Origin: Auricularia sp. M13
Taxonomy: Eukaryota; Basidiomycota; Agaricomycetes; Auriculariales; Auriculariaceae
NCBI GenBank assembly: GCA_037042915.1
Contig: CM073197.1
Span: forward strand, 992,001 to 1,056,000
DNA length: 64,000 nucleotides
Direction of reading: 5' to 3'
Shown here: positions 1 through 64,000 of the stretch, piece after piece
Layout: the number at the start of each line of letters is the position of its first letter
Numbering within the stretch: the first letter of the stretch is position 1
Notes under the pieces: model-generated
The model's input: the letters and a program-made list of their open reading frames with translations, nothing else
The model's database searches: none
Told to the model about the DNA's origin: nothing
Made by a program: the position numbers and the translations under genes

Positions 1-1088
1 CGGAGAAGGTACGCTTGTGTGGCTGGCTGTCCCGGGTCAGCGTCTGGGTGTGTGTGCGGTGCCAAGCTCTTTGCTCTTTGCTGGCTAGATCTCGAACACG
101 TATCGGCAACTGCTGGAGAAGTACGGTGGTACCGGCGGCAGGGCGTAATGGTAGAGGCATGTGCCAGTGTGGATCGACTGGCGGCTGGGGAGGATGCTGT
201 TGCTGCTGTGAGCCCTTATACTTGGGCTGCTACCGCTGACGCTATATTCGCTGCTTTGGGGAAGTTGTTTCTTTGCTTTGAGTACTTACGCTTATATTTA
301 GACTGAACACAGAGTAATTTTTATCAGTATCACCTGTCTTCGTGCAGCTGGGTGTGATGCTTGGGCTTTGCAATTGCGGGCCTCGAAATGAATTCATTCA
401 GTTGCTCACTGTGCGACCCTCGCCCTCTTTCTCTGACATTAGTTATGGAATCCGAGGCTCCTTACGTCCCTCTATTACAACTCAAGCCCGAAGGGTCGGC
501 AGCCACTGCGTATTCGCTACCCGTCCACCGGCATGTCGACATCGTCGACCGATAGATCTCATCTCATCCGGAATCTGCATTCACATTCTACGGCCCTTAC
601 GATGTTTGTGGTACCTGCGATAGAGTTACCAACGCAGCCGCAGGGTGGAGTAAGTTAACGCATTATCCTTTCATAACTTCGTTTTGCGCCGCGGGCAGGG
701 TTGGAGTTCTTGCAGTCAAAGGATTCCGAAATTAAGGCGTAGGCGTGTTCACATTGACCCGGTGCGAACCGCTGCGGAATTGCATTGTTATAGGAACAGC
801 ACATGAGCCCCAGGCTGGGCGTGAGCGATGCAATGAATCGGAGCGCTATCGGCACAGAGCGCGTATTTTACAGATGATAGCCAGAAAAATGCTCTAAGTC
901 GACTCGTATCGAAATTTTGTACACTTCAGATGCTACAGAAAATTGATCTCTATGCAGGTCAGTACCACTAACGTATTAGTCAGCCATGTCATGTGTTTGA
1001 ATCCCTCGCCCAGTTCGACCGCCTGGTGGACCCGCCGGTGAACCTCCCTACGATACGCGAGCCAGCTAGAAACAAACACCATGAGCTT
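1..1088. other. Left-edge region without a supportable gene
   Basis: Only short open frames occur here and none resembles a known family. Base composition is more even than in the genes to the right. Part of this stretch may be 3' untranslated sequence of the minus-strand glycosidase that ends near 1089, but no signal proves it. Confidence 0.4.
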
Positions 1089-4000
1089 TCAGAACGTCAA
1101 GAAGCAGGTCAGCAGCAAGCACTCACAGTCAGCAATATTCTCCAACTGCCGTCGCGTATCCTGCCCTGCCATACGTCCAAGCACATTCCAAGCAGCATCG
1201 AACCGCCCGGCGCCTTGCTGCTGGGGGCGCTGCTGGCCGACGGCCGGGTGTGCAACATACCCCGACGCATACTGGTAGGGCTGGGTATGCTGGGGAGCAG
1301 GAGCAGCAGCAGCCGGATGCCAGCTCTGCGCGTGTGGCCGCAAGTTTGGATCGTGCCCCGGGACGGCAGGCGGCACTACGGGTCGCGGCAGCAGCGTCGC
1401 CTCAGGGTGCGCGACCGGAAACGCTGGCTGTGCGTGTTGCGGGTGGGGCATGGCGTTCTGCGGCGGGTAGGGGTTGTACGAGTACTGCTGTCCAGCATGC
1501 TGTGTGTACGGTGAAGGATCGCCTGTGCTTGGCATGGGCATTGGCGTAGGACGGGGCTGTTGCAAGGGAAACGGTCGACGAGGGGGCACTTCAGGTGCCT
1601 GGAAATGGGCACCAGTCCCTGCTGGTGGCGGACCCGAAGGTGGAGTGGCAACCTGTTGCGGCGACGCGGGACCGGCGTGTTGATACTCGTAACCACTCGC
1701 TGACACATGATAGCCCTCAATGGGACGCTGAGCATGCTGTCCTGCGCCCTGCGATGGTCTTAAGCTAGGATCGACGAATCCTCCAACCATAGGGGCACCG
1801 GTGGATGCAGGGTTGATCGATGCGCGCCTGAAGTCGCTGCTCAAGCTGTGCACATCAGGCGGGGTACTCTGAACCGGTGGTGGATACGCAGAATGCGGGG
1901 AAGCACTGGACGCAAGAGGCACTGAGTAGCTGGAACCGGCGACAGTCTGATTCCGCCGAAGTTGTGCAGCATAAGCCTGCGTGTTATTTCCAACGGTCTG
2001 GTTTCGTCTGAGCGCGTCGGCAGGCGGTGGAACATGCTCTGAGCGCGAAGGGACAGCCGGCGGCGAAGGCGTGGCCGCGACCTGAGCATCCGCGACGGTT
2101 TGGGTGTGCGAAGGTGCTGGTGACTCTGCGGGAGTAGTCGGGTCTGCTTCGAGAGAATATGGCGGAGGCGCCTCGGTTTGCTCGTCGTCCTCCGGCAGGT
2201 CAGGCATATTAGTTGTCTGGGGCACATGCGATCCGGAGGACGCAGTGGGTTCGGGCTCCTCCTCGTAATGCGGACGGCGCGCCCAGTAGTCATCCAGCTC
2301 TTTCTTCGGGAACGTTTCCATAATCCTGCGCTCGTTGCGCAGTCCTTCGGCAGCCATGCCGACAATGCGCATGTACCTTCTAGCGGTGAGTAACCGACCT
2401 TCTTAGCAACTAGATACACTGACCAGTCTGGTGGTAAGTCGTAGCCGTCAGCATCCAGCGCAAGAAACTCCTCGCCGACAGGCACGCTGCGCTTCGACGA
2501 AACAATTGGAAGAAGAGCCGTTCCTTCGTCGTATCTAGTGGCCGAGATGGTTAGTGCCCGGCGCGCCCGCAATGTTAAGCTTCCACTTACTCATCCCACA
2601 TCGCAGCATAGATGATTCGCGCGCCAGCGCGCCGCGCGTTGTATATCTGCCGCCATAGGAACTTGCCGCCTTCTCGTTTCGCCCAATTGGCAGGTTGCTT
2701 CTTGTTCGACAAATAATACGCCTATAAGCCCAAGTCAATGTATTGCCGGCGACGCCACGAAGAGCTGCAATACGCACAGACATGCCGGGAAACACGACGG
2801 GCACGTAGTCAATCTTGCGACCGAAGGAGTTGACCTTGATGGACTCGAAGTCGTCCTTGATCTTCACCGCTGCATACTCATCCGCCGACTCTATGTCGTC
2901 GTAGCGGCCAACAGTCCACGGCGAGATCGCGTCAAAGTGGTCGTAGTACACGTCAATCCAACGCGGGTCGCCATCCTGGTCGCCAGATAGCGAGGCCCAA
3001 TGAGTTGGTGTGCCGGCCATCTGCAGCGGGGCATACTTCAGCATCTGGGGAAGGCTTGAAGTGGAATACACCTACTACGTATGCGCCGCCCGGCGTTACG
3101 GACTTCAGAAACTGCACTATTGCCGCGATTTCCATGGGATCCTGCCCTGAATCATAGAAACCCACACCTGCGCCAGTATTAACTCGCGGAAGAACCGTTG
3201 CAATAAATGGCGAACCCCAGAGGCCTATGACGGGCTTTCCATCTTCGCGCAAGTAGTTGGGCGAGTCTAGTATTTTCTTGTCGTGAAGGAGATGCATCCA
3301 GTCGACCTCAACAGATCGTCGCAGCCGGTCAGGCTTGCTGCCAGAGAAATCGTACCTGGGCATCATGTCAGATTTCCAATTGAATGTAATTAATGAACAC
3401 CCGATACGCACATAATGGCAAACACCCTGTCTTCGGCCTCGGCGGCCTCGCGAACGCGGTCGCCTATCTCGTCGCGGAACCTCATTAGATCGACTTGAGT
3501 TCCCTACAACGAGTCTGGGCCTCGAGCTGTCGGGTAAACCGCATAGATGATACGCACGCTTTCATTCCCATCTATCTCCAGATGCGTCGTGAAGCGCTGG
3601 AGGAACGCGCCGTCGACACCGTGCTCGGCCATCCAGTGAAAATGTCTATGACGCGTCAGCACAAGCACAAGCGCCGGGACTGAATGACGATGCCTGACCG
3701 TCTAACGGTGCGAGGATGTCGCGACGAGAACAGCTTGGCCGGGAACCCATCCGCGTAATGAAGACCTGGAGCCGTGTAAAGCTCCTCTTCCGAATATCCA
3801 GCAGTATCGGGCCAAAGTCGATATTCGGTCGTTTGTTGGGCTTTGTGCTGTTCATCGGCTCGGTGAACCAGTGGACCCAACCATGATGACCTGGCCATTG
3901 GTAATGGTTAATTTAATTGTGGACTGCAGCAATCTGGGGCTACGGACCGCGATGAATGGGTGGCCCGTCGCCAGCGCCTGTTGCACAACGTCAGACAAAG

Positions 4001-4160
4001 TCGTTACATCATAATTCCAATGCGCACATTGGAACCTTCAGCGCAGTGCATCAGTAAGGATTGCGTGAGCAGCAGCGAGTCCCTTACCAGCCTTGATATC
4101 CCACGAGAAGCTTGTCTTGAATCGTTGTAGGATTTGCTCTGCCAAGCGCCCGAAGCCCAT
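1089..4160 (-). CDS. GH99-like (xylosidase/arabinosidase-type) glycosidase with proline-rich tail
   Basis: A 12-exon model reads through the GH99-like fold: exons 4160-4088, 4035-4028, 3977-3948, 3890-3699, 3645-3558, 3503-3412, 3355-3216, 3167-3079, 3020-2778, 2721-2591, 2534-2424 and 2376-1089. Recognisable blocks in order are VGYQGW, WVHWFTEP, HFHWMAEHGVDGAFLQRF, FAIMYDFSG, VDWMHLL and MWDEYDEGTA. The catalytic-type domain ends near the last intron. The final exon adds about 400 residues rich in Pro, Gln, Ser and Ala, probably disordered. One base appears to be missing at about 3813-3815 (IDF|WPDTAGYSEEEL). The N-terminus is unresolved: a signal-peptide-like ORF starts at 4444 (MRPPNALARSVLLVFAAQAL) and may be the first exon, which would make the product secreted. 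Family assignment rests on remembered family motifs; the substrate is unknown. Confidence 0.8.
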
Positions 4161-4558
4161 GATCAGCACATATGATTGCACTCGACCGGACGCGCGCACC
4201 TGCGCAGACGGCGGCTAGACTGTGTATCCATGAACTGCGAGTCTTTGCTAAGTGCGCTTGGTGGCAAGAGGCAGAGAGGGTGTTTGAGGGGACGAGTCGC
4301 CGGGTCTGAGTTGGCTACGCGTGGCTTAGTCTTCATCGGTCCATCTGTCACTAATCTCCGCGCACCGCAAACGTCGCGGGCTGCCAGCGCTTGTGCAGCG
4401 AACACCAGCAGTACGCTGCGTGCGAGCGCGTTCGGCGGGCGCATGAGGTAGGGACGAGAAGAAGGAGGAGAGAGTTGCCTGCGGGCGAGAGAAGACGCGG
4501 TCTGCGCTAATGCGACCTACGACTAGGTTGTATTCCGCACGACCTACGCTCGATCTCA

Positions 4559-5558
4559 TCACAACGCGGCAAGTCCGATAACCTCCTGCCAGTCGAAGCG
4601 ATCTGGCTCCTCGTGAAATTTATGCAGCAGCGCGGCCCGCGAGGCATCCCGCGCGCCAGTCAGGTAGAACCGCTGCAGGCCTAGGCAGAGCAGTCGTGCG
4701 TCCTCTTGCGACAGTATCGGTCGCCGTTAGCAGCAGTGATCTCCCCGCGCGTTAGCACGATCCCGTGTGAGCGGGTGAGGTCGGTGTAATTCGTAAAGGC
4801 CAAATGCGGATGGGCGTACGTCTGTCGAAGTTTATATTCGGCGAGCGATGTGAGGAGCATCGTCGTTCTGATTCTTTGTGGTGGCATTTCTCGATGAGGC
4901 GTAGGCCGGCGGCGCGTCAGGCGCGTCTGTTTGTGGTGGTCGGCGCAAAGGACGGATAACGAACTGCCTCCGCCAACATTTCCTCGTACGAAGATACCGG
5001 AATGACCGCAGAGAGATAGCCTCTTCCTGTATCCCCGGATTTGCACTGTGGTATGCGGTCCACAACGGGGCAATGTCCGAGGAGGTAGGGCTGTGCAATA
5101 CACGATCGAGTCCATGAATTCAGCTAGAGCCTATGGAACGCGTAGCTTCAGACAAGTCGTTCATTCTATCACAGACAGCACCGCCAACCCACCTTTACGG
5201 TAAGCATCCATTCTTACCACAGGCGGCGAGTTAACTTTTGGGATGGAGCCTACTGTCGGCTGTGCAGCAGGCTGAGCAGCAGCGGCCATGGTGTCGGACT
5301 GCGTTGAGACTTTCCATCTTGGACTTGAATTCTTCAATGTCCTTGAGCCCATCGAGCCCATCCCTGCGGAATATTTCTTGCTTGGAGCACGAGTAGAGAC
5401 TAGCACTGTTCGAGACGTTTCCGCACTTTCTCAGCGTATTTCTCGGCCAAGCGCGATTCAGACGCGCTTCCTAGCCACCTTCGAGTGTGGCGCTTGGCAG
5501 CCAGGACGGAGCGTCGAGCAAGGGCGCCATTGCAGGTCCGTAAGATGACGGTGTTCAT
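4559..5558 (-). pseudogene. ATP11: ATP11, mitochondrial F1-ATPase assembly chaperone, frame disrupted
   Basis: Atp11 holds the F1 beta subunit during assembly of ATP synthase in the mitochondrial matrix. The start at 5558 gives a basic, Ser/Arg-rich presequence (MNTVILRTCNGALARRSV), followed by EKYAEKVRKRLEQ across an intron. Later family blocks are IAPLWTAYH, YLSAVIPVSSYEEMLAEA, TSLAEYKLRQTYAHPHLAF, IVLTRGEIT and a C-terminal LSQEDARLLCLGLQRFYL, with the stop at 4559. These blocks lie in different frames. Shifts are needed near 5110, 5033, 4948 and 4714, and the block before TSLAEYKL looks short. For an essential, normally single-copy gene this means either consensus errors or a decayed copy. 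I call it pseudogene only because the frame is broken as given. Confidence 0.75.
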
Positions 5559-5758
5559 GTTTTTAGCGTGGCCGCGGGATGAGTCGGCCCGCGCCGCCGA
5601 CGGCGGTGTCTGGCGCCCAAGTTAAGTCTCCGCTTTGGTGGCAACGTTAACCTCCGAGTCCCACCCTCACCGCCTATATGAAAAGTACGTTCAACGAATG
5701 GACGCATTAACGATAATTTTACCTGGCCTGCTCACTTGATATTCTTACCGGTTACTCA

Positions 5759-7791
5759 GATTCAACCATCACCTGGGAGGAGTACTCCTGGAGCGCGGAA
5801 AACTGGAAGCGATTCAGCAAGTGGGACGAATTTCTCAGTACATGGTGGGGAAACCGCGAGCGTATCCAGCGAGCGCGTGCAGAAAGAGCAATCCAACTAC
5901 CTCGTTCTCTATTCCAGTTTTTCTGCCTGCGCGACGACACCAATGGATGCGTTCTTCTGCACGGTGACACGGAGCGAACAATATCCAGAGTCGAGCAGGC
6001 ATCTCAGGCTCGGCGCGACGGCGTTCTGGTTACAGGCCAGTCCGGCATCGGTGAGTTACATTCCATGGCATCGTGATGTCGAGCAGCTCATCTCGCACCA
6101 GGAAAGTCGTACTTCTTGTTGTACTTGCTGGTGGTCTGCCGATTCTCGAACCGGCGCCGTGCTTTTCAAGAGCATGGATGCGACTTACATCTTCACCGGT
6201 GCCGGTGTATGGATTTCGAGCGGATATCTCACCATCCGCGACATCCCACACGTCAAAGTCGATACCCCACGATCTGAGCACAAGGATAAGCGCATATGGG
6301 TTCTTATTGATTCAGGCTTCGTGGAGGAAGACCCTCCGGCGTCTCTGTTCTCGAGCAGCATCACCTTCGCTGTATATGCCTCCCCACCCAATCGCAAGCG
6401 CTATCATGGTTGGGAAAAGCATAACTTTCCGCTCCACGTGGTCATGGAGACTTGGGATGTGCCGGATCTCGAGAGATGGGAGCAGTACGTTATTCAATGC
6501 AGCTATATTGACGTCCGCCCCTAATAACTTATTCAAGATTGTGTTCCCCTTGTCCTCTCCACTTTCTCAGCAGAAACTCATCGAAGCTATTGCGGAGGCG
6601 GGTCCGTGTCCTCGCGACGTTTACGGCTTGATCATCGACAAAAGGCAGCAGAATTACTGGGCGGACTCGGTTATCAGGTGCATTTGGACCTCAGAAGATC
6701 TACGGCGTTACCTTTTGACTGTCGTGACTTGCTCTGGCGCAGAATCGTCTTCCGACTGCATATTTGCGGTGCATCGCGCTGCAGAAATCGCGCCGCCCAA
6801 ACATGTCAGTAGCGATCTCATGATCGTCGACTTCCTGTCTCCCCGGATCGCCAAACGTATGAGGTCCTTCTGCACCAGTCTCCGCTATGAAGACGCTCAG
6901 GGGCTCATTCAGCTGTGTCGCACAAGGCCGGAAAGCTCTTTGCTCGCGGCGTTCATATGGGAGTCCATCTGCCGCGCTGTGCTCCGCGTCGACCGTCCGC
7001 CAAGTGATGCGAAAGCGGTAGGAGAACTCAGGCGCATGCGTCAGGCTGTATCGACAAGGTCCTCTGAGTCGGAGACCACTACTTTCTTTGACAACACGCT
7101 TACCCCGGGCGTGCAAGACCCCACAATCATCTGCGCCACCGAGCGCGGAGTCATCTCGCTTGACCAGTTTTCCCCCAAGCTCTCGTTCGCTTCGCCCGAA
7201 ACGACCCCTGCCAGTGCCGTCGAGCGCCTCCCACTCCATCCGCGCGTGTTGCAGGCCTACGACGAGACGACGCTTGTAGACGTCTCACCCGACGACACAG
7301 ACAAGCTCTTTGTCCCGAAGGCAACTGTGGGCGACAACCCGCTGTTCGATGCATTCTTCTTTGAGGTCACCAGGCAAGGTCCCGGCGGATCCGCTGTCCT
7401 ATGGGTCTTCCGGTTCGCCGCACCGCAGTTCAAGCCACGCGGCGACATCGACGTCGACCAGATCGATCCCCTCGCGATGCTCATCGGAAATGCAAGGAAC
7501 GCCGGCTACGAGCTGGCCGTCAAGTACGTTCTGGTGGCGCCCCAGCGCGAGGGCGTATCCGTCGGTTGGCAACTCCCCAGGAGCTTGACTGAGGATGCAT
7601 CCTGGTCGACGACTGCAGCGGAGGTCTACGCCCAATATATTGATATTGGCGATAACTCGACGATATGGCCGACGCGTTTGGCCCTGGCAGACACTACGTT
7701 CCGCTCGCTCTATCCTCTTGATATCCTTTTCCATCCCGGCGTCGTAACTTATTCCCATTTACTGTGTATGTTACCTCAAGTTCGCGGTTAA
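5759..7791 (+). CDS. CRN-like / STAND-type P-loop protein
   Basis: The first clear exon begins after an acceptor at 5758 with TWEEYSWSAENWKRFSKWDE. It leads to a Walker A motif, VLVTGQSGIGKSYFLLYLL, split by an intron at about 6051-6101. Later blocks include KDKRIWVLIDSGF (Walker B-like) and a large C-terminal exon from about 6538 to the stop at 7791. This layout, a P-loop following a basic Trp-rich leader and a long C-terminal domain, matches the Crinkler-RHS-like (CRN) proteins abundant in agaricomycetes. These are proposed to act in conflicts or in host interaction; the role here is unknown. The frame changes between YLLVVCRFSNR and AVLFKSMDATYIF at about 6157-6165, so one base may be missing. 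The N-terminal exon and start codon were not found. The family call is moderately sure; the function is inference. Confidence 0.55.
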
Positions 7792-8483
7792 TCAAATGGT
7801 TCGCAGGCACGAGAAAGCTGATGCTCCCGTGATCACAATCGAAGCTGAGTTGAGGGACGAAGAGTCGCGGACGTTGACAGGTAATGCTGACCGCCAAAGC
7901 CAGCGCACATGTTCCATGAGAAGAGAGGCTGTATGCGGGGCACGAAGGCTGCTAGGCAGCGGTTTGATGACGGTTGTACTGGATTTCGACTGAAAGGTCG
8001 GCGTATTATCGAGGCTAGAAATCGACATCCGGCTGCTTGTCAAGCAAGAAAGAATCAGCGTGCCGAATCATCGTGGCCGGTCCATTTCAATCGACAAAGC
8101 AAAATTGAGGAGGCGTTTCCCTGGGCGACGAAGTGGCCATGGTCATCCACTGAGCGCCTGTTGGGCCGGCGCCATGTCAGGCTAAAGGTTATGCAACGAC
8201 GGCCGTAATTCCAATGCTACCAGAGTGGCGCGAAAGCAGATATCCCACGAGAATGTTATTTTCATCGGTTGAGGATGTGATATATCGAGGGTCCAAGCCT
8301 GCGCATCGCGCGAAACGGTAGAAGTGCCGAAGAGACTGTCGGATTGAGCATCTCGAGCGCGTGTGTCGCGGATTCGAGCAAGTAGAGAACGAGCAGGACC
8401 GGAACGCATAGCACATTTCAACCAGCTGAAGTTCGTCTGATAATGAGATTGAGACGGCTCGTATCTGCTATGCGGTCGACAGC
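7792..8483. other. Spacer downstream of the CRN-like gene
   Basis: Short overlapping frames occur on both strands, without family resemblance or convincing splice structure. The CRN-like gene could have further 3' exons here, but nothing supports a specific model. Confidence 0.35.
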
Positions 8484-8645
8484 AAGGCGGCGGCGGAGGC
8501 GCTAGCACGCAACGCGCCTTCGTGGAAGCTCCTGCTGGTTGTGGGGCTTGTTATCATTTCGACAGTTGGTTATTGTAGACGCCGTGGTGTACCCACCTTC
8601 GCAGAAGAAGAGTTCTTTTCTTCAGCTACCGTTGTAGAATTATAG
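8484..8645 (+). CDS. Possible 3' exon encoding a C-terminal membrane helix
   Basis: A plus-strand frame reads an Ala-rich stretch, then a hydrophobic helix (WKLLLVVGLVIISTVGY), then a CRRRG cluster and an acidic tail ending at a stop near 8645. A helix followed by positive residues is typical of a tail-anchored or type I membrane protein. The upstream part of the gene is not recognised. It could be the last exon of the preceding CRN-like gene or an independent small gene. This is a weak call from composition only. Confidence 0.25.
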   Translation, partial: KAAAEALARNAPSWKLLLVVGLVIISTVGYCRRRGVPTFAEEEFFSSATVVEL

Positions 8646-9242
8646 ACTTTGGGGGTGGAGCCGAGGTCGCTCGGCTTAGACAAAGCAGAAGCTGTAGTAG
8701 GCGTCGATAGACGTTGGGTTACGCCTTCTCCGTGCGCGCCTCGAGATCTGCTATGCCTCAGGCGCAGCCTACTAAGTAGGCGGCGCTTCTTGATATGCGT
8801 GACTGCAAGGTTCTAGTGCAAGGTCTTTCGCGCTTTCCTTGCTCATCTCTCGGCATGCTGCCCGACTGGCGCGCCAGCAAGCGTGAAGGTAGACGGAGCC
8901 TCGCGCAAGAGTACCATTGTAGGTGCACAGTCGCAGCGCGCGTATTATGATGAGGTTCATCTTGCGTCTTGCCCGCGGAGGTCTCCGAGAAACCAGATCG
9001 CTCCCGAACCGGGCGCCTGATCCATTGACGTTTCCAGTAAATGCGCGATGCGAGCGTCGCAATGCTGGCCCAAAAGCTGATCACGCGAACACAACAGTGG
9101 ATCAAATAGGGCCTGCACACAACAGCGTTGTACATAATCTAACCCGCTTTGCTGACGCTCGTCTCAGGCTCAGCCGGCGAGAAGCGAAGAGCAACACACA
9201 GCAAAAAGCGCGCTCCAAACCCCACTGCAACATCTCCACGCT
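8646..9242. other. Intergenic, nothing recognised
   Basis: Short frames on both strands (for example a minus-strand one at 9135-8758) show no domain, no conserved motif and no consistent splice signals. Confidence 0.4.
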
Positions 9243-9800
9243 CTAAGACGGCGGCGGCGGCGGCGGCGGTGGTGCAGCGGGTCCGGGCAGCGTCCCAGAC
9301 CACCCTTCATCGGTATAGGGAAAGGGGTGGACCGCAGCCGGCGGTGGATCACCAGGTATCGGCGGGAGCGGCATGGGGGCTACGGCATCGCTGCCAATGC
9401 GAAAGCCCTCCAGGCTGGCTGGAACGCGTGGCGAGGCCGATGGTGGCGCTGTGCTTGGCGTAGGAGCGGGAGTCATGAGTGCAGTGCGCGATGTGGGAAG
9501 TCGGCGCTTGCAGACGAAAAAGTGGTCCTGGGCTTCTTGGAGATCGAGGAACGGCGACGAGCAAATGATGCAGCGAAACTCTGAGACAATAAACATGAGG
9601 AGAGTGAGACGCGGACGGTTGCCACCTACGTTGAACGAACGGTTCGGTGCGACCAACGGTACTGGTGGGGTGCGCGCGATGTTGAGACTGGATGACGCCG
9701 CAATAATCAGATAAGTTTATGTCGAAGTGAGAGACGACAATGGGCTAACCTGAAATCCTCCAGAGGGGGGCGAGCTCATGAGGTGAGACGGAGGAGGCAT
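9243..9800 (-). CDS. Small proline-rich C2HC zinc-finger protein
   Basis: Three exons join cleanly. The ATG at 9800 opens MPPPSHLMSSPPSGGFQ; a middle exon follows; the third begins QQFRCIICSSPF. The third exon carries a single finger with spacing C-x2-C-x12-H-x3-C. The rest is Pro/Ala/Thr-rich and ends with GWSGTLPGP followed by polyproline encoded by a GGC-type repeat (9248-9275 on the plus strand). The finger spacing and the W-[ST]-G-x-L-P-G-P tail recur in the plus-strand gene at 13315-14216, so the two look like paralogs. A nucleic-acid or protein-binding role is likely from the finger, but no target can be named. Confidence 0.6.
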
Positions 9801-10530
9801 TGCGACGCTATGCAACTTATACGCAGGTTCGTGCCTGACGTCAAGAAAAATGGACGAGCGTGCACTCCGCCAGCCCGCTTCATATCAGCGACGATGGCAT
9901 GGTGGCGACTGAATTCTGCGCAGAAGGTCCAGCATGAAATTGATTGGTGAATCTGGCGATGAGGCCAGAAAGAGGAGCCCGTCCAAGCTTCAAGCAGAGG
10001 GATGCGGATCCTGACTATGCACGGGTCATGTGGCCAGTAAGTAGTGGCGGGCAGACGCTCAGGCGCTGAGGCGCGAGATAACGACGGTTTGAGTGGGATA
10101 CAAGAAGCGCCTGTCAGTGTCCACGCATGACGCGAGCGCCTGGCGTTCCATCTGTTGGAAATTTCGGGCAGAGGCCTTTTCGGGACGGCGAGAGCAACGG
10201 CTGGCGGAGCAACGGCCGGCCGTTCAGGACATAGAGCTCTGGCCAGCGTGCCGCAGCCTCGCGTTCGTCGTCGCTGGGCCCGGGCGGGCAGAACTGTGGC
10301 TGATTCAATAAATGAGCGTCCGATCCACGCCTGTCATCCGTCCGCTAGGTATAGTCTCGGTGCTACCAGAACTCGCCAAAGCATGCCATTAAGCGCGGCC
10401 AGCATTTGTTGCACAGAGACAACCATGCGGAGGCCTGCGCCCTTGCAGCCCGTTGTGGGAAGAGACATCGCGGACACCGCGCCTTTACACTCCGCCGCCC
10501 GCCTCGTCCCCTCGTGCGCTTGCAGCACCC
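9801..10530. other. Divergent upstream region between the C2HC gene and the membrane-protein gene
   Basis: About 730 bp separates the two start codons. Scattered open frames occur but none is convincing. No clear TATA box or repeat was seen. Confidence 0.4.
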
Positions 10531-11740
10531 ATGCTTGCCGCAGGACACATTCTCGCTCTGGCAATTTTTTGCTCGTACTTGACGCTGATTATCTTTCTCT
10601 TCATACTCATTCTGCGCTCCATCGAATGGCGCGGGCCTCGACGTAAGGGTCGGGAGGCCGTCGTATACGGGTCCCTGGCTGTCTTGTCGCTCGCCCACAC
10701 TTGGTACTGTGCGTCAGCCACCCTGCGCTCTTGCTGCTCTGTTTCCGAAGGCTGATCATATCCCAGACATGATCAAGTTCCTGATAGTGAGGCTGAATAC
10801 ACTGCAGGAACGGCAAACATAGCTCTAAGACTAATTTGCTTGCAGTGGAGTAAGCACGAGTTCGAATCCCGAAGCTCGACAAGCGCACAATCATCGTCGC
10901 TGGCCCGCCTGGCCGACTGGCTCGTACAGACGCGTCTTTTTGAGCAGGCCTGGTTCGCAGTCTGCGACGGGCCGTGGAACTGGCTCTGGAGCGAGCAACT
11001 GTGCCTATTCACTGCGGGCGCATGGACCGTCTTCCTGTACGTCGAAAGTGAGGATCTCCACGCGCTGCTCCCTTCACCTGCTCGCACGCTGACAGGCTCA
11101 AGGCCGCAGATCCCGAGTCGCGCTGCCCTGGGCGTACATGCTGCTAGGGCAGCTGGTCGCGATTAGTGTCGCCTCCAACCTCTTCTACCTCGCGCTTGCT
11201 GTGTCGCCGCGGATCGCAGGACGTGATCGTGCCCATATGCGGGTGCCCGCCTCTCTCTGGATGTGCGTCGCTGTCGCCCTCGTGAGCGTGTACACGTCGC
11301 CGGCCCTGCTGCACTCGCACTTCTTGTCCAACCTGTTGGTCATGCATGGCGCCATCACGCTTCCCTTGCTTCCCCTTCCCGGCAAGCTTCGCAGCACGGG
11401 CATGCTCCCCGCATCAGTCGTCTACTGGTCGATTGCCTGCGCTGCGCTGCTCATTCGTATGGGGACTCTACGCAACGTCTTTGCTAAAGCTGCCGGCGCA
11501 CCGCTGTCCCGCATTCCACATGATGCATGGAGTTCATTGCACTCCCACCCTGCTCAGTCTTCAATTGGCTGGGACATCGTCTGGACTACCTTGTCTTTCG
11601 CGGTGTATGAGTTCCTGGAACGGGGTGCCTGCTGGACTGCTCTCTTTGCTCCCGTCATCTCGGTTGGCGTTGTAGCGCCATGCACGCTTGCAGCGGGACA
11701 ACCTCGGCTCCCGCATAGCGCTCGAGATAAGACAGCGTGA
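10531..11740 (+). CDS. Multi-pass integral membrane protein of unknown family
   Basis: Four exons join in frame from the ATG at 10531. The N-terminal hydrophobic segment (LALAIFCSYLTLIIFLFILI) is followed by about six to seven more membrane segments, among them WSEQLCLFTAGAWTVFLYVE, WAYMLLGQLVAISVASNLFY and ASVVYWSIACAALLI. The product is about 350 residues and ends at the stop at 11740. Splice joins are HTWY|YMIKFLI|WSKHEFES and VES|RRSRVALPWAY. Short conserved-looking loops contain Trp, Glu and Arg, such as RLFEQAWFAVCDGPW. I do not recognise the family; it could be a transporter or receptor-like scaffold. The frame is intact, unlike several neighbours. Confidence 0.7.
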
Positions 11741-13314
11741 AACATGACGGAGACTATGAGATCAGTATGTGAACGCTGTAATGTTATCGGACGTGCATCT
11801 GCGTCGAACTGAACACAAATATAAAGCATCCACCAGAAACGGCCACTTCCAACATTGTGGACGTGCCCTACGGCTTGCCTAGCACCCTGTCGTCCTACCG
11901 CTCCCCGAATGTATCTACCCGGCAAACTTCAAAGTCATTCGGCTAGTTTTCCACGCGGTACAGCGCGAGCTATTGCGCTTGGCCCGCGCCAACGCGTGAA
12001 CCCGTTGAATGCGAGGAACGCGGACGTCTAGCAACTCAAGGACCGATTCGCCCAAACCATCTGGTATGCAGCACATGGAACTCTGTGGAGCGCGGAAAGA
12101 CCGGCGAAGTGTAAAGACAGCGCGCTTGCATTGGAGTCACCGCGATTCGGTTGCAGTCTTCTCGTAAGTTTATGACGCGTCCGACCGCGAAGTAGTCTAG
12201 CGCGACAATCGTCGAAGCTTTCGCAAACGCCTCAAGCCACTGCTGGCGGAGACGGGTGGAAGAATGCCGGCTTACCGGTGTTGTCGGAGTAGACGCGCTT
12301 GCGGGCGTTGCCGGTCTAACTCTTGTATGGAGCTCGAGGGCATTTGGCCCGCCCTCCTGGATACGTAACGACTGGCTTGATGCGCTCTTTTATTGTAGCA
12401 GTAACGGTTTACAATCGGAGGGCTTCAAATTTCTTCCTCGCGCGGGTCGCCGCTCACCACGACAATATGACCTACTTTTGCGCGACTGGCGAAGGGCCGC
12501 TGACCGCAGTGCACTCGAGCATTATACGCGTCACGTTGCTCTAGCGACTTGAAGGTTGCCGGGCTCTTGGGAATTGGTCAACGAGAGACCAGGGCTGTTC
12601 ACGTCGTTACATGAATCTTGACCACAAATGGTGCGTTGTTGAACGATCAAGTCCAGACCTCTCACCTTCCGATCATTTTCCAGGGACCGATGAACATATG
12701 CCCGAACCCATACCAAGCCGGTTCAATCAGTTGGACGAGCTCAAATTGCATTACTGCAAGAGAACGTGGGATTCCGGATGCCGACTCCGAATGTTACCAT
12801 TCTTCCCTGAAAACGTGGGAACATCCAAAGCTGCAAAGTTTGTTGTGTAACGCCGAGTTGAACTGAACGGTCCCAGGTAATTGAGTGAACAGGGACGGCA
12901 TCGTACACTATTTCTGTAACGGCCGGGATGCACACTCCGAGACGCACCCGGTCGCTCCCTCTGTAGCTATTCAGTTATATGTGGAGTATTGACGCTCAGT
13001 GACCGATTCTGAATGTGAGGACTGACCGGGCGGGTGCTGAGCACCAAATTTGAGGCCGCATCTTGCTCTTCCGAACATTCAACAGACGTGGATACAATCT
13101 GGGCGACCGGTCTTTAATCTGGCGGCGTAGCCAACGTGCTGTCGTCCTCGGAACTGTTGGCAGCTGTCAGATGGATCCTGATAACCGCCCGGCGCAGACA
13201 CCATGAGGCTGGCGCAGGGTGCAATAGTCGGCGCAAACACAAGGCGGCTCTCAAACACTGGTTGCCTGCCGCCTTGGATCCACATCTCGCCCAGCGCTGG
13301 TGGATCACGACACG
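11741..13314. other. 1.6-kb gene-poor spacer
   Basis: Only short frames occur, for example plus 12256-12552 and plus 12611-12866. They lack recognisable domains and are not clearly spliced. No repeat, tRNA or TIR was found. Confidence 0.4.
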
Positions 13315-14216
13315 ATGGAGACTGGGGCGGGGATGCCACCGCCTTTCCAGTTTGCTGCTGCTTATGTGCCACCGCCACCGCAGCCGCCGCTGCAGGTCTC
13401 CATTGAGCCTGAGCCAGCGCCGCCCTCATCGATCGCATCGGGCCATGGTAAAGCCATTTCCGATAGCGACCAGGACGAGGAAGAGGAGGACGCCCCGCCT
13501 ACGCGGCGCGTGAAGCAGCGGAAGATGCATCCCTGCTCGATGTGCCACAAGAGTTTCGACCGCCCAAGCACTCTGCGCGTTGTACGTTGACAAGCTGCCC
13601 ACCCTGCGCGCTGGCACAGCTGACCGGCATGCGAAATACCAGCATCAGCGCGTCCACACGCTGGAAAAGGGTGGGCGCGATTGTTTCTCTCTCGGCTGTC
13701 ACTGCATCATGCGCACGGACAGCCGCTGACCGCTGAGCGCTCACCTCGGACCCTGCAGACTTTGCGTGCGAAAAATGCCACAAACGGTTCTCAGTTCTCA
13801 GCAACATGAAACGGCACGCCAAGGGCTGCGGCAGCACGGGCGGCGCGCCCGCCGGCCCTGGCAAAGCCGTGCGGGAGACCACCGTCACGTCGAACTCGAG
13901 CTCAGAGCCACCGTCAGAACCCAAGCCCAAACGTCCTCGACGGAAGGGTGCCCCACCACGATGGATCCCCGAGACGCTCAGGGGCTACACGTTCGGTTGT
14001 ACCCTGAAGGCTCCCAAGCCCCTCCCGCCGATTACGCCCCACCGCATCAACGAAAGCGAATACGAAGAGCGCGACTCCTTCGCTGTTGGAGTGCCAGAGG
14101 ACCCTTACATGGACAAGCACTGGACAGGAAGGCTCCCTGGCCCTGCTCTCAAAGACGTTTTCTTGGGTTCAAACGTTCGCTCCAAAAAATTACAACCAGT
14201 GTCGTCTGAGTCGTAG
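13315..14216 (+). CDS. C2H2/C2HC zinc-finger protein
   Basis: Three exons give an intact frame: METGAGMPPPFQ at 13315, a short exon with HQRVHTLEK, and a long final exon. The first finger, C-x2-C-x12-H-x3-H, is split by an intron. The second, FACEKCHKRFSVLSNMKRH, ends C-x2-C-x12-H-x3-C. An acidic patch (SDSDQDEEEEDAPP) precedes the fingers and a basic patch (KPKRPRRKG) follows them. The C-terminal end carries DPYMDKHWTGRLPGP, resembling the tail of the protein at 9243-9800. Two fingers joined by a HTLEK-type linker suggest DNA binding. Earlier in-frame non-ATG codons exist, so 13315 was chosen as the first ATG. Confidence 0.7.
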
Positions 14217-14401
14217 GTTGCTGTTTGCTGTCGAACAAGCTTTTTTTGCTGCTGCTGAATTCGAGACGAGGCTGGAATGTTGACCATGCGGAAACCACGT
14301 GTCCTCGGAATCAACTGACGACGTCGCCACACCACCCAGCCCGCGAGGGCGCAAGATACAATCATATTTCCACATTGAATTGCTTTGGGGCCCGTAGCCA
14401 G

Positions 14402-15369
14402 CTAATGATGAACAATCTTGGAAACCTGAACGATGCTCAAAGCCAGCGTCACGCCAGCTAGTACGCCAGCAAAAAACTTGCCTTCGCGCTGCATGAGACC
14501 CAACTCAGCATTCCCCGCCTTCGCGGCCGCCTCGCGTTCAGCATCCTCTCGGAATCGATGCGGGCGCGTCGTCTTCGGTACACATTCAGTCTGGACTGCA
14601 GTGCGCAGGGCGGGAAGGCCGTCGATCGACTGCAGGTTTTTCAACGACCAGTAATACTTCATGGTGCGAGCTCCCTCGGGCGGCGGAGCGGCCGGGTCGT
14701 GACCAGATTCTGCCAGTTCTTGATCCGCGGCCTCCATCTTGCTAAAGTAGTCCCACGAGTTCGTGCGTTCCTCCTGGAAAACGTATTTTGGGATGCCCCA
14801 GCCGCAGGACTGAGACAATATTTAGCCCCGTGTTCGAGGGAAGTGAGAGAAAGACTTACTGTCCCGACACGGTGAATATCAACGACAATGGCTGCACGCG
14901 AACTGATATGCCTCTTGTCAAGCGGGAGAAGACGGTCATATTCAGGTGTGCCGAATTCATGCACGGTGCCTGCACAGCGCGATGTTTAGCACGACGCGTT
15001 GCTGAAATCTTTATCAAACCGCGGCGAACCTTTGCCATAGAAGCGAAGAATCCGAGGTGCACCTTCAAACGCTTGAAACATGATCGTGATCCGTCCGTTC
15101 TCGCGCAAATGCGAGATAGTTTCGACACCTATGAGCGCATTTTTCAGATGAACGAATCGGTGGAAGTGTTCAAGCTAGATACCGCTTCCCGTGAGGTCCT
15201 CATACCAGCACTGATTCGCGTTCACAATGTGGAATGTGCCTTCGATGCCTTTCGGGGAGATATTGACGTGCCCGTCGCCGGAGAGCGGCGCCGTTCCCAC
15301 CCAGAACATCTTCTGCTTCAGCGCCCATTCAATCTGGTCTGGCGGGATGGAGTCGTAGGTCTTGCCCAT
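14402..15369 (-). CDS. PNPOx-like flavoprotein with C-terminal membrane anchor (copy A)
   Basis: This belongs to the pyridoxamine 5'-phosphate oxidase-like split-barrel family, which binds FMN or F420-type cofactors. The start is ATG 15369 (MGKTYDSIPPDQIEWALKQK). Family blocks are HVNISPKGIEGTFHIV, CWYEDLTGSG, ETISHLRENGRITIMFQAF and GAPRILRFYGKG. The later part, SCGWGIPKYVFQEERTNSWD, is a fungal extension. The protein ends with a hydrophobic helix, FFAGVLAGVTLALSIVQV, suggesting a tail anchor. All introns join in frame. It is followed head-to-tail by copy B at 15750-16740, so this is a tandem duplication. The substrate is unknown. Confidence 0.8.
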
Positions 15370-15749
15370 GGTGGTCGATGACTTGTTCGGCGTGAAACCC
15401 GAATGTCCGAAACCGTGCCGCCTCCGCCTGCCACCATCATGATGCGCCGCATTTTGCGTGCTTTTTCGCTTGCACCTCAAACCATTGAAGGACGGCACAT
15501 CGTCTGGCTGGTGGAAGACCTCCAACAGTACGCTGTCCCGTGCGGGATGTCACCGCCGTTGTTCGAGTGGCGACGAAGGACAGCAATGCAGTCGAGGTCA
15601 TCTGATATTATCTGGTTTGACAAATGCAAATGAGCGCCCATTGGGCTGAAGACAAAGCTGGCGAAGTCTCGTGTTGAACAAACCTCTTGATCATCGTGAC
15701 ACTATAGTCCACGGTGCCTTGCCCGCCGCTATGTCGTCTCGGACGTGCT

Positions 15750-16740
15750 TCAGGCAGCAATCGCGGACAGCTTGATGGCCTGGACGTATCCCATAGCCAG
15801 GAGCAATCCAACGAGCAATCCAGCAATGAATTTGCTCTCGCGCCGCACAATGCTCAAAGCGGCCTTGGAGTTCTGCGACGCGGCCTCCTGCTCCGCGTCC
15901 TGGCGGAAGCGATGCGGGAGCGTCGTCCTCGGTACCTTCTTGCTGCTCGTCGCCTCCAACAGCCCAGGCAGCGCGTCAAGAGACTTGAGGTTGAAGTACT
16001 TCCAGAAACGCTTGATCGTGTTCTTGTCGGTCGGCGGGTCACTGGGGTCGCGGCCTGCGGCCGCGAGCTCCTGGTCGCCTGCCTCCCACTTGCTAAAGAA
16101 GTCCCATGTGTTGGTGCGTTCTTCTAGAAACTTCATTTTCGGGACGCCCCAGCCGCAGGCCTGCCAGTGGAGAACAAAACTCAGTTAGGCTGCTCCGGCT
16201 GAGACGCTGTAAAGTCTTTCTGTGGTAAACGCACTGTGGTGACCTGGTAGATGTCGACTACGATGGCTGCGCGCGAGCTGATGTGCCTCTTGTCGATTGG
16301 GAGTAACCGATCGTACTCTGGCGATCCGAACTCATGCACAGTGCCTGATTGGACGAAGTTTAGGACCCTTACCATAATTATTCTAACAGAATCATACCCT
16401 TCCCGTAGAATCGCAGGATGCGAGGCGCGCCTTCGAATGCTTGGAACATGATCGTAATTCTGCGGTTCTCGCGCACGTGGGAAATGGTTTCGATACCTGG
16501 AGAGAGTATATCAGCACATTCAAGCAGTGTATGAGTGCGAAAAAGGGGCCTACCGCTTCCAGTGAGGTCTTCGTACCAGCATTGGTTCCCATTGACAATA
16601 TGAAACGTGCCGACGACACCCTTTGGCGAGACGTTGACATGCCCATCTGCGGCGAGCGGCGCGGTCGCTACCCAGAAGAGCTTTTGTTTTAATGCCCATT
16701 CGATGAGGTTCTCGGGTATGGAGTCGAAAGACTGGCCCAT
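15750..16740 (-). CDS. PNPOx-like flavoprotein with C-terminal membrane anchor (copy B)
   Basis: A close paralog of the gene at 14402-15369, in the same orientation and 380 bp upstream of it. ATG 16740 begins MGQSFDSIPENLIEWALKQK. The same blocks follow: HVNVSPKGVVGTFHIV, ETISHVRENRRITIMFQAF, RILRFYGKG and CGWGVPKMKFLEERTNTWD. The tail has a hydrophobic helix, FIAGLLVGLLLAMGYVQAI. Introns fall at the same codons as in copy A, supporting duplication of a spliced gene. The frame is intact. Divergence is concentrated in the linker between the barrel and the anchor. Confidence 0.8.
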
Positions 16741-17030
16741 CTCCAAGTTGGTGGTGGAAGAAGGATGAGGTAGGTGGCTGCGCGGCCGTGCGACGCCGCC
16801 GAATGTATTTTATACTCCGAGTCCTGTCTTCTTGCCGTGGCGCATCAGCTGCGGAGAGAGCCGCTTGAAAGCTTGAACGCTTGAACGTTGGAACGGCGAT
16901 GGCTGGCCGAAGGCCTCGGGCTGACGCAACACTCGGAAGATGTCGGCTTCAAGTTTGCGGCGCTGTTCCCTAGTGCGGTCCAACAGCTTCGACGCAATGG
17001 CGAGTGTATGTATGAGAATCTGACACCGTC

Positions 17031-18317
17031 CACTGTGGGGGCGGAACCGGCTGGTCAGCATACGGCAAACCAGCCGTCACCCTGCTGGTCCATAACCGGC
17101 GACCGACTTGTTTTCAGCAAAATCTACTTCATTCGAGCAGGCAGGCTGCTGGTTTCTGCCGGCAGATTTTCAGACGGAAAATGAAACAAATCAGACGGTG
17201 TTGCATTTTCGAGTCCTGCTGGTTTAACACAGGTTGCCGTCTGGAAATGCTCATTTCGGCCAATTTACTCGTCCAGGCACATGGAACAGATATAGATGTG
17301 AATTGAGTGTATTATATGACATGGCGGACACGAATGTACAACGGCGGGGATCTACCAGCGGGATAAACCACACTCGCGCTCGCGCTGCGATCAGATATCA
17401 GCGCCCTCCCGCGTCAGCCGCCGGTGCAGGTGTAATGGTCGGATGAGCAATGCTACCCCAACGTGAGCATGAGACAAATATGGGTTTGAGAAGGGGCAAC
17501 GGACCATAGAAAGGAGGATAGCGATGTTGACGATGCTGTATTCGACGCGGGGTCAGATGCGTGTCTGCGACAAATACCAAGGACCACGAAAGGCCTTGTG
17601 CAGAAGAAACCATGCGGAACTGAGAAAGGGAAGTCATTAGCTGTGGTTAGACGGAAGGGCTGGTGCTCACTGGGTCTACGACGGAGACGAACAGGCGATA
17701 AGACTCTGGCAGAAAGCATCAAAGAGTATAAAACGCAGGCAATAGAATCAAGGCATACGAAAAAGAGTCGGAAAACTCTGGAGGGCTGTTTACAGCTCTG
17801 GAGGACTACTCAAACGGGGGGTTCCTTGGACTGGGCCGCCAGCGCAGAGACAGCGCAACATTGTAGTCAAGCGCACGGGGGCCAGCCGTGAGTCTGGCTG
17901 CAATGCTGCACTGTATTGGCTAGGCAAAATAGCGCCAGATGAGCGTTGCAGGCAACGCATGAGTCGGCTGTGTGTCGGGGACGACGGGGAGCGCAAAGCG
18001 GTTGAGTCGGACTCTGAAAGTAGAGTCCGTGATGTGATGCCGGCCGTTCAGCCGGGTCAACGTGTCTTTGCTGTTTCGCAGAGCAAGCAGCATGTGTTGA
18101 TGCTAGGAGGCCCGTCATTTCGCTAAAAATGAGTCATAAACCATTCCTCTTATATTTTCCTGGAGGTTTTGTATGTGGTTTGAAAATCATGCGGCATCCG
18201 ACTCGTTTCCAGCAGCCTACAAAACCAGCCGGAAACCAGCACCGTCGAGGTGAACTGCTGTTTGTGCGTTTCCAGTCGTTTGACGGCTGCTCAGCAGCCG
18301 GTGCTCCCCCCACAGTG
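17031..18317. mobile_element. CACTA/EnSpm-like non-autonomous transposon
   Basis: The left end starts CACTGTGGGGG...ACCGGCTG at 17031. The reverse complement of the right end, from 18317, starts CACTGTGGGGG...ACCGGCTG as well. Both sides are flanked by GTC (17028-17030 and 18318-18320), a 3-bp target duplication of the kind expected for CACTA elements. Subterminal copies of GCTGGT/ACCAGC cluster at both ends (for example 17050, 17068, 17146, 17216, 18222, 18233), as CACTA transposase-binding repeats do. No transposase frame is visible in the 1.29-kb interior, so the element would depend on another copy. The TIR is short, about 20 bp with mismatches. Confidence 0.6.
17346..17446. repeat. Direct repeat, copy 1
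   Basis: Shares in the same order GGGATCT, ATAAACCA, ATCAGATATCAG and ATGGTCGGATGA with 18552-18624. This copy lies inside the CACTA-like element; the other lies just outside its right end. Confidence 0.4.
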
Positions 18318-18551
18318 GTCACAGTGCATCAATGAAGAGTTCTCACCTCATGCTGGAAAAGAGTCTCACCTGATCAGAGATTCACGAGTAGAGTCAGAAA
18401 TGCTCCGAGTCTCTGTAGCCCCCATTACACCGCGCATCACCCGGTGTTTGTCTCTGAATGTGTATCGACCTCAAGCTATGCTTCCTACGTGCTGGACAAC
18501 CTCATTTCTGAGGTTCTTGGACTTTATATTGCCGGGCAACGTCAGCTTGCC

Positions 18552-18624
18552 GGTGGGATCTGATAAACCAAATCCAGCACCTGCTATCAGATATCAGGTC
18601 AGACTCAGACCGATGGTCGGATGA
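18552..18624. repeat. Direct repeat, copy 2
   Basis: Partner of 17346-17446, with the same order of short identical blocks but an 18-bp shorter spacing between the last two. It lies about 235 bp beyond the right end of the CACTA-like element. Confidence 0.4.
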
Positions 18625-19238
18625 ATACAGCTACATACAGTACTTATAAAATGCGCCGCATTGGTACAGCTTGCTGCTTTTGCGCTGGGCCGTGCCTCGG
18701 TGGATGCCCGGTCGCGCTGGCCGGACTGACATAGTCCCCAGAAGATTCGACCAGATTTGGACTCCTCAGGTCTTGGTGTGCACTGTGCAGTGAAAGTATG
18801 AGCAGAATCAACGTCTGGCTAATATCGTTATGCTTCGACATACCGCTGCGCAGTGCGGGCAGGCTGGGACGGACATCATCCCAAGCTTTCGTCGATGCTG
18901 GGCCTGGCTGCCCCGTTTACGAAGCGTCAGGCACTCGCTCGAATCGAGGATGGTCCCACACAGTCAAGCCCTGAAATTCGAAGAAACCACAGCCCGATGA
19001 GCAGGAAAGTTAGTCTCGATAATTTTCAAGAACAATTAGAGTCAGGGCACGTGACCGCCAATCAACGGGACGTACATACACGGCCTGAAATGCGGCGTAT
19101 ATGGGTTTGCGGATATTCAAGGTACTTCGTATTCGTGTATGCGGTTTTCGTGGTTTCCACGGAGTTTTCATCGAGGTCGCCGGCAAGTGACGATCGTTTT
19201 TGACTCCGAATTCTTTACCACCAGCACCGTCGAGGAGA
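18625..19238. other. Upstream region of MDV1, nothing recognised
   Basis: No domain-bearing frame is visible. It may include the MDV1 promoter and 5' leader, but no TATA box stands out. Confidence 0.35.
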
Positions 19239-21963
19239 ATGGCGAGCTCGTCGTCACAGTCGGCGAATGGGCGCGCCCGTAACCCACGCGATGGCCTGAG
19301 CTCTATTTCCGAAGGGTCGAGCTCGTCGTCCGGGACGTCGAGCCGCATGCAGGCTGTCTCGAAAGCACTGCTGGCGCCGTTCACGAGCAAGTCCGACTCG
19401 ACCAGGATACTCCAAGACCGTGAGCACTGGGATTAAGCTCTGTACTAGCCTTCTGATATGGTTTGAAGTCGCGCCTATCATCATGACGCCGCGAATGATC
19501 AGCACGGCGGCGACGTCGCGCAACACGCGCGGTAACCCGTCCACCATCGCCGGCCGCGCCAGCGCGCGTTCGGACCACGCGCTCGACTTTGCCATCCTCG
19601 GCCGCGCCCCTTTGCGTTTTGGTGTTACGCGCCGCGTCACGTCGACCGACCTCCAGGTCGTCGAGGAGACCCCGCAGCTGCTCGCTGCCGACGTCCCGGA
19701 GCCCCGGGGCGTCGCTAACGACGTTAGCTTGCTGCGCGGCTTCCAGGCAACCATACCAAGCTCTGAACGTGGCAAGAACAGGCGCCGGCAGGTCCGCAAC
19801 GTCGACGTGCCTCATATGGGCCTGAAGCAGCTCGGCATGCGCGCTCGGGGCATGCTGGATGCAGACCAGAACTCGCAACCGGACGAGGAGCTCGGCAGCA
19901 AGAGCGACGATGACATGGTTCTCGTGGGCCGGACACGGCCAGCAAAGCGCAAGCTCAAGCCGAAAGCTCGCAGAGGCCGAGAAAGCCTGAGCGCATCGGT
20001 TGCCCTGGGCCGGGACGAACTACTCCTGCAGACCAAGGAAATTATGGTCGACAAGGAGAATATTCACATCCGCCGAGTAAGTCACTTGAGTCTTCCACGA
20101 ACGGATATCGCAGTGCTCGCAACGACTTGCAACGCGAGGTTGCAATGAAATGCGCCGCACATTTTGCAACGACGCGGTGTGGCCCGTGCGAATCTGGGAT
20201 TCACATGACCTCGCGACGGCTCGCAGAGCCAAACCACCGGCAGAACGGTGGATTGGGGCTTGCTGCCTGAACGCTTGCTTCCCTCGTCGCACCGAATATC
20301 GCAACTTCCTGTCCGCGCAGGACGTTATTGGATTATGCCCATATCTCGTTCTTCCACGCTCACGCTCATTTGCAGACTCTCATCAACTCCGAAATAGAGG
20401 AGATAACGCACAAAATCGCTGCGTTGGACGCTGTGCGCGAGAAGCTGGAACAAGAACTGTTGCACTTGCATGAAGACGAACTCGAACTGGACGACGAGAG
20501 TGAGTGGTATCTTGCATTTCCAAATTCAGTCTTGACGCCCGAACAGTGGAAGGAGTTCGCGAGCGACTCTCCTACGAAGAGGCTCGCAATCCCATGGCCG
20601 GAAAATCATCGCAAGCGGCCAGCGCGTCAGCAAGCTCAAGACGACGAAGGGGTATGCATCCCATAATCCCTGGGGCCAATCACTTAACGTCTATGTAGGA
20701 CCGGCCTTCCTCCCATCGGAACACGATGAGCTGCCTCAAGGGGTGGCTTTCATGGTGCGCACGTAGTTAGCCATGGGGGATAATGTCAAACACTCTTCCA
20801 GACATTAACAGGGCATTCCGCGCCGATCACCGCGCTCGACTTCTCTGAGCCGTACGGGCTGCTCGTGAGCGCCGCTCAGGACGATTCTACGCGGCTATGG
20901 GACCTCTGCTCTGGCGAAGAGATCGGGCGCCTGCGCGGACACAGCGGGCCCGTCAAGTGCACCCAAGTCGAGGAGCACGTCTGCCTCACGGGCGGCGCCG
21001 ACTCGACGCTGCGCGTGTGGGACTTGCGGCTGGTGGACGAGGAGATCCCCGGCGCGGAGGACGCGGACGCGAGCGACGAGTTCGGGGTGCGCCAGGCGAA
21101 CGCGTCGATCGACGACTCGATGGCGGAGGACAGCGGGTGCATGCGCGTGCTGCGCGGGCACAGCAAGGCGATCACCGCGCTCTACTTCGAGGACAACTGT
21201 CTCGTCACCGGCGCGGCGGACAAGACGCTGCGCCAGTGGGACCTCACGACGGGCCAGTGTGTCGTGTCGATGGACATCCTGTGGGCGATGAACCACTCGC
21301 CGGTTCAGCAGGCGTCGTGGCTCAACCTCGGCACTGCGCCGTTCTCGTACGCCACAGACGACGGTGAGCTGTACGAGGACTTTGTCGGCGCCGTGCAGTT
21401 CTGGGGATATGGGCTTGTGAGCGGCTCCGGCGATGGTGCCGTGCGGATGTGGGATAGTTAGTAACGCCCATTTTTCTTCGCTACATATTGCTCATGGTTT
21501 TCAGTGCGGACCGGGCAGAGTCATCGGTCTCTTGTGGGCCATACGGCACCTGTGACCTGTGTGCAGTTCGACGAACTCAACATCGTCAGCGGCAGCCTCG
21601 ACAAGACCATCCGCGTACGCATTTCCCGCAGGCTGCTTACCTTTGCTCATTTGTTCGCAGATATGGGATATCCGGACTGGCGGTGTCCTCGAGACGCTGC
21701 CGTTCGAGCGACCCGTCACCTCGCTCCAGTTCGACACGCGCAAAATCCTCGCGTGCACCGGCGAGAATGGTCCTTCGGTACTGCTGTGTATTTTCTTTCC
21801 ACGACATCGACTAACCCCGTTTCAGTCGTACAACCGCACGACGCAGCAAATGACGTCCCTCCTCACGAACGGACACACCATGCCTGCAGTCAGGCTGCGC
21901 TACATGGATCGCTACCTCGTGTCTGGTGGCAGGGACTCTGTTGTCAAGGTCTGGGCGTTATAG
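19239..21963 (+). CDS. MDV1: MDV1/CAF4-like WD40 mitochondrial fission adaptor
   Basis: Mdv1 bridges Fis1 on the outer mitochondrial membrane to the dynamin Dnm1. ATG 19239 opens a Ser-rich N-terminal exon. An extended region follows, with ILGRAPLRF and KENIHIRR, then a coiled coil ([36 protein letters not shown]). The C-terminal half is a seven-blade WD40 propeller with [76 protein letters not shown] and DSVVKVWAL before the stop at 21963. The intron before the coiled coil is about 290 nt, much longer than the usual 50-60 nt. The order N-extension, coiled coil, WD40 is diagnostic. The frame is intact across all joins I checked. Confidence 0.85.
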
Positions 21964-22249
21964 TCGCCTCCGCCGTCGTCGCTGTGGATCATGAACTCTT
22001 GCTGTCGTACAACAACACATCATAGCGTCTCCCCCGCTCCATTCTTTGCACTTCCCGTCGCTCGCTCGCTCCCTGCATCCAAGTCTTGCTCAATGCAATT
22101 GATATATCCACGACTCTACTTCATTTTTGCTACCTAGAAACCCGAAGCAATACAACTGTACACAGATTACTACATGCCGAGAAAGAGTCGTCGGACTAGT
22201 ACGCGAAAGCGAAAGCAAATAAGAAATAAAGCGGATGTGGGACTCTGAA

Positions 22250-24998
22250 TCAGATTTGCATGGGCTCCTCGCCCTGGGCGTGCAGCTGCGCCCACGCTTC
22301 CTGCAGCCGCTGGCTCGCAGGGACCAGCCGCGGCTTCTTCGTGGGCGTGTGCTGACCGTTCTCGGCGCTCGGCGCGTCTCCATTGAGCCCGTGCTGCTGG
22401 CGTTTGCGCTTCGCCGCGAGGAAGTTGAGATACGCCAGACTGTGCTGCGGGGGATGCGGGCGCGCCATGTCGACCGGAGGGCCCGAGAACCACAGCACCT
22501 GGTTCGTCTCGGGATCGCGGTCGAATAGCTTAGCTGTAAGGAGACGGATAACCCAGCGTCAGCTGCTGCATTCTGCACCCTGATGAAAACGGAAACGGTT
22601 GTGGACGCACTGGTTTCGGGCGGGAGTAGGTCGACGATGGCGTGGCCTTGGATGTTGTGCGACCCGCCGGCGGCGCCGATGACGGTTTTCTCCTCGCTGC
22701 GCTTCTTGTCCTTCCGGCCCTCCTCCTTGCCGGGCCGCGGGAAATGCACGCCGTGCGTCGGGCCTGCGTACGCCGGCTCCTCGTGCGCTGCGGCTGCCGC
22801 AGCCGCCTTGCTCGCGCTGCTGGGCGTCGCGCCGCCGGGCACGCGGCGCGGGCGCCTGCGCGCGATGGTGCCGCCCTCGTCCGCGAGCTCCTCCTTCTGC
22901 TTCTCGAGCAGCGCCTGCAGCTGCGCGGGGTCGACGATCGCGCCGGGGCCGTGCACGCCGCGCGCAAACGGCGAGTCGAGCAGCGGCGGATACACCGGGC
23001 GCTCGAAGGGGTACAGCGGCACGTCCTGCGCGCGCACGGCCGGCGGCACGCACGCGCGCCAGTTGTGGATCTTCGCGATGTGCGCGTGCTGCGGGCCGCG
23101 GTCGACGTAGCGCGAGTCGCAGACGTAGAGCGGCCAGCCGGGGTACCAGTACGGCCCCCGCGGGCGGCCTTTGACGTAGTGCGGCGTGAATTGCACGAAG
23201 ATCTTCTCCAGGACGTCGCGGACGTTGTGTTCGACGAAATGGGCTGTTCACGCGGTTAGTATGTGACCGCTTTCAGGTGAGGAGGCTGTTACCAGTTTTG
23301 AACACTTCATTCTCCCAAAATTGTCGGTGCGGTGGGTGATATGTCTATGCATAATCAGAATGAGCGCAATTGTTTCTGGGTTTGCATGTACGTACCTGCT
23401 CGGGACGATAGTACCAGCAAAGCGTCAAGAACGACTCCCTGGTCTGCAAGACGTCAGGCCACTTCACAAGCGATGCGAAAATGCTGATACCTATCCTCCT
23501 TTGCAAATGTCTTCCAAATCTGCCCGATGATGGGTTTGGACGCATCTTCGGGGTTCATAACGTGTACCCAGTCGCCGACTCGTAACGTCAAGCCTTTGTA
23601 GGCACAGTGATCTAGGTCTACGCGCCCCTCCGTCGCGACCGAGTGAGAAAGCTCGCCGAGGAGCGGGTTGGCGGGCGTCTGTGTGGTCGGCGCATGCAAC
23701 GGTCCAGAAGGAATGGACGCGAAATTGGAAGACGTGCTGGGGATAGCCGTAGATAATGTCGCTACCAGTTCTTGGTATAATCGCTGGGGGCGAGGTCAGC
23801 CCGGAGATACAGATAGCATGTGCAAATGCGGCACCTGACAGAGGAGCAATTTCCCGTACGACGGCAGGTCGTCAGCGTGAAACCTGCGAGCCTTTTCAAA
23901 CAGACGGGCCACATCTTTGTCAAAGTCCCGACTCGACGTGTATTGCTTCGTGCGTGCGCGGGCCTGCCAAACCAGGGTAAGACAAGCAAGGAGGTGCATG
24001 TGCTCATGGCATACCTCAATCGATTGGAGTGAAAGTGGCGTCTGTTACGCCTTCAGAAATGCGCACTGATTCATGCACACGACGACGCACGGAGAAAGAC
24101 AAGTCACGATCTGTTGTTTCTTCCTCAATCTGGTCGAGCGTTTCAATCGGCCGCTGGCCACTGGCGGGAGTTGTCAAAATGTTTCGCCCTCAATGACGCG
24201 TTAACACATACCTGGAGTCTTTGTATCCTCTCATGGCTGTCAGGCAACCGGCAAAGAAGAGATAATCCTGGGTCTTGTTCAGTACATGCGAACCCAAACG
24301 GATTCCGGAGCTTACAGCTTTGGGATCGTCCAACCAGCCGTTATCGCCATGACCTGGCCAACGAGGCAAGCCACTTTCCAAGTGATGAATGATGTCTTCG
24401 ACGTCGTCCTCTCGCGCAGGAAATTCATCTGTCGTTGGTATTGGCGTGCCAGGCAAGTCAGCCTCCGCGTCGTAGTCAATGAAGACCTCCTCCGCTGCGG
24501 CTGCCTGTTCCGCTGGGACTTCAGACCGCGTCGGCGAACCGTTCACGACCGGTTTAGGCGGCGAAGGCTCGCGGAACTGCTTGGGCTTGGGAAGGACGGT
24601 ACTCGCGAGCCAGGTATCTTGCAGCGTTTTCTGCGCGGAGTCAGGACGTGATATCTCAACCGAACGCTGGCGTTCAGACCGACCTTGAGCAGGGCGGCGT
24701 CCTGCGAGATCTGGCTGCCCTCCTCGTTGTAGAAGAGCGCGTTGTCAAAGATGAGACATAGGTCGTCGTAGACAGCCTGCGCGCTCGAATAGTTGCCCTT
24801 GACGAGATTGTCGAGCACGCCCTGGAGGCAGCGCGGGCGGCGTATGACCTTGTAGTATTCTGCCCAGGCCTCGCGGTCGGGCAGGAACATGAATATCTCG
24901 CTCAGCTTGCGCTTGCCGCGCCCAGGAGAGGTCGCATTGATGAGCGTGGTGTTGATGAGCTCCTCGGCTGCCTTCTTGTGCGCATTGGCGAGCGGCAT
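22250..24998 (-). CDS. RSC1: Bromodomain-BAH chromatin remodelling subunit (RSC1/RSC2-like)
   Basis: The N-terminal exon from ATG 24998 encodes a bromodomain. Its visible parts are EAWAEYYKVIRRPRCLQGVL and a YNEEGSQISQDA segment holding the acetyl-lysine-binding Asn. After an acidic linker, a BAH domain appears at about 23700-23290 (YKGLTLRVGDWVHVMNPED, IIGQIWKTF, CWYYRPEQ, FWENEVFKTAHFVEH). The C-terminal region is Ala/Arg-rich, with KRKRQQHG and PTKKPRL nuclear-localisation-like patches. This combination is typical of Rsc1/Rsc2 and polybromo-type SWI/SNF subunits, which usually have two bromodomains. Only one is visible here, so an upstream exon may be missing. Several middle exon boundaries are uncertain. 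Confidence 0.75.
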
Positions 24999-26024
24999 CC
25001 GTGATCGTGGGAGAGCGGAGGAACGTCCGGAAAACGCGCAATAAACTCAGCCGCCCGCAAACTCCGTCGACCTTATTTTCCTTCCTCAACTTGTCCGTTG
25101 GAAACTCAGAGCTATTATCAGCATTGCCTTACTACGGTGCACATTCCAGGGAACTGGCTCGTTCTCTGCTTCCAGCGGAATTCGTGCACTGGAATTGCTG
25201 CACTTCTTTTCTCAACGCATGCGGCATGCCGCCCATCCAGCTGCTCGCACACCCCCTGGCGCGCGCTCTGCTAGCTAGCGACTACACCCGCCCAATTCAA
25301 GGCATCGCTCAGTAACACGCGAGCCTGGGCTCTTGTTCTGTTGTTCGAGACGCGCTAGCCGAGCTTGCAGCTGACAACCAATCGAGCTGGTTCAGCAACT
25401 GGCCGATGAGCTGTCGCGGCTCCACTGCTTCCTCGCAGTCCGCGTCCAATGGACTCGCGCGTTCTTGGCCCTGGTGAATGGACCGGCTGGCACTCCTGGA
25501 CTCTTCCGAATGAACCCGCGGCCGCTTGTGCTTCCTCTGGTTCGACTTAACCAAACGCTCACGGGATACGTTTCGCCGAACGTGGAAGTGCGGTGTCCTG
25601 TTTACTGGGGTGTCAGGAGATACTGGCTTCTCAGGCAGTGTGTATGCAGATTCGCATGCCCGATCTACGCGATGACACCAGCTTCAGAGGCCAGCTCGCC
25701 ATCCGCAGGTGGGCCAGGGTCGCAGTTGCGCCTGGACAAGAGTGAAAACAGATTGCCTGACGGAGACAACAACGCGATCTATGTCCGTTGAACACACGCC
25801 TCCCGTGCCTTCCCCCGCGCCGGAGTCCGGCATGGGCTTAGACGCTCAACGTTGACGAGTACCTAAAGCAGTGTGGGTGGCTCTAGAAGGCTGAGCATCC
25901 TGCGTTCTCCGAAGCTGCTCCTCTTCCTCCCCTCCCCGCGATTGACGAGCCTGAGCAGCGCCTCGTCATCGGCTTCCTCGGCCTTGCACTCGTTTTTATT
26001 CCTCGCCGCCGGAGGTTGTGCCGC
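24999..26024. other. Divergent spacer between the RSC-like and membrane-protein genes
   Basis: Contains one copy of a diverged dispersed repeat (25175-25420, listed separately) and otherwise only short unsupported frames. It probably holds both promoters. Confidence 0.4.
25175..25420. repeat. Dispersed repeat, copy 1
   Basis: Shares ordered blocks with 38536-38735: GCGGAATTCGTGCA, then a CCCCTGGC-CGCGCT block, then GTTCTGT-TTCGAGA-GCG-TAG. The copies are clearly diverged, with roughly two thirds of positions matching by eye. No coding capacity or terminal repeats were recognised. Confidence 0.45.
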
Positions 26025-27629
26025 ATGGCTTCCGCATTGCTCGCCGCTGTCCTTGCATTGTCCGTCGCGCGCGCTGATGGCCGTGCTCAGGCGCGTTCTC
26101 TCGGTCTGTTACTTAAGGCATAATTCGCCTGACGTCGATGGGTGCTGTTGTAGACCGAAGCCGTATGTCAATTCCAGTTCTCATGGATGTCCAATGGCCT
26201 CGGTCAAAGTCCTTGCCTCGTGGCTGCATTTTTAGTTGCAGAATGCCAGGCGAACGTCGGTGCGTACTGAGCTATCTGCACTCGAAAATTGAAGCACTGA
26301 TTGCGCTGCGATAGAATGGGACATTCCTGCCCTCCTACCAGGGACTAAATATAACGTTCCTGGCACAGACAACCAAGCTTTTCTGACTGAATGTGGCTGG
26401 TACGCAGCACATATGAACCCCACGAAGTCTCTTCATCGTCATCTAGTTCTTGGTCGGTGTATAACCTCTACCAAGCCTGCACCGTCTGCCAAGATGTGAC
26501 GACTATCACCTCGTATGGCTGCCATAGCAGATTCGAAGACCTGTCTATTCATTTCTACACAGATGGGGTCCCGCAGGCTGGACTAGGCAATGTACATCGG
26601 ACTTGCTGGGGCAGTAAGTAGAACGTTCGTCACGACTGACAAGAAAATTAGCTGAACCAGTCTTAGCACGTTTTTCCCTCCAGCCTCCAAGTACGCGTTC
26701 CCAGCCAATACGTCGGTGCCGTTTTGGGCCACGAAAGATCCTTCGACGTGGCCAAACAGGCAGTTCAACGTCGATGAGGCCAAAGCTTTGCACGACGAAG
26801 GTGGGCAGGCTTCCCCCAGACTTGTTTCCAGGGTTTAATATCTACATTGCCAGGTCACGCAGACCTCACATCCGTACAAGAGCAGAAATCTTCTTCAAAC
26901 GCTGGGGCAATCGCTGGCGGCGTCGTAGCCGCTATCGTCGTCATTGTAGCGATTATCGTTGGCGTGCTCTTCGTCCATCGGCGAAGGCAACAAAAGTTAG
27001 AGCAACGACGTACTGTCGTTCGCTCAGCCGGCGCAGTCGGAAACCTCTGGTAGCAGATACGAACGCTCGACGATTCTCGGGATGCGCACACCGTCTCCGG
27101 GGCAGCCTGACGGCACCCCCATGCCTCTTCCGTCGATGATGTCCACGTTCGCCGGAGACATGTACTCCGAGGCGTCAGCAGCGCCCAGCTCGGGCATCTA
27201 CGCCGTCAACCCACTCATCCTGCCGCCTAATGCGCCAGCGTCAACGCATGCCCGCCACGCGTACAACAGCTCGGGCGACTCCACGAACACCTACGTCCCC
27301 ATGAGCGTCGAGCGGTTCTCCAAGGACCGTCCGGGAATGCCGCAGCACGGGCGCAACGCGTCCAGCAGCTCGCTCACGGGGGGATACAGGCCTCCGCAGC
27401 AGGGGCAGTTCAACCCGCCGCCGTATTCCGCCGTCGCCACGCGCACAACGGCACCGACGGGCACCCGACGTCCCAGGAGGCCGCGGCCGAGCTGACGCCG
27501 CCGCCCGGCGCGCGCGACGAGCTCTCGCCGCTCCAGCCGTCCAGCCTGCAAGTCGCGAATCCGCGCAGCAACCGCACCTCGGACGCCAGCACGATGAGTT
27601 ACCCTGCGGAAAAGGGGTTCCGACGTTAA
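26025..27629 (+). CDS. Single-pass membrane protein with extracellular domain
   Basis: ATG 26025 opens a signal-peptide-like exon, MASALLAAVLALSVARADG. A later exon has the Cys-containing segment YNLYQACTVCQDVTTITSYG, followed by KYAFPANTSVPFWATKDP. One transmembrane helix then appears, AGAIAGGVVAAIVVIVAIIV, ending in VLFVHRRRQQKLEQRR, which places the C-terminus inside the cell. The cytosolic tail is Ser/Pro-rich and ends PAEKGFRR at 27629. A frame change near 27440 (PPPYSAVA to HNGTDGHPTSQEAAAEL) suggests one missing base. The layout resembles fungal cell-surface sensor-like proteins, but no specific family is claimed. The exons between the signal peptide and the Cys region are unresolved. 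Confidence 0.6.
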
Positions 27630-27928
27630 ACATATGATTGGCTGGTCTTCGTGTAGATGGCGTAAATTGGGGCTATTGGCGGCAACTTGATGTACGATTA
27701 ATACGCGACGAGGGGCCTTCCTCGTGCGAAACATGAAGACACGAGATTAAGTATTTGTCCAGCATCCGGAAACCATCCTATTATAATGGGTACAATAAGT
27801 AAGGTAAGAGGGAAAGTCCAATCCGTTATACTAGTTGCTACAGTGGAGAGAGAGGCAAATATTACGAGGGGCAGGGCAGTGAGAAGGTCGAACTATTACT
27901 ACAAATTAAAATCAAAAATCGAATCAAA

Positions 27929-29093
27929 TCAGAACTGCGCGAAAGGCATGAAGTGGGGATACGTGGGAACGTCGGCCGCCTGGGCGAAAAAGTCGAAGGA
28001 GTCGTAGGAGTCGTACTCGGCGGTCGAGGGCAGCATGGCGTCCGTGAACAGCGGCGACATCGACAGCGAGGCGTCGGGGAGAGAGAGCAATGGGGCAGCT
28101 GGGGATGGGATCCGCGATGGGAGCGGGGAGGGGGAGACAGAGTGGGGCGTGATCACGGGCGAGCCGTAGGGCGTGTGCGCGTGCGGCGGCATGAGGTAGT
28201 TGGTGTTCCAGGGGTCGTGGAAGTGTAGCGCCGGACCCGGGTTGTACGACGGGAACATGGGCGCCGCGGCCATGGGGAAGTGCTGCGGGACGGGGCCCGG
28301 CATCGCCTGCGACGCGCGCGGGCTCTCGAAGACGGAGGGCACGAGGAACTCGCGCATCATTGTGTCCGTCGCCGAGGGGAGGCGCGTGGCGAAGTGCGGG
28401 GGCGACTGGACGGTGTCCATGGGCATGAGCTCCGGCGGTGTGATTGGCACTGGCGCGGGATACTCCTCCTCCAGCGGCGTCAACTGTTCCTCGTTGAACT
28501 GGGAGAATGGCTGGGCCGGAGGCGTCGACGGGGGAGATTCGGGGGAGGCCTCACGTTCGCGAGCGGCGAGCAAGGAGGCTGGGTCGCTGATCTTGTGGAC
28601 GCTCTGCATGTGAGAGATGAGACCCGTACGGCGCTTGTTCCTACGGTTATTTGTGAGTATCGGTAGAGATCATTCTCGGGAGACTGGACGCACTTGTGGT
28701 CACAGCCATGGACGGGGCAGTAGATATGAATTTCCTCGTGTGTCTCACGCTCGTGACGGCGCTTTGAAGACGGGTCCGAGAATGCATGCGGGCAGTACTT
28801 GCAGCTGAAGGGCTTGAGTCCGAGACTGAGACTTCATGAGAAATGCCGTTCATAGCGAGGAGCTGGGACCAGCTTACTGTTGATTCATGTGGATGTTGAG
28901 CGCATTCTTCTGCGTAAAGGAGCGGGGACACCGCTCGCACTTGTATGGCCTTGGAATGTGTCAGAGTTTCTTCCACGAGCGCCTTGAAGACGTACTTTTC
29001 ACCAGTGTGGACGCGGCGATGCCGTGTCAGATCCGACGAGGTACCGAAGGTGCGAGAGCAGTCCGGGCATTCAAAGCGTTTGTTGTTGTTCAT
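27929..29093 (-). CDS. C2H2 zinc-finger transcription factor
   Basis: ATG 29093 starts MNNNKRFECPDCSRTFG. Finger 1 is C-x2-C-x12-H-x3-H with a HTGEK linker. Finger 2 (YKCERCPRSFTQKNALNIHM) and finger 3 (FSCKYCPHAFSDPSSKRRHE) follow across introns. A fourth, atypical one begins IHIYCPVHGCDH. The long C-terminal region (about 28610-27929) is Pro/Ser-rich with scattered acidic stretches, and probably acts as an activation domain. A likely 5' UTR intron ends directly before the start codon. The gene is divergent from MSH4 with 468 bp between the starts. The target is unknown. Confidence 0.8.
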
Positions 29094-29561
29094 CTGCTCA
29101 AAGTTAAGACCGCTGTATGCGCCCTAACCGTGTTGATCGAGGCGACTCACCTCGAGAGCGATATTAGAGGAGGAATACGAGTATCAGAAATGAGCGTAGC
29201 GGTGGACGGCGCGCAGCACAGTCCGCAGAAGATATCTTCTGGACGACGAGGTGAGAGAAGAAGAGCAAGGAAAGGAAAGAACCGCCACCCTGCTCCGTTC
29301 CGTCTTTGCATGCCGGGGGTCGCAGAGCACGGACCCCCGATCTGCGACTCTATTGTCAGGTAAGACAAATAAGACGTCACGTGAGCGCGTGATAAGCTGG
29401 GGCCTCGGAGGCGGCCTCCAGGAACAAGAGGATGCCGGCTTTGCTGTCAGGGTCTCACATGCTCAAAAAGGCAACAACAAGCCGGATGCAGATCCGCACA
29501 GCCGCGGAATCGCGTTTCGGACTCCGGCGACGCGTCGTCACTTGGTCACGGGTTCGCTGCA
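29094..29561. promoter_or_regulatory. Divergent promoter region between the C2H2 factor and MSH4
   Basis: 468 bp separate the two ATGs. No clear TATA element was seen. A plus-strand frame runs through part of it (29251-29691) but is probably a shadow or the 5' end of MSH4; an additional MSH4 first exon here cannot be excluded. Confidence 0.4.
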
Positions 29562-32500
29562 ATGCCAGCGTCGACAGCCTTTTCGAGCATGTATTCGCCG
29601 TCGGTGCGTCCATCGTCGCGGTTGCAGACGCGCTCGTTCCACGACAACCGGCCGACGACGGCGGGGACCAAACGACCGACGACCGCAATGACTTCGGCGC
29701 CTGGCGAGCATATTGTGGCCATTACCGAGGGCAGAGGTGCACGGTTGCCTCGAGCACTGCTGGAGTCAGCGCTGAAGCTCAATCCGCAGGCGTTAGTCGC
29801 GAGGTCGGCATCGCCGCGCTCAACCGCGAAACGGGGCATGTACTGCTTTTCCAGGTAGGCCGTTGTCGGGCAAGCTCCCGGCATCGCTGAACACCGCCCG
29901 CTGCAGATTGCGGATTGCCAGACATATGTGAAGACACTGCACCATCTCGATCTCTACTCACCGCATACCATCCTCATGCCCGACACCGCGTTCGGCGACC
30001 AGAACGGCCAGGACTCGCTTCTGCTCAAGCTGTTGGCAGAGGAGTTCCCGCAAGTGGCCATAATCGCCGTAAACAGGAAATATTGGAACGAGCCGTCGGG
30101 CCATGATTTCGTGAACCAGCTGTGCGCGGACGTTGAAGAGCGCACGGGCACTCTGATGGCAGTTTCAACCAAGTTAGTATGCCCAAATTGCGACCTACGT
30201 ATCAGGCTCATAGATTTTGAGGTTCTATGCTCTGGCAGCAACCTCGGCTCTGTTCAAGTACGCTGAAAGGGAGCTCAACCTCGTCTTCAATGTCCATTCT
30301 CTACGCTTCCACTTTGTTTCCCCCGACGGTATGCCACGTTTATAAAGTCATGCATATACTCATATCGTATAGGCACCATGCTGATCGACGCAAGTACCGC
30401 ACGAAACCTCGAATTGGTGGCCAACATGACGTGGAAGAAGAGCACGCACTCGCTCTATGGGTATGCGTTCGTTCTACACGTTCGCATCCCAAGGACGCTC
30501 AAAACCAACCCCCCCAGCCTTCTGAATCACACGTTTACGCCGATGGCGGCTAGACTGTTGCGCGTGAACCTGCTGGCGCCATTGACGGTCCTTTCTTCTC
30601 TGGATGCACGTCTGAACGCGGTTGAAGGTGGGGCCTCTTACCAGTTTAACTTCTAGTTTCTAAAGCCGGACTGCTCGCAGAGCTCGTGCAGAATGAAGAC
30701 AAATACGCTGCAATCAAGGTATGTCGTGCTTCCGCTGCCTACTCTTTCATCACTGAAGGGATCATATAGGATAGCCTCCGTGCTTTTGGAAAGAACGACT
30801 TGGACAAATTGATATCTAATGTCAGCACCTTCCGCTTACTCTTCTCTGCCACTGATGCTTCACAGCTCGCCGCTTCCGAGGCTCGCGAGACAGAAAGCGC
30901 AAAGCCTGCTGCTACTCGCATCACCCAGATCCTTGCGTTGCGCAGCGTTGTTCGTGCATTACCAGCCCTTCGAGAGGCGCTCCAACATTGCAAGTCCAAC
31001 CTTCTGTGCATCATGTCCCAGGTAAGACACTCTTCCTTCCGCTGTATCGGCTCATCCGTTGCAGATGCTCAGCGATCCGAGGATTGAAGAGATCGACCAG
31101 CTCATCACCGCCCAGTTGAACGAAGACGCTACTCCGCAGAAGGTACGCATGTGTCTGTGTAGATAGCAAAGGTGCAATTCTAACAAATTTTCTTCCAGGG
31201 CTCTGGCATAAATGCAGTTAACATGCGCGTGTATGCGGTCAAGGTGAAGCGGCTTTCAGCTGGGCATCTCAAACATACGCTGAGCGCTTTTCCAGGCCAA
31301 CTGTAACGGTCTGCTCGACGTAGCGCGCGAAACGTACAAGGAAGCTGTTTCGGATGTCTTTACCTTTGCCCGCGCGCAGGCCGACAAGACGGGCTTGCCC
31401 ATCAAGCCTGTATATCACGACTCCAGTTTCTGGTTCACCATCGGCAAGTCTGCCCTCGACGGCGACGACCTGCCGCGCGGGTACATCAACGTCACCACGC
31501 GTGGAAAGAGTGTACACTTCTCCAGCCTTGATTTGGTGCGTCGCGCCCGCCCTTTTGGAAGTACAAGTCATCGCTGACTAATTTTAGCAAAAACTCAACA
31601 TGAAAGTCAAGGATTCATTGGACGAGACGCTGATTCTTAGCGACAAGTGCGTCCGCCGGGCGCGCTGTACGGTCTACCGGCTGATGTGGATGGAGGACGA
31701 TCGCAACGCTGGTGTCTGACGTCCTCAAAGCTGCGGGCGCCCTCTACAAGGCTTCGGAAGCCGTAAGTTGCACCGTATACCGCGCTGTCTTATTGTCTTG
31801 CTGCAGGTTGCGATCCTGGATATGCTCTGGTCGTTCGCGCACGTGTCTATCAGTAAGCATCTGCACTACCAGTCGCTCCGAACTGCTCTCACGCGTAGTC
31901 TGCATGGCATAGTCGAGAGCTACAGTTCAGTTGACACGGTACACGCGCATCGTCTCCCCGCTCACCACGACGCCGCGACACAGGCAGGCCAGAGTTCACG
32001 GATACGCTCGCCATCAAGGCCGGCCGGCACCCGATCCTCGAGAAGGTGCAGGGCGCGGGGTCCGTCGTGGCGAACGATGTGTTCTGCTGCGAGCAGTCGT
32101 CTTTCCAGCTCGTCCAGGGACCGAAGTGCGTCCACCGCTTGCTCGTTATGCACCCCCGCGACTGTGTTGACTCTTCTGAACAGCATGTCGGGTTCGTCTT
32201 GCGCTCAACGGAAAAGAGAACAGGAAGCTGATGAATGGCGGCACGCGTTGCAGGCAAGAGCACCTACCTGCGCCAGGTCGCGCTCATCACCGTCATGGCG
32301 ATGTGCGGCTGCTTTGTGCCCGCTGAATATGCCAGCATACGGTGAGCGTCGTTCCTCTTCGTTTGCATGGCTGAACCGCTCGTGCCTGGGGAAGGCTGCA
32401 CGACGCGCTGCTCACTCGGCTCTCGAACGACGACGACATGGAGCGCAACCTCAGCACGTTCGCGAACGAGATGGTCACGTCGGCGATGATTCTCGGTGCG

Positions 32501-33617
32501 CCCTTGTTGCATGTGCGAGTGATTTGATAGTGATGCGCTTTCGCGTTTGCAGGGCTTGCGACTGATAGGACGCTGATCCTCATTGACGAGCTTGGGCGTG
32601 GGACGAGCCCCGTGGAGGGGCTGGGCATTGCGCATGCGATCGCGGAGAAACTTATCGAGCTGAAGGTACGCTTGTTACATTGAAATCTTTTTTGGCCAGG
32701 AAAGGGCGGACTAATGTTGGCGCTTCTGCCCTGCGCAGTCCTACGTTTTCTTTGCGACGTATGTTTCATTTCCCCCCTTGTGTAATCTGGCAGAACTACC
32801 TCATCATGTTTCCTAGGCATTTCAACGACCTCGTCACGACGTTGTCGCGCTACCCTTCTGTGATCAAGTACGCGCGCCGTGCCCTCTGCTCCAACGCCAA
32901 CACTGCTATAACAATCTTTCTCCTCAGCTTGCATCTTTCCGTCCAGGTACATCCTATCGCTTGCTTTCTTGCACCGTGCAGAACTCATGCTACCTGCCCC
33001 TCCACCGGTAGCGAACTCCACGGGCCAACAATGCCACGGGCTTCGTCTTCCAATACAAGTACGTGCAGATGCACACCGTCTCGCCCGCGTTAAATGTAGC
33101 GTGGACGAAAGCTCACAACTCTGCAGGATAACGGACGGCGCGGCAGATAGCAGGTCGCATTATGGTATCGTTATACTAAGCCAACCTCACCGCAACATGC
33201 TGGCCCTCATTCGTGCGAAGGCTTGGACGTCGCGATGCTCGCGGACCTGCCGGAGGGCGTGACGACCGAGGCGCGGCGCGTGGCCGAGAAGCTCGGCGCG
33301 CTGCAGGACCGCCAGAAGGGCTCCAGCGCGAGCCACAAGCTCGCTGAGCGCAGGCGCTTGCTGCTGCGTGTGCGTGCATAGCGCACCACTTCAAGGCGGC
33401 TACGCTCAATTTCAAGGCGGTCCTGCTGAACCTCGCCCATTGTTTGCAGTTGCGCGCGGAGCTCAAGCAGGCGCTGGAGTATTCCACGCTTCCGGACCGC
33501 GAGCTAGAGCGGCTGCTGGCGGGCATCCAGAAGGAAGTCATTATGAAGGTTGCGGTGACGTTGGATTATCCTGAAGACGTTGGAGATCGCGTTTCTGAGG
33601 GAAGAGCGAAGAGGTGA
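29562..33617 (+). CDS. MSH4: MSH4, meiotic MutS homolog
   Basis: Msh4 pairs with Msh5 to stabilise crossover intermediates in meiosis. ATG 29562 leads to [11 protein letters not shown], then [55 protein letters not shown] and [16 protein letters not shown]. The core MutS domains follow ([44 protein letters not shown]). Walker A, GPNMSGKST, is assembled from three exons, the middle one only 8 nt (32184-32191). Walker B is [19 protein letters not shown], then HFNDLVTTL. The C-terminal helices end EGRAKR at 33617. More than 15 short introns join in frame. No mismatch-recognition Phe-x-Glu motif was seen, as expected for Msh4. The 5' exons are duplicated at 35962-36240. Confidence 0.9.
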
Positions 33618-33814
33618 GTACCCTCGAATACAGTCGGATAGTGGCACGAATCCTCAATATGTCTAATCGTCTCACAAGGTCTTAGTAGCAATTTTCTGGG
33701 TGATACAAGGTCTCAAAGGTGCCAGCCATCTGCTGAGGGATCCTTGGATAACAGCCGATCTCTTGCGCTCCCGGCTCCGGCGTGACCGAGACCGTCGTCA
33801 GACTTTAGCGCTCA

Positions 33815-33842
33815 GTTAGTTATCTCCGCGGAGATAACTAAC
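33815..33842. repeat. Perfect 28-bp palindrome
   Basis: Each half is GTTAGTTATCTCCG, joined without a spacer to its reverse complement. It is followed by two direct copies of GTTACTAAC (33845-33853 and 33861-33869). It lies 200 bp after the MSH4 stop and about 210 bp before the next start. Confidence 0.85.
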
Positions 33843-34050
33843 ACGTTACTAACCTGAGGTGTTACTAACATGAATATACCACACGTGCCATTCAGTAGCA
33901 CAGGCACGAGCCTAAGTACTGTAGGCTTGATGCACCCCCGGGGTACATCGGGCCTTATTAGGCTCTGATGTGTGGACCTCCGGGTGGCTTCGTCTCTTCC
34001 CTTCCAACTCGCTTCAGCACGTGGCGCTCGAGCGCTCAGGATTTCGGACC

Positions 34051-35596
34051 ATGGCTGTCGACCTGGTCGTGCTCGAAAATCTTCCGGAAGGCGCAACCCG
34101 CCAACTCGTTGCCGATGTGAAAAAAACCAAAGCCCATCCATTCTGGCCGGACACGTCGACGGCCGTCAGCTCACACACGTCTCTGTATTCCTCTTCCACC
34201 CAACGGCGTGCAGCTGCCATGGCCAAAGCGTCGCTCAAGGCTCTGCTTGCTTGCGACCGGATATCCTTCGTTTCGGGCTCCAGCATGGTGTCAGCAGAAG
34301 CCGCCCACGTCCTCAACGCAATGCGCCCCAAGCCAAGCTTGAGTGCTGTGGAACGAGAAAAATTCGACAAATTATTGTCTGCCGTTGTCTGTACCACTGC
34401 ATTGCCTTGTCACAGATCTTAACATCTTCCTATGCAGGAGGAACGACTCAATTTACAATCATTCTGCCTCCGTTCAACCTTCACGCTTGACGGCCTTCCC
34501 AACAGAATTCTCTGTAAGTGCAACGTGAACCCGCATTTGGCTCTTCTGACATCCGCCCTGTGTAGTGAAGGTCGATGAACACAGGGCGTGGGGCACTTAC
34601 GGCGCATTTGCCCTTACGCCCAACATCCTAACCCTCTTCACTATTCAACAAGTTCTGATGCACGTCAACAAGCGCTGGGATGAGGACAAATCTCCAACCC
34701 GTCAATTCTTTGTGAGTTATGTTTATTTGTGTGTTTCCCATATTTACCCGAATCACAGGAGAACGAGATTGACGAGTTGACAAAATCCATCAAGTGGGTT
34801 GTGCTTCTCCTTCGACCATGGCGTTTTCTTCCTCCCAACGAACTGCTCTGGATGGCTTTCAGCAGGCAAATAACTGGTCCCAGTCAACAAAAATTACTCG
34901 TCCACACCAATCCCGATATGCCCCACTACCCTTATCTTATCGCGGACTTCGATATGCCTCAGATGACCGGGCACGAAGTCTACACCCTTCGCTCCCAGGA
35001 AGACGAGCTTTCACTATTTGCCATGATACTGAATGCGTATGCGAAGGTGCGCGCGGCCGTCAAGCGCGGAAATACGCACGAGGATGTCGCAAAGTATTAT
35101 AGGGCTTTGGAGACTACCTTGGAGCTGATCATGTACCGGCCGCATCCATCATCACCTGGCGACTCGATGAATGTCGATGAGACTCCACAGCCATCGCCGG
35201 AGACTCGGGCCCCCTTCCGACGCCAATCTGCTCACGGTGACACCGCCCCAAACGCCCCGAGTCTCGCAGTCGCACCTCACGGCAGCAGCCCCGGACCTGC
35301 ATTCGGCCCTCGAGCAGAGCCACCTGAACCCGTTCTCCATAACAACCTTACTGGTACCGAAATGCAGACCCTCCTCCAGCGGAGCGGGGACAGCAGGCTC
35401 TCCTCATTGGATCGAGTCGAGGCGATGATGCAGCTACTCTGTCCGCGTGTGTGCATGCAATTGGTCCTCTGATCCAACATACTAACTTATCACAGCAGTC
35501 TATTACGACGATCCACATGATGATTCTGGTGATGATGTGCATGATTATTCTGAAGGCGACGACGGTCGGGAATACGAGGATGAATCGGAAGATTGA
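34051..35596 (+). CDS. Unknown basidiomycete protein with acidic C-terminus
   Basis: From ATG 34051 (MAVDLVVLENLPEGATRQLV) several exons join: EERLNLQSFCLRSTFTLDGL, VDEHRAWGTYGAFALTPNIL, then ENEIDELTKSIK and a large exon with IADFDMPQMTGHEVYTLRSQ. The final exon after an acceptor near 35496 is strongly acidic (YYDDPHDDSGDDVHDYSEGD) and stops at 35596. The middle part is Pro/Ser-rich. The protein looks globular with alternating helices, but I recognise no family. It sits between MSH4 and a truncated MSH4 copy, which suggests its segment may have arrived with a local rearrangement. Confidence 0.55.
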
Positions 35597-35961
35597 TATG
35601 TATTGGACAAACAGGTCTTTGGGCATCCTTTTGAAATGAGAAAGTTTTGATCATCTACAGACGTCGGAGCCAAACTGGAAAGTTACTGCAGAAAAACGGA
35701 TATTACACGTAATCTACAGACCGAGATCAGAACACATAAGCTACATTCGTATATCCTACAATCGTATATCTAGAAAACCGCGTAGACAAGGCTGGAAACG
35801 AGGAGCTGAACTTGAGACATACGTGACGACACATGAAGTACCTCGTGGTGTTCGAAGTCGCGTCCTTCAGATCATGTTGTCAACCTCGACCGGCGCGCTC
35901 ATAGTCCGAATGCAAGTCTGAAACGAACTGTGTACCTGGTACCCGGGTGAGTGCAGGAACG

Positions 35962-36240
35962 AAACGACCGACGACCGCAATGACTTCGGCGCCTGGCGAG
36001 CATATTGTGGCCATTACCGAGGGCAGAGGTGCGCGGTTGCCTCGAGCACTGCTGGAGTCAGCGCTGAAGCTCAATCCGCAGGCGTTAGTCGCGAGGTCGG
36101 CATCGCCGCGCTCAACCGCGAAACAGGGCATGTACTGCTGTTCCAGGTAGGCCGTTGTCGGGCAAGCTCCCGGCGTCGCTGGAGCCAGATTGCGGACTGC
36201 CAGACATATGTGAAGACACTGCACCATCTCGATCTCTACT
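35962..36240 (+). pseudogene. Truncated recent copy of MSH4 5' exons
   Basis: Aligned by eye to 29670-29958 of MSH4. About five substitutions and one 10-nt gap within the second intron were seen, roughly 98 percent identity. It contains the end of exon 1, intron 1 with its GTGCGCGG donor, exon 2 and the start of exon 3, then breaks off at GATCTCTACT. There is no open continuation, so it cannot make Msh4. It lies about 2.3 kb downstream of the intact gene in the same orientation. Confidence 0.9.
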
Positions 36241-36323
36241 GAACGATTTGCATGTAGAATACAGTTGTATGGTGATATAAAAGCTCAGTACACAAGTCTA
36301 AGTCACTCGGAGGGTCTAGGAGG

Positions 36324-37600
36324 CTACTTTCTGGTGCAAGGTCTCAAAGGTGTGAGCCATGTGCTGAGGAATAATTGGGAACCTCTATTTAGGTCTTTCC
36401 AGCGAATATCTTGCGCTTTCGATCTCTTCTTTGGACTCAGACTCTTTGACGACGAGTCGCCGCTGGTCCGCGTGGACGTACCGCGCGAGCATGCTGCCGG
36501 CGTACGCGCAATGCAGCGCCTCCGCGTCGGGGCGTGGCAACTCTGCTGCGTCTCCTTCTCCAGAGAAAATGGCGCGCCCGTTGTGCCGGTGGGTGTTGTG
36601 GATACCGTACTGCCTGTTGAGACCTCAGGGGACATCTGCAGGATGTACGTGCCAGTGGACGGTCGGGTTTGACTCTGAGCGAGGGCGGCCCTTGAAGCGT
36701 CGAGGATCGGACCTGTTGGCTGAGATATGTCTTCGTCGCGCAGGAACCTGGCGTCGGTCTTTACGCGTGAATTAGCGTGTTGGATGGGAAGGCAGTCGGA
36801 CGCGCGATATTGATAGGGACTTACAGCGAGTATATAGACCTTCCCGCGGTCCCGGAATGTGTGTACACGCTTGTCCAGCGTGATCATATTGCGGATGTCA
36901 AGGTGGTGGCTTAGCGAGATCCCAAGCGCTGTCTCAAGACGCGAGACATAGGGACCCTGGGAGCACGCATGAGAAGGCTGAAGAATAACGATGTTGCTGG
37001 ATTTGGCGAGTACGCACGGGCATAGCATCCTGAGGGCACATAATGTGGGATATGTCGGTTTCGTCATGCCCATAGGCAATCCCAAAGACGCAGCGGTCCG
37101 CGTCGCGCGTCGACACGGACTGGAGGATGCTTACGGGCGATGTGGCTATCCTGGACTTGGGCTTGAGAAGTCGAGAAGAATTCGGCGCTGAGAATAAAGA
37201 TGTTTCTTCATTCATGCTGTTTGAGAGGTTGAGATTGTGGACTGGGTACGGCTTGCCTCAGCAAAAAATTGTTGCGATGGGTTCAGCCACAAAAACGCAC
37301 ATCTGCCTTTTTCCGCGTCTTCAGACACAGCATAACGGTATATGTGTCCAGGTTCAAGTTCCCGGGTATCGAGGGCGAGCGAGGCATCCGGAGAGTCGAC
37401 GTCGACGATATTGCCCAGGACGCCGACAGCGCCGTAGCCGATGAGCAGGAGCCAGCGCACGGGGGACCTCGAGAAGAACAGCACGTCCTCGAAGGAATCT
37501 TTAGCTCGAGGCCTGCTGCGGCGCCTGGTATGGGGATGAGGAAGAACACGTCGGCCGTCGTGCGCGTGTGGTATCGGAGTTGGTAGCGCGAAGAAGACAT
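36324..37600 (-). CDS. HNH-endonuclease-like protein
   Basis: ATG 37600 begins MSSSRYQLRYHTRTTADVFF. A later block, LLLIGYGAVGVLGNIVDV, resembles the N-terminal domain common in basidiomycete HNH proteins. The HNH core is spread over exons: TRDADRCVFGIAYG, TDISHIMC, then SHHLDIRNMITLDKRVHTF followed by RDRGKVYILAV. Candidate metal-site residues are the His of SHIM, the Asn of IRNMI and the His of RVHTF. The function in fungi is unknown. A frame change near 37500-37503 (AAAGLELK to DSFEDVLFF) again suggests a missing base. The 3' end is uncertain and may lie upstream of 36324. It is divergent from the decarboxylase gene with 21 bp between the start codons. Confidence 0.55.
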
Positions 37601-37621
37601 GTTCTCCGCGGACTCCGACCC
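37601..37621. promoter_or_regulatory. 21-bp divergent start-to-start spacer
   Basis: The HNH gene starts at 37600 on the minus strand and the decarboxylase at 37622 on the plus strand. Any promoter must therefore overlap the coding or leader sequence of the opposite gene, unless one of the chosen starts is wrong. Confidence 0.5.
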
Positions 37622-38364
37622 ATGCCGAACATCCTGATCCTGAGCACGGGCTCGGTCGCCTCGATCAAGGTCCCACTCATCGCCGCTGAGCTCTGCAGGT
37701 GCTCCTCATCGTCCATTTGCAGCAGCGGCGAAGCTGAGACAGCCGGATAGTACCAGGATGTCAGCGTGCAGGTGGCAGCGACGAAGCCCTCGCTCGCGTT
37801 CTTCGACCGCGCAGCGCTAGATGCGACCGGGGTGCGCGTCTGGACGGACGAGGACGAGTGGGCGGTGGGTCCCTTCATCGTAGTCGCACACCGTGTGCCA
37901 GCTGACTCAGCGCTGTGGCAGACGTGGACCAAGGTCGGCGACGACATCCTGCACATCGAGTTGCGGCGCTGGGCGGACGGCGTGCTGCTCGCGCCGTGCT
38001 CGGCGAACACGCTCTCGAAGCTCGCGGCCGGCGCGTGTGATAACCTCGTCACGAGCGTCCTGCGCGCGCTGGCGCCCGGCACGCCGACCTGGGTCTTCCC
38101 CGCGATGAATACGCTCATGTATGAGCACCCGCTCACCGCCCAGCACCTGCGCGTCGTGCGGGACACGCTTGGCTACACTGTCGTCGGGCCCATCGGCAAG
38201 GCGCTTGCGTGCGGCGACGTTGGTATGTCTGTCTCCTCGCGATCGCGACTTCGATACTCACACCCGTCCCAGGCCTCGGTGCAATGACTGAGTGGCGCGA
38301 TATCGTTGCGATAGTTGTGGACAAGTTCAATCTGCAGCGCAAACCCGTCGCTGTGGTAAGTTAG
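37622..38364 (+). CDS. Phosphopantothenoylcysteine decarboxylase (HAL3/CAB3 family)
   Basis: Catalyses decarboxylation of 4'-phosphopantothenoylcysteine in coenzyme A synthesis, using FMN. ATG 37622 gives MPNILILSTGSVASIKVPLI (nucleotide-binding start). Then come VQVAATKPSLAFF, TWTKVGDDILHIELRRWAD with the likely catalytic His, PCSANTLSKLAAG, PAMNTLMYEHPLT (the PxMNxxM motif) and LACGDVGLGAMTEWRDI with the active-site Cys region. All key motifs are present, so it should be active rather than a regulatory Hal3-type subunit. Intron phase does not match between exon 1 (ending CTCTGCAG) and exon 2 (starting YQDVSVQV), so a base may be missing or a microexon unseen near 37700. The stop at 38364 overlaps a possible donor, so a further exon is possible. 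Confidence 0.85.
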
Positions 38365-38943
38365 AGCTTCAGCAATGTTCGGCCCAAAGTTCCGCCGACA
38401 TATAATGTACGACTCGTGCAAGAACTTTCTGCTTTCTGCTAACACGTCCCTTCGAAATTTAATGATGGGGCGGACAGCGCAATGCTGTCTCTAGTCCCAG
38501 ACTGTAGTTCAAGGGGCTGACTGCACTTGTCATGGGCGGAATTCGTGCAACGCAGGTTGCTCTGCGTACTCATCCCCTGGCACGCGCTTTGCTGGTCATT
38601 CACTCCAGCCGCTCAGCGAAGGGCATTGCTCACAAGCACTGGACTCTCGTTCTGTCTTCGAGATGCGTTAGACAGCTGGTCGGAGCTATAAACTGACAGC
38701 AAATTGTACTGGTTGAGCGAGCAGCGCATGAGCCTTGTGTTCTCTAGCAGTTATTTCAGCACCCACTGCGAATCGGGCGTCTTACACAATTATATACGCT
38801 TTGGCTGAGGTTGTCAGCACCGATACTACTTATACGCTGACATCCGTCGCCTTGCCTCTTGACAGTGTTACCGATTGCAATGTTCAGATCAGGCGGAACG
38901 CTCGTCTAATAGCCGTTGAGCAGTTAAAGCCTGCGCTGCAGGC
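38365..38943. other. Convergent spacer with a dispersed repeat
   Basis: Lies between the 3' ends of the decarboxylase and the first nucleotidyltransferase. It contains repeat copy 2 (38536-38735), and no gene is visible. Confidence 0.45.
38536..38735. repeat. Dispersed repeat, copy 2
   Basis: Same orientation and block order as 25175-25420, more than 13 kb away. It shares GCGGAATTCGTGCA, CCCCTGGCACGCGCT-like and GTTCTGTCTTCGAGA-like blocks. Confidence 0.45.
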
Positions 38944-41126
38944 TTATTCGCATCTGAGCGTCTGAGGTCCTGTATACTGTACCTGTTGTCCCCGTCGTGG
39001 TGTGCTGAAGTAGATACATACAGAACAAGGATCACGATTCCTGCATTTGTGCCTTTTCAGCTTCAGTTTTGCCTTCTTCTTTTTCTCCTTCTTCTCCTCC
39101 TTCTTCTCCTTCTTCTCCTTCTCCTTCTCCTTCTTCTTCGCCTTCTTCTCCTTTTTCGCCTTCTTCCGCTCGTCCTTCTCACTCTGCAGCCTCGACTTGC
39201 TCAGGAGATCGTCCAAGCCAGCGCCGCCTTCGAGCCTGTCCGCCGCACTCCGACACTCCGCGTTGAACCTCTTGAGCTCCTTCTCGGAGACTTGCTGGGC
39301 GATGTTCTGCGGGGATACGTCAGTCAGCCACAGCAAAGGAAAGTGGCAGCGGAGGGCGGACGTACGGTTTTGCGCACAATCGGATCGACGATGACAAGCG
39401 GCCGCGCGCGCCAGACATGCATGTTCGTGGGCGCGGCGAGCGCGCGTGAGAGGGCCAGCGGGTCGACGGCGTCCTCCGCGCCAGACAAAAGGGCGCTGTC
39501 TGCCTCTTCAGCGTCAGGCGACACCCGGCCATCTTCCCCAACCTCCGCGGCGCCCACCGCGGCCAAGGGGCGCGCGCCCGGCCCGGGGCGCGGGACGATG
39601 CCGCCGTCGCGCACGCTGATTGCGTGCGTCGCGGGTTTGAACCGGTTACCGTAGAAGCTATCGAGGCAGACGGGCGCAGTCTCGTCAGCGTATGGCGCAC
39701 AGAGACGGGATGCACGCACTCGAAGAAGCGCTGCAGCAGGTCGAGGAGCGAGTGCGCCGCGTCGCGTTCGGACTGGCTAGCGCGCCAGGATTGCACCGCG
39801 GCCGAGTGTGGGTCGGCGAAGCGCACGTCCGACGCGATGCGCCTGTCCCGGTCCTGTGTGACGGACCAGTACACCGTGGGCTCGTCCGCTGCTAGTGCCT
39901 GTGCGCCGGATTCGGCCAGCAGCATCGCATCCTGCAGGTTAGGCAGGAGGCCCATGTGCTGCGCGCCAGTGAGCGACGCACAATGCAGATGGACACCGCG
40001 CGCACCTGCATGAACGCGACGACCATCTGGCCGAGGGTGTAGCTGGAGAACGGCCGTGGCACGCCGACGATCTTGCCCTTCTTGCCCTTCTTTCCGCGCC
40101 CTGTCAACTTCTTGAGCTTGACTGGGGCGTCCAGCCCGGTGTGCTTCGCCCAGGCCTTGAGGATGACCAGCAGCGGCGCGAGGCGCGCGTCGAGCTCTGC
40201 GTATGCCGCCAGGAGCCGCGAGTTGTACAGCCCGTTGCGGGCGTTGATGCACAGGTCGAACGCGGTCTGTATATTGCGGTTGCGCACGTCGGGAACGACG
40301 CCGCGGACTGTCGGTGGAGAAATGGCGTCAGTGAGTGAGTGAGCGATGGATGGTGTACGCACCCAATGGAACGCGCGCGTGCGGAATGGGTTCTATGTTC
40401 GTGCAGCCATTTTCTCTGAACATCCTGGCCAGTTTTCTACGCAGAATACGGTTAGGCTGCCGCATCGGACCTCAGGGCCAAAGAACTGCTGACTCGACGT
40501 CGTAGAGGACTTGAGAAGCAACTCGTCAGTGCAGGCGGGCGAGGCGGTGAGAAGTCGCACTGTTGGGCACTTTGTTGTAAGAAATGCCTGGCTTGAAGCC
40601 CTGCGGCATCCTTGGGTCCTGTGTCGGTGTGAGCGGCCATTATTCGTGTGCAGAGACTGCGGTGGCGCACAAGCACAACGAGGTCAAGGTCGCTATTCGC
40701 CGCGTCGACACCAATGAGGGTACTGCCAAACGGCTCGACCGCCAGCTTCGCGCCACTGGGGAAGACGACGTTGTGTTTTGCGGCATATTTGTGGACGATA
40801 TACCGGATTTTTCGCAGCGCGTCCCCGCGCGCTTCCAGCTCGCGATTCGACGGCCGCGTCCGCTAATAACGCGTCAGAAAGGCTGGCAATGCTATAAAGA
40901 CTGAGCACACCTCGAAATAATCCCAGAGCGCGGCGTCGCGGTCGTCCACGTCCGCGAGTCCAAGCAGGTCGGCAAAGGGCTCGTCGGGCGCGTCAGAGAA
41001 ATCCCCGATCCAGGGATGCTCTGGTCTATCCGCTGCTAGCGACACGGAAGGCGGGCGGCGAGCGCGTGTGAGCTGTCTTGCGCTTCTGGCAGCGCATGTC
41101 GACAGCCGGCGAAGAGCAGCATGCAT
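38944..41126 (-). CDS. Cid1/Trf4-type nucleotidyltransferase (copy 1, catalytic residues present)
   Basis: Non-canonical poly(A)/poly(U) polymerase family, which adds nucleotides to RNA 3' ends. ATG 41126 gives MHAALRRLSTCAARSARQLT, basic and without acids, resembling a mitochondrial presequence. The catalytic motif is FGSTLIGVDAANSDLDLVVL (GS plus DxD). The third carboxylate is in AFDLCINARNGLYNSRLL. The central domain follows (LVILKAWAKHTGL, PRPFSSYTLGQMVVAFMQ, HMGLLPNLQDAM). The C-terminal tail is very Lys/Glu-rich, from the polypyrimidine tract at 39060-39175 (plus strand), and may be a nuclear signal, which conflicts with mitochondrial targeting. A paralog lies at 45370-47877. Exons near the tail are uncertain. 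Confidence 0.8.
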
Positions 41127-42049
41127 TGAGCGCGGCAACTCCGACACTGCCCAGGCTTGCCAGACAATGGCCTCCGCATGAAAGATTGGAAGCCATGATT
41201 GAATTGATGCCAAGATTAGAGGAATATTGAGAGATACATGCAAATAGACAGAATACACAGTTGCTATATAATAGGATGCATGTAGGTAATGGATGAAATA
41301 TATCAGTAGAATACCACACAGGGCCAAGAAGATACTATTCAACACCAGCTCGCCAAGCGCGCACAGCAAAATTATGCTCTTCTTTCTCGCACGCCTTCTC
41401 TTCCCGTAAATGCGGCCGCAATGCGCACCGATTCTTGCCAGCAGGAAGTCGATGACTTCGTCAGTCCGAGTCGTGGACGGCGCCTCATCTTCGCCGGCGG
41501 CATCTGCTCGACGACCCCCACGGTATGTTCTGGACGGATCGTGCATGGTGTCGTCGGCGTTATCTTACTGTCGCCACGGGCGGAAGACCGTCTGGAGGAC
41601 ATTCGATGGGACATCGGAAATAGAGCGGACAACCGATCGGAGTGCTTCACGCGCGGGGCGTCACACTGGATTGTTGAAGTACCAGCCAGCGAGTGAAAGA
41701 TAATAAGGTGACGGCGGAGGAGGTAACGAGGTGAGCAGAGGACGCAAGGCGCCGGGCGTGGAGGAAAGAAAGTGATCGGAAATATGAAATCAACCGAGTG
41801 GGAGCCGCACTTGAACGTGCTCACCTGAATATGAACTTGTTCTTAGATTTTCGCAAGCACCGGTAGAAAAGCGGCGATGAGGCGGGTACGGAGGTATGAG
41901 ACGAAGAAGCACCTGGAGAAGCGGAGCACCCCATGCGGACGGCTTTGACTTTCGTAACGTTGCGCTCTGGGTCTGCCTTAAGTTTCAACGCACCCTGATA
42001 AAGAGATATCCGCGTGGGCCGTCGTATTGCTTGCTCGGTTGGGAGGATG
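41127..42049. other. Spacer with AT-rich tract and possible small minus-strand gene
   Basis: 41190-41340 is notably AT-rich. Minus-strand frames carry ALKLKADPERNVTKVKAVR (about 41990-41930) and DEVIDFLLARIGAHCGRIYG (about 41460-41400), which could be exons of a small basic protein. I could not connect them into a gene or name a family. Confidence 0.3.
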
Positions 42050-44404
42050 CTATACAAGTCTAAGCACCGCGACGCTCTCCACATGCGCCGTCTGCGGGAA
42101 CAGGTCGAACCCGCGCAAGCTCTGCAGCCTGTACCGTCGCCCCTCGGGCTCCCCCTTCGTCCGGCCGACCAAGATGCCGACGTCGCGCGCCTGGGTGTGC
42201 ACGTTGCAGCTGACGTACACCACCGTGGCTGGGCGCAGCGCGAGCAGCTGGCGCAGGAAGAGCTCGTCGCAGCCCTTGCGCGGCGGGTCGATCACGACCG
42301 CCGTGCGGTCAGGAGGGAACCCCTCCTGCACTTCACTGCCGAGGACGGACGCGAAGATGGCCTCCGCCTGGCCCGCGGTGAACGCGCAGCGCTCGGCGGG
42401 CAGGCCGTTGAGCTGTGCGTTCGCGCGCGCGGCCGCGACGGCCTTGGCGTCGAGCTCGACGCCCACCGCGTGCGTGAAGCTCCCTGCCAGGGCGACGCTA
42501 AACAGGCCGCTGCCACAGTACGCGTCCACAAGGTGCGTCGGCCGCGTATCCGGCGTCGTGCAGTCGTCGATGGCGGTGCGCACGTAGTCGAGCAGGCGCG
42601 GCAGGATCGCGTTGTTGTTCTGGAAGAACGAGCCCGCGGGGAACTCGAAGCGGTGCGCGCCGACGCGCTCGCGCACCGTCGCTTTGTGGTCCGTGATGCA
42701 AATGTGCTGTTCTGGCTGTGACGCGGGGTCGGGCGAGAACGCTTCGAGCGAGTCGCGCAGCAACAGCGTCGCGGAGCGTTTGTACTGCGCGATGTTTCTG
42801 AAGCAATGCTCAGTGCCTTTCTCCCATGATGACAGCGACACACTTTTGCACATTATCCCGCGCAGGGCCCAACGCATCGTTCAGCGTGCGCGTCGCGATC
42901 GGGCACTCCTACAGCGCAGACATCATCAATAGTTGTGCAACTCGAAAATGGTGAGGGCACACCTCAATATCGAGAATTTGCGCACGCCCCTTGGCCTCAA
43001 AGCCTATACTCAGCTTCCAGTCGCTGTCCTTGTCCTTCTTCGCCCGCGGGCGCCCCTTGCGGCCCGTCCTGTTCTCAGGCGGTGCGTCGAAGTGCGGTGT
43101 GATTTTTGTGCGGTAGCCGTACTGTAACGGCGAGCCGATCGTCGGCTGCACTGGGGGGACGTCTGCGTTCATGTCCAGACCTTTTGCGAGTGAGTCAGCG
43201 GATGTCTGAAAGATTTGTGGCTGATGAAGAATGGAGATGGGGGGAATGAATATGCAAAGGAGGGACAACCAGGAATGATGCAAAGGAGGGACAGGACACA
43301 CCAGAGTAGTTTATGTAGGCCTTTTCGACGACTGTCGCCTTGATTTCCAGCTGTTTCTCGTATGAGAGCATCTGTCGTACATTGAGGAATGTGTGCTCAA
43401 GAGAGCATGCATTGGGAGCAGGGCTGAGACTCCTTGGGTAGTTGAATATCTTGGCTTGACATTCGGAAAAGTGGCACGAGTTTCCCAAGAGTATTTCTAC
43501 CTATTATGATCTTGGGATACTCGTGCACTTGTCTGAACGTCAAGCTAAGAATTTCGTCGACTACTAAGTGATTCCCAGCCCTGCTTCCAGTGGTACGTAA
43601 CGCACTTGGTACTGGCATCCGGCACACGAGCCAAAGTAGCGGCACTGAACGCGCGACATGTCGCGCAGCTCGTCGTTGGGCGTGATAATTTCGAGTAGAT
43701 CGGCTGGGAGCACAGTGAGCAGGGTAAGACTGCCAACGTACAAGTTGGCAGACGCACCGTACGAGCACATGCGCATATGCTTGATGATCTTGACGCGCAC
43801 CGTCTCGCCCGGCAACGCGAACGGCAGACGCACAGCCCATGGTGGATGGGGCTCTGGTAGCCGTGCGAGGGCTTCGCCTGGCCACCGCAGCGTAGGTATA
43901 ATGAGCGGCGTAGACTGCAGCTACTCACGCACCATTTGACGAGAGCATCTCGACCCGCAGCTCTATCTCGTCGCCAAACTTGACGGGTGGTGCGTACTGC
44001 GTCTTGGCTGCCCGCGCGGTATCGACGGTGTCCTGACCGAGGAGCGCAACCACGTCCTTCCACGCGACATCGTCCGGCGAGCCAGGCTCGGGCCCAGGCG
44101 CGTGCTTTGCTTTCGCCTTGGACTTGGCCTTGTTGCCGTTATTCTGCGTCTGCAATGGTTTGGAGCTGGCCTCGGCCTGCAGCTCGACAGGGATCGCGTC
44201 CTCTGCAGGCGCGACATCATCCATCGGTGCAATTGGAGAGCCCAGGCGCGGTTTTTTGGCAACACTCAGGTCAGGCAGAGGCGATGGCTCGCGCGAGTGC
44301 ACGCTGCCTGCGATCGCGCTTGTGCTCATAGAGGCCGGACGGGGATGTGGACGAAGGCGGCGGCCAATCAGCAACGGCGCAATTGCCCGCGAGAGCCTGA
44401 GCAT
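42050..44404 (-). CDS. TRM2: TRM2-like tRNA (uracil-5)-methyltransferase
   Basis: Makes 5-methyluridine at position 54 in the T-loop of tRNA. ATG 44404 gives MLRLSRAIAPLLIGRRLRPH, presequence-like; a second Met (MSTSAIAG) may start a cytosolic form. Next come a Lys-rich linker, a TRAM-like stretch (ALPGETVRVKIIKH), a Cys cluster (CRYFGSCAGCQYQ, as in RumA/Trm2 proteins) and MLSYEKQLEIKA. The methyltransferase core has NNNAILPRLLDYV, VDAYCGSGLFSVAL (SAM motif I), VVIDPPRKGCDE and VSCNVHTQARD with the catalytic Cys. The end is VAVLRLV at 42050. The frame joins cleanly. It is flanked on both sides by the two nucleotidyltransferase paralogs. Confidence 0.88.
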
Positions 44405-44924
44405 GAACACAGAACCCAGCTGAGCTCGAACCGCGTTTTTTGATCTTGAACCCCGCATTCACTGACAGCAATAATTCATTATTGTAATGTAACTGTGAGA
44501 CGCGTGACGCGTAGGCCATCCCTGCTCCTGGGTAGTCTAGTTCTGCTCTCGTGGCCACTTAGTTCCCCTCGGAATCTCGATCTCAACTTGTACCCGCTCC
44601 TTCGTCTCATACCACGTCCACACGTCGTCGCTGCCTCTGCCGGCCCATTCGACAACTCGGTCAACTCAAACAGGTGACCACGTCGTCTGGCTTGCCGGGG
44701 TCGTTCTAATATGATTCTTATTTCTTTCCTATCATTGTCCAAACGCTGTGCTCACCTTGCTCTGCTGCCTGTTAACACTGCTCGGACCTGTTCGCCTTCC
44801 GCTGGCTGGCGATGTTTCCTGACACTGCTACTCTCGCGCTTCGCCGCTGCCCGTCGTATTCCGCCTTTGCGCGCTTACCGCCGTTCACCATGTCCCCGTG
44901 CTGTCAGTCGCTAGCATCATGATT

Positions 44925-45330
44925 AGTCTGGATTTCGACGACTTTCAAAGCAGTCAATGTGCCTGTGGAAGATATTGTGCATTACTGTGGACCATCTTAC
45001 CACATCGGTTGGCTCTGTGGCCTGGGTTACGTCGCGACCAGCGTTGAGGGCCACATCTGTCGAGTGGGAGAGAGGACATCCATTGCCACGAGCACATCTG
45101 TCGCGGAAGGCGACGTCTACGAATTCGTGTACGACTTGCAACTCCTCGACATGGTCATGGGAAACACCATGCTGAACCTCGCCACAGAGTGCCGGCGCAT
45201 CAACCTCACCAACTTCATCACGAGTACCGGGACAAGAAGTTCCTCGTCTTCAGATACCCAAGCAAGCACACGTCAAAACACTGTCGATGTGTCCAGCCGC
45301 GACCCGTACTGTGTTTTCACAGGCATGTGT
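44925..45330 (+). pseudogene. Truncated HNH-protein fragment
   Basis: One frame reads FKAVNVPVEDIVHYCGPSYH, then LGYVATSVEGHICRVGE, VAEGDVYEFVYD and finally SSRDPYCVFTG. The middle matches the N-terminal domain of the HNH protein at 36324-37600 in pattern (G-Y-x-A-x4-G-x-I-x2-V). The last block is the start of an HNH core (RD-xx-CV-xTG). Nothing after it supplies the His-Asn-His residues before the 3' end of the next gene at 45370. No clean ATG lies in frame. It looks like a gene remnant or a misassembled gene; short splice-dependent continuation cannot be ruled out. Confidence 0.45.
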
Positions 45331-45369
45331 ACTGTATGTCTCTCGTCGATGTGGATATATTATAGCAGA

Positions 45370-47877
45370 TTACGTTGTACTCTGTCGATCTGTATTACTT
45401 TTGGGTTTCCAGTACTTCCATTTCCTCTTACGCTTAGGCATATTAGGCTCAGGATTCTTCGCTTTATACAATGCCCGCAGCGCCCTGACCACCTGCTGCT
45501 TCCGGTGGGACGGTTTCAGGGGCGGTTTCCGCAACACGCGAGAAGCGCGCAACAGCAAATCCGTCAGCCCCAGCCCGAGCTGCAGCACTTTCACGCCGCG
45601 CTTACACTCCACGACAAACCTGTTGAGGTCCGCCTTCGAGACGGATTGCGCGACGTTCTAAAGCAGCACGATGCGTAATCAGCACGGACTGGGAAAACTA
45701 AGGAGACAGCAGAAAAAAGACACGTACCTGCACGCGCACCATGGGGTCGACGATGACGAGCGGCACGCTCTGCCACGGCCGCACGTCGGTGGGCGCGGCG
45801 AGCAGCAGTGCGAGCTCTTGGCTGATCTGCTGGTTGGCGTGCGACGAGTCGCCCTCGCGCAGCCACGTAATGTGACTGTCTCTCTCTCGCGGAGCCACGT
45901 CCACGTGCGGCGGCGCCGACCGGTCGAGCCTGTCCGCGTTACCCTCGCCGCCGCCCGCGCGGCCGGCGTCGCGCAGGTCGCGCGAAACCTCGGCGAACAA
46001 GCGTTCGGGCGGGCGGTAGCCCGGGCGGCGCAGGCGCGACACGACCCCACCGTCGCGCACGCTGATTGCGGACAGTGCGTAGTCGAACTCCGCGTAGAAC
46101 CTGCACAGCACAAAATCAAAGAAAAGGCAGCGTCAGTCCCGCCTCCCGCATGGTGCGAACCCGCACGCACTTGAAGAAGCCCTTCAAGAGCGAGACGAGC
46201 GTCGGCTGGCCGCCTTTGCGCTCCAGCTGCAGGTTGCGCTCCGCGATCCAGTTCTGCATACTGTCCGTGTGCGGATCGAGGAAGCGGACGTCCGAGGGCA
46301 TGCGCTTGTGGTCGTACGGGTGGTTGACGTCCACAGACCAGTACACCACTGGCGCGTCTCCGGTGTCGTCACACGGGCGCGAGAACCTATACTGCGCCGT
46401 GGTCACATCTTTGCCGGGCGTCGTTTCCACCTTCCCGACGAACGGCTGCTGCAGGTTCGGCAGCAGGCGCACATGCTGTCAACAGCGGATGAGAACACGA
46501 GAGCGGCATCGACGGAGACCCACGGACTTGCAGGAACGCCACGGCCATTAGGGTTATGGTGTAGCTCGAGAACGGGCGTGTTGGGGCGATGACCCGTCCT
46601 TTCCGTCCGTTCCGTATGTTCAGCTCGGGTTTGTCCAAGCCAGATTTCCTCGCCCACTCCTTGAGGATGACGATGAGCGGCCCGACGCGCTCGTCCAGCT
46701 CTACGTAGGCGCCGAGGAGCTGCGAATTGTAGAGCCCGTTGCGCGCGTTGACGCAGATAGAGAACGGAGTTTTCATTGCGGGGTGCTCTTCGTCACATAT
46801 AACGCCGCGCACTGTATAAATGGAGCGTGAGTGACATATATTACAGGTCGTATCCTGCATCGGAATAGCGTGACACAAAAGGACTGGACACCGCCTCAAA
46901 TTGCGGGTGGAAGACAGGCCGTCCAGCTACACCGCGCAGATATCTGCAGTCTGCTAGAAGAGTGCAAGCGGCAGGTAGCATGCAACGGTGGCGGCCTGGC
47001 ATGAGGCCCATCTGTCCAGAACGTATGGCGGCATCCTAGCCCTTTTTTTGTCACAAATTTCGCGTCCCGAAGGACCAATTGCAAGCCTCGGGGAGGGCAG
47101 GACATACCAATTGGAACGCGGGCTTTCGGGATGGCCTGCACTTGTTTGCAGCCGTGGAGATGCCTCGAAAGTTCCCTACAACGCGCGGCGTCAGCAAAAC
47201 GTAGTCGAATGCATAGGCCTTCACTCACTGGACATCGTACATGACTGAAGCGACCATCCGTCAGCCGAGATGCTTGAGCGAGACGACGCGCGAAACTCAC
47301 TATTAGGCACCTTCTCATACATTATGCCTGGCTTGAATCCCTGAGGCCTCTTGGGATCCTACGGAAGATTTCATAAGGAGCACAAATTTGCGGGAAAGAG
47401 TTGAGCACACGCACGAGAAGGACGAGGTCGATCTCGCTTTCCTGCCTATCCACGCCGATGCGATTGCTGCCATACCTCACGACATTAATCCTCTCGTACG
47501 GATGCATAAGGCCCTTCTTTGCCGCGAATTTCTCGACGAGCATCCTGATTTTCTTCAGCGCGACTCTGCGCGCATTCTGCTGCGTTGGCGACGGGCGCGT
47601 CCGCTGCGCACAAGCGTGAGACCGTGCGGAGCGCAGGAAACAGAAACAGAAGGCGCACGTTCCAAAAGTCCCAGAGCTCCTTTTCAACGATTTCCTGTTG
47701 CTCCTCGGGCGAACGAGGCGGAGGCTCGTAGCTCGCAAGCGGCGCGGTGACGGCTTGGCCCTGCGTCCAGTATGCACGCCGCGCCGACATCGAACGCAGC
47801 GCGTGGGCATGCATGGACGTCATCTGCTTTGCGAGCTGGGTTGTGCATCTCGATAGCCACCGGATACCCCCATGCAT
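45370..47877 (-). CDS. Cid1/Trf4-type nucleotidyltransferase paralog (copy 2, probable pseudoenzyme)
   Basis: ATG 47877 opens a basic leader with MHAHALRSMSARRAYWTQGQ. The catalytic region reads VVRYGSNRIGVDRQESEIDL: GS is kept but the first Asp is Glu (codon at 47433-47435). The third carboxylate motif reads PFSICVNARNGLYNSQLL: Ser (46759-46761) replaces the Asp found in copy 1. The rest parallels copy 1: DPKRPQGFKPGIMYEKVPN, LIVILKEWARKSGLDKPE, RPFSSYTITLMAVAFLQ, CPQSAISVRDGGVV-like and NVAQSVSKADLNRFVVECK segments. The tail is basic (MPKRKRKWKYWKPK). Splice joins look intact, so selection may maintain a non-catalytic role, perhaps RNA binding or partnering with copy 1. That role is inference. 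Confidence 0.75.
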
Positions 47878-48161
47878 TCGACGCGGATGAGTGGAAAAGG
47901 CAAAAGCGCGACGCGCATCGGCGAAATCCGCTAAGCGCTCGACGTCGTTGACCAGCTAGGAATCATATTTTCCCAGGTTCCTGCGATTCGCCTCTTTTGC
48001 TTATTCGGAAATTTATGCGGACATATGTATCCAGCAGTCGACATTCACTCCACGGATTCACACGGCTTCTCATGACACATGTCGTCTGCGAACAACCTCT
48101 GCGGATTCTGGAATGCCAACGATTCACATGAACAAGCTTCAAGTCAAAACTTGCAGTTGTG

Positions 48162-49279
48162 TTATGATTTACGGATATCTACATGCAACTCCTCGGAGTC
48201 GTTCTTGCCTTCGCGCGCCTGCTCGTCAAGTTCCCGAACCCGGCGCTGTAATACCCACACATTTAGGTTTCGTACAGTACGCACCAAGGAGTCTCACCTC
48301 TAAAGCAAACAAGTACGGGTCGCCGCTGTCCGGCGCCAACTCTCGCACGAGGCGCGCGATGCCATAGAGGTAGTCTTTGTTGGCACCGGACGGGCCGACA
48401 CTGCGCCATATGTGCTCGGCGAGCTGGTCCATGGGCTCTGAGCCAACTGTACATCGCGCAAGTCATGATGATGACACTGGAACCAGTCAGGCTAGGATGG
48501 ATACGCACTGAAGGCTGGGTTGTCACTCCGCCCGACGTAGACCTGCGATCGCGCGTTCATCGTTCATCATTAAACAGGCTGCATTGCGCGCGCAAACTCA
48601 CTACAGCCTTAGACAGCATGTGTGAGAACGGCAAGGAGCGAGTTCAAGATAGAGAGGACACACCCCGGGCACGACGACGCTACCGTCTGCGCCGTATATG
48701 TCCTCTATATGAACAGTATACCCCTCTTTCTCGCGGTACTCCAGGTAATCGTGCGTCTCTTGAGATAGCTTTGGGTCGGGATCGATTGTGTACGCCACGC
48801 CCCAGACGATGTCATGCCCAGGGAACGTTTCCTTCAACCGTTTCAACATGGCGGATGCCGTTGAGGAAGGGCACGTGAGACGCACGTGACCGTACAGAGA
48901 CTCCCACTCATCTATGGGTATGAGAGTCACGACTCGCCCCGGCGCCTGTGTAGGGTATGCTCAGGACACCGGGATGATCGATGAGGGAAGAAAGAGATGG
49001 ACCTCCGGGGTGCCGCGATGGTCCGTCGAGCTCTGTGCAAAGCGACGCACGTATCCCTTGATGTATCCAGGCGCTTTGCAGTCGCAGCTTCAGCCATGCC
49101 AGACACTGAGCGGACGAGGAGGGCACGTACTTCGCGCGACGACGTTCGGGGGTGGCTGTCACCAGAGAACTTATTCATTGAAAAGACGATGTGCGGCTCG
49201 GACGCGCCTTGAACATCAAGCTGCCGTATCCCCATACGTGGAACGGCTGTTTCGGCGTCGTCGAAGGGGTGTTGCTCAT
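48162..49279 (-). CDS. GCG1: ChaC-type glutathione gamma-glutamylcyclotransferase
   Basis: Cleaves glutathione to 5-oxoproline and Cys-Gly in the cytosol. ATG 49279 gives MSNTPSTTPKQPFHVWGYGS. The YGSL substrate-binding motif is VWGYGSLMF. Then come GYVRRFAQSSTDHRGTPE, APGRVVTLIPIDEW, DIVWGVAYTIDPD and DYLEYREKEGY with a conserved Glu. The C-terminal helix has EHIWRSVGPSGANKDYLYG and LVRELAPDSGDPYLF, and the last exon ends EELHVDIRKS at 48162. Introns join in frame. It is divergent from the thioredoxin-TPR gene, 195 bp between starts; both relate to thiol metabolism, which may be chance. Confidence 0.85.
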
Positions 49280-49396
49280 CGTGGCAGGCGATGAAGAGCT
49301 TGAACCCGGTCCGACTCCGGCTCATCGCGTCGAGTCAGCTTTGCATTCTGCCACATTCCACAGGCTACAGCCTGGCTGACACACCCTCGCAGTCGC

Positions 49397-49409
49397 ATAT
49401 ACATATAAG
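49397..49409 (+). promoter_or_regulatory. TATA-like element upstream of the thioredoxin-TPR gene
   Basis: ATATACATATAAG lies about 65-78 bp before the ATG at 49475, followed by a pyrimidine-rich stretch. The position fits a core promoter but is only a motif match. Confidence 0.4.
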
Positions 49410-49474
49410 GGCTCTGCCTGCCTGCTAAGTCCCAGCTATACCTACACATACTCTGAACCCTACCTTATCGCAAA

Positions 49475-50475
49475 ATGTCTGGACCCATCGAAGTTGCAAG
49501 TGTGACTGAGTGGAACACCGCGTTGCGCGAGGCCAAAGCGGCCAACCGCGCCGTCATCGTCGACTTCCACGCGCAGGTACGTCCACGGCTGAGCCTTCCA
49601 GCGCATCCGCACCCTGATAACTGACACCGCGGTACAGTGGTGCGGTCCCTGCAAGCAGATCGCGCCGTTCTACTCGAAGCTGGCGAGCGAGCACACGGGC
49701 GCGACCTGGCTGCGCGTCGACGTCGACGGCCCCGGGACGCGCGTGATTGCGCAGAAGTACAAAATAACCGCCATGCCGACCTTTCTCGTCATCCGCGGCG
49801 GCGAGGTCGTCGACACGCTGCGTGGCGCGGACCCGCGCGGGCTAAACGCGCTTGCGCTCAAGCACGCAGTCGTGACGCTCGACCCCGACGCCGAGCGCGA
49901 GAAGGCCGCGGGCAACAAGGTGCGCCGGCCGCCGTCCAAGACCAGCTCCGGGCGCAATGCTGAGGCGCTCGGCGAGAAGGCGTTTACCAGCGGCGACTAC
50001 GCTGCGGCTGTCGAGCATTACTCCAACGCCATCAAGCGCGAGCCCAAGTCCGCCGTGCTGTACGGCAACCGGTCTATAGCGTATCTCAAGCTGGCGGCCC
50101 AGCGGGAGCCGGAGGGCTCGACGGAGGGCGGCGAGAACTACCGACCGAAGGCGCTGCAAGACGCCGTGAAGGCGACGGAGCTGGACGAACGCTGGCCGAA
50201 GGGCTGGGTGCGGCTGGCCGAAGCACTGCTCGCTACTGCAGACGATCAGGCGGCCGTGGCCTCAGAGAAGCGGTCAGAGGGGAAACTGAGGAGTCTTGAG
50301 GGTGCTGAGGAGGCCCTTCAAAATGCCGTGGGTATTGCTCCCCAGGGCAAGGTCAAAGCTGGTGCGTTCACAAACCGTCCTTTGCATCGTCTTCCTGATA
50401 TTTCATCCCGTGGAAGAGGCGCAGAAGATGCTCGAAGAAGTTCAACAGAAGTTGAAGGAGCTGCGCGCCCACTAA
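49475..50475 (+). CDS. Thioredoxin-TPR fusion protein
   Basis: Three exons: 49475-49576, 49638 to about 50361, and a short last exon ending KMLEEVQQKLKELRAH at 50475. The N-terminal domain is thioredoxin-like with the redox motif WCGPCKQIAPFYSKLA and cis-Pro region ITAMPTFLVIRGGEVV. A linker leads to tetratricopeptide repeats (ALGEKAFTSGDYAAAVEHYS, AVLYGNRSIAYLKL, WPKGWVRLAEALLA). The combination suggests a disulfide-active protein tethered to chaperones such as Hsp70/Hsp90 through the TPR part. The order is the reverse of TTL-type plant proteins. The frame is intact. Confidence 0.85.
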
Positions 50476-50811
50476 GCAGACGGACAGCGCGCAAGCACAA
50501 GTTGTATCCATTGGTTGCTGTATTTTACGTTACTCGTTGCCTAATAATGGGATTTTGTTGTAATATCACAGATACTGACTTGAGACAACGATGTACAATG
50601 AAGCAAACTGTTGAGTGTAGAGTCCAGAGCACGATTTCAGCACCGGCTGCCTCCTGTGGCAAAGAAAGTAAATGCCCGCTTGGCAACCCGCCAACTTGAG
50701 ATACATACAGTGTCCATCTGATCGCTGACATGTAGTTCATTGTTCAGGCTGCTTCGCAGTGCATAAAATACAACTCTACATATCCCATGCCACCGGGCAA
50801 GTGGCCACTCC
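50476..50811. other. Convergent 3' spacer
   Basis: Separates the stops of the thioredoxin-TPR gene and the GH71 gene. It is AT-richer than the flanking exons and has no gene; presumably it holds both polyadenylation regions. Confidence 0.5.
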
Positions 50812-52763
50812 TCACAGCACGCCCACCCAAGGATTGAAGTTATACACCGGGCAGTTATGGCTGATAAACTTGGATCCATGCACAGCCTTGACGACCTGTC
50901 CATTGCGTATGATCTGGATGTACGGGATCGTTGTCGCTGGACGGGAACGGCACCCAGCCGCTCGTGGCGCCGGCGGGCGCGACGAACTCGCGATGGTTGT
51001 TGAGCCCGATGTCCATCGCAATCGTCGCTTGCGAGGTCAGCAAAGCCTCAACGAAGATCGCGTCCTGCACGTAGTCGGCGTTGCGCGGGCTAGTGACGGG
51101 GGTGAGAATGAGAACGAGAGTGGGATGGGGCGGGGAGGAGGGAGAGCGCACCGGAGTCCCTGGCTGCACTGGTCGTTCTTCCAGTGCGAGCGGTACCAGA
51201 AGATCACCTGGTCCTGCGCGACGGCAGGCTGCGAGCCGGTCTTATACCACTCGCAAAGTGCTTGCCGACGATGCGCCATGGCGCGTGGTCGAATCCTAAG
51301 ACACCCGCTTGAGTTCTATCTCACGTGAGAGCTTCTGAATGTGAGCGCACCGTTTACATATTTAGCTGCATCCTGGAGATCGGTCTGCCAAGGCGTTAGG
51401 TAATCACACGGGACTTCATGCCATCCAGCCGACCTTCGGGTTAACGTCAGAAATGCTGAGAAGTGAGAAAGAGCGTCAGTGAGCTGCTGCATGCTATCGA
51501 ACATGACGCACTAGTGAGATTCGCCGTAATCGTTCCAGGAAACTGAGAAGCGACCATATCAGCGCTCGGGGCGTCGGACAACTCCCACCGCACAACTCAC
51601 TGATCTCAACGATGTCGGGCTTGACCGTGTTAATCGCCTGCCTCCAGCGGTAATCCCAGCACTGGTCGCAGTTTGCACCCAGTCGTTGTCGAGCCCGGAG
51701 CCGAGTTCTTGAACTGCCAGGGACTGACGCCTATTGAAAGTTTCAGATCGTTCAGCGATTGCCACACATACCGCCGGCTACTGCGGATAACACACCCATG
51801 ATGTACGGTCCCGTGCGCTGCGAGTGGATGGCGCTCTGGAACGCGACGTCATCCGTGGTCGTCACATTAGTCGGCGAGTCCTCTGGCCTGCGAGAGTGCG
51901 ATCAAAAAGGTGCGATCTTTGTTAGAGGAAGAGAGGAAGGATGTACGCACCACGCCCACCAGTTGAAGAAGCCGTCGACGGCGGGGAAGGACTGCAGCAT
52001 CGAGTTGAATTGGTTCGCGTGGCGGTACGTGATGAACGCCGGCGCAAAGGAGACTTGGATGCCCTGGTTCGCGAGCTGGCTCTTCATGAACGCCCACTGG
52101 TCGGGACCCTGGTTCTCGCCAGAGAACGTAGAGACGAGAACCTTTCCTTGCCACAGGTACGAGGCGGGACTCTTCGCGTGCGCTGCAATGAGGGAAATAA
52201 TTTGCTGCATTGACATTGAGCCTGAGAAATAAACACGTAATCAGGCGATTGACTGCGAATACCGAAGCGACGTACCGCCTGCGAGGTCGAAACTCCAGAA
52301 TAACCTGAAAGTATAATGTTGAGAACCGAGTTCCGTACACTGTTGAACAACGCACTTGAAACCGAGCTGTTCCGCCACCTGCCATGCAGTGTTGGCTTGT
52401 TCCACCTCGTAGTCGTAATTGGCGATATTCATAGCTTCGGTCGCAGTCAGAATTCTGCTAACAGAGATGCATGTTCTCCATCTTACCAAAGCCCTCAACA
52501 CCCATGGCTTGCGCCGCCTGAGCGCTAGGTAAGCATTCAGTTAAGTCTCCAAACTGAGGGCTCAACAGACCTTGATGTCGTTCGTCCAATCCGTCGAGTC
52601 GTACTGAGGCGTGTTTTGCACCTTTGACAGCCCGTCAGCGTCCCTGAATGCCCGATTGTCGGATCACAAGCCGTACCATGAAGTGCGCGACAACGCTCGC
52701 GGCATCTGCCATGTGCGCGGCTGCAAGGAGCGCAAGAGCGATAGCGTTGGTGGGGAGCTGCAT
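50812..52763 (-). CDS. GH71 alpha-1,3-glucanase (mutanase-like), frame disrupted
   Basis: GH71 enzymes hydrolyse alpha-1,3-glucan of fungal cell walls outside the cell. ATG 52763 opens a signal peptide, MQLPTNAIALALLAAAHMAD, followed by ASVVAHFM. Later exons give EQANTAWQVAEQLGFK, YLWQGKVLVSTFSGENQGPD, IQVSFAPAFITYRHANQF, AVDGFFNWWAW, KTGSQPAVAQDQVIFWYRSH and a C-terminal beta domain ending YNFNPWVGVL at 50812. The domain order is that of the family. Two frame changes, near 51250-51256 (KHFA|EWYKTG) and 50927-50936 (SDND|IPYIQIIRNG), suggest missing bases or early decay. Many small introns make the middle provisional. Confidence 0.75.
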
Positions 52764-53337
52764 GACGGTGCGGCGACAACAGACTTTGCAAAGTCCTATG
52801 GATCGTTTATATAGGATTGCAGCTTCGGATGGAAGCATGCATGGATCGGATGCGCGATGTCATGTGGCGGGTCCGGGCAGGAGGCTGCGCGCGCGATGAC
52901 ATATGCAGACGATGCTGAAGGAACAGCATTTTCAGCTATTACCCTGACCATTGATGCAGGTTCTGTGATCCTGCTACAGCGATACAGTTTCGAGCTACCG
53001 AGAGCAGTGCAAAGTCGAACAGTAGACAGACGCATCCTAAAATCGCAAGCAGTCGGGACTCGGGATTCCCAGCTCATCGTCCAGTACGGCAACACGATCC
53101 TATCGTGGAAGCAGTCAACACGTCATGGTTCGCTGTGGGATAACATCCGGAGAACATGCGCAGCGGAACGTAGTGGAAGGTCGTCGTGCGTGTGCATGCA
53201 AATCATGTGGCCAGGAGTGTTGAAATTTGCCCTGATTGTCGGCTTCATGACAGCACAGTAGGCCCAGAAAGCATCAGGTGTATACAGTCGGTAGAAAATG
53301 AAGGCTTTCGCTGCATACGCAACAGCGTACCAGCGAG
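52764..53337. other. Spacer upstream of GH71 and an unknown plus-strand gene
   Basis: Includes the GH71 promoter. A plus-strand frame at 52857-53261 has no recognised features. No repeats were seen. Confidence 0.35.
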
Positions 53338-54830
53338 TCAACGAGGGTCGAAGTTGAGTTGCGGGATATGCCGTCCAGACTCCGACTCGGAGGCGCCGGA
53401 CATCAAAATCTCCGGCGTCTTGTCCCGCCTCCATCCCCAAGTCGTCACCAACATCAGCACACTCGTGGCTGGGAGCCTCTTGCTTAGCCCAACCTCTATC
53501 GGCGAGGACAATACTCGTGAGCTTGCTAGCCGGTATGGCATCGACGCAGCGACCATGAGGATCTTGGATGCTTTTGCCACCTTTTGCGTTTCTGACCCGG
53601 ACGACGCCTTATGCGATGACGTACAGGCTCAAAGATGCGCAGGTATTGCTTTACCTGGCTTCGAGTTTAGGCAAAGCAATACCTGGAGCTATTCGTGATC
53701 ATTTGGAGCTCCTTTGCAACAAGATGCATGCTCTGGCTACGCACCTTAATTCGCCGGCGGCTGATGAAGATAGGGACTCTAGCACGTTTCTTAGACAAAT
53801 TCAATCGTCGTTTATCGCTGCTGTGTACGCCTTCGCGTGGCGTGCACTCTACCTCAACGCTAAGCCAAGACATCCGGAGTCTGACCTGGCTCACCTCTTC
53901 GGTCGATGTGCTGCTTTGCTTTGCACATTCTCCTGAATCTCACGATGTGTGGCGGCACAATTCGCATCGTCACCATCGAACCGACCACCGGGGCTTATTC
54001 AGCCGAGCGCGACAACGTCGTACTGGCGACCGCTGCAGCTGCCGCATACACAGATCACCAAATTTGGACCGCTGAGCCGAACTTCCCAGAAGAATTTGCG
54101 GCACAGGTTCTCTCCCCACTGCGGTAGCTGTGCACACCATCGGAGCTCGGTGGCGCCAAGCTCGTTTCCAACACAACTCCAGTACACACGGAGTGGCTCA
54201 TTGAGTCATTCTATCCTACTTCGAGACGCGCCTCATTGCTCCTTCGGTACGGTATATCGGGACGTCGCAACCAAACTGCCTCCCGTGCTATCGCCTCTTC
54301 CAGGTCTACAACGAGCGCTTTCCCTACCGAAACATTGATACGCGTGGCTCTAGCGGCCGTGCCGTCGTACTGGGCTGCTCCAGATCTTGGTCATTGTATC
54401 GGCATGGTCGCGCGTCTTACAACCGCGCTGTCTTTCGATTTCTCTACAGCCCTTCGAATTGTCAGAGTGCGACTTGCAGCAGCACGACAAGCGGAGCGCT
54501 TAGCTTGCGGCGAAGATCCCTGTGCGTGTATTGAATTCTTCAATGATTCAATGATGAAGTGAAGGAAAGACTAATGGGCATTTCTAGTGACTCCAGATGA
54601 GGAGCAATACCGCGAGGAAGCACGCAAAGCAGAGGAACATCAGTTGAGTCTTCTGCACATTCACGTTCATAACGCAATGTGGGTGTTTAGGGCAGCGGAA
54701 CAGCAGCACTTGAACACTATTGATCGGACTCCATTTCACTGGTTGTTATCATCAGGGACATCTCCTTACGATATGTACGCTGTTTTGCAAAAGTTTTCTT
54801 GTTACTTCCTAATCCTGATCTGAATTTACC
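53338..54830 (+). CDS. Unknown protein, incomplete model
   Basis: Plus-strand coding-like segments follow one another in different frames: GVLSRLHPQVVTNISTLVAG (about 53420), LKDAQVLLYLASSLGKAIPG (about 53625), HLELLCNKMHALATHLNSPA, FIAAVYAFAWRALYLNAKPR, TIEPTTGAYSAERDNVVLAT (about 53965) and DEEQYREEARKAEEHQLSLL (about 54600). The amphipathic Ala/Leu-rich composition looks like helical protein, and introns of about 50 nt can link some blocks. I do not recognise the family and could not build a full frame. It may be one gene or two, or partly decayed. Confidence 0.35.
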
Positions 54831-55469
54831 ATGTTCTGCAGACTTGAGAGCAGGGCGCCTGCTGGGACCGTAATCCCTCCCCTGCCATGAGAGGTGCCCT
54901 GAACGGCGTCTCTGCGGACAGCTGTCCTCTCGGTTGTCCATTGTTCAACCATTCTCATCTTGATTAGCCACGTCCAGACCGAAACCCTGAAAATCGACCC
55001 ATTGGGGAGGACCGCGCCGTTGTGAAGCTCTCGCTAGGTCTTCTCGCACATCCCGCTAGAACATTGCATCCTGCGTGGCAAATCAAGAGCCCTGGACGGC
55101 GTGCCTCCAGAGTGGTCGACAGCGCCGTCACCCGTTGAGAAGATCCCTTGCCACGTCGACAATTGACAATGGCACGCGCAATGCAACATCAATTGCACTG
55201 TCCTCTAGCGTACATTGGCTGAAAGAGAGAGAAAAAGAAAGTCCCAAGAAATCCCGGTCCCGAGCCGCAGGCAACGAAAGGAGTGAGTGCCTCGTCTGTA
55301 CATTATTTCGATCAATGGCGGACTGGCCGCGCATGGCGTGAGATGTGAGAGAGTTGTCGTATTTATCGTTCACTGTTCATCGGCGCGTCTTCGCCCATCA
55401 CCGTCACGCACTACAAAACAGGTGCACATCAGAGAGAGATAGACACGCAGGTGCGGACGAAAGACGCAC
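54831..55469. other. Intergenic, nothing recognised
   Basis: Short frames only, without domains or repeats. Confidence 0.4.
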
Positions 55470-55872
55470 TCACTGCTCGCCTGCGACGGGCTCGTACTCG
55501 GTCAGGCGCGCGACGCGGCTGCGCGCCGTCCAGCTCCGCTTTGCCCATCTGCGCGCGCGGGCGGAGCTTGGCGGCCGCGGCGGAGGGCGCTCCGTTGGTG
55601 GCCGCAACGCGGTCGTAGTGTCTGAACAGGAAATGAGTTTATGTCGAACAGTCTGGCAGACAACAAAGAAACGCACGCAGGTTCAGGCTCCGGCGCGCGC
55701 GCGTGCAGCTTAGTCCATTTGGCGTTGAGCTCGCGGGGCACCGCGGCCGCTGCGTCCCAGTCGTTGCGGCGCATGTGCTCGAGCATCCTGGGGCTGCGCT
55801 CGGTGGGGAGGGCCGCGGCGATGGTGGCGAGCAGGGCGCAGAGGAGGAAGAGATGTTGATGTACTTGAACAT
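55470..55872 (-). CDS. Small secreted protein candidate
   Basis: ATG 55872 begins MFKYIN, and a shifted frame continues FLLCALLATIAAALPTERSP, together a typical signal peptide with cleavage after an AxA-like site. The mature part has RMLEHMRRNDWDAAAAVPRE and LNAKWTKLHARAPEPEPA, then an intron and an Ala/Arg-rich end. One base seems missing near 55849-55853 (ATC-TCTTCC should read ATC-nTCTTCC). The predicted size is about 110-120 residues with almost no Cys, so it is not a typical Cys-rich effector. The frame of the last exon is ambiguous (LTEYEPVAGEQ or a basic alternative). Confidence 0.45.
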
Positions 55873-56333
55873 GGCTGGCGTCGTTGTCTTGAACTTGGTG
55901 AGCGAGTGAGCGATTGACTGGTCGTGGATGTATCGTCCGGCGATGAGAGGTAATGGGCTGTACAATATTCAATATTCAACGACCGCGTAGAATGGAATAA
56001 CGATGAATTCGCGCACAGACGAGACGGGGAGGGAACCTGGGACTTCGAGAAGGAAAACGTAGGGGGGAGAAGGGGGATGGGAAGAAAGCCCGCCTGCCGA
56101 TCGCCGGTCTGCTTTTTGACTTGCGCGCGCGCCTATCAACTCGCCGCTTGTCATGAAACACGCTTCGCCGCTTGGCATTGGCAGTGCAATCCTGCTGGCC
56201 GATGCGAGCAGGATGCACTATCCTATGAGGGATATTCAACATTCAACGCAGGGTCATGAACGCTTGATCCCGCCGAAAACAATGAATCTTCCGCGGAGAA
56301 GCCGTGCAGGACAGATGGAGGAGCCTACACGTC
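55873..56333. other. Spacer between ESF1 3' end and the small secreted protein gene
   Basis: No gene is visible. It contains the promoter side of the small secreted protein gene. Confidence 0.4.
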
Positions 56334-58168
56334 CTATAACCGCCGCTTCTTGCTCGCCCGGGCATCCTTGTCCTTCTCAGCAGCCTTAGCCTTGCGCTTG
56401 ACGCGCTCGACCAAGCTGTCCAGCCCATCCCCATTTTTCTCCTCATCCTTCGACCGCATCTGCTGCCGCCGCGTGCGCTCTTCTAACAACTTTTCCATGC
56501 CCTTCGTGCGCTTGAACCTAAGCGCAAGGTATGTCAGCCAGAAGATCGACACAGGGAGGAAAGGGAGCAACGTACTTGGGGTTGCTGGGATCGATCGCAA
56601 ACGCCGGGTCCTCGTGGATGGCTTTGAAGCGCTCGTCGGCGACGTCGAGCTCGAAGCCCTCGCCGGCCTCCTCCGCGTGCCGCGCGAGCTTCTTCTTCAT
56701 CTTGCGCGCTGTTTGCCCTTCTTGGCCTCCGCCTTGGACGCCAGCAGCACCGTGCGCATGTCGAAGTGCTGCAAGCCATCGCCATCCGCCGCGCCGTCCG
56801 CGATGATCTGCGCGAGTTCCTCCTTAGAGGCCTGCGCTTTCGCAGGTCTGCCGACTTCCGCTTCGGCGTCTGAGCCATCTCCGTCCGACGTTGCAAAGAA
56901 CGCATCCTTCTCCGCGCCCGCGCCCTCGTCATCGGAGGAGGCAGCCGGCCGCCCAGAGCCTTTGCGCGCAGCCTTGCGCGCGGCCTTCTTCTCCTTCTGT
57001 TTGCGCTTGTACTTCTCCAGCGTCGTCTCATCTTTATCCGCGTCCTTGCCGGCGTCGTTGCTCAGGCCGGGAACGAAGGTGATCTCGAGCTCGCCCGCCT
57101 TGTCGGGCTTGCCGCTTCCCCAGCCCTCCGGCAGCTCCTCATTCTCGCTGTCGGAGCGCAGCAGCAGCGCGCGCTTGCGCTCGAGCTCCGCCTCGTCCTC
57201 GTCTCCGGAGCCCTCGGAGCCGGACGCGATGTACGCCTTGAAGTCGATCTCGTCCAGGTCCTTGCGCGTCAGCGCGCGCCGCGTCAGCTTCGTGCGCTCC
57301 GGGTCGTCTTCATCCCAGGTCAGTTTCACGCGCGAGTGTCGCAGCGCCTGCGTGTCGGTCAGTTTGGACTGAGAGTGAAGGGGCGATGGCAAAGGCGTAC
57401 GTCGGTGGTGAAGTCCACTGCTTTGAAATCAGCGCGCTCTTCTGTGGCTTCGTCTCTGGAATTTTCGGGTGGTCAACAGAAGGACGGTATGCTGAGAGTG
57501 GAAAGGCATACCTGAACTCGTCGTCAAAAATCATGTCCTCTGGGACGTAGCTGAGGTCAAGCACGTTCGCTGATCGCTCGAGCTCCGTGCCTTCGAGCTC
57601 GTTGTAGATATGTTCAGCTGCCTGTACCGAGTCGCACTCGACAACAGCATAATAATAGCTACGGCAGCATACTTGAGCACCAGAATGAAAGCAAGCAATG
57701 CAAGAACAAACGCACCGTAATCTCTCGAGCTGGTACTTGCGCAGCGCATCCTGGTCGTAGTCCTGACCATCATTGACCTCAAAGATAGTCTTCTCGTTGA
57801 TGTCGTCCTCGTCCTCCTCGCCCTGCCTCTTGCGGCCAAACACTCTGGCGGCGGGCCCTCGCGCTCCTCGCGCGCCATGCGCTCCTTGCCAAACTCGCTG
57901 GGATACACCCGCACGCGCCGGATCTTGTCGACGCTGCTGAAGATTTTGAACAGGTGCGCGGCGCGGACGTGGTCCCAGTCGAGGTTGACGACCGCGATGC
58001 GCGTCGTCGCCTCCCCGCCGGGCTGCGCGGGTTGCTCGGGCTGCGTGCGCGCGTAGGCTGCGGCCTGGGCGTCGAGCTCGGCCAGCGTGTTTTCGTCCAG
58101 GTCGATTTCCAGGTCCTGGTCGTCGACGGGGATGGGCTTCGACGAGTGCTGGCCCAGCGTCACCGTTG

Positions 58169-58209
<41 letters not shown>

Positions 58210-58591
58210 TCTTCTTCAGCGTTGTCGGACGACTCGTCCGACGATTCGACGAGCCCTTCGCCGCGCGCGTAGTCCGGGCGCTTCGCTTCGCCGTCCGCGC
58301 CCTCGTCGTCGTTGACATCGTCGTCGTCGCCTGCGAGCCGGTAGAAGCGCTTCAGGTTGTCGCTGTCCTTCGTTTTGGACACTTTGCGGCCATACTTGTC
58401 GACGCGTTTGCCTGGACAGAGCGCTTTGTCAACCCGGTGCAAGCAAGCGTTAGCAGAAAATGCGCACCCTTGTCTTTGGCGGGCTCAAGGATAGACTTGA
58501 ACCGGTTGTCTACGACGACCTTTGCCCTGGCCTTCTTGGGCCGCCGGAAGCGAGGGTCTGTCTTGAGCCGGGCGAAGCGGGCGTCTGACAT
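56334..58591 (-). CDS. ESF1: ESF1-like nucleolar rRNA-processing protein
   Basis: Esf1 is needed for 18S rRNA maturation in the nucleolus. ATG 58591 gives MSDARFARLKTDPRFRRPKK. Further blocks are KRVDKYGRKVSKTKDSDNLK, a long Asp/Glu repeat (58150-58210), TRIAVVNLDWDHVRAAHLFK (RRM-like), PSEFGKERMAREEREGPPPE, LRKYQLERLRYYYAVVECD, NELEGTELERSANVLDLSYV and ALRHSRVKLTWDEDDPERTK. The C-terminal NUC153-type motif is DERFKAIHEDPAFAIDPSNP, and the end is RASKKRRL at 56334. The order is exactly that of the family. One base seems missing at about 57843-57846 (PPPE|VFGRKRQ). It is divergent from IRC3, 55 bp between starts. Confidence 0.88.
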
Positions 58592-58646
58592 GGGTGAGCT
58601 CGAGCGACACGCTTGTGAACTCCGCACTGGCACTGGCTGGGATCGC
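58592..58646. promoter_or_regulatory. 55-bp divergent promoter between ESF1 and IRC3
   Basis: Both start codons are well supported: the family N-terminus of ESF1 and the mitochondrial presequence of IRC3. The shared regulatory region must therefore be very short or extend into coding sequence. Confidence 0.6.
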
Positions 58647-61172
58647 ATGCTTGCCTTCTTCCGACGCTTGCGCCCTGTTGCATTACGCCCAGCCATCGTA
58701 CGCTCTCTGTCAACCAAGGCACCCGAGCATGACCCCATAATCCTGCGGCCGTACCAAGAGAGCTGTATCCAGGCCTGTCTGCTCGCGCTCGAGAATGGCT
58801 GCACGCGCATCGGCGTCTCGCTCCCCACGGGCTCGGGAAAGACCACGGTGTTCTTGTCGCTGCTCTCGCGCATGGATATGGGCGCGCCGAGGTCCAAGGC
58901 GCTTGTGATCGTCAACAGCGTCGAGCTCGCCAAGCAGGCCGCCGCGCAGGCTGAGCGTCTGTTCCCCGAATGGTCCGTCGAAATTGAGCAGGGCCAGAAG
59001 CATGTCGCCTCCGCCAATGCCGACTTGTACGTGTATCTGCTTCGTTCTTCGCTGCTGCTGATACTTGGGTGCGAAGGACGGTAGCGACGTACCAGACCCT
59101 CATGCGCGGAATGCGAGTGGCCAAGTTCGACCCAGCCGAGATAAAGGCAGTCATAATCGACGAGGCTCATCACGCAGCCGCTCCTTCGTTCGTTGCACAG
59201 TTGTCTAAGCCTCGCCTCAGTTCACTCAATCGTTGTTGAATTGTTGTTGTAGATATCAGAAAGTCCTCTCTTACTTCGACCCGAACCTCACGCACGAAGC
59301 GGACGAGCGACCGCCGTCCAACGTTCCCATCATCGGCTTCTCCGCAACCTTTAGCAGACACGACGGGCTGGCCTTGGGCAGCGTGTTCGACCGAATCGTC
59401 TACCACCGCGATTTCCTCGAAATGATCAAGGAGCAGTGGTTATGCACCGTGCGCTTCACAACGGTCAAGGTCCAGCTGGACCTCTCAGATGTGACCATCA
59501 ACACCAAGTCGGGCGACTTCAACCCGACCAGCCTCGCGCACGTCGTCAACACCGACACCATCAACCATGTCGTATTGCAGTCTTGGATTGACCGTGCATG
59601 TGCGTATGACTGAATCTTGCAATCTTGCTTCCTCTTTCGGCGCGTTGGCTTCTGGAACCGAATACTGAATACCGCAATAGCCGCTCGCAAATCGACGCTG
59701 ATATTCTGCGTAAACCTGGCACACGTCCGCGACCTGACGCAGGTCTTCCGCGACGCGGGCATCGACGCGCGCTACCTCCATAGCGGCACGCCGCACCGCG
59801 AGCGTGCCGAGCTTCTTGATGCTTTCCGCAAGGGCGAGTATCCCGTCCTCGTCAACTGTGGTGAGTCGCCGTCCCCTGTGTGCTCGAGCCCGCCATCGCT
59901 GCGATTTGACACAAGAATAGCTATCCTTACCGAAGGGGCGGACATCCCGAACATCGACTGTGTCATGCTCGCGCGGCCCACGCGCTCGCGCAATCTCTTT
60001 GCGCAGATGGTGCGTCTATGATCTTGACATTGTCAAGCGAAACTGACCAGGACGCGTAGATCGGGCGCGGGATGCGTTTGTCTCCTGCGACGGGCAAGGA
60101 AGACTGCCATATTCTCGATTTCGTGGACAGCACGACGCGTGTGCAGGGCATCGTTTCCACGCCGACGCTCTTCGGCCTCCAACCTGCAGAAGACGTGACC
60201 GGTTCGTCCCCTCCTGCTCCTGACCGCTCTCTCCTCTGCATTGCTTCTCATCATCGTATGGCCTCATGACCAGATGCCTCGCTCGAAGAGCTCGAAAAGC
60301 GCGCCGCGGAGCAAGAATCGTCTGACGACCAGGTCGACGTCTTCATCCCGGACCCCAAGTCGATCGTCTACAAGGACTACGAGAACCCGTTCGCGCTCGT
60401 CAAGGACACCTCCGGCTGCCCGCACATCGCGCAGATCAGCGCGTACGCGTGGGTCGGCGTCGGCGACGACCGCTACGTCCTGGAATGCCTGGGAAGGGGT
60501 TCATCCGCATTCAGCCATACCAACAGGATGCGGAAGATGAGGAGGATGGCAGCGAGACGCCGGCGTACACCGCGACGTACACGCCGAGCAACACGTGGAG
60601 CGACGGCGGCTCGCCGTACGCGCGCCCGCGGCGGATCCTCACGGCCGCGTCGCTGCAGGACGCCGTGCGCGGCGCGGACAACTATGCGGAGCGCGTGTGT
60701 CCGGGGACGATGAGCCAAGGGTGAGTCTGTCCTCATTCATCTCATACCGGACAACTTATAATTAAATTGATGATGACGTCCCAGTCTTTACCGCTCTGCG
60801 CGATGGCGCCGCGCGCCCGCGTCGAAAGCGCAGAAGGACTTCATCGCGCAGCGCTGGGGGCTCCTGAAGCCCGAGGCGATCCTGGCTGCGACGCCCGAGC
60901 AGGCCGAGCGCAAGAAGCACGTCGCGAACCTCACGAAGGGCGAAGCGGGCGACATCATCTCGCGGCTGAGGCACGGTGCAGCGGTACGTCCTGCCTGTGA
61001 TAGGGGTCTACCTCCTGCGTTACTGGAAGATAAATGACAAAAACAGACGCGGTATGCGAAGAAGGTGCAGTCGCACGAGCGCTCGCTCGCCAAGGCGGCG
61101 AGTGCGGCCGCGCGCGAGAAGGCGCGCAAGGCGCGAGAGGTCGTCGCGGTTGGTCCGCTGGCCCGCGCTTGA
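58647..61172 (+). CDS. IRC3: IRC3-like mitochondrial SF2 helicase
   Basis: Irc3 is a double-strand DNA helicase that maintains mitochondrial DNA. ATG 58647 gives a presequence, [20 protein letters not shown]. Helicase motifs follow: Q-like [20 protein letters not shown], Walker [28 protein letters not shown] box [14 protein letters not shown], motif [16 protein letters not shown], then [15 protein letters not shown], motif [21 protein letters not shown] and motif [11 protein letters not shown]. The C-terminal region ([40 protein letters not shown]) matches the fungal Irc3 tail and ends at 61172. A missing base at about 60491 (VLECLG|KGFIRI, within a G run) is likely. About eight short introns. 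Confidence 0.88.
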
Positions 61173-61716
61173 CGACGTGGTGCGCGGGTTACGGGTTACC
61201 TCACTCCTACTTACGGCCCGGCGTCATTCGATGGGCATGCGATGATTGCGTCTCTTTGGCGGGCGTAATTCCGGTGCAGTGCGAAAGGACGAGAGCCAAC
61301 ATGCAGCTGCGAAAAGCGTCTCGACACGACGAACGTCCCCGGTGCCAGCGCCCTGGCCAGGCCGTCCGGTTCATTAGCTGTGTACAGCATCCTATGCGCA
61401 GCACTGAGCGATGTGCTACAGCTTGCACACCGACGGGGCTTGACGCTGCTTCGTCGATGGTTCGCCAGACCGAATAGTATATGTAGTGCGTATATTCGAA
61501 GACGCTGATAGCTGCATCAGTGTGTACGTTCCGTACTTAGCTTTAGCAATGCAGGACGATTCAACAGGACCCAGGGCAGCAGTCCCTTCGTTCAGATACA
61601 CTAGGACGAGGACCAATACTATTTAAACCAACTGCGCGCGTTCTGTTCCTTTCGGCGCCGCAAATCCTCTGCCAGCATAAAAAGGATGCGACATTCAACA
61701 TTCTGAGCTTTGGCCG
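61173..61716. other. Convergent spacer between IRC3 and the pseudouridine-catabolism gene
   Basis: About 540 bp with no supported gene. It should contain the 3' untranslated ends of both genes. Confidence 0.45.
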
Positions 61717-64000
61717 TCAACGGAGCGATGAGAGACTAGGGGCAACTGCATAGGTGCTGCGCAAGGTTTCCACCGCGGCGCGCTGTCCAGCAGTGATCAA
61801 GGCCTCCAAAGTGTCAGGCGCGCCGAACGCCGTCGGATTTTCGAGCAGCCCTGCGAGCACCGCGCCGACGAGCGTATCCCCGGCGCCGGTGACGCTCACA
61901 ATTTCCCCAGGTGCGAGGTCGAAGGCGGGGAAATGGCGCACGACGACTGTGCTGGCTGCGTCACCGTGGGCGACGATCTGCCTGCGCGACATGTTGGACG
62001 TTTCTTTGGACCACGCGCTCTCCGCGCCTTGGCGCATGACGACCAATACTCCTGCAAGGCGGCGGAGTGTGAGGACTCGAATGGGATAACAAGTACAGTA
62101 ATGGCCTGCGCTGCGTACCTTTGTCGCCAAGCTGGATCATGAGGTGCTGCACGAACGGCAAGAAGGCGACGGCGTTCTGCACGACGCCGTCGCGCAGGAG
62201 GAAGCCGAGGTCGCCCTTGCTCGTCGAGCTGTCTTGCGCGGCGGGGCGCGCGGCGAACAGCGCGAGATGCTGGCGGTAGCCGGCCTCGAGCTGCATGGCG
62301 TCGAGCGCGCGCCACCACTTCGGCGCGTCGAATAGGTTCCAGCGCTCCTCGCGCGCGGCACTCGCCAGCACGGCGAGCTCGCGCGTGTTGGGCGAGGCGA
62401 ACGTGACTGCCGGCGACTCCTCTGCGCTCGTTGTCCATGCTTTGAATGCCGGCAGTATGGCGCTGGCTTTCGCGACGGACGTCGGCTCACTGGTCCACCG
62501 GATTGTCAGCGCAAATAGAATATTGACGACGGTGTGCATGCGTACAAGAACGCTGCGTGGTCGCAATGATGGTCAGTGGTTGTGGGAACTAGGAGCAGAG
62601 TACGCACTAGGTATGCGCTTCTCGCGACAATATTGCAGCACCTGCTCTATCGTTTCCGCAGACAAGTTCGCGTCCATCGCAACCAGCCGCGGCGCATTCC
62701 TCTCAATCGCAGCGATGACCTGCACAGCACAATCTCTGCATCGATACCAAGCACTCGCGTCGCGTCGCATCAGCGCTACGCACCTCCTCCGCGCGCATAT
62801 TCGCCGGCGCATCCATGTCCGCAACGCCGCAAACCAAGGCGCCATGTGCATCCAGGAGCATGTTGCACACGGGCGTGCGGCCGCTTCCACCCACGAGGCC
62901 GTCGACGCGCATGCCCAGGCGCACCGTCTCGTCGCGCAGCGTGCGTCCGAACGCGTCGTCTGCGTCCGTCCCGCGGGCGCGACGAGCAGCACCTTCGACG
63001 ACCCAGCGGATAGCCGGTGCGCGGCTTCCGCAACATTGCGCGCGACGCCGCCGAGCGCAGTGCGCACGCTGCCCGGCGCCGTGGACCCCGACGCGTCTAC
63101 CGCCGCGGACGCTTGCTGCGCAATGATGTCGATGGCGGCGCAGCCCGCCACGACAAGCTCTGCCTTTCCCTCGGCCGGTTCACGGAGCAGTGGTAACGGA
63201 GCGGAATCTTGTTTTGCCAACGTTGCAGATGTACGTACATGCTTCGACTGCGGGAGTGCGCGGCTCGAGCAGGGCTACAGTCCATGCAAGAACGTTCAAC
63301 GTACCCCTGCGCCGGAATCTTCTGCCTGCTCTTTGACAAGCCGGGTATATTGCACTGCAACCTGGGCGCCTGGAGAATTTGAACGGGAAAGAGGATGAGC
63401 AGGACGTTGTGTATGGGGCATACGCACCGATTGCAGATGTGTTCTCAATCAACGCGATATCTACGTCTGGCGTGAGTAGCCGGACTTGGGCAGTGCTGGC
63501 AATCGTACTGCTGTGCAGGCTCTTCCCCTGGCTGAGTTCTGTGACACGCTGGAGCAACCAAGGTGTTACATCTTTCCCGCGAGAGCTCATTCCGTTCTCC
63601 TCGCTCTCGCGGACGGCCTGGTCAATAACGGCTTGGATTTTCGCGCCGTCCGCTGCCGCAGATTCTGGCACAGGAGCTGCGAAGAAAACGCCGGTTTGCA
63701 GTTGAAGTGCATTGAACTGGTTGTCTGCATGCCATATATCAGATTTTTTTGAAGCCGTATATGATACGGTAACCTACAGAATATTTGTGCGGCCAGTTCG
63801 GGAGTGTTGACATTCCACGGACTCTGGAAGTAGCGCGTTAAGCAGTTAAAAATCAAGATAGAGGGAACGAGCATACCTTGCAGCCACTATCGCGGGCGTA
63901 GAAGGCAGGGAAGACGTTATTATCGGAATATGTGAGCACGGGAACGCCTTGTGTTTCCTGAACGCGTTCGGTACGACCAGACTCCTGGCATGACTTCTCT
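61717..64000 (-). CDS. Pseudouridine-5'-phosphate glycosidase / PfkB kinase fusion (5' end beyond window)
   Basis: Bifunctional pseudouridine catabolism: the kinase makes pseudouridine 5'-phosphate and the glycosidase splits it to uracil and ribose 5-phosphate. At the right edge the minus strand reads GVPVLTYSDNNVFPAFYARD, then WNVNTPELAAQIF, AVIDQAVRESEENG, GKDVTPWLLQRVTEL and IALIENTSAIGA (PsuG/IndA domain). The PfkB domain starts VVAGCAAIDIIAQQ and APGSVRTALGGVARNVAEAA, with GMRVDGLVGGSGRTPVCNML, and ends with the catalytic signature VTGAGDTLVGAVLAGLL; stop at 61717. One base seems missing at about 62969-62973 (VAPAG|TDADDAFGRTL, in a GGG run). The start lies beyond 64000. Confidence 0.85.

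Follow-up and report, generated by a model that had tools for sequence, protein, structure and literature searches.

The hallmark of the nucleotidyltransferase superfamily is a set of three acidic residues coordinating two metals (PMC11646218), and members without them are already known, both as dead domains within TUT4 and TUT7, where a Cid1-type fold lacks the critical catalytic aspartates (PMC6232586), and as NF45-NF90, which have a nucleotidyltransferase fold without catalytic aspartates, dimerise, and bind RNA (PMC11646218). Among catalytic relatives, animal MTPAP is exclusively mitochondrial and active solely as a dimer (PMC6232586), and the contacts named for CutA of Aspergillus are Ser328, Asp339, Asp341, Asn403, Thr404, Lys425, Ser444, and Tyr445 (PMC7498324). 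A dead paralog that activates its live twin is described for the AdoMetDC prozyme of trypanosomes (PMC5201418). In the open-licence literature we found no report of a stand-alone dead Cid1-type paralog in fungi.

Here we describe two Cid1-type paralogs, copy 1 and copy 2, within a 64-kb window (the whole stretch of DNA analyzed) of Auricularia sp. M13. Profile matching against solved structures placed CutA first (6ywn, E 6.4e-21; Cid1, 8.9e-17). Copy 1 has counterparts of all eight CutA contacts listed above, with Ser for Thr404; in copy 2, Glu stands at the position of Asp339 and Ser at that of the third Asp (Asp392, counted along the alignment). The family may differ from CutA and Schizosaccharomyces pombe Cid1 in its N-termini, which look like possible import signals. 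Copies 1 and 2 are like MTPAP in their best Pfam match, PF22600, and N-termini in the family are acid-poor; direct kinship with MTPAP is conjectural, and the structure match 3pq1, a Poly(A) RNA polymerase entry that is presumably MTPAP, ranks low (E 7e-6). In TUT4 and TUT7 the dead domain shares a chain with the active one, whereas copy 2 is a separate gene beside an active paralog; NF45-NF90 belong to a distinct, animal branch and resemble copy 2 by description only. The AdoMetDC prozyme is an unrelated enzyme that offers a model of how copies 1 and 2 might work, activation here being hypothetical.

A pair of paralogs with matching exon structure

We reconstructed both genes exon by exon, with splice sites picked by hand under the guidance of homology. 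The principal features, in window coordinates, are as follows.

38944..41126, minus strand: copy 1, a Cid1/MTPAP-type terminal nucleotidyltransferase gene of 9 exons and 583 aa, triad D/D/D
45370..47877, minus strand: copy 2, a paralog with a matching 9-exon structure, 599 aa, triad E/D/S
42050..44458 (extent approximate), minus strand: TRM2-type tRNA (uracil-5-)-methyltransferase gene, with PF05958 on ORF 42050-42880 (E 1.2e-15)
40494..40509, minus strand: exon 4 of the copy 1 gene model, a 16-nt microexon
47229..47244, minus strand: exon 4 of the copy 2 gene model, a 16-nt microexon
46812..47107, minus strand: intron 5 of the copy 2 gene model, 296 nt versus 55 nt in copy 1

An earlier note on this DNA had proposed two same-strand paralogs on either side of TRM2, and the rebuilt models bear this out, their outer ends coinciding with 38944 and 47877. 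The intact spliced frame that it had ascribed to copy 2 also holds, at 599 aa in 9 exons, and neither model requires a stop or a frame break. All 16 introns have GT-AG ends at the hand-picked sites, and the two genes have eight intron positions and phases in common, including those around the 16-nt exon. The proteins are 44% identical (233/528 positions); copy 1 as a query recovered exon 6 of copy 2 with an E value of 6.0e-27, and the reverse query gave 1.1e-26, so that their relatedness is far beyond chance. PF22600, the MTPAP-like central palm, is the top Pfam match of both, and each protein carries the domain pair expected of a TENT, the PF22600 palm and the PF03828 PAP-associated domain, above cut-off (E 1.4e-20 and 4.6e-7 in copy 1; 5.1e-16 and 3.4e-8 in copy 2). 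The shared sequence blocks noticed earlier are present in both copies, as DPRMPQGFKPGISYNKVPN and CINARNGLYNSRLL in copy 1 and as DPKRPQGFKPGIMYEKVPN and CVNARNGLYNSQLL in copy 2, but the DPK given for the first block is wrong for copy 1, which has DPR.

Catalytic residues

The triad codons lie at the following positions.

40683..40691, minus strand: first and second carboxylates of copy 1, Asp130 and Asp132 (SDLDL)
40255..40257, minus strand: third carboxylate of copy 1, Asp203 (GAC), aligned with TUT4 (2ikf)
47427..47435, minus strand: first and second carboxylates of copy 2, Glu130 and Asp132 (SEIDL)
46759..46761, minus strand: Ser201 of copy 2 (TCT), where the alignments place the third carboxylate

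Copy 1 carries the complete TENT catalytic signature, a GS motif with Asp130, Asp132, and Asp203, and retains every catalytic and nucleotide-binding position inspected. Copy 2, with Glu130, Asp132, and Ser201, lacks the three carboxylates of a competent TENT. The column of the third carboxylate lines up with that of the PDB relatives TUT4, CutA, and GLD-2, and the alignment confirmed the contrast drawn previously, copy 1 reading SDLDLVV and FDLCI where copy 2 reads SEIDLVL and FSICV. Rereading the critical codon (46761-46759) gave TCT and not Asp, two substitutions away from any Asp or Glu codon. Gene models, alignments, and codon reading thus all support the view that these are paralogs and that copy 2 has lost the third carboxylate. 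Copy 2 is also altered at its first carboxylate, a conservative change to Glu that had gone unremarked.

Other family members in the genome

Four more intact models were recovered, on contigs other than that of copies 1 and 2 and named here by those contigs; the C9 and C12 members are near-copies.

C8: triad D/Q/E, phosphate-binding Lys replaced
C9: triad D/D/D
C10: triad E/E/E, GS serine replaced
C12: triad D/D/D

The 16-nt exon 4 is present in all six family models, although in C9 it was picked to fit and in C12 it was transferred from C9. Identity is 27 to 37% between clades and inside the C8/C9/C10 group. Because the triads of C8 and C10 are altered, active-site change is not confined to copy 2, a point that the earlier note had missed; nor is triad loss tied to an adjoining active copy.

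Nucleotide pocket and constraint on copy 2

At 16 pocket positions, which were chosen by the analyst and fall in part within motifs noticed beforehand, copies 1 and 2 are identical at 13, against 233/528 overall (hypergeometric P, 0.0025). Rate comparisons between the two copies with four outgroups revealed no significant difference (chi2 of 1.86, 2.72, 0.47, and 0.03). An omega of 1 was rejected for the copy 2 branch (likelihood ratio test, 20.8; 1 df) in an alignment of five of the six family members with 399 gap-free codons and a topology fixed by the analyst, in which the C8/C9 grouping is uncertain; the omega values themselves carry little meaning because dS is saturated, with fitted values of 18 to 31 per branch on most branches under a one-omega model. 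When the copy 1 coding sequence was allowed to drift at random to 44% identity, at least 6 stops arose in each of 200 simulated runs (mean, 14.7), compared with zero in copy 2. The rejection of omega = 1, the absence of stops relative to simulated drift, and the rate comparison together support the long-term constraint on copy 2 implied by the earlier proposal. Copy 2 accordingly combines the two marks of a pseudoenzyme, loss of a catalytic residue and a constrained protein, with the constraint gauged from family paralogs only and at saturated dS. The estimate is an average over the copy 2 branch in its entirety, and loss of the triad could postdate most of that branch. An ortholog search in a genome contig collection not meant for fungi yielded 177 pattern matches, none of them confirmed, and a copy 1 query of a viral contig collection, likewise not meant for fungi, yielded two pattern-matching stretches and no confirmed hit.

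N-termini

Across the N-terminal 32 residues of five members, a single one of 160 residues is acidic, where 18.6 would be expected. Basic residues are not enriched at the N-terminus of copy 2 (4 versus 4.3 expected), and C8 and C9 have low maximal hydrophobic moments (0.27 and 0.38, respectively). The acid-poor N-termini hint at mitochondrial import, and we consider copy 2 somewhat likely to be mitochondrial. Fungal mitochondrial transcripts reportedly lack polyadenylation (PMC8979003), and the accessible sections of PMC9181182 and PMC4019555 contain nothing on tailing in fungal mitochondria.

Interpretation of copy 2

The best reading of copy 2, judged from its sequence, is a selected pseudoenzyme. 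It is very probably dead as a transferase and very probably selected for some function. On balance we favor a functional pseudoenzyme rather than a decayed gene, one that may act as a non-catalytic subunit whose most likely partner would be copy 1 or some other active member. In the mechanism that we propose, copies 1 and 2 arose when a nine-exon Cid1/MTPAP-type gene was duplicated long ago, and copy 2 retained the fold together with most of its nucleotide pocket as its third metal-binding aspartate became serine and its first became glutamate. The protein would be unable to transfer nucleotides yet still able to bind NTP and RNA, and it might set the activity or RNA choice of copy 1 (or of another active member), possibly in mitochondria.

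Partnership with copy 1 is plausible by analogy with MTPAP, active solely as a dimer (PMC6232586), but that copy 2 acts through copy 1 rather than alone is only a tentative proposal, and we give serious, if less than even, weight to a lone RNA- or NTP-binding protein. Sequence predictions are the same under both readings; retention of the pocket and of the PAP-associated domain speaks for a lone protein, as do the departures of C8 and C10 from D/D/D, and there is a precedent in the fungal Dis3L2-derived pseudonucleases, described as RNA-binding proteins (PMC8097288). Residual catalysis is improbable. It would have Glu130 and Asp132 hold the metals, with another residue, water, or a partner as third ligand, and Glu does conform to the [DE]h[DE]h pattern given in the earlier note, while the pocket for NTP is intact where it was inspected. 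However, Ser is no substitute for a metal-binding carboxylate, no acidic residue adjoins Ser201 (TPFSICVN), and the superfamily has three metal-coordinating acidic residues as its defining feature (PMC11646218).

Decay is less credible still. A pseudogene at an early stage would account for the lost catalytic residue, and divergence across the family is wide (the 27 to 37% noted above), but the 599-aa frame is intact with its eight introns at the same places, the pocket is more conserved than the remainder, no significant rate increase was found, and omega = 1 was rejected; on the frame, the rate and omega tests, and the drift simulation we reject a recent pseudogene. An error in the sequence or gene model that conceals a true Asp is barely conceivable: there is only a single assembly, but TCT would need two separate base errors, on which ground we reject a sequencing error, and exon 6 (46528-46811) encloses the codon, with no splice junction nearby.

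Were the residue loss alone true, copy 2 would simply join a familiar class of pseudoenzymes. What is new here is the four additional family members, two of them with altered triads. A free-standing dead Cid1-type paralog beside a live twin, together with the other altered triads, would if real form a small natural series in which to ask which active-site losses make regulators, and genuine import signals at the N-termini would raise the question of RNA tailing in fungal mitochondria. A broader and rather unlikely possibility suggested by these sequences is a fungus-private, possibly mitochondrial RNA-tailing family, with copy 1 as the standard enzyme and copy 2, C8, and C10 as stand-alone pseudo-nucleotidyltransferases that arose through differing residue changes, the dead members joining the live one and setting its RNA choice; this would imply non-templated tailing in a compartment where polyadenylation is reportedly absent.

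The TRM2-type neighbor

The earlier note had suggested that the pair might act on tRNA near Trm2 substrates, an idea that rested on adjacency and is not supported by our results: ARAGORN (bacterial settings) found no tRNA gene in the window, no Rfam family reached threshold there, and the four other members lie on other contigs. Within the TRM2-type gene, Pfam matched neither 42909-43310 nor 43925-44458, and 43564-43920 gave a sub-threshold TRAM match only. The PF05958 match between copies 1 and 2 is the sole one found in the genome, where there is thus at least one, and the direct repeats of at least 25 nt in 38800-48000 form six families, each of which pairs copy 1 with copy 2 within exons or at an exon edge. 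Because that single PF05958 match (a lower bound) was found and the repeats pair only copies 1 and 2, we reject a duplication of TRM2 along with the pair.

Results and Discussion

Two same-strand nucleotidyltransferase genes of the Cid1/MTPAP type, copy 1 and copy 2, lie on either side of a Trm2-type gene (PF05958 match) in the window (C5:992001-1056000, from a 14-contig genome totalling 52,096,326 bases). Its gene content and introns point to a probable basidiomycete.

38944-41126, minus strand: copy 1, 583 aa, nine exons, hand-built model
45370-47877, minus strand: copy 2, 599 aa, nine exons, hand-built model

Both models were built from a three-frame reading of the minus strand, and that of copy 2 bears out the earlier note's claim that its spliced frame is intact. 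All eight introns agree in phase between the two genes (0,0,1,2,1,0,2,0), exon 4 is 16 nt long in each, and GT-AG boundaries occur at 16 of 16 introns, with splice sites hand-picked using homology as a guide. The proteins are 44.1% identical (233 of 528 aligned residues) and both score over the cut-offs for PF22600 (MTPAP-like central palm domain) and PF03828 (Cid1-family PAP-associated), confirming the note's pair of Cid1-type paralogs flanking TRM2; its further proposal, that a tRNA substrate is held in common with Trm2, found no backing beyond adjacency. Direct repeats shared by the two copies (25 nt or longer) are confined to matching exons or their edges, the pattern expected from an old tandem duplication. 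In single-sequence searches of solved structures, the best match was TUT4 for copy 1 (2ikf, E 4.2e-11) and GLD-2 for copy 2 (4zrl, 2.8e-11); a five-member family profile placed CutA first (6ywn, 6.4e-21).

The three catalytic carboxylates (the triad) are Asp130, Asp132, and Asp203 in copy 1, and the corresponding positions in copy 2 are Glu130, Asp132, and Ser201, the third column being fixed by the copy 1-TUT4 alignment together with family-profile alignments to CutA and GLD-2. The serine that the note had read there was recovered on rereading; its codon, TCT, is two substitutions from any Asp or Glu codon. Reported metal or nucleotide contacts in CutA include Asp339, Asp341, Ser328, Asn403, Thr404, Lys425, Ser444, and Tyr445 (PMC7498324). 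Across a pocket of 16 positions, comprising these contacts and neighbors that we added, copy 2 is identical to copy 1 at 13, differing at the first carboxylate, the third carboxylate, and one Lys-to-Arg change; relative to the overall identity this gives a hypergeometric P of 0.0025, which is a guide and no blind test because the positions were picked after the motifs had been seen.

Same-genome protein searches, using copies 1 and 2 and then the C8 and C10 members as queries, recovered at least four further family members, on contigs C8, C9, C10, and C12, and none beyond these, the counts being lower bounds. The C8, C9, and C10 models were hand-built and C12 was mapped from C9; all four have uninterrupted frames across nine exons, and exon 4 is 16 nt long in each (in C9 it was chosen to fit). 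The triads of copy 2, C8, and C10 are altered, so that three of six members depart from D/D/D. C8 (L055, minus strand) has D/Q/E, with Gln replacing the phosphate-binding Lys, and C10 (L054, minus strand) has E/E/E, with Pro replacing the serine of the GS motif (GP for GS); both have lost the counterpart of CutA Lys425, and the all-Glu triad of C10 may still be active. In C9 and C12 the counterparts of Asn403, Thr404, Ser444, and Tyr445 are gone despite D/D/D triads, so among the D/D/D members (copy 1, C9, and C12) the pocket is retained in copy 1 alone. Two genes of more distant relationship appear canonical: C4 has D/D/D, and SDMDL and CDIGF were read by eye in C7. In a tree, C8, C9, C10, and C12 form a group with 90/89 support, which falls short of the program's own star threshold, with neither the root position nor their inner order settled. 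The triad label does not cluster on this tree (for D/D/D, 223 of 500 shuffles scored as low), and the altered residues differ from member to member.

Copy 2 has been protein-coding and constrained through most of its separate life, of which the serine may span only a part, because neutrality is rejected, its rate does not differ significantly from that of copy 1, and simulated drift fills the frame with stops. Unique changes in relative-rate tests (copy 1 versus copy 2) were 39 versus 52 with C9 as the outgroup, 43 versus 29 with C10, 35 versus 41 with C8, and 16 versus 15 with C4, none significant. A branch codon model that we wrote (GY94 type with F3x4 frequencies, run on 399 gap-free codons from five members over a topology that we fixed) gave a branch dN of 0.185 for copy 2 and 0.226 for copy 1, and imposing an omega of 1 on the copy 2 branch cost 10.4 log units (LRT, 20.8); since dS is saturated, we use the rejection of neutrality alone and set the omega values aside. 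When the copy 1 coding sequence was drifted at random to 44% identity, at least six stops appeared in 200 of 200 runs.

Under the established mechanism, the 3' OH is not activated without the third carboxylate, and copy 2, where this residue is gone, would be unable to carry out that activation. In the nucleotidyltransferase fold, the two catalytic metals are held by three carboxylates (PMC11646218). Through its pocket, Glu130, and Asp132, copy 2 could still hold the incoming NTP, and with the third carboxylate lost it would be predicted to bind NTP, and possibly RNA, but not to carry out transfer. MTPAP is described as requiring dimerization for activity (PMC6232586), and dead paralogs switch on live ones in other systems (PMC5201418), which, purely by analogy, suggests that copy 2 is a partner of copy 1. 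A solo role in RNA binding, for which fungal pseudonucleases offer a precedent (PMC8097288), would fit equally well.

Noncatalytic nucleotidyltransferase domains are already known in TUT4/TUT7 (PMC6232586) and NF45-NF90 (PMC11646218). Copy 2 would add to these a free-standing, putatively dead gene adjoining a live paralog. We found no such stand-alone paralog whose family includes other altered members in the open-licence literature, and as far as these searches show the arrangement is new.

Counted from predicted start codons, the 32 N-terminal residues of each of five members together contain 1 acidic residue in 160, versus 18.6 expected from the protein remainder (P 5.5e-8), but basic residues are not enriched in copy 2 (4 versus 4.3 expected) and C8 and C9 have low peak hydrophobic moments; with these features, mitochondrial import of family members is treated as a lead.

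The C9 and C12 proteins are identical at 562 of 571 residues. They lie in near-identical, mutually inverted blocks (C9:374000-381000, L053; C12:501500-508500, L052), with two family-member copies between them, that match at 97.4% over 4,552 bases and 93.6% over 746 bases and stem either from a recent segmental duplication or from a region duplicated in the assembly. The C9 model requires a GC-AG intron 6 (CAG|GCACGT), and C12 has the same donor.

Between TRM2 and copy 2, an open frame at 44923-45678 (plus strand) may be a gene remnant; neither its piece at 44923-45366 nor the overlapping frames 45048-45365 and 45176-45661 had a Pfam match. Copy 1 ends in a long Lys/Glu-rich low-complexity tail (39000-39170) that copy 2 lacks. 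A flavoprotein-domain gene adjoins copy 1 (37751-38287, plus strand; PF02441, E 4.5e-21), and a ChaC-like gene piece lies beyond copy 2 (48601-48960, minus strand; PF04752, E 2.7e-9).
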